Virus record (IMG/VR): IMGVR_UViG_3300030419_004179
Location: 11,357-35,060 of that record
DNA length: 23,704 nucleotides
Strand: one strand, 5' to 3'
Source of the DNA: a virus
The translations under genes were made by a program, and so were the position numbers. The notes beneath the pieces were generated by a model, which did not search any database, was not told the DNA's origin, and was given only the letters and a program-made list of their open reading frames with translations. Positions 1 through 23,704 of this stretch are shown piece by piece. The first letter of the stretch is position 1. Each line of letters starts with the position of its first letter.

Positions 1-2
1 TC

Positions 3-653
3 AAATCCTTGAAAGTAATTATACTTGACGAGTGTGATTATCTTACACCAAATGCACAGGCTGCATTGAGAAACCTAATGGAAACCTTTTCAAAACATTG
101 TCGATTCATTCTTACTTGTAATTATGTAGAAAGAATAATAGATCCAATTCAATCAAGATGTCAATCATATAAAGTTGTACCACCTTCAAAGAAAGAGGTA
201 GCTGAACAAATGGTTAACATTTTGAATCAAGAAAAAGTTGGTTACAAACTTGATGATATAGCTCTAATTGTCAATGCGGGTTATCCTGATATTCGTAGAG
301 TTATCAATTCAGCTCAAAGACAAGTTGTTCCTGTCTATGAAGATGGTTTAGGTGGTGAGTTACAAATAGACCAAAGTTCTGTAATACAAAATAATTATAA
401 ACTACAATTGTTAGAAATGTTATCAAGTAATGCTAAACTTAATGATATAAGAAAATTGATTGCTGACAATTCCATAAGCGATTATTCAGAAATATATAGA
501 TTATTATATGATGAAGTGGATAATTATGGTAATGGAAAACAAGCTGAGTGTATTATGAATATTGCGGAAGCTCAATTCCAAGATGTAAATGTAGTTGACA
601 AAGAGATTAACTTTATGTCGTTGATAATAAGAATAATGAGGATACTAAAATGA
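3..653 (+). CDS. 44: Sliding-clamp loader large subunit, gp44-like AAA+ ATPase (5' end missing)
   Basis: This is the C-terminal two thirds (about 216 residues) of the phage clamp-loader ATPase that, with gp62, opens the sliding clamp (gp45) and places it on primer-template DNA. The gene runs in from the left edge; the reading frame is already open at base 3, so the TTG at 9 is an internal Leu codon, not a start. Visible motifs are the Walker B stretch VIILDECD, a sensor-1-like region (FILTCNY) and the SRC arginine-finger box (IQSRCQS). These line up well with remembered T4 gp44 (KVIVIDEFD, QSRC). The Walker A motif must lie upstream of the window. The stop overlaps the start of the next small gene. 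Family identity is clear; the symbol follows T4 naming. Confidence 0.93.
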   Translation, partial: KSLKVIILDECDYLTPNAQAALRNLMETFSKHCRFILTCNYVERIIDPIQSRCQSYKVVPPSKKEVAEQMVNILNQEKVGYKLDDIALIVNAGYPDIRRVINSAQRQVVPVYEDGLGGELQIDQSSVIQNNYKLQLLEMLSSNAKLNDIRKLIADNSISDYSEIYRLLYDEVDNYGNGKQAECIMNIAEAQFQDVNVVDKEINFMSLIIRIMRILK

Positions 654-808
654 AGAAATTTAAAGTAGAACATGATGATTATGAAAAACCAATAACTTAT
701 GTGACATTATATAATCCACCATATGAGGATGAAGATATTTTATCTAAAACTAAATGGAAAGCTAAAGATGTCACAATAACAGAAATAAAAATGCACGGAG
801 AAGAATAA
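650..808 (+). CDS. Small hypothetical protein, 52 aa
   Basis: A short ORF of 52 residues starts with ATG at 650, overlapping the stop codon of the clamp-loader gene (ATGA). A Shine-Dalgarno GAGGA at 639-643 lies seven to eight bases upstream. The ORF fills the whole space up to the next ribosome binding site, and without it 650-808 would be an unexplained gap in a tightly packed operon. The product is charged and mixed acidic/basic (begins MKKFKVEHDDYEKP, ends KMHGEE), with no signal peptide or membrane segment. I recognise no family. Good RBS, coupling and tight packing make it a likely real gene; function unknown. Confidence 0.72.
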   Translation: MKKFKVEHDDYEKPITYVTLYNPPYEDEDILSKTKWKAKDVTITEIKMHGEE

Positions 809-809
809 A

Positions 810-1046
810 ATGATGATACCAGGAAAAGATGGTCAAATGCAAGAAACAATTGACTTTAGTAAAACATCAGAAATGAAATGTGATGAGTGTGGAAACCACA
901 CATTTAAACAAACACTTTTATTGAGAAAGATGTCAGCTTTAGCATCACCGAGTGGGCAAGAAACTATAATTCCAATGCAAGTATTCGCTTGTGAAAAATG
1001 TGGACATGTGAACAAAGAGTTTTCAGATGTAGGTGGACTTGAGTAA
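810..1046 (+). CDS. Small zinc-ribbon protein, 78 aa
   Basis: A 78-residue protein with two CxxC knuckles, CDEC near residue 24 and CEKC near residue 61, separated by about 35 residues: the layout of a single zinc ribbon. The stretch between the knuckles is the usual beta-rich linker. A GGAG at 797-800 lies nine bases before the ATG at 810; the second ATG directly after it would also serve. The stop TAA overlaps the next ATG by one base. Position between the two clamp-loader subunit genes suggests co-expression with replication functions. Zinc binding is inferred from the cysteines; whether it binds DNA, RNA or protein is not visible. Confidence 0.82.
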   Translation: MMIPGKDGQMQETIDFSKTSEMKCDECGNHTFKQTLLLRKMSALASPSGQETIIPMQVFACEKCGHVNKEFSDVGGLE

Positions 1047-1255
1047 TGCCTTTCTACACTTACAAATGTAACACTTGTGGATTAGAAAAAGATTTTCTAA
1101 AAAATATGGGAGATTCGGAATTTCAGTTATGTCCTAAATGTTGTTATGACCCAAATATTCAAGGTGATGATGAACAAATGAAAAGAATATTTAAACCAAA
1201 TGCTAAACCAGCTTCTAAAGATGGTTCTTGGGGTTTTGGAGGGAAAAAAGGGTGA
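1046..1255 (+). CDS. FmdB-like small zinc-ribbon protein, 69 aa
   Basis: The N-terminus (MPFYTYKCNTCG, then a second CPKC pair near residue 29) matches the pattern of FmdB/CxxC-CxxC-SSSS-type putative regulatory zinc ribbons, which begin MPxYxYxCxxCG. The C-terminal third is glycine- and lysine-rich (ends SWGFGGKKG) and looks disordered. The ATG overlaps the upstream TAA by one base, so translation is coupled. It is the second small zinc-ribbon gene in a row between the gp44-like and gp62-like genes. The fold assignment rests on the cysteine pattern and N-terminal signature only; the role in the phage is unknown. Confidence 0.78.
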   Translation: MPFYTYKCNTCGLEKDFLKNMGDSEFQLCPKCCYDPNIQGDDEQMKRIFKPNAKPASKDGSWGFGGKKG

Positions 1256-1671
1256 CAATTATAGATTGGATGAACCAGTTGTTGGTTCACAAAAAACATT
1301 GGAATGAATTTTCTGAAGATGAACAGAAGAAATTCAGCCCATTCATAATCAATCGTTGGTTGTCAATGGATAAAGAGTTTATTGAGATTGTAAATTACTT
1401 TCAGAAATATGCAATTGGAACATTAGAACCACGAGAGGTTTATAAATGGTATTGTGATATTCTTCCAAAGGGTAAAAGATTCAATAAATATATTAAGGGT
1501 AAGAAAGATAAGAAATATGATAAAGAGCTTCTCGATATACTCACAAATCATTTTGAATGTAGTAAATTACAGACACAAGAATATATTGGATTAATTAGTA
1601 AAGATGAAATAAAAGAAATTTTAGAAAAGTATGGGAAAGATAAAAAAACAATAAAGAGGTTATGTAAATGA
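1252..1671 (+). CDS. 62: Sliding-clamp loader small subunit, gp62-like
   Basis: Probable non-ATPase subunit of the T4-type clamp loader, 139 residues. The core LPKGKRFNKYIK (about residues 77-88) matches T4 gp62 VPRGKRYGKWAK as I remember it, and the following helical stretch (LLDILTNHFECS, then KDEIKEILEKYG) follows the same order as in gp62. The preferred start is GTG at 1252: it overlaps the upstream TGA and has a strong GGAGGG at 1238-1243 eight bases before it. An in-frame TTG at 1228 lies inside the previous gene and has no such site. The protein is clearly shorter than T4 gp62 (about 187 aa). Its position just behind the gp44-like gene, as in T4, supports the call. Confidence 0.82.
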   Translation: MTIIDWMNQLLVHKKHWNEFSEDEQKKFSPFIINRWLSMDKEFIEIVNYFQKYAIGTLEPREVYKWYCDILPKGKRFNKYIKGKKDKKYDKELLDILTNHFECSKLQTQEYIGLISKDEIKEILEKYGKDKKTIKRLCK

Positions 1672-2054
1672 GCAATATAAAAGAACGAGATTTAACAAAT
1701 AAAGATATTTATGGAACTAATAATACAGCAGTTCAACTCATAGAACAACAATATCCTAAAACAACAGATGAGTTCAAACGATTACAGAAATTACAATACG
1801 AAGTATTTTGTGAAAAACAAATGGATTATGGTCCAAGTAATATATCAGTTGGAACTGATTTAGCAACAGAAGCTGATGTAAAATTATCATTGACTGGATT
1901 ATGGTTTAGAATGAATGATAAGATTCAAAGAATCAAAAACTTATTAATGACAGACCAAAAAGTAAATAATGAACCATTAGAAGATTCATTCTTAGATGTA
2001 TCTAATTATGGTATTATGGCAACAATAGTAAAGAATGGGAAATGGGGAAAATAA
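1668..2054 (+). CDS. DUF1599/Nmad1-like protein, 128 aa
   Basis: The arrangement of QMDYGPSNIS (about residues 51-60), GLWFRMNDKIQRIKNLL (77-93) and EPLEDSFLDVSNYGIMA (102-118) fits the DUF1599 family, also called nucleotide modification associated domain 1, frequent in phages. The invariant-looking acidic and Asn residues (D53, N83, D84, D110, N113) would be the functional core. The family's name comes from genome context; its biochemistry is not established to my knowledge. ATG at 1668 overlaps the upstream stop (ATGA) and has AGAGG at 1655-1659. The Mom-like gene two positions downstream is consistent with a nucleotide or DNA modification theme, but that is context only. Confidence 0.72.
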   Translation: MSNIKERDLTNKDIYGTNNTAVQLIEQQYPKTTDEFKRLQKLQYEVFCEKQMDYGPSNISVGTDLATEADVKLSLTGLWFRMNDKIQRIKNLLMTDQKVNNEPLEDSFLDVSNYGIMATIVKNGKWGK

Positions 2055-2270
2055 ATGAAAAACAAATTATTAATGGCAGCTATAGATTCTTATCAAGCAC
2101 AAAAGACAGAAGCATTAGCTCACTTAGATATACTATTCAATGATGCTGTTGGTATCGGAGAACACACAGACTTACTAGCCGAAGTAAAAAAATGGACTGA
2201 AAGTCTAGCACAGGCTGAAGAGAACTTACAAGTATTGGATAGTCATTTCTATGTCGGTGAATCCAAATAA
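2055..2270 (+). CDS. Small helical phage protein, 71 aa
   Basis: A 71-residue, largely helical protein of unknown function. Residues 1-25 (AAIDSYQAQKTEALAHLDIL) and 37-64 (TDLLAEVKKWTESLAQAEENLQVL) look like two amphipathic helices that could form a hairpin or coiled coil, joined by a turn containing GIGEH. The start directly follows the previous stop, with GGGGAA at 2044-2049 as ribosome binding site. The next gene starts inside its last 20 bases. I have the impression of similar proteins in marine T4-like phages but cannot name a family. Confidence 0.75.
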   Translation: MKNKLLMAAIDSYQAQKTEALAHLDILFNDAVGIGEHTDLLAEVKKWTESLAQAEENLQVLDSHFYVGESK

Positions 2271-3006
2271 AATAACCATAAGAGAAATATCAAAGAAGAT
2301 AGCTAAAGATATGATTGTTAAAAATCATTACAGTCATAAATGGACAAGTTGTAGATATGCTTTAGGTATCTTTTATGAAACAGATAACGAACACACATTC
2401 TTCGATGAGAAAGATGAAAAGTTAGCTGGTGTTGCTATCTATGGTTATCCTGTTGGTAGAAGTGCTCCCAAATCTATTTCACCTGAATTAAAAGAAGAAG
2501 AGGTTTTGGAGTTGACACGACTATTTATATTCGATGATTATGGAAAGAATACAGAAAGTGTTGTTCTATCCAAAACATTCAAATGGTTACAAGAGAATGC
2601 TTCAGAAATAAAAGTTTTAGTATCCTATTCAGATCCAGAACAAGGACATTTAGGAATCATCTATCAAGCAACCAATTGGATATATCAAGGTAATAGTATT
2701 AGGTTAATGCCTAATTATGCTATACGACTTACAGAAGATGGTGATTGGATGCATTCACGAAATGTGACTACAAAGTTCGGTTCACATAATTTAGAAAAGT
2801 TAAAGAAAAGAATCGGACATACATTTTGGAGAAAAGAAGAACCAGAGAAACACAGATACTTGTATCTGTTATGTGGAAAGAAAGATAAGAAAAAAATTAT
2901 GAAAACATTAATACATAAACCTAAACCATATCCAAAAGATGCTTATCAATTCTATCCTGAAATTCAAAAAATTGAAGTAGAATCAGAGGAAAAGTTTTAT
3001 GAGTAG
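2251..3006 (+). CDS. Mom-like adenine modification protein (GNAT-related)
   Basis: A 251-residue protein resembling the phage Mom family, which in phage Mu converts adenine in DNA to an N6-carbamoylmethyl form and protects it from restriction enzymes. The signature is the NHYSHKW segment (about residues 25-31), followed by GVAIYGYPVGRSA (about 61-73), ELTRLFIFDDYGKN (about 87-100), and VSYSDPEQGHLGIIYQATNW (about 124-143). These are the conserved blocks of the Mom/GNAT-like fold in phage genomes. The start at 2251 lies within the previous gene, with a weak ribosome binding site, so translation may be coupled. Whether the chemistry is that of Mu Mom or another acyl/carbamoyl transfer cannot be decided here. 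Confidence 0.75.
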   Translation: MSVNPNKITIREISKKIAKDMIVKNHYSHKWTSCRYALGIFYETDNEHTFFDEKDEKLAGVAIYGYPVGRSAPKSISPELKEEEVLELTRLFIFDDYGKNTESVVLSKTFKWLQENASEIKVLVSYSDPEQGHLGIIYQATNWIYQGNSIRLMPNYAIRLTEDGDWMHSRNVTTKFGSHNLEKLKKRIGHTFWRKEEPEKHRYLYLLCGKKDKKKIMKTLIHKPKPYPKDAYQFYPEIQKIEVESEEKFYE

Positions 3007-3859
3007 AATATCATATTCACAATTATCAATGTTTTCAGAATGTCCTCTTCATTGGAAACTAAAGTATATAGATGACTTGGCTCTACAAGAACCAAGTATT
3101 CATTTATTATTCGGAACAGCGATGCACGAAGTTATACAAACTTGGTTAGAGGTTATGTATCACGATAGTATCAAGAATGCTAACAAACTAAATCTTGAAC
3201 AAAGACTACACGACAAGATGTATGAAAGGTTTCAAATAGACAAAGAAGCTTATGGTAAAAATCCTTGTACACTTGAAGAGATGAAAGAGTTCTTTAATGA
3301 TGGTGTAGCTATACTTGACTTTGTAAAAAAGAGAAGAGCTGATTATTTTAGTAAAAGGGGTTACAAACTTATAGGTTGTGAAGTTCCAATTGAAGTGGAT
3401 TTAAAAAAGAATGTGAAGATGGTTGGATATTTAGATTTAGTAATGTTGGATGAGTTTCACAATACGATAAAAATTTATGATATTAAAACATCTACTCGTG
3501 GTTGGAACAAATGGATGAAAAAAGATGAGAATAAAACACAACAGTTGTTATTGTATAAACAATTTTATTCTAAACAATACAATCACCCGATAGATAAGAT
3601 AGAAGTGGAATACTTCATTGTGAAAAGAAAACTATGGGAAGAGGCAATGTTTCCACAGAAGAGAGTTCAGAAGTTCTCACCTGCTAGTGGTACTGTGAGT
3701 ATGAATAAGGTGGCTAAGAGATTAGATACATTTTTAGATTTAGCATTTGATGATAAGGGTGAGAGAATATCAGAAAATATAATTCCAACACCAAGTAAAA
3801 AAGCTTGTAGGTTTTGTGAATTTAATCAAACAGAATATTGTAATCAAGGGGTAAGATGA
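2999..3859 (+). CDS. PD-(D/E)XK nuclease, Cas4/RecB-like, probable Fe-S cluster
   Basis: A 286-residue exonuclease-type protein. Motifs in order: SYSQLSMFSECP at the N-terminus; H43 (GTAMHE); D146 (VGYLDLV); D161-I-K163 (YDIKT); Q182-LLL-Y186 (the QxxxY box). Together these form the RecB/Cas4-type PD-(D/E)XK active site. Four cysteines, C15 plus C270, C273 and C281 (ACRFC then YC), are placed as in Cas4/AddB nucleases that hold a 4Fe-4S cluster. Length suits a stand-alone phage enzyme. GAGGA at 2986-2990 lies eight bases before the ATG, and the start overlaps the Mom-like gene's end. The role is probably DNA end processing in replication or recombination; there are no cas genes, so not CRISPR adaptation. 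Confidence 0.87.
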   Translation: MSRISYSQLSMFSECPLHWKLKYIDDLALQEPSIHLLFGTAMHEVIQTWLEVMYHDSIKNANKLNLEQRLHDKMYERFQIDKEAYGKNPCTLEEMKEFFNDGVAILDFVKKRRADYFSKRGYKLIGCEVPIEVDLKKNVKMVGYLDLVMLDEFHNTIKIYDIKTSTRGWNKWMKKDENKTQQLLLYKQFYSKQYNHPIDKIEVEYFIVKRKLWEEAMFPQKRVQKFSPASGTVSMNKVAKRLDTFLDLAFDDKGERISENIIPTPSKKACRFCEFNQTEYCNQGVR

Positions 3860-4437
3860 AGGTAATATTTTGTGTACCAGGTAGAAACTTTTCAGGACAT
3901 TTCTTAAAGTCTTGGTCTAACCTAATAAATGAATTACAGTCAATGGAAATAGAATGGGAGTTGATTAATTTATACCATCCCATTGTTTATCAAGCAAGAC
4001 AAAAATGTTTGAACAGAGCATTAGAAATAGATTATGATTATATGATGTGGATAGATTCTGATATTGTTTTTGAACCACAAAATTTTAAACAATTGTTAGG
4101 ACACGAAAAAGATATAGTTTCTGGATTGTATATGATTCAAAAGACACCTGGTATTTATGATATTCCTGATGAATATGCTTGTATTGGGTTAGATGATAAA
4201 AGATTTAATAGATTTGAATATGAGGGAACACGAAACCTCAAAGAGGTAAAAGCAAATGGTATGGGTTGGATGTTAGTTAAAAATGGTGTATTTGAATCTA
4301 TTAAAAAACCATTTGATTTAACATTAGAAAAAGGTGAGGATATAGTTTTTCAGTTAAAAGCTAGAGAACAAGGATTTAAATCATATGTTGATACATCAGT
4401 AATTGTAGGTCACGAAAAATCATTTATAATAAGGTAG
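3856..4437 (+). CDS. GT-A glycosyltransferase, family 2-like
   Basis: A 193-residue single-domain glycosyltransferase. It has the opening beta strand MKVIFCVPGR, then a helix ending in an Arg-rich QARQKCLNRAL, and the metal/nucleotide-sugar DxD motif as WIDSDIVF (D67-S-D69). The C-terminal GEDIVFQLKAREQGF is the acceptor-side ED motif plus helix of GT2-type enzymes. No membrane segment, so it is cytoplasmic. The ATG overlaps the nuclease stop (ATGA). This is the first of many sugar-transfer genes in the window, although it still sits next to the replication module. Donor and acceptor are not readable. Confidence 0.8.
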   Translation: MKVIFCVPGRNFSGHFLKSWSNLINELQSMEIEWELINLYHPIVYQARQKCLNRALEIDYDYMMWIDSDIVFEPQNFKQLLGHEKDIVSGLYMIQKTPGIYDIPDEYACIGLDDKRFNRFEYEGTRNLKEVKANGMGWMLVKNGVFESIKKPFDLTLEKGEDIVFQLKAREQGFKSYVDTSVIVGHEKSFIIR

Positions 4438-4440
4438 AAA

Positions 4441-4842
4441 ATGAAAGTAGCTATTGTAGGTAGTAGAAGATACGAAAATAAAAGAAAGATAAAAGAGTTT
4501 ATTTTTAAAATAAAACAACAATATGGTGAAGATACAATAATAGTAAGTGGTGGTGCTAAACAAGGAGCTGATAAATATGCTAAAAAGTATGCGTTGGAAT
4601 TGGGATTGATGTATGAAGAGTATCCACCATTTCACGATGTACATAATTTATATTGTACAATGCCTGAATCAAGATATGGAAAACCATATAGTATAAAAAA
4701 CTATCATGCGAGAAATAAGATTATAGCAGGAACGAGTGATTTCATAGTTGCATTCATTCCAGAGGGAGTTCAATCAGATGGAACATTCTCTACTTTAAAC
4801 TATGCTAAAAAATTTGAAAAAAAATATATAATAATTTCGTAG
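4441..4842 (+). CDS. SLOG-fold nucleotide-binding protein (DUF2493/YspA-like)
   Basis: A 133-residue Rossmann-like protein of the cpYpsA-related SLOG superfamily. Features: N-terminal strand and loop VAIVGSRRYEN (residues 3-13), the glycine-rich IIVSGGAKQGADKYAKKYA (about 33-51), the HARNKIIAGTSDFIVAF segment (about 89-105) and a terminal GTFSTLNYAKK. These are the ligand-binding blocks typical of SLOG proteins, which bind nucleotides or nucleotide-derived ligands. AAGG at 4431-4434 serves as RBS. Family knowledge places some SLOG members in signalling linked to defence and others in nucleotide metabolism; the ligand cannot be told here. It precedes a probable transcription break. Confidence 0.77.
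   Translation: MKVAIVGSRRYENKRKIKEFIFKIKQQYGEDTIIVSGGAKQGADKYAKKYALELGLMYEEYPPFHDVHNLYCTMPESRYGKPYSIKNYHARNKIIAGTSDFIVAFIPEGVQSDGTFSTLNYAKKFEKKYIIIS
4827..4832 (+). promoter_or_regulatory. Possible sigma70-type -10 box
   Basis: A perfect TATAAT hexamer in the last codons of the SLOG gene, about 70 bases before the ribbon-helix-helix gene. I see no good -35 hexamer at the right distance, and such hexamers are expected by chance in sequence this AT-rich. It is listed because it precedes the only real intergenic gap in the window. Confidence 0.25.
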
Positions 4843-4854
4843 TTTTTTATATTT

Positions 4855-4880
4855 GTATATATTTATATATGAATATATAC
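4855..4880. repeat. 9-bp inverted repeat upstream of the RHH gene, candidate operator
   Basis: Left arm GTATATATT at 4855-4863 and right arm AATATATAC at 4872-4880 are exact reverse complements separated by 8 bases. They sit just before the ribosome binding site of a ribbon-helix-helix protein, a family whose members commonly repress their own promoter through short inverted repeats. The arms are A/T only except for the outer G/C, so chance is a real alternative. Confidence 0.4.
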
Positions 4881-4889
4881 AATATATAC
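4872..4889. repeat. Tandem 9-mer AATATATAC, two copies
   Basis: AATATATAC occurs twice head to tail at 4872-4880 and 4881-4889; the first copy is also the right arm of the neighbouring inverted repeat. Together there are three half-sites within 35 bases (one reversed), ending three bases before the AGGAG of the downstream gene. This suits cooperative binding of a small dimeric repressor. Confidence 0.45.
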
Positions 4890-4903
4890 TTAGGAGAATG
4901 GTT

Positions 4904-5098
4904 ATGAATAAAGCCAAATTAACATCCGTTAAAATATTAAAAAGTTTATATGACAATTTTAAACTACAAACGGTAAATACAAAAATGACACTTCAAAAAA
5001 TTACGAACAGATCTATTGATATGTATTTGAACAATGAACAATTTAGAGAAGACATAGAAACAAACAGTAATTTGACAATTAGTGGAAGTAATTTTTAA
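4904..5098 (+). CDS. Small ribbon-helix-helix (Arc/CopG-like) protein, 64 aa
   Basis: A 64-residue protein whose residues 5-48 read like a ribbon-helix-helix DNA-binding domain: a short strand (LTSVKIL), helix 1 (KSLYDNFKLQTV), a turn (NTKMT), helix 2 (LQKITNRSIDMYL), then NNEQFRE. It probably acts as a dimeric transcriptional regulator. The start was moved from an upstream in-frame ATG at 4853 to ATG 4904, because AGGAG at 4892-4896 lies seven bases before it and the extra N-terminal 17 residues would be encoded by the repeat region. The gene follows the one clear intergenic gap, so it may start its own transcript and control itself or the glycosylation genes behind it. Confidence 0.72.
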   Translation: MNKAKLTSVKILKSLYDNFKLQTVNTKMTLQKITNRSIDMYLNNEQFREDIETNSNLTISGSNF

Positions 5099-5119
5099 TT
5101 AGATACGAAAGGTTACATA

Positions 5120-6532
5120 GTGAAAAAAATTAATAAAAACAACGACAAGCCCAAAATACTGCTTTTATCTGATGATTTAAGAATGCATTCGGGTATTGGA
5201 ACTCAATCAAAAGAGTTTGTAATGGGAACTTTACATAAATATGAATGGGTTCAAATAGGTGGAGCTATTAAACATCCTGATGAAGGTAAATTGATAGATA
5301 TGAATAAAATCGTCAGAGAAGAGACTGGAATTGATGATGCTTATTTAAAAATATATCCAACATCTGGTTATGGTTCACCTGATATGTTAAGACACATAAT
5401 GCAAATAGAAAAACCAGACGCTATAATACATTTTACAGACCCAAGATTTTGGATTTGGTTGTATCAAATGGAACACGAAATAAGACAAGACATACCTATT
5501 ATGTATTATAACATTTGGGATGACTTACCTGACCCATTGTATAACTCAAATTATTACAGAAGCTGTGATATGTTATTATCAATTTCAAAACAAACTTATG
5601 GTATTAATAAAAGAATACTTTCTAAATATGGTTATGAAGACTGGCAAATACAATATGTCCCTCATGGAGTTTCATCTAAGAAGTTTTTTATCGTTGATAA
5701 GGGTGACACGAAGTTCAGAGAGTTTGAACAAAAACATGGATTAGATAAATATAAATTTAAAATACTTTATTTGAATAGAAATGTTCGTAGGAAGTCACCT
5801 GGTGATGTTGCTCTTGCTTACAAACATATGATGGATAAACTTACACCTGAACAAAGAAAAGAGTGTGTATTTGTTTGGCACGCTGCACCTATTGATGATA
5901 ATGGGACAGATATGAAAGCTGTGTGTGAAGCAATGTTACCTGAATATCCTGTTATTTTTACTTATGATACAGCTGGTGGTCCTATGAGTGATGAAGAGAT
6001 AAACTATTTATATAATTCCATAGATGTTTATATTAATCTTGCATCAAATGAGGGATTTGGATTAGGTTCACTGGAAGCACTCACAGTGGGAAAACCAATC
6101 GTAGTAAATGTTACTGGTGGATTACAAGATCAATGTGGATTTATGGATGTAGACCCAGCAGGTGGTGCTTTTAGATATTTAAATGCTGACGATTATGTTG
6201 AACTAAAATCTAATCATAGAGCAACATATAGACAACATGGTAAGTGGGTGATGCCCGTGTTTCCAAGTAACATAAGTTTACAAGGTTCACCACAAACACC
6301 ATATATCTTTGATGACAGATGTAGTTATGAAGATGGTGGTACAGCACTATTAGCGTGGTATAAATTAGGAGACGAAAAAAGAAAAGAATATGGAGAAGTT
6401 GGAAGGCAATGGGTTATGAGTGATGATGCTAGAATGACTTCAAAACATATGTCAGATTCATTTATAAAAAATATAGATAGATGTTTTGAAAAATGGAGTC
6501 CTAAAAAAAGATATACAATGGAGGTTGTGTAA
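5120..6532 (+). CDS. GT-B glycosyltransferase, GT4-like (470 aa)
   Basis: A two-domain GT-B enzyme. The N-terminal Rossmann half begins KILLLSDDLRMHSGIGTQSKEF, with the glycine loop that touches the acceptor in GT4 enzymes. The C-terminal half carries LYLNRNVRRKSP, then YINLASNEGFGLGSLEAL around residue 310, the E-x7-E motif that contacts the donor nucleotide sugar, followed by GKPIVVN. No membrane segment. The start is GTG at 5120, with GAAAGG at 5107-5112 seven bases upstream. The stop overlaps the next start by one base, so the two GT-B genes are coupled. The acceptor could be a glycan, a virion protein or modified DNA; the sequence does not decide. Confidence 0.85.
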   Translation: MKKINKNNDKPKILLLSDDLRMHSGIGTQSKEFVMGTLHKYEWVQIGGAIKHPDEGKLIDMNKIVREETGIDDAYLKIYPTSGYGSPDMLRHIMQIEKPDAIIHFTDPRFWIWLYQMEHEIRQDIPIMYYNIWDDLPDPLYNSNYYRSCDMLLSISKQTYGINKRILSKYGYEDWQIQYVPHGVSSKKFFIVDKGDTKFREFEQKHGLDKYKFKILYLNRNVRRKSPGDVALAYKHMMDKLTPEQRKECVFVWHAAPIDDNGTDMKAVCEAMLPEYPVIFTYDTAGGPMSDEEINYLYNSIDVYINLASNEGFGLGSLEALTVGKPIVVNVTGGLQDQCGFMDVDPAGGAFRYLNADDYVELKSNHRATYRQHGKWVMPVFPSNISLQGSPQTPYIFDDRCSYEDGGTALLAWYKLGDEKRKEYGEVGRQWVMSDDARMTSKHMSDSFIKNIDRCFEKWSPKKRYTMEVV

Positions 6533-7896
6533 TGAAAAAATTTATGTTAATATGTGCACCAGTTACATCAAGGAGTGGTTATGGTAATCACAGTAGAGAT
6601 TTAGCTAAATGTTTTATTGACTCTGAAAAATATGATGTAAAAATAATGGATGTTCCCTGGGGTTCTTGTCCAAGAAATGCTTTAGACAAAAAAAACAAAG
6701 AAGATGTAAAAATTTTAAATTGTATTTTAGAAAATCCTCAGATAAATCAACAACCTGATATCTATATTGATATCAGAATACCTAACGAGTTTGAAACTTT
6801 TGGTAAATTTAATATTGGTATAACAGCTGGTGTTGAAACAACCGCTGTTTCAGGAAAATGGATTGAGAGTTGTAACAAGATGGATTTAGTTATCGTTCCA
6901 TCAGAACATTCAAAAGCTGGGTTTGTTAATTCTGTTTATGACAAGATGCAAAATCTACCAGATGGACAACAACAAAAAGTTGGTGAATTAAAACTTGAAA
7001 AACCAATAGAAGTATTATTTGAAGGCTCTGATGAGAATGTGTGGAAAACTTTATCTAAAGAAGAAATAGATTCAGAATTTTTTGATTGGTTGAATAATGA
7101 GGTACCTGAAAAGTTTGCTTATCTTATGGTAGGACAATGGACTCAGGGTGGACATGGACAAGATAGAAAAGATATATCAAGATTAGTCAAAGTTTTTTAT
7201 GAATCATTTGCTAATAAGAAAAAACAACCAGCATTAATTTTAAAAACAAGTGGTGCTACACTTTCTGTTATTGATAAGGAAGAATGTTTACAAAAAATTA
7301 ATTTTGTTAAATCTCAATTTCCTTCAGACTGGAAGTTACCTAATATCTATTTATTACATGGAGATTTAAATGAAAAGGAAATAAATTATCTTTATAATCA
7401 TCCAAAAGTAAAATGTATGGTTTCTATGACTCATGGTGAAGGATTTGGTAGGCCATTATTAGAAGCTACGATGGTTGGACTTCCAGTTCTAGCTAGTGGT
7501 TGGAGTGGTCAGTTAGATTTTTTATCTAAAGAAGATAGTATGTTAGTTCCAGGAAAACTTGAAAATATTCCAAAATCTGCGGTATGGGATGATATACTTA
7601 TTCCAGAAAGTCAGTGGTTTGTTTGTGATGAGAGTTCTATGTACAAAGCTTTAAATTATACTTTTGTTAACCATGAGGAATTTAAATCAAAAGCTAAAAA
7701 GCTGATGAAAATAAATCAAGACAAATTTACACTAAATAAAATGGGTGAAAAATTGAATGAAATTATGGAAAAATATACTAAAGACGCTCCCCAGCAAGTT
7801 GGACTGAAACTTCCAAAATTGAAAAAGGTGGCTTCTGAGACAACAGACACTCAACAGATTAAACTTCCAAAATTAAAAAAAGTAACTGAGGAATAA
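6532..7896 (+). CDS. GT-B glycosyltransferase, GT4-like, with KLPKLKK tail (454 aa)
   Basis: A second GT4-type enzyme, paralogous in layout to its upstream neighbour. It has an N-terminal APVTSRSGYGNHSRDLAK glycine loop, a central LMVGQWTQGGHGQDRKDI segment, and MTHGEGFGRPLLEATMVGLPV around residues 300-319, containing the donor-binding E-x7-E. The last ~35 residues lie outside the GT fold and contain two copies of KLPKLKKV spaced by about ten residues. This basic tail resembles that of the next protein (KIPKLKK) and may be a docking or nucleic-acid-contact segment. No membrane segment. Start overlaps the upstream TAA by one base. Confidence 0.84.
   Translation: MKKFMLICAPVTSRSGYGNHSRDLAKCFIDSEKYDVKIMDVPWGSCPRNALDKKNKEDVKILNCILENPQINQQPDIYIDIRIPNEFETFGKFNIGITAGVETTAVSGKWIESCNKMDLVIVPSEHSKAGFVNSVYDKMQNLPDGQQQKVGELKLEKPIEVLFEGSDENVWKTLSKEEIDSEFFDWLNNEVPEKFAYLMVGQWTQGGHGQDRKDISRLVKVFYESFANKKKQPALILKTSGATLSVIDKEECLQKINFVKSQFPSDWKLPNIYLLHGDLNEKEINYLYNHPKVKCMVSMTHGEGFGRPLLEATMVGLPVLASGWSGQLDFLSKEDSMLVPGKLENIPKSAVWDDILIPESQWFVCDESSMYKALNYTFVNHEEFKSKAKKLMKINQDKFTLNKMGEKLNEIMEKYTKDAPQQVGLKLPKLKKVASETTDTQQIKLPKLKKVTEE
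7807..7874 (+). repeat. 14-bp direct repeat encoding the KLPKLKK tail
   Basis: AAACTTCCAAAATT occurs at 7807-7820 and again at 7861-7874, 54 bases apart and in the same reading frame, producing KLPKLKKV twice at the C-terminus of the second GT-B enzyme. A related stretch in the next gene, near 8382, encodes KIPKLKK. It looks like a short protein-level repeat rather than a DNA signal. Confidence 0.7.
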
Positions 7897-7898
7897 GT

Positions 7899-8417
7899 AT
7901 GAAAATAATTAGTAATTGTCCTTTGTGTAAAGAAAAATCTTTACATGTGATTGGAGAAGGTATAATGCAAACTCAACAATGTGTTAACTGTGGTTATGTT
8001 ACCTCAGAAAAATATAAATTAAATAATTCAAGTAAAGATATGCATTTAGAATATCAAAAGCTTGATGACAGTATGAAAGTATGGTCTAAAGTTAGTAATG
8101 ATAGAATTTGGTTACCAACAATAATGACTTTACCTATTGGTATGATTTATCCAGTTAGTGTGAATAGCAATGTTCCGAATCGCGTAGAAATGAAATGGGC
8201 ATTTTCAGAATTAATTGATATACCAAAAGAAGAACAAGAAAAATATCCAGATGGTGAAGGTGGTTTTTATACTAAAAAGTATGATACAGATTCTCGTAAA
8301 ATTTACAATACATTTTTAGAAGGTATATCAGTGTTAAACAGGAAAATGAAAGAACTTAATGAAAGTGCACAAGGTGGTATTAAAATACCTAAATTAAAGA
8401 AAAAAGATGGCAGATAA
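7899..8417 (+). CDS. Phage protein with N-terminal zinc ribbon and KIPKLKK tail (172 aa)
   Basis: The N-terminus has CPLC (residues 7-10) and CVNCG (about 28-32), a small zinc ribbon. A middle domain of about 110 residues includes KVWSKVSNDRIWLPTIM and a proline/valine strand region, of no family I can name. The C-terminus ends GGIKIPKLKKKDGR, matching the repeated tail of the GT-B gene directly upstream. GAGGA at 7888-7892 is six bases before the ATG. The shared tail and coupling suggest that it works with the glycosyltransferase or in the same complex. Unknown function; the residues behind the zinc-ribbon call are clear. Confidence 0.7.
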   Translation: MKIISNCPLCKEKSLHVIGEGIMQTQQCVNCGYVTSEKYKLNNSSKDMHLEYQKLDDSMKVWSKVSNDRIWLPTIMTLPIGMIYPVSVNSNVPNRVEMKWAFSELIDIPKEEQEKYPDGEGGFYTKKYDTDSRKIYNTFLEGISVLNRKMKELNESAQGGIKIPKLKKKDGR

Positions 8418-9099
8418 AAAAGTACCATATAGTTGGCCAAGAGTAAAACCTGGTAATATTATTTCATTTAGATATAAAACAAAAGCCACAGGTAAAATAA
8501 GAATGCATTCTATCTTGGTTCTTAATCCAAAATTCCCCGCTAAAGGTAAGGGAAAATCTCGATTTCATCTTATTGGTATAAAGTTAGAAGAATCTAATAT
8601 ACAACAATTAAGAATGACTAAAAGAGAACTTTTATTTTTCGAGAGGATAGGAGAGTTAAAATCAATAAGACAAGATGCCCCAACTCCTGGCTCTGGTCAA
8701 AATTTATATAGGTTTAAGATAGATCAAAGATTTATTCTAAATGATATAAGAGGTGTAAAACAAAAAGCATATGATTTGATATCAAGAAGTTTAAATATTC
8801 AAGGTAAATATAGAACTTATGATTATTTTAAAGCTAAAAGGAGTGCAGTTTATTTAGAACCAATACGAGTATATACAGAAGTAGAAGGTTCAAATCCAGA
8901 AGATATAAAAATACCAAAAGAAAGAAAAGAATTAATAAATTTACAGAGAAGATTAGAACCAAAAACTGAACAAGAATTAATAGAATTAAATAAAGATTTA
9001 AAAGAAAAAGATAAAAATAAGGGTAAACTTAGATATGAAATTAAAGCTGAACCAGGTAAAAATGAACCAATAAAACCAGAGCAAAAAGATGAAGATTAG
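8407..9099 (+). CDS. Phage protein of unknown function (230 aa)
   Basis: The first ~120 residues are beta-rich: VKPGNIISFRYKTKATGKIRM is followed by HSILVLNPKF, FHLIGIKL and a strand ending FERI, suggesting an SH3-like or KOW-like barrel. A basic helical middle follows (KQKAYDLISRSLN, YDYFKAKRSAVYLEP), then a highly charged, probably extended C-terminal third rich in Glu and Lys (from about residue 165, KIPKERKEL onward). Proteins with a similar PGxxISFxY opening are, as I recall, common in marine T4-like phages, but I cannot name the T4 counterpart. The ATG lies within the last codons of the preceding gene with a poor ribosome binding site, so coupling is likely. Confidence 0.65.
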   Translation: MADKKVPYSWPRVKPGNIISFRYKTKATGKIRMHSILVLNPKFPAKGKGKSRFHLIGIKLEESNIQQLRMTKRELLFFERIGELKSIRQDAPTPGSGQNLYRFKIDQRFILNDIRGVKQKAYDLISRSLNIQGKYRTYDYFKAKRSAVYLEPIRVYTEVEGSNPEDIKIPKERKELINLQRRLEPKTEQELIELNKDLKEKDKNKGKLRYEIKAEPGKNEPIKPEQKDED

Positions 9100-9709
9100 T
9101 TATAGTTTACTTACTCATAATGAAACAGATTCTCTATTGAAATTAATAGAGTTTTTAGTTAAACACAAAGATGAAGAAGATGAAATAGTAATTCTTGATG
9201 ATTATTCAGATAATGAAAAGACAAAAGAAATACTTGACACAATGTGTTCAATACACGAAATAAAATTTGAACAAAGACACTTGTTAAAAGATTATGGTGG
9301 ACAAAAAAATCATTTGAAAAATATGTGTAGTGGTGATTATATATTTAATCTTGATGCTGATGAGTTACCAAATAAATGGTTAATGAAAAATATCAAATCT
9401 ATATTAGCATCAAACCCAACAATAGATTTATATTGGGTGCCAAGAGTAAATACGGTTGATGGTATCACACAAGAACATATAAACAAATGGGGTTGGAATG
9501 TGAACGAAAAAGGTTGGGTAAATTTTCCTGATTATCAAGGTAGGATTTGGAGAAATCGTCCAAACATATTATGGAAGAATAAAGTACATGAAGTATTGAT
9601 GGGTTATAAAGAACATACATTTTTACCAGCAGAAGAAGAGTTTTGTTTTTATCATCCAAAAACAATAGATAAACAAGAAAAACAAAATGAGTTTTACAAT
9701 ACAATATGA
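9089..9709 (+). CDS. Family 2 glycosyltransferase (206 aa)
   Basis: A compact GT2 enzyme of the GT-A fold. It starts KISYSLLTHNE, has the first nucleotide-binding aspartates in EIVILDDYSDNEKT (around residues 32-45), the YGGQKNHLKNMCSGDYIFNLDADE block with the DxD motif at D89-A-D91-E92, and a C-terminal WKNKVHEVL segment typical of a subgroup of bacterial GT2 enzymes acting on lipopolysaccharide or capsule. It ends soon after this block, so it is near minimal length. The ATG lies in the last bases of the previous gene. Confidence 0.87.
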   Translation: MKISYSLLTHNETDSLLKLIEFLVKHKDEEDEIVILDDYSDNEKTKEILDTMCSIHEIKFEQRHLLKDYGGQKNHLKNMCSGDYIFNLDADELPNKWLMKNIKSILASNPTIDLYWVPRVNTVDGITQEHINKWGWNVNEKGWVNFPDYQGRIWRNRPNILWKNKVHEVLMGYKEHTFLPAEEEFCFYHPKTIDKQEKQNEFYNTI

Positions 9710-10434
9710 AAAATGTTTTAATATATAACATTGTTGATAATAAAAAAAGATATGATGACAATTTGTTATTTAACTATTTCAGAGCTCAAATTGATAACTC
9801 AATCAGGCTCGGTTGGAATAGAGAAGATATAATTATTGGAACAAACTTTGATTTTCAACACAATGGTGTAAAAAATATAAAACTTAAAAATGTTTGTGAG
9901 TTTAATATCTTCAATAATAAATGGTATGGGATACAAGAACTTATGTCTACTGGAAAGTTAAATGATGATTTTTGGTTTCATGACCAAGATTCTTGGCAAA
10001 TTAACAAATTTGATATGCCTGAATTTGATGGTGAAATTGGTGGCTGTACATATGTTTATACACCTGAATGGAATACATCAACTATGTTTTTTAAAAAGAC
10101 ATCACAATTTATAGTTGATTATATTGTGGAGTTTATGGAAATGAATGATAAAATAGAAGCGTATAGTGATGAGAATTATATATCTATATTGAGAAATTTT
10201 AGTGAAGTAAAAGATTATTTAACTACAATAAATAATAAATTTAATGTTGGTTTAACTCATATGGAAAAAAGATATAACGCAGCTGATAAACCTGTGTCAG
10301 TATTAGGGTTTCAGCCACATGTTGATAAATCTTGGGATGTTTTTGTAGAAGGAAAAAATAATCTAAATATAAAATTAGTTGACAACACATTAAAACTATT
10401 ATTTGAAAAATTTAAAATTGGGAGACAAAAATGA
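9706..10434 (+). CDS. Putative GT-A-like glycosyltransferase with DQD motif (242 aa)
   Basis: A 242-residue protein beginning MKNVLIYNIVDNKKRYDDNL, with an Asn/Arg-rich region and a WFHDQDSWQ segment (D93-Q-D95) placed where GT-A enzymes carry their DxD metal site. Then come a Gly-Gly-Cys-Thr strand (EIGGCTYVYTPEWNTSTMFF) and a helix with MNDKIEAYSDENYISIL, whose D and E could be the acceptor-side acids. The order agrees with a nucleotide-diphosphosugar transferase. It has no close match to a named family that I recognise, so this is fold-level. Start overlaps the preceding stop; no clear ribosome binding site is present. Confidence 0.6.
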   Translation: MKNVLIYNIVDNKKRYDDNLLFNYFRAQIDNSIRLGWNREDIIIGTNFDFQHNGVKNIKLKNVCEFNIFNNKWYGIQELMSTGKLNDDFWFHDQDSWQINKFDMPEFDGEIGGCTYVYTPEWNTSTMFFKKTSQFIVDYIVEFMEMNDKIEAYSDENYISILRNFSEVKDYLTTINNKFNVGLTHMEKRYNAADKPVSVLGFQPHVDKSWDVFVEGKNNLNIKLVDNTLKLLFEKFKIGRQK

Positions 10435-11222
10435 GTATACATACTACATCATGTGAAAATTCTTTTAGACAAATTCTTTGGAAATTTGAAGAGGGTAAAA
10501 ATTTTACCTATGCTAGATTTGGAGATGGTGATTTGTTTATGATGTTTGATAAACATCAAGAAGATTCACAAAAAGATGGAACTGTTGGAAAGTGGAATAG
10601 GTTTGTAGTGACACCCAAACTGCAAGAAGAGTTAAAGGATTCTTTTAACATTATTGATGATAATTATATGGTAGCAACAGTGATGAATCAGTCAAATAAT
10701 GAGATAGATATGGTAGGTTGTAATGACAGATTAGTTAATCATTACAATGAATCTGTTTCGAATGGCGAATTGGTTCACAGAGATTGGTTTCACCACCATT
10801 TTGTATTTATTCATAGTTTTGCAAATTATTTTAATGGGCCTTGGGGTCATCATGATTTAGGTTTTAGTGAAATGATAGAAAAATTTATTAAACCTAAAAG
10901 AGTTATGTATGTGAGTGGTTATATTTCAGATGGATTTAAAAAATTATTTGGTGATGTTAAACATTTTGTAGAGACACCAAAACAAAATTCATATGAAAAT
11001 ATAGACGATTGGTATCCGGAGTTATTAGAAAAAAGTTTTGATACTGATGTTGTATTGTTAGCAACGGGATTTAGTTCAAGAGTTGTAACTAAAAGATTGT
11101 GGAACGATAATAAAAATTTACAAGTTTTAGATTTGGGATCAATAGTGGATGGGTTGAGAAGTAGTTATAACAGATTATGGTTACAAAGATATAAAGATAC
11201 ATTTGAAAAATTTAACGATTAG
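10431..11222 (+). CDS. GT-D-fold (DUF1792-like) glycosyltransferase (263 aa)
   Basis: The N-terminal YARFGDGDLFMM (R29 to D34) resembles the RxGDGE signature of GT-D enzymes (DUF1792, the fold first described for a streptococcal adhesin glycosyltransferase); here the second acidic residue is Asp instead of Glu. The C-terminal VVLLATGFSSRVVTKRLW and LQVLDLGSIVDGL also fit, as GT-D proteins end with a Rossmann-like half giving an AxG and D-GS pattern. GGGAG at 10420-10424 lies six bases before the ATG, a good start. Placed between GT-A-type genes and a carbamoyltransferase, it is probably another sugar-addition step. Confidence 0.66.
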   Translation: MSIHTTSCENSFRQILWKFEEGKNFTYARFGDGDLFMMFDKHQEDSQKDGTVGKWNRFVVTPKLQEELKDSFNIIDDNYMVATVMNQSNNEIDMVGCNDRLVNHYNESVSNGELVHRDWFHHHFVFIHSFANYFNGPWGHHDLGFSEMIEKFIKPKRVMYVSGYISDGFKKLFGDVKHFVETPKQNSYENIDDWYPELLEKSFDTDVVLLATGFSSRVVTKRLWNDNKNLQVLDLGSIVDGLRSSYNRLWLQRYKDTFEKFND

Positions 11223-11234
11223 ATAGGAGAAAAA

Positions 11235-12884
11235 ATGAAAATAGTAGGATTTCAATCAGGACACGATGTTTCTTACGCTATTTTAGAAAATGGTGTTCCT
11301 GTGATACACGAAGAATTGGAAAGATTTACAAGAGAAAAAGAACCTTTAGGTGATGGTTTAGAATTCTTTTTTAAACAAAATCCTAATATGGATGATGTCA
11401 AACATTTTACATTTGGAAATCCTGGTGGTCGTTCAGGTAAATGGGTTGATGAATGTTACTCTCAATGGTCTCAAGATAAAATGGAAGATATGGTTTCTAA
11501 AAATAATGGTAAGTATCATATGATAGGACACCATCAATCACATGCAGCAAATGCTTTTTATTCAAGTAATTTTGAAGAGTCATTAATTATAACGATTGAT
11601 GGGGGTGGAACAGAGGAGGATGGTAGTACAACATCATTCACGGTTTGGAATGGGAAAGGAAACAAAATAGAACCTGTTAAAATTATCCCTTTGAGAGAGT
11701 TAAATATAGGTTCTCCCTGGAGAAAATATACTGGTGAAATTTTTGGATTATCAAACAAACACCCTAAAGGAAACCAAGCTGGAACAGTTATGGGTATGGC
11801 TTGTGTTGGTGAACCAAAATACACAAAAGATTTTTATGATGCATTTACTGGTCATTTGTGGCAAGTTGAATCAGGTAGAGGAAATTTTAATCCAGGAGAT
11901 TTATGTCAAGCTTACAGACCTATAGCTGACAGAAGTGAACAAGATAAATTTGACATTGCTGCTTCTCTCCAATTAGCTACTGAGAAATTGGTAAGAGAAC
12001 TTATGACACCATTTGTATCACAATCAAAAATGAAAAATTTATGCTTATCAGGTGGTGTTGCTTTAAATTCTGTTATGGTTGGTAAAATGTATGAATGGTT
12101 TGATGGTATTATAGAAAACATATATGTAGATCCAATTCCATATGATGGTGGTTTAGCTCTTGGTTCCGCTAGATATGTTTGGCATCATATTTTAGATAAT
12201 CCAAGAATAGAGTGGAAAGATAATTCATCTTCTTATTTAGGACGCACATATAATGGTGGATTGGTAAAACAATCATTAGACAATTCAACAAAAATATTAG
12301 ATGACTTAGATAAACATAATTGTAAATTAAAATACAGTGAAGCCACTGATGATGATGTTATTGAGTTATTATCCAAAGATGATAATGTTATATCAGTATT
12401 TGGTGGAGGATCTGAATCAGGTAGGAGAGCTCTTGGTAACAGAAGTATATTAGCTGACCCAAGAAGTCCGAAGATGAAAGACATAATTAATGAAAAAGTA
12501 AAACATAGACAATGGTTTAGACCATTCGCTCCTTCTATAATAAGAGAAGAGGTTAAGAATTGGTTTAAACGAGATATAGATAGTCCTTATATGAGTTTTG
12601 TTTTGGATTGGAAAGATGATATGAAAGATAAAGTTCCTGCTGTTGTTCATTTAGATGGAACTGCCAGATTACAAACTGTTACAGAAAATGATAATAAATG
12701 GTATTATAATTTTATTAAAAAGTTCGGAGAAAAAACTGGTGTACCAATTGTGTTGAATACAAGTTTCAATGACAGAGAACCTATTGTTGAAACACCAGAA
12801 CATGCTATAAATTGTTTTCTTGGGACTGATATAGATTATTTATATTTTTATGATGAAAATATACTCGTGGAGAAAGTAAGTTGA
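11235..12884 (+). CDS. O-carbamoyltransferase, TobZ/NodU/CmcH family (549 aa)
   Basis: Transfers a carbamoyl group from carbamoyl phosphate, through carbamoyl-AMP, to a hydroxyl of a sugar or other small molecule. Landmarks: N-terminal GFQSGHDVSYAILENG; HHQSHA at 99-104 with D122 (metal ligands of the TsaD/Kae1-like half); GGVALN at 273-278 and D304; GRRALGNRSILADPR near 397-410; FRPFAPS at 428-434; and LNTSFNDREPIV near the end. Length matches the family (about 550-570 aa). AGGAGA at 11225-11230 gives the gene one of the clearest ribosome binding sites here. A second, shorter homologue lies at 21795. Surrounded by glycosyltransferases, the simplest reading is sugar carbamoylation; carbamoylation of hydroxymethylated DNA bases is a known alternative in other phages. 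Confidence 0.93.
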   Translation: MKIVGFQSGHDVSYAILENGVPVIHEELERFTREKEPLGDGLEFFFKQNPNMDDVKHFTFGNPGGRSGKWVDECYSQWSQDKMEDMVSKNNGKYHMIGHHQSHAANAFYSSNFEESLIITIDGGGTEEDGSTTSFTVWNGKGNKIEPVKIIPLRELNIGSPWRKYTGEIFGLSNKHPKGNQAGTVMGMACVGEPKYTKDFYDAFTGHLWQVESGRGNFNPGDLCQAYRPIADRSEQDKFDIAASLQLATEKLVRELMTPFVSQSKMKNLCLSGGVALNSVMVGKMYEWFDGIIENIYVDPIPYDGGLALGSARYVWHHILDNPRIEWKDNSSSYLGRTYNGGLVKQSLDNSTKILDDLDKHNCKLKYSEATDDDVIELLSKDDNVISVFGGGSESGRRALGNRSILADPRSPKMKDIINEKVKHRQWFRPFAPSIIREEVKNWFKRDIDSPYMSFVLDWKDDMKDKVPAVVHLDGTARLQTVTENDNKWYYNFIKKFGEKTGVPIVLNTSFNDREPIVETPEHAINCFLGTDIDYLYFYDENILVEKVS

Positions 12885-13588
12885 GAATAGCTTTTTGTTT
12901 ATTAGGAATAGTTGGCTACACTGAAAGTCAGGGAAGAGGTAAACCGATAGATTATAGAATTGGTTACGAATATCATAAAAAACATATTTTTGATGTAAAT
13001 GATAATGTTGATGTATTCATGCACAGTTGGAGTACCGATTTTAAAAATGAATTAGTTGATATTTATAAACCAAAAAAATATAACATTGAAGAGCAAATAA
13101 CATTTGATTCCAATAATTTAAGATTACAAAGTGTTAAAAGTAGATGGTATTCTACTAAAACAGTTTTAGATTTAAAATCAGAATATGAAAAAGAAAATAA
13201 CTTTGAATATGATTTCGTAATGTTGTACAGATTTGATTCAACTTTTTTTAAACCTGTAATTTTTGATAATTACAATAATAAATTTGTTTATATATCTCAT
13301 TCCTCAAAGGAAGGATGTAAACCATATGAAGTTTCAGATGGATTAGATTGTGGTTGTTTTGATAGAGCTACAGCTAATGATCAATGGATTTTTGGAAGCT
13401 CTAAAAACATAGATACTTTTAGAGACATATACGATGTTGTTGAAGATTATGATGAAATAAGTCCCCACAAAGAATTTAAAAATCAACTTATGGATCCTAA
13501 CCTCAAACAAAAATTAAAGTTTGTTTTTTGTGGTGATGTAGACTATTCTATGATTAGAACTTGGAACAAAAATTGTGAGTATAAATAA
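12881..13588 (+). CDS. Putative glycosyltransferase, LPS-type (235 aa)
   Basis: A 235-residue protein with MRIAFCLLGIVGYTESQGRG at the N-terminus, FMHSWS (residues 47-51, the metal/sugar region in a group of surface-polysaccharide enzymes) and FVMLYRFDSTFF (R117-F-D119), followed by NDQWIFGSS. This HSW...RFD order is seen in uncharacterised bacterial and phage proteins annotated as glycosyltransferase-like. The start is TTG at 12881, overlapping the carbamoyltransferase stop (TTGA), with GGAG at 12869-12872 eight bases upstream; no better start codon lies nearby. Enzyme class inferred; donor unknown. Confidence 0.6.
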   Translation: MRIAFCLLGIVGYTESQGRGKPIDYRIGYEYHKKHIFDVNDNVDVFMHSWSTDFKNELVDIYKPKKYNIEEQITFDSNNLRLQSVKSRWYSTKTVLDLKSEYEKENNFEYDFVMLYRFDSTFFKPVIFDNYNNKFVYISHSSKEGCKPYEVSDGLDCGCFDRATANDQWIFGSSKNIDTFRDIYDVVEDYDEISPHKEFKNQLMDPNLKQKLKFVFCGDVDYSMIRTWNKNCEYK

Positions 13589-14310
13589 TGAACATCTACA
13601 TATCAACATCAGATAAATATTTACATGTATTGAAACCATTTTCTTATCTTTTTAATAAATTTTGGTCAGATAAACAAAAAGTTATTATTTTAGGATATAA
13701 ACATCCTAATTTTGATTTACCTGAAAATTTTGAGTTTGTATCTATGGGAGAACAAAAAGGATTAAATTTTTGGGCTGAAGATTTATACAATTATATATCA
13801 TCAATAGAAGATGAATATTTTATATATTCTATGGAAGACCATTTTATTTTAGATTATGTTAATTTTCACACATTAATTAAACTTAAAAAATATATCAATA
13901 AAGATGTTGGAAGAATTAGTTTGTCAACTCAACTTGCTAATAAAAATCACAATGTGTTGGAAAGTTTTGGTGATACTCATATCATAGAATCACACCACTC
14001 AATTCAGTATAGGTTATGTACCCAATGGTCAATTTGGAATAAAAATTTTATGTTAAAATACTTAAAACAAGGTATGTCTCCGTATGATTTTGAATTACAA
14101 GGATTTGAAAATTCAATGGATGATGAATATAAAATATTAGGATTCAAGGGGGAATCAGTACTAAAACATGCAGATGCTATAAGAGCTAGTAAAGATGGAA
14201 AATTAGATGAATATAATTTTAATGCTATAGTTTGGGATTATAAAAAAAATGAGTTGGATATATTAAAAAAACCTGTTATATTAGATATGAAAGAAAAAGG
14301 GATTATTTAA
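13588..14310 (+). CDS. Putative GT-A-like glycosyltransferase (240 aa)
   Basis: Begins MNIYISTSDKYLHVLKPFSY, then a strand ending YFIYSMEDHFIL with E83-D84 at the position of the GT-A acidic motif. RLCTQWSIWNKNFMLKYLKQ and MSPYDFELQGFE follow; the latter is a W/F-x-E-like acceptor-side motif shared by a group of capsule and LPS glycosyltransferases. Start ATG overlaps the preceding TAA; no ribosome binding site is evident, so coupling is expected. Very AT-rich even by local standards. The assignment rests on motif order rather than a named family. Confidence 0.58.
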   Translation: MNIYISTSDKYLHVLKPFSYLFNKFWSDKQKVIILGYKHPNFDLPENFEFVSMGEQKGLNFWAEDLYNYISSIEDEYFIYSMEDHFILDYVNFHTLIKLKKYINKDVGRISLSTQLANKNHNVLESFGDTHIIESHHSIQYRLCTQWSIWNKNFMLKYLKQGMSPYDFELQGFENSMDDEYKILGFKGESVLKHADAIRASKDGKLDEYNFNAIVWDYKKNELDILKKPVILDMKEKGII

Positions 14311-14969
14311 TGAAATTTACTTTTGGAATAATTACTTCGTCAATAGTTCCTAATAAGGTAATTGAATCTATTGTAAATCAAAACATACCTGAATATGAAA
14401 TAATAATTGTTGGTGGTGATAATGAGTATAAAAATTATGATGTAAATCATTTTCATTTTGATGAGACAAGTGGAAAATTTACTGCTAAAAAAAATGGTAT
14501 AACTAGACACGCAAAATATGAAAACATTGTTTATATGCACGACTATTATTTTTTAAAAGAAAATTGGTATGAAGGGTTTAAAGAATTTGGAAATGATTGG
14601 GATATATGTATGAATATTATTTTAAATCAAGATAACTCAAGGTTTAGAGATTGGATAATATGTTATGACAGAGATTTAGAGTCGAGAGATTTTTCATTAG
14701 ATGAAGTTAGAAAAGGAAGACCTACAAGATATTTACCACCATATAATTATAACAAAACAAAAAATATGTACATATCGGGTGGTTATTGGGTAGCAAAAAA
14801 ATATGTGATGGAAGAGGAGAGATTGGATGAGAACTTGGGTTGGGGTGAAGCAGAAGACTATGAATGGTCTGAAAGAGTTTTGTGGAATGAAAAATATAGA
14901 TATAAGATGAACATTCACTCTACTGTTCAGACATTAAAAGATAAAAGACTTTCGGCGGAGATTTTATGA
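14310..14969 (+). CDS. GT2-like glycosyltransferase (219 aa)
   Basis: GT-A-type enzyme: N-terminal KFTFGIITSSI and EYEIIIVGGDN (the first nucleotide-binding loop), then ENIVYMHDYYFLKENWYEGF where H77-D78-Y replaces the usual DxD, and a well-conserved MYISGGYWVAKKYVM followed by GWGEAEDYEWSERV (around 184-197) as the acceptor/catalytic ED motif. Length is minimal for the family. The degenerate DxD could mean altered metal use. A weak AAGGG about nine bases upstream and overlap with the preceding stop mark the start. One of at least five GT-A-type genes in the cluster. Confidence 0.76.
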   Translation: MKFTFGIITSSIVPNKVIESIVNQNIPEYEIIIVGGDNEYKNYDVNHFHFDETSGKFTAKKNGITRHAKYENIVYMHDYYFLKENWYEGFKEFGNDWDICMNIILNQDNSRFRDWIICYDRDLESRDFSLDEVRKGRPTRYLPPYNYNKTKNMYISGGYWVAKKYVMEEERLDENLGWGEAEDYEWSERVLWNEKYRYKMNIHSTVQTLKDKRLSAEIL

Positions 14970-16339
14970 TAAAATTAATTATATTTGATTTAGATGGGGT
15001 ATTGGTAGATGCTCGTGAATTACATTATAAAGCTTTAAATAAAGCACTTGGTTCTATTGATAAGAAGTATGTAATACAACGAGATGAACACTTGTCTACA
15101 TATGATGGGTTATCTACAACAAAAAAATTAAATATGTTAACAAATAAAAAAGGTTTACCAAAAGAATTACATAATAGTGTTTGGAAATTAAAACAAGAGA
15201 TGACCAAAGAATTACTTGATGGTGCTGATATGGATAACAAGATGCAGAGTATGTTAAGAAGTTTTAAGTCGAATGGATATACAATAGCTTGTGCTACTAA
15301 TTCTATTAGAGAAACTGCTAAATTACACCTAATTAGAAAAGGTTTATTTGAATATATTGATTTTATGTACTCTAATCAAGATGTTAAAAATCCAAAACCA
15401 AATACTGAAATGTATTTAAAATGTATGATTAAAGCTGAAGTAAATCCAAATGAAACATTAATAGTTGAAGATTCACATATAGGAAGAAGAGCAGCCTTAA
15501 ACAGTGGTGCTTATCTATGTGGTGTTGAAGATTATAATGATGTTTCTCATGATAAGATAAAAAAAGCTATAGCAGAAATAAATAACAAAGCAGACAGAAA
15601 ACCAAAATGGCAAGGAGGAAATATGAATGTATTGATACCAATGGCGGGAGCAGGTTCAAGATTTGAAAAAGCAGGATACACATTCCCTAAACCGCTTATA
15701 GATGTCAATGGGAAACCTATGATACAAACAGTAGTTGAAAATTTGAATATAGATGCTAAACATATTTTCATTGTTCAGAAAGAACATTATGAAAAATATA
15801 ATTTAAAATATCTATTGAATTTAATTACGGATAATAATTGTGAAATAGTTCAAGTAGATGGTATTACAGAGGGAGCAGCTTGTACTACATTGTTAGCGAA
15901 ACAATACATTGATAATGATGAACCATTAGTTATGGCTAATTCAGACCAATTTGTTGAATGGGATTCAAATGAGTTTATGTATTCTATGACAGCTGATGAT
16001 GTCGATGGTGGTATATTATCATTTGAAGCGACACATCCAAAATGGTCATTTGCTAAATTAAATGAAGATGGATTTGTGTCAGAGGTAGCGGAGAAGAAAC
16101 CAATATCTAATATAGCTACTGTTGGTGTATACTATTGGAAAAAAGGTTCTGATTATGTTAAGTATGCGGAGCAGATGATTGATAAAGATATTAGAACAAA
16201 TAATGAGTTCTATGTTTGTCCTGTATTTAATGAAGCTATTGGTGATGATAAGAAAGTAAAAGTATTTCCAATTGAAAAGATGTGGGGATTGGGAACTCCT
16301 GAAGACTTAAATAATTATTTAAAAAATAAGGAATTATAG
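14966..16339 (+). CDS. HAD phosphatase-sugar nucleotidyltransferase fusion (457 aa)
   Basis: Two complete enzymes in one frame. Residues 1-215 are a haloacid-dehalogenase-type phosphatase or mutase: FDLDGVLVD with D8 and D10, ATN with T111, K144 (NPKP) and VEDSHIGR with D169 are motifs I-IV. Residues 220-457 are a nucleotidyltransferase of the glucose-1-phosphate type: LIPMAGAGSRF (223-233), F-PKPL around 240-244, then VMANSDQF and a late WGLGTPEDL. The junction carries a strong Shine-Dalgarno and an in-frame ATG (Met220), so the second domain may also be made alone. Likely role: dephosphorylating and activating a sugar or related metabolite for the cluster. GGAG at 14957-14960 precedes the ATG. 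Substrates not known. Confidence 0.87.
   Translation: MIKLIIFDLDGVLVDARELHYKALNKALGSIDKKYVIQRDEHLSTYDGLSTTKKLNMLTNKKGLPKELHNSVWKLKQEMTKELLDGADMDNKMQSMLRSFKSNGYTIACATNSIRETAKLHLIRKGLFEYIDFMYSNQDVKNPKPNTEMYLKCMIKAEVNPNETLIVEDSHIGRRAALNSGAYLCGVEDYNDVSHDKIKKAIAEINNKADRKPKWQGGNMNVLIPMAGAGSRFEKAGYTFPKPLIDVNGKPMIQTVVENLNIDAKHIFIVQKEHYEKYNLKYLLNLITDNNCEIVQVDGITEGAACTTLLAKQYIDNDEPLVMANSDQFVEWDSNEFMYSMTADDVDGGILSFEATHPKWSFAKLNEDGFVSEVAEKKPISNIATVGVYYWKKGSDYVKYAEQMIDKDIRTNNEFYVCPVFNEAIGDDKKVKVFPIEKMWGLGTPEDLNNYLKNKEL
15612..15625 (+). promoter_or_regulatory. Internal Shine-Dalgarno and start codon at the domain junction
   Basis: AAGGAGGAA at 15612-15620, followed by the in-frame ATG at 15623-15625, sits exactly between the HAD and nucleotidyltransferase domains. 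Spacing from the last G of the GGAGG to the ATG is four bases, slightly short. It is the best ribosome binding sequence in the region, yet it lies inside an uninterrupted gene. It suggests either that the two genes fused recently by loss of a stop, or that a stand-alone nucleotidyltransferase of about 238 residues is also produced. Confidence 0.6.
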
Positions 16340-16340
16340 G

Positions 16341-17465
16341 TTGGTATCTGAAAAAATAAATGTTAATTTTGATGGTTTTGAATATCCGATTTTAATTGGT
16401 AAAAATGTTGTTAATAATATATTAGACATTGTGAAACAAAAAACACAAAATAAAAAAATTGTTATCATAAGTGATGAATATTTTAAAAAGAATGCAGTAA
16501 ATAATATATCTTCAATATTTGAATCTGAATCATATGAAGTCTATTTTTATTTTATGGATGCGGGAAAAGGAAATAAAAGCTTTAATGAAGTTTTAAACAT
16601 ATACGAATTATTAGAGAAAAATGAAGTAGCTAGAGATTCAACTATAATTTCTATTGGTGGTGGTGTGGTTGGTGACTTAGCTGGGTTTGTTGCTAGTACC
16701 TGGTTTAGAGGAATGAATTTAGTACACATACCAACTACATTGACAGCTATGGTAGATAGTAGTATTGGTGGTAAAGTAGCAGTAAATCTAAATAAAACGA
16801 TAAATGCTGTTGGAAATTATCATCATCCAATATTAAATTTAATAGATTTAAATTTTATAGAAACTCTACCTGATAGAGATTATAAAGCTGGTATAGCAGA
16901 AATAATAAAATGTGCTATTATTTCAGATGAAAGTTTTTTTAATTATTTAATGAAAAATAACGATAAAATATTGAATAGAGAAGAAAAAAATTTAATAGAT
17001 ATTATTACTCGTTCAATAGAAATTAAAATAAATCATGTTGAAGGGGATGTACGAGAAGGTAATAAAAGATTATTTTTAAATTATGGACATACATTAGGTC
17101 ATTCTGTTGAGATTTCAACTCAAAAGAATGGTGAAGAGACATTTAGACACGGAGAAGGAGTCGCAATAGGTATAATGGCTGTAGATTATATAGCTAACAT
17201 TTATTTTAATACAGAATGGGAATCAGAGAATTTATTTAAAAAAATATTTGATTTATATGATTTACCATCTTTTGTAGATTCTTCTAAAATAGGGTTTGAG
17301 AGAACAAATTTATTAAAAGAGTGTTTAAAAAATGTCAAAAAAGATAAAAAAAGAATTAATAATAATTTAAGATTAATTTTGTCTAAAAGATTGGGTGAAG
17401 CTTCTGCACACAATGATGTACCTTTTTCATTAATAGAAGAAGCTTTCAATAAAATAATAAAATAA
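16341..17465 (+). CDS. aroB: 3-dehydroquinate synthase-family enzyme (374 aa)
   Basis: A sugar-phosphate cyclase of the DHQ-synthase family (NAD-dependent DAHP to 3-dehydroquinate). Visible: SIGGGVVGDLAGF (104-116); PTTLTAMVDSSIGGKVAVN with D139 and K145; AEIIK with E187 and K190; K229 in IEIK; and EGNKRLFLNYGHTLGH with R243, N247, H250, H254, then H270-G-E. These match the DHQS active-site residues as I recall them, including the carboxylate-binding set. One position differs: the Lys of the usual GKN triplet after GGKxxVN appears as Ile154 (N155 kept). Family members that cyclise other sugar phosphates exist, so the product is probable, not certain. TTG start, with TAAGGA at 16327-16332 eight bases upstream. 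A DAHP synthase lies two genes downstream. Confidence 0.86.
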   Translation: MVSEKINVNFDGFEYPILIGKNVVNNILDIVKQKTQNKKIVIISDEYFKKNAVNNISSIFESESYEVYFYFMDAGKGNKSFNEVLNIYELLEKNEVARDSTIISIGGGVVGDLAGFVASTWFRGMNLVHIPTTLTAMVDSSIGGKVAVNLNKTINAVGNYHHPILNLIDLNFIETLPDRDYKAGIAEIIKCAIISDESFFNYLMKNNDKILNREEKNLIDIITRSIEIKINHVEGDVREGNKRLFLNYGHTLGHSVEISTQKNGEETFRHGEGVAIGIMAVDYIANIYFNTEWESENLFKKIFDLYDLPSFVDSSKIGFERTNLLKECLKNVKKDKKRINNNLRLILSKRLGEASAHNDVPFSLIEEAFNKIIK

Positions 17466-18205
17466 TGAAAGATAAAGTTTGTATAATAACAGGTTCAGGT
17501 AAAGGTTTCGGATTAGAGACAGCAAAAACTTTTGCTAAAAAGGGAGCTAAATTAGCACTGATAAGTAGAACAAAAGAAGATTTGATAAGATTAGAAAATG
17601 AATTAAATATAGGTGATAATTTAATTTGGATGGATGGGGATGTGTCAGATTCTAGAGTTGTAGATGAATTTGTTTCAAAAACATATGACTTTTATGGTAA
17701 AATAGATATTTTATTTAATAACGCTGGAATGAGATTTAGAAAAGGTTTTTTAGATACAACATATGACGAGTGGAAAAAAGTAATAGATAATAATTTAGGA
17801 AGCACATTCTTATTTTGTCAAGCTGTTGGTAGATATATGATTAAACAAAAATATGGAAAAATAATCAATATGTCATCAATAGTTGGTACATTGGGTTTAC
17901 CAGAATTATGTACATATGGAGCATCTAAAGGTGGGATAATTGGTTTAACAAAATCTTTATCTTTAGAATGGGCTGAACATAATATTAATGTTAATGCAAT
18001 AGCTGCTGGTTTTTGTAAAACATCCTACTTTGATAATTTTAAAAAAAATAAAGAATTGTATGACTTTACATTAGATAGAATACCAATGAAAAAATGGGGA
18101 GATCCATCAGATATAGTAAATGCTTGTTTGTTTCTTGCTTCGGATTCTTCTAAATATATGACAGGGGAAGTTCTAACAATAGATGGGGGGTGGAGTGCAT
18201 GGTAA
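17465..18205 (+). CDS. Short-chain dehydrogenase/reductase (246 aa)
   Basis: Classical SDR with all expected landmarks: TGSGKGFG (9-16) cofactor loop, R35 after the second strand suggesting NADP(H) preference, NNAG (86-89), N110, S138, and Y151-GAS-K155. The C-terminal TGEVLTIDGGWSAW is the usual end of classical SDRs such as FabG-like enzymes. The start overlaps the TAA of the cyclase gene by one base and no ribosome binding site is visible, so it is translated in tandem with it. In context it may reduce or oxidise a hydroxyl or ketone of the cyclase product or another cassette sugar; substrate not readable. Confidence 0.92.
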   Translation: MKDKVCIITGSGKGFGLETAKTFAKKGAKLALISRTKEDLIRLENELNIGDNLIWMDGDVSDSRVVDEFVSKTYDFYGKIDILFNNAGMRFRKGFLDTTYDEWKKVIDNNLGSTFLFCQAVGRYMIKQKYGKIINMSSIVGTLGLPELCTYGASKGGIIGLTKSLSLEWAEHNINVNAIAAGFCKTSYFDNFKKNKELYDFTLDRIPMKKWGDPSDIVNACLFLASDSSKYMTGEVLTIDGGWSAW

Positions 18206-18846
18206 AAGATAGATGTTTTATTTTAGGTACTAGTCCTGGTATTTTGGATATAGACTTATCATTATTAAAAAATGAAATAACAATTGGAATGAATAATATA
18301 TTAAGGTCTGGTTTTGTTCCAAATTATCTATGTGTAAGTGATGGATATCTTATAGAAAGAGACTTTAACCATATATTTTCTGATTCTATGATAGATAGAC
18401 AATATGTATTTTGTGATAGGTGGATTCAATATGATGGTAAATTAAAGGAACATTTAGATAATAAATTTAATATTATGTACATTCCAAATGTTGAAAAAGA
18501 AGATGAAAGTTATTATATAGATCCTGATTTAAAAAGCATTACATTTACAGGGAGTACATCAGTTCATGATTTATCAGTTCCATTAGCTGTACATTTGGGG
18601 TTTAAACAAATATATTTGTTGGGTTGTGATGGTGGCACACATCATTTTTATGATGAAGATAAATCTTATGTACAAAGAATGAATGAAAATTTTGAAAAAA
18701 AATGGCCTGGTAGACAAGGTAGATATAAACATGTTACTGAATGGTTAGATAAATTTGGAGTAGAGTTGTTTAATTCTGATCCATCAAATAGATTGAAAGA
18801 CATAGAATATAGAGATTTTAATAAAGTAATATCAATGAGGAGTTAA
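18199..18846 (+). CDS. MptE-like/DUF115-type protein, possible glycosyltransferase (215 aa)
   Basis: The opening CFILGTSPGILDIDLSLLKN and TIGMNNIL, with the later FTGSTSVHDLSVPLAVHLGF and IYLLGCDGG...HFY, fit the DUF115/6-hydroxymethylpterin-diphosphokinase-like (MptE-like) superfamily, which includes motility accessory factors and relatives of bacterial sialyltransferases that modify with nonulosonic acids. A nucleotide-binding Rossmann-like core is expected, with D48 in VSDGY and D158 in GCDGG as candidate site residues. The ATG at 18199 is used instead of an in-frame GTG at 18190: the G-rich run 18185-18190 ends eight bases before it. It overlaps the SDR stop. In a cluster with a CMP-sugar-synthetase-type gene, a transferase using the CMP-sugar is an attractive inference. 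Confidence 0.6.
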   Translation: MVKDRCFILGTSPGILDIDLSLLKNEITIGMNNILRSGFVPNYLCVSDGYLIERDFNHIFSDSMIDRQYVFCDRWIQYDGKLKEHLDNKFNIMYIPNVEKEDESYYIDPDLKSITFTGSTSVHDLSVPLAVHLGFKQIYLLGCDGGTHHFYDEDKSYVQRMNENFEKKWPGRQGRYKHVTEWLDKFGVELFNSDPSNRLKDIEYRDFNKVISMRS

Positions 18847-18849
18847 GTT

Positions 18850-20346
18850 ATGAAAATATTTTTATTTATAAAAGAAAAATCGGAGAGATTAAATAAAAAA
18901 AATTTTTTACAATTGGGTGGGCTTGAATTATACAAACACACTCTATTGAAGTTAAAAAACTTTGATGTTTATTTGGATACGGATAGTAAACAAATTTATA
19001 ATGAATGTAAAAACAACAATAATTTGTCTCATGTAACTTGTTACTTGAGGAAAAGAAAATATATAGATATGGAATTGAGTGACAAAGAATATGGTCCAAC
19101 TCTTTTAATGACTAGAGATTTTTTAGATGAGTATGTATCTGATGAAAATGAACCAATTGTTTTAACTCATGTAACTTCACCATTTTTAAAAGTATCTACT
19201 ATATTAGATGCAGTAGAAAAACTTGAGGGATACGATTCTGTTTGTTCAATAAGTGAAATTAAATCTTTTGCATTAAGAAAAAAACACAACAAATATGAAC
19301 CTATTAATTTTGATATAAAAGGATTACAAAAATCACAAGTTTTAGATTCAATAGCTCATTTAAATTCTGCATTCTTCATCTTTACCAAAAAAAGTTTTAT
19401 TGAGAATGATAATAATAGAATAGGTGAAAATCCTAACTTTTATAAAATCCATTTTCCAGAAGATTTGGATATAAACTATGAAGAGGATTATTTAATAGCT
19501 GAGAAACTTATGGATGAACATAAACCAGATGACAAAGTTCAAAGATATGTGGTTAGTAGAGAATATAAAGATGATAATTCAGTTTTTGATGTTAATGGTA
19601 TTAAGTTTGGTGGTGATAATAAAGTGATAATAGCTGGACCTTGTGCTGTTGAAAGTAGAGAACAATTGTTTAGAATAGCAGAAAAAGTAAAAGGACTTGG
19701 TGCTGACATGTTGAGAGGTGGAGCTTATAAACCGAGAACATCCCCCTATTCATTTCAGGGATTAGGAGAAGAAGGACTTAAAATACTAGCCGAAGCTCGA
19801 GATAAATTTAATCTACCATTTGTTACAGAAGTTATTGATGAAGAAAGTGCTAAGTTAGCTTTTAATTATGCAGATATGTTTCAAATTGGAACAAGAAATA
19901 TGCAAAATTATTCTCTATTAAAATTTTTAGGAAAAATGAATAAACCTGTTATATTAAAAAGAGGTATGTGTGCAACTTTAAAAGAGTTTATGATGTCGGC
20001 AGAATATTTAATGTCGAGTGGTTGTGAAAAGGTAGTACTTTGTGAGAGAGGAATTAGAACATTTTCTGACCATGCTCGTAATGTATTAGATATAGGAATA
20101 ATACCAGCTATTAAAAAGGATAGTCATCTTCCAATTATTGTAGACCCTAGTCATGCGAGTGGTTATAACTATAGTGTGGTATCTCATGCACTTGCTGGTT
20201 TAGCTGCTGGGGCGGATGGAATGATTGTAGAAGTACATGATTGTCCAGAGGAAGCATTAAGTGATGGACCCCAAGCTTTATTGCCAAAACAATTTTCAGA
20301 TTTAGTTAAATATTCTAAAGGAATTATAGAGGTACTTAAAAAATGA
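18850..20346 (+). CDS. Fusion: CMP-sugar synthetase-like domain + type I-beta DAHP synthase (498 aa)
   Basis: Residues 1-225 resemble acylneuraminate/Kdo cytidylyltransferases: IKEKSERLNKKNF (a divergent P-loop-like start), VYLDTDS, LTHVTSPF, LNSAFFIF and DINYEEDYLIAEKLM. Residues 256-498 are a 3-deoxy-7-phosphoheptulonate synthase: IIAGPCAVES, LRGGAYKPRTSPYSFQGLG, LKRGM, LCERGIRTF and DPSHASGYN. Metal-ligand spacing (C265, H435, E461, D472) exactly equals that recalled for the Thermotoga type I-beta enzyme (C102, H272, E298, D309). RGGA and KPRTS mark erythrose-4-phosphate, not Kdo-8-phosphate, chemistry. The cytidylyltransferase occupies the position of the usual small regulatory domain. 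AGGAG at 18838-18842 lies seven bases before the ATG. The pairing suggests CMP-activation of a DAHP-derived sugar acid; this is inference. Confidence 0.88.
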   Translation: MKIFLFIKEKSERLNKKNFLQLGGLELYKHTLLKLKNFDVYLDTDSKQIYNECKNNNNLSHVTCYLRKRKYIDMELSDKEYGPTLLMTRDFLDEYVSDENEPIVLTHVTSPFLKVSTILDAVEKLEGYDSVCSISEIKSFALRKKHNKYEPINFDIKGLQKSQVLDSIAHLNSAFFIFTKKSFIENDNNRIGENPNFYKIHFPEDLDINYEEDYLIAEKLMDEHKPDDKVQRYVVSREYKDDNSVFDVNGIKFGGDNKVIIAGPCAVESREQLFRIAEKVKGLGADMLRGGAYKPRTSPYSFQGLGEEGLKILAEARDKFNLPFVTEVIDEESAKLAFNYADMFQIGTRNMQNYSLLKFLGKMNKPVILKRGMCATLKEFMMSAEYLMSSGCEKVVLCERGIRTFSDHARNVLDIGIIPAIKKDSHLPIIVDPSHASGYNYSVVSHALAGLAAGADGMIVEVHDCPEEALSDGPQALLPKQFSDLVKYSKGIIEVLKK

Positions 20347-20780
20347 TTTATATATCTCATAGAGGAAATTTAAATGGTAAAGATATAGAGAATGAAAATA
20401 ATCCACTCTACATAGATAGAGCATTAGGAAAAGGATATGATGTTGAGATAGATGTATGGTTTAGAGATAATATGTTTTTTCTTGGACACGATTATCCAAC
20501 ATACAGAGTTGAAATAGATTATTTGAGAAATAAAAAACTATGGTGTCACGCAAAAAACATAGAAGCACTTAATAAAATGTTAAAAGAAGATATACATTGT
20601 TTTTGGCATCAAGAAGATGATGTTACATTAACTTCTTGTGGTTTTATGTGGACTTATCCAGGAAAACAATTAACAGATACATCAATATGTGTTTTACCTG
20701 AAAAAAATAATGAAATTCCAAAAAAAGGTCTTGGAATTTGTAGTGATTTTATCGTATATTATAAAGATGGAAAATTTTAA
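20343..20780 (+). CDS. Short GDPD-like phosphodiesterase-family protein (145 aa)
   Basis: Carries the first part of a glycerophosphodiester phosphodiesterase-type TIM barrel: ISHRGNL with H6-R7, VEIDVWF with E35 and D37, and LGHD with H49 and D50, the usual metal and acid-base residues. CHAKN, HCFWHQEDD and WTYPG follow. At 145 residues it is clearly shorter than classical GDPD enzymes (about 240 or more), so the barrel is incomplete or this is a compact relative common in phage and marine bacterial sugar clusters. Start overlaps the DAHP-synthase stop (ATGA), with AGAGG at 20328-20332. It may hydrolyse or bind a phosphodiester; activity uncertain. Confidence 0.66.
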   Translation: MIYISHRGNLNGKDIENENNPLYIDRALGKGYDVEIDVWFRDNMFFLGHDYPTYRVEIDYLRNKKLWCHAKNIEALNKMLKEDIHCFWHQEDDVTLTSCGFMWTYPGKQLTDTSICVLPEKNNEIPKKGLGICSDFIVYYKDGKF

Positions 20781-20781
20781 A

Positions 20782-21681
20782 ATGTCTAATAAAACAATAA
20801 TAACAGGTGGATGTAGTTTTGTACACTCTTCTGATACTTGGGCTGTTCAATTGAAAGAATTTACAGATTCTAACATTATTAATGTTGGAATAACAGGTGG
20901 AGGAAATGATTTAATTTCAAGGGCTGTGATTCATAAAACAAATGAGCTTTTAAATAATGGTAAAAAAGCAGAAGATATTTTTGTTTTTGTATCTTTATCT
21001 GGTTTAGAAAGAACAAGTTTTTTAGTTAATAAGGATTGTACTACTTATGATGACATTTCTCATTTTAATAATAGTAATGATAATCTATCTGATGATTTTG
21101 AATATAAATGGGGTGGAGCTAGGTATTGGGGAAATTTTGTTGATTCTGAAGATACCTTTTGGGCTCAATTTTTGGCTCACACTGTAGATAGAAGTGAAAT
21201 GATTCAAAAATATTTTGAATATATTTATAATGATGAATATCATTTTTTAAATACATTAGAACATGTATTAAGATTACAATGGTTTTTTAAATCTCATAAT
21301 ATCAGATATAAAATATTCACTGGTTGGGATATATTGACATATATTGATGAAGAACATTTACCTAAAAAGTTTTTAACATCTATGAAACATAAACAGTTTC
21401 AATGGGATGTAAAATATGAGAGTAATATAAACGAATTAAATAAAGATAGATATAAAAATTCAACTCATCTGTGGGACATGATTGACTTTGATGATTTTTG
21501 GGTTTTTAATAATGATAAAATTAGATATGGTGGTTTATTACAATGGGTTCAATATAATGTAGCGGTAGAAGATTGGTACAGAGCTAGAGATGACAGACAT
21601 CCATCTTTCAAAGCTCACAGAGAATTTTGTAAACAAGTAATAATTCCATTGATGGGAGATTGGTATGAAAAAAATAATTAA
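20782..21681 (+). CDS. SGNH-hydrolase-like protein (299 aa)
   Basis: N-terminal TIITGGCSFVHSSDTW holds the block-I nucleophile (S12 in GCSF); INVGITGGGNDL gives the Gly and Asn of blocks II/III; and the C-terminal DDRHPSFKAH, with D270/D271 and H273, supplies block V. These are the landmarks of SGNH/GDSL esterases, often sugar O-deacetylases or O-acyl enzymes in glycan loci. I chose ATG 20782, one base after the preceding stop; ATG 20767 is an alternative, and the longer in-frame extension back to 20689 would overlap the GDPD-like gene without support. No signal peptide, so cytoplasmic or virion-associated. A second SGNH-like gene starts at 23261. Confidence 0.72.
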   Translation: MSNKTIITGGCSFVHSSDTWAVQLKEFTDSNIINVGITGGGNDLISRAVIHKTNELLNNGKKAEDIFVFVSLSGLERTSFLVNKDCTTYDDISHFNNSNDNLSDDFEYKWGGARYWGNFVDSEDTFWAQFLAHTVDRSEMIQKYFEYIYNDEYHFLNTLEHVLRLQWFFKSHNIRYKIFTGWDILTYIDEEHLPKKFLTSMKHKQFQWDVKYESNINELNKDRYKNSTHLWDMIDFDDFWVFNNDKIRYGGLLQWVQYNVAVEDWYRARDDRHPSFKAHREFCKQVIIPLMGDWYEKNN

Positions 21682-21784
21682 TTTCTTTTTGAGTTTTTCA
21701 TTTATAAAAAACTTATACAGAAAATATTTAACTAAAAAGAAAATGAAGTCAATTAAAGATAAAGATCCATTCATTTATAAGTAA
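21665..21784 (+). CDS. Small basic protein, 39 aa
   Basis: A 39-residue ORF from ATG 21665 to TAA 21784, with GGGAG at 21654-21658 six bases before the start, overlapping the end of the SGNH-like gene. The N-terminus is hydrophobic (IINFFLSFSFIKNLY), followed by a strongly basic stretch (RKYLTKKKMKS) and a KDPFIYK end. It could be a membrane-peripheral or amphipathic peptide. It fills the gap before the second carbamoyltransferase exactly, which argues for a true gene. I have a weak memory of similar short proteins in marine phages, but no family name. Confidence 0.65.
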   Translation: MKKIINFFLSFSFIKNLYRKYLTKKKMKSIKDKDPFIYK

Positions 21785-21794
21785 AGGTATAATT

Positions 21795-23264
21795 ATGAGA
21801 ATATTAGGAATAAATTGTTTAAATCATGATGCAGCAGTTTCTGTTATAGAAGATGGAGATATAAAATTTGCTGGTCATTCGGAAAGATACAGTCGTAAGA
21901 AAAATGATATGTTTCTGAATGATGGTATAATGGATGAAGCTCTATCTCATGGACAACCTGATATTGTTGCATACTTTGAAAGGCCGTGGTTAAAGAAATC
22001 TCGTCAGTTATATGCTGGACAATACAATGAAGTATTTCAGACAGCTAACACTCCAAAAAATTATCTTAAAAGATGGTTAGGTGATACTAAAATTCAATAT
22101 GTTCAACATCACGAAAGTCACGCTTCTGCTGGTTATTATACATCACCATTTGATGAGGCTTGTATCGTTGTGATTGATGCTATAGGTGAATGGGAAACGG
22201 TATCTATATGGTATGGTAGAGGTAACAACTTAGAAAAAAGATGGAGTCAGAAATATCCTAAATCACTTGGTTTATTCTATTCAGCTATGACTCAAAGACT
22301 TGATTTAAAACCACAAGAAGATGAATATATTTTAATGGGAATGGATGCTTGGGGAGTTAGAGATGAAAAGATAAAGAATCAAATATATAATGATTTGGTT
22401 GCAAGTAATGTAAATCTTCATCGTGGTTGTTTAAATTGGAATTTAGATTTTTATCCTGATGATGGTTCAGAACAATGGAAATTTGATATAGCTTCTAACA
22501 CACAATGGGTTGCTGAAGATGAGATTATGAAAATTATGAATAAAGCAAAACAGATTGTTCCTGAATCAAGAAATCTTGTATTTATGGGTGGAGTTGCTCT
22601 TAATTGTGTAGCTAATGAAAAGATTGCTAAAGATATAGAATGGGACGACATTTGGATAATGCCAAATCCTGGTGATGCTGGTTCTTCTCTTGGTTGTGCT
22701 GCTAGGGTATACGGTAAGAAAATCAATTGGGTACATACATTTCTTGGAACTAATATTAAAGGAAGCTATCCAGTAAAAAAAGCAAGTGATTTATTAATAC
22801 AAGGTGAACTTATTGGTATTGCTAATGGTAGAGCTGAGTTTGGTCCAAGGGCATTAGGTAATCGTTCTCTAATTGCAGACCCGAGAGGTAATGACATAAA
22901 AGATAGAATGAATGTGATAAAGAAAAGACAAAAGTTTAGACCATTCGCTCCATCAGTTTTAGAAGAACACGCTCACGAGATATTTGATTTACCAGTGAAG
23001 AAGGCTTCATATATGCAATTTACAGCTAAATGTAAGTTTCCTGATAAGTATCCTGCGATATGTCATGTAGATGGGACTTCAAGAGTTCAGACAATTAATA
23101 GAAAAGAAAATCCTGGATACTATGATATGATTAAAAGATTCTATAAAAAGACTGGATGTCCTATGGTATTAAATACAAGTTTAAATATTAAAGGGCAACC
23201 AATAGTAAATACAAAACAAGATGGTAAAGATTTTGAAAAACATTATGGGGTAAAAGTTCTGTGA
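21795..23264 (+). CDS. Second carbamoyltransferase, TobZ/NodU family (489 aa)
   Basis: A second O-carbamoyltransferase, diverged from the one at 11235. Same landmarks: GINCLNHDAAVSVIEDG; HHESHA at 105-110 with D128; FMGGVALNCVAN (GGVALN 265-270) and D294; FGPRALGNRSLIADPR; FRPFAPS; and LNTSLNIKGQPIVN. It is about 60 residues shorter, with most of the loss in the N-terminal half between conserved blocks and in a shortened C-terminus ending HYGVKVL. AAAGG at 21783-21787 lies seven bases before the ATG. Flanked on both sides by SGNH-like genes, which suggests a carbamoyl/acyl decoration module. Divergence from the first copy argues for a different acceptor. Confidence 0.92.
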   Translation: MRILGINCLNHDAAVSVIEDGDIKFAGHSERYSRKKNDMFLNDGIMDEALSHGQPDIVAYFERPWLKKSRQLYAGQYNEVFQTANTPKNYLKRWLGDTKIQYVQHHESHASAGYYTSPFDEACIVVIDAIGEWETVSIWYGRGNNLEKRWSQKYPKSLGLFYSAMTQRLDLKPQEDEYILMGMDAWGVRDEKIKNQIYNDLVASNVNLHRGCLNWNLDFYPDDGSEQWKFDIASNTQWVAEDEIMKIMNKAKQIVPESRNLVFMGGVALNCVANEKIAKDIEWDDIWIMPNPGDAGSSLGCAARVYGKKINWVHTFLGTNIKGSYPVKKASDLLIQGELIGIANGRAEFGPRALGNRSLIADPRGNDIKDRMNVIKKRQKFRPFAPSVLEEHAHEIFDLPVKKASYMQFTAKCKFPDKYPAICHVDGTSRVQTINRKENPGYYDMIKRFYKKTGCPMVLNTSLNIKGQPIVNTKQDGKDFEKHYGVKVL

Positions 23265-23704
23265 TATGGACAACTAAATTAGATGATTTAAGTGGAGGAA
23301 AGGTTCTATATGCTAATGGATGTAGTTTTACTATTGGTGATGAGTTAGCTAATCCAAAAAGTCAGGCTTTTCCAACTTTGTTAGGAAACAATATGAATTG
23401 TGATTTTGTAGTGAATCAAGCTAGATGTGGAGCTTCTAATCATGAGATATTGAGAAAGACTATGGATTTCTTGTTAGAGTATATTCATACAAAAGAGTTT
23501 GATGTAAAGGATTTAACTGTTGTCATTGGTTGGAGTTTAGTTTCAAGGCATGAATATTATGATGAAGGTTGGAAAGGTATTACACCAAACTCAGTAAGTA
23601 GTGCTGAAGATTTACCATATTACTATTACGGATTATTACAATCTAATGAACAAGATATGTTAAGATTTTTATGGCAAGTAAATGTTTTACAGAGTTTTTT
23701 AAAA
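23261..23704 (+). CDS. SGNH-hydrolase-like protein, 3' end beyond window
   Basis: An open frame of 148 codons from GTG 23261 to the window edge with no stop. The N-terminus VLYANGCSFTIGDELA carries the block-I nucleophile (S22 in GCSF), and NQARCGASNHEIL the block with Gly and Asn, as in the SGNH-like protein at 20782. TVVIGWSLVSRHEYY matches the third strand. The GTG overlaps the carbamoyltransferase stop (GTGA), and GGGG at 23247-23250 may serve as ribosome binding site. The His-containing block V would lie outside the window. Confidence 0.74.
   Translation, partial: MIWTTKLDDLSGGKVLYANGCSFTIGDELANPKSQAFPTLLGNNMNCDFVVNQARCGASNHEILRKTMDFLLEYIHTKEFDVKDLTVVIGWSLVSRHEYYDEGWKGITPNSVSSAEDLPYYYYGLLQSNEQDMLRFLWQVNVLQSFLK

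What the first reader, a model, noticed from the sequence alone, without database searches (positions are those of the whole stretch)
20782..23704. SGNH - small peptide - carbamoyltransferase - SGNH block
Two SGNH-like genes bracket the second carbamoyltransferase and a 39-aa gene. Carbamoyltransferases and SGNH esterases both act on hydroxyls of sugars, so they may add and remove, or place competing, groups on one glycan. The regular arrangement suggests a transferable module.
Basis: partly seen in the sequence, partly recalled or inferred. Interest (0 to 1): 0.5.

Follow-up and report, generated by a model that had tools for sequence, protein, structure and literature searches.

The report
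Phage carbamoyltransferase with a partner micropeptide
A marine phage carries a carbamoyl-adding enzyme flanked by two esterase-like genes and a 39-residue protein, and that tiny protein belongs to an undescribed family whose invariant last six residues (DPFIYK) recur beside this enzyme type in many phages and some bacteria, sometimes fused to the esterase itself.

Summary
The four-gene block is real: SGNH-like gene, 39-aa gene, O-carbamoyltransferase (CTase), SGNH-like gene cut by the record end, overlapping or nearly so. The important part is the 39-aa gene. It ends DPFIYK. All 120 hits end small ORFs; 89 have a CTase in the locus, always downstream on the same strand, 44 of them within 9 bp. 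No Pfam, PHROG or NCBIfam model covers the peptide. The partner CTases form one well-supported clade (A). In bacterial loci the same tail is fused to the C-terminus of an SGNH protein beside a clade-A CTase (L184, L185, L196, L202), which links all three parts. SGNH genes are about five-fold denser within 1.5 kb of clade-A CTases than farther out and nearly absent beside other CTases, but only 10 of 78 loci of the SGNH1 family have such a CTase, so the link is one-sided. Best reading: the peptide is an adaptor whose tail docks on the CTase and couples it to SGNH or other partners. Docking was not shown: AlphaFold was inconclusive. The add-and-remove idea is untested. A known parallel is the saxitoxin sxtI-J-K-L block.

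The parts
20782..21681 (+). SGNH1: SGNH/GDSL-like protein, 299 aa (block I GGCSF, block V DDRHPS)
21665..21784 (+). 39-aa micropeptide, new family; basic and hydrophobic N-terminus, conserved C-terminal tail
21764..21781 (+). DPFIYK tail, invariant motif of the micropeptide family
21795..23264 (+). O-carbamoyltransferase of the short clade A, 489 aa, TobZ/GdmN-type
23261..23704 (+). SGNH2: DUF6071 protein, truncated by the end of the virus record

Best explanation
The 39-aa protein is an adaptor for the carbamoyltransferase encoded next to it. Its C-terminal DPFIYK tail docks on the clade-A CTase (inferred). Its variable N-terminal half, usually a basic/aromatic helix but in some members an acidic helix, a Cys-rich segment, or in bacteria a whole SGNH domain, ties the CTase to a partner or to a membrane (inferred). 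The module most likely O-carbamoylates hydroxyls of a phage-encoded or phage-modified glycan, with the SGNH proteins acting on the same or a neighbouring hydroxyl as O-acyltransferase, esterase or decarbamoylase (inferred from families and neighbours). Shown: the gene order, the invariant tail, its coupling to one CTase clade, its fusion to SGNH proteins, and the enrichment of SGNH genes beside that clade.
For: Scrambled motif with the same codon classes: 1 match. 79 distinct 24-mers encode the one peptide, so the amino acids are conserved. The tail is the C-terminus of SGNH proteins L184, L196 and L202 (DUF6071 4e-51, 3e-31, 1.5e-37) and L185 (GDSL_2, weak) beside clade-A CTases. Tail within 1.6 kb: 22 of 42 viral and 15 of 31 bacterial clade-A loci, 0 of 34 long-type. 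SGNH density 0.196 per kb within 1.5 kb of viral clade-A CTases against 0.010-0.056 beyond; long-type 0.011. Clade A is monophyletic. Same order SGNH-peptide-CTase in GenBank virus MH319727. Many glycosyltransferase and sugar genes in the window.
Against: Docking was not seen: in the AlphaFold model of peptide + read-through linker + CTase (L066) the tail block has pLDDT 52 (helix end 67) with one backbone bridge whose partner I could not identify. 31 of the 95 distinct clade-A C-termini counted come from loci with no tail within 1.6 kb; of the 15 viral records of tail-less loci searched for the looser motif, 14 have none anywhere (the exception, L027's record, has it; its locus is cut at the CTase). 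The tail also occurs away from CTases: fused to an AdoMet decarboxylase (L141, L161) and on a Cys-rich peptide (7 of 120), in short records without a CTase. L352 pairs a tail with a long-type CTase. Only 26 of 120 tails have an SGNH gene directly beside them. No activity is known for any member.
Confidence: 0.52

Rival explanations
1. The micropeptide is the substrate, not the adaptor: the CTase carbamoylates it, for example on the tail tyrosine or lysine, like a precursor peptide.
For: Small gene, conserved tail, usually immediately upstream of the enzyme.
Against: The tail is also a C-terminal extension of SGNH proteins and of an AdoMet decarboxylase; the fold is that of TobZ/GdmN/NovN, whose known acceptors are small molecules (acceptors from general knowledge). 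No transport or protease genes were looked for.
Confidence: 0.1
2. The tail is a general sorting or assembly tag read by a third phage or host component, such as a sliding clamp or scaffold, and the CTase is only its commonest neighbour.
For: Tail on SpeD-type and Cys-rich proteins in records without a CTase; tails away from the CTase in L070, L293, L355.
Against: 89 of 120 tails have a CTase in the locus, always in one orientation. In bacterial isolates without an obvious phage context the tail still sits beside a clade-A CTase. Those records without a CTase are mostly short fragments.
Confidence: 0.2
3. The genes are only co-located in a phage glycan-modification cassette; SGNH, peptide and CTase have no direct physical link.
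For: SGNH1's family mostly occurs without a CTase (68 of 78 loci have no clade-A CTase); SGNH genes are missing beside many peptide-CTase pairs.
Against: SGNH-tail fusions beside clade-A CTases; SGNH is nearly absent beside long-type CTases (1 of 34).
Confidence: 0.15
4. The CTase modifies DNA, as the phage 5-hydroxymethylcytosine carbamoyltransferase does (PMC8670742, passages read).
For: Phage CTases with this role exist; the record has a Mom-like DNA-modification gene and a 2OG-Fe(II) oxygenase.
Against: That paper ties the DNA-modifying branch to neighbouring thymidylate synthase; none is in this 35-kb record, which is a fragment. Residues it flags (TobZ G421, R423) are C and T in its printed enzyme by my motif alignment (GPRALCNT), but G and R in the window CTase (GPRALGNR), as in most of clade A.
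Confidence: 0.08

Closest known systems
sxtI-sxtJ-sxtK-sxtL block of the saxitoxin cluster (PMC2679770, PMC2684587, passages read)
   Same: An O-carbamoyltransferase gene with small proteins of unknown function said to act 'in conjunction', followed by a GDSL-lipase gene to which decarbamoylation is assigned.
   Different: Gene order and small proteins differ; that CTase comes from a cellular cluster. I did not fetch or compare those genes.
DUF5989 (PF19451), small membrane protein
   Same: Small companion of carbamoyltransferases; 28 of 30 fetched loci end in PF[IV]Y plus three residues, and 21 of 30 have a CTase within about 1.5 kb.
   Different: Has a transmembrane helix; goes with long-type CTases that keep their own last strand; no micropeptide tested matched PF19451.
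TobZ / GdmN / VtdB / NovN O-carbamoyltransferases (class III)
   Same: Fold and both domains (Foldseek E 5e-37 to 4e-33).
   Different: Clade A ends 30-36 residues after the NTS[LM]N motif; the 32 distinct long-type C-termini listed run 38 or more.
DUF6071 / SGNH-GDSL hydrolases
   Same: Block I Ser and block V His; profile match to solved SGNH enzymes.
   Different: Block III is not the usual GxND; the Asp is not conserved in SGNH1's family.
Phage 5hmC carbamoyltransferase (PMC8670742)
   Same: Phage-encoded class III CTase.
   Different: Different neighbours and specificity residues.

Membership tests
Class III O-carbamoyltransferase (NodU/TobZ) | Carbam_trans_N and Carbam_trans_C domains | tested here: met
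   PF02543 3.5e-41, PF16861 3.6e-55
Class III O-carbamoyltransferase (NodU/TobZ) | TobZ/GdmN fold | tested here: met
   Clade-A model L066 matches 7vzq, 3ven, 9s2t; the window's own CTase was a row of the alignment, not the modelled protein
Class III O-carbamoyltransferase (NodU/TobZ) | Carbamoyl transfer activity | not testable with these tools
   needs assay
SGNH/GDSL hydrolase, SGNH1 | Ser block I and Asp-x-x-His block V | tested here: met
   Ser12, Asp270, His273; Asp at -3 in 5 of 12 relatives
SGNH/GDSL hydrolase, SGNH1 | Own match to a curated SGNH or DUF6071 model above cut-off | tested here: not met
   DUF6071 16.3 bits, cut-off 27; linked only through SGNH2's family
SGNH/GDSL hydrolase, SGNH1 | Block III Asn (GxND) | tested here: not met
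   Position holds WSGLxR-like sequence; block assignment is mine
DUF6071, SGNH2 | Pfam model above cut-off | tested here: met
   51.3 bits, cut-off 27
SGNH/GDSL hydrolase, SGNH2 | Complete Ser-Asp-His set | tested here: inconclusive
   Gene cut at record end
DUF5989 / SxtK-like companion, 39-aa gene | PF19451 match and transmembrane helix | tested here: not met
   No Pfam match; no TM-length hydrophobic stretch seen in the sequence
DUF5989 / SxtK-like companion, 39-aa gene | C-terminal PFIY next to a carbamoyltransferase | tested here: met
5hmC carbamoyltransferase | Thymidylate synthase/dCMP hydroxymethylase neighbour | tested here: inconclusive
   None in the 35-kb record, which is a fragment
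sxtIJKL-type block | Sequence relation of small proteins and GDSL protein | not tested
   Toxin-pathway genes not fetched

The most novel reading that the evidence does not exclude
DPFIYK is a mobile docking tail: evolution attaches it to different proteins (micropeptide helix, SGNH enzyme, AdoMet decarboxylase, Cys-rich domain) to plug them into one clade of carbamoyltransferases. That clade has lost the C-terminal segment of other carbamoyltransferases (typically a strand like G-D-F-L-V-x-K), and the tail may supply it in trans. The clade's nearest outgroup in the tree is a carbamoyltransferase paired with DUF5989, which carries a PFIY tail too.
Probability: 0.22. Interest if true: 0.78.

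Novelty: new variant of a known kind. Interest (0 to 1): 0.58.

Why it matters
It names an abundant, unannotated small-protein family of aquatic phages and gives it a likely partner. It also offers a testable answer to why carbamoyltransferases, including the saxitoxin one, travel with tiny proteins and GDSL/SGNH enzymes. If the tail docks, it is a handle for finding and controlling carbamoylation modules and for predicting which SGNH proteins work with them.

Tried and rejected
Rejected or weakened: (1) missing-strand complementation as the main claim: the CTase modelled alone keeps the same C-terminal strand as with the tail, and L352 has both its own strand and a tail; kept only as the novel case. 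(2) The peptide as an obligatory membrane anchor: L023, L160 and L314 have acidic, non-membrane N-termini. (3) DUF5989 membership: no match. (4) DNA modification: see rivals. (5) Named phages: tblastn of two peptides found nothing; among 6 named-phage CTase regions fetched, 1 (MH319727) has the tail.

Led nowhere: close-relative scans with SGNH1 and SGNH2 alone; mixed alignment A2, which misaligned CTase rows; paper searches for DUF5989 (0 papers), DUF6071 (0), PFIY (55 papers, the 15 listed unrelated by title), SGNH + carbamoyltransferase + phage (1, unrelated by title), O-carbamoyltransferase + small protein (the 10 listed do not hold the enzyme's name). A phylum/order search for clade-A CTases around Geodermatophilus was read only from its table; its loci L258-L287 were not analysed.

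Biases: the SGNH set (145 ORFs) was grown from seeds mostly beside CTases, so distant SGNHs may be missed. The tree set (tail in 56 of 67) includes many loci found through the tail, and five loci were set to 'tail' by hand because it lies farther off or on a downstream SGNH. Near-copies are not removed from the locus counts; deduplicated by HMM score pair, the viral CTase set gives tail 17 and SGNH 18 of 34. Fisher p-values ignore relatedness. CTase rows containing X or cut by locus ends were left out of the alignments (99 kept as candidates, 67 after an 82% identity filter). The tail regex tallies ask for [DE][PH][FYHW][ILVM][YFH] within three residues of the stop.
Full report
WHAT IS THERE. 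The window is the last 23.7 kb of a 35,060-base virus record that also carries a DNA polymerase, processivity factor, DnaB-like helicase, ribonucleotide reductase and clamp loader, so it is a tailed-phage-like genome fragment. In the finding's interval lie four ORFs on the + strand: SGNH1 20782-21681, a 39-aa ORF 21665-21784, a carbamoyltransferase (CTase) 21795-23264, and SGNH2 from 23261 to the record end. They overlap by 17 nt, are separated by 10 nt, and overlap by 4 nt, as in a co-translated operon. The CTase has both class III domains. SGNH2 is a DUF6071 protein over Pfam's cut-off; SGNH1 is below it but its family aligns to SGNH2's family with 99.8% probability, and that family matches solved GDSL/SGNH enzymes; SGNH1's family alone matched no hydrolase in the PDB. 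SGNH1 keeps Ser, Asp and His; in its 12-member alignment Ser and His are invariant, while Asp at -3 is present in 5 of 12 by my reading. SGNH2 is cut before its Asp/His region.

THE SMALL GENE IS THE KEY. The 39-aa protein ends in DPFIYK. Small ORFs with the same ending turned up beside related CTases with quite different upstream neighbours (primase-like, sugar-isomerase-like, DUF1289, SGNH; names other than SGNH are my reading of the sequences). All 120 are in-frame C-termini of small ORFs (27-162 aa, 111 of them up to 70 aa); 109 different peptides; 89 have a CTase in the locus held, 89 of 89 downstream and on the same strand, 32 overlapping by 4 nt and 12 at 3-9 bp. Of the other 31, 11 records hold a CTase elsewhere, so 100 of 120 records have one; L105 additionally has a CTase fragment directly downstream that my model missed. 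A scrambled motif with the same codon classes gave 1 match in the whole collection. The 120 sites use 79 different 24-mers for the same residues, so selection acts on the peptide. None of the members tried has a believable match in Pfam, PHROGs or NCBIfam (chance-level hits only).

LINK TO SGNH. In bacterial contigs the tail is the C-terminus of an SGNH protein encoded beside the CTase: L184 (Magnetococcales), L196 (Antrihabitans cavernicola) and L202 (an actinobacterial MAG) are DUF6071 proteins ending DPFIYP or DPFLYP, and L185 (Geodermatophilus amargosae) is a weak GDSL_2 match ending DPFIY; L179 looks like a broken fifth case. In L196 and L202 the SGNH gene lies downstream of the CTase. 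Such fusions are classical evidence that separate proteins work together. SGNH genes lie within 3 kb on the same strand in 22 of 42 viral and 18 of 31 bacterial clade-A loci, against 1 of 34 long-type loci; density within 1.5 kb is 0.196 per kb (viral) and 0.208 (bacterial), against 0.010-0.056 and 0-0.026 farther out. SGNH-peptide-SGNH-CTase, the nearest match to the window's set, recurs in L117, L125, L148 and others. A GenBank single-cell virus (MH319727) has SGNH-peptide-CTase. The converse is weak: of 78 loci found with SGNH1's family, 10 have a clade-A CTase and 14 a tail. Only 26 of 120 tails have SGNH directly next to them. So SGNH is a frequent but replaceable partner.

THE CTASE CLADE. 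The partner CTases form one side of a branch with full support (67 clade-A against 33 long-type rows, FastTree). All 95 distinct clade-A C-termini counted (64 from loci with a tail, of which 45 were printed, and 31 without; those printed end 30-36 residues after NTS[LM]N) are short, whereas the 32 long-type ones run 38 residues or more and typically end in a strand like G-D-F-L-V-x-K. The nearest outgroup of clade A in that tree is L224 (support 92), whose CTase is followed by DUF5989, a small membrane protein ending SPFIYVLF. In 30 DUF5989 loci from that phylum, 28 end in PF[IV]Y plus three residues and 21 have a CTase within about 1.5 kb. Two kinds of tiny protein with a PFIY ending thus accompany two kinds of CTase. 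The window's other CTase (11235-12884) is long-type and has no tail.

MECHANISM. I propose that the tail docks on the clade-A CTase and the rest of the peptide, or the fused SGNH, is what is being brought to it. I tried to see this with AlphaFold on peptide + 52-codon read-through linker + CTase of L066: CTase blocks mostly above 90, peptide helix 89-84-67, tail block 52, linker below 50, one backbone bridge at the tail's Ile. The control without the peptide has the same C-terminal strand, so the idea that the tail completes that strand is not supported; new bridges at Y150, K306 and Q377 leave the partner open. The result is inconclusive. What is shown is genetic linkage, conservation and fusion; docking, recruitment and chemistry are inferred.

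SUBSTRATE. Glycosyltransferase and sugar-nucleotide genes fill the window, which favours a glycan hydroxyl. A DNA role, as for the 5hmC carbamoyltransferase of PMC8670742 (passages read), is less likely: no thymidylate synthase in the record and TobZ-like specificity residues, though the record is incomplete.

KNOWN PARALLEL. In the searches I ran I found no paper on the peptide; most subscription journals are not in that library.

VERDICT. The new element is a widespread, unannotated micropeptide family with an invariant tail, tied to one carbamoyltransferase clade and fused to SGNH proteins in bacteria.

Noticed in passing
window 16341-20346: The phage encodes AroB over NCBIfam's equivalog cut-off (307.8 against 305 bits) and a DAHP synthase domain over cut-off (361 against 268) fused behind a cytidylyltransferase-like domain, with an SDR gene between: the first two shikimate-pathway steps in a phage.
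   Followed up: no
window 14966-16339: One ORF joins a HAD phosphatase domain to a sugar nucleotidyltransferase domain.
   Followed up: no
L141:6029-6541 and L161:5638-6123: AdoMet decarboxylase (SpeD-like) with the DPFIYK tail fused at its C-terminus, near capsid-region genes; in L112 a Cys-rich peptide with the same tail follows a SpeD-like gene.
   Followed up: partly
L023:9750-9986: One ORF holds the tail unit twice in tandem (ELRRRDPFIYR ... ELRRRDPFIYR) next to a CTase.
   Followed up: no
L051, L058, L063, L067, L099, L102, L105, L344: Peptide followed by a CTase ORF of only about 250-340 aa, or a shorter fragment; the C-terminal domain may be encoded separately.
   Followed up: no
L007:5518-10004: Five SGNH-like genes in a row with one micropeptide, directly before a clade-A CTase.
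   Followed up: partly
L176, just upstream of the CTase at 6001: A divergent candidate micropeptide ending PPMLYK directly before a clade-A CTase that lacks the standard tail.
   Followed up: no
L367:3102-3722: Mom-like DNA modification gene in the upstream part of the same virus record.
   Followed up: no
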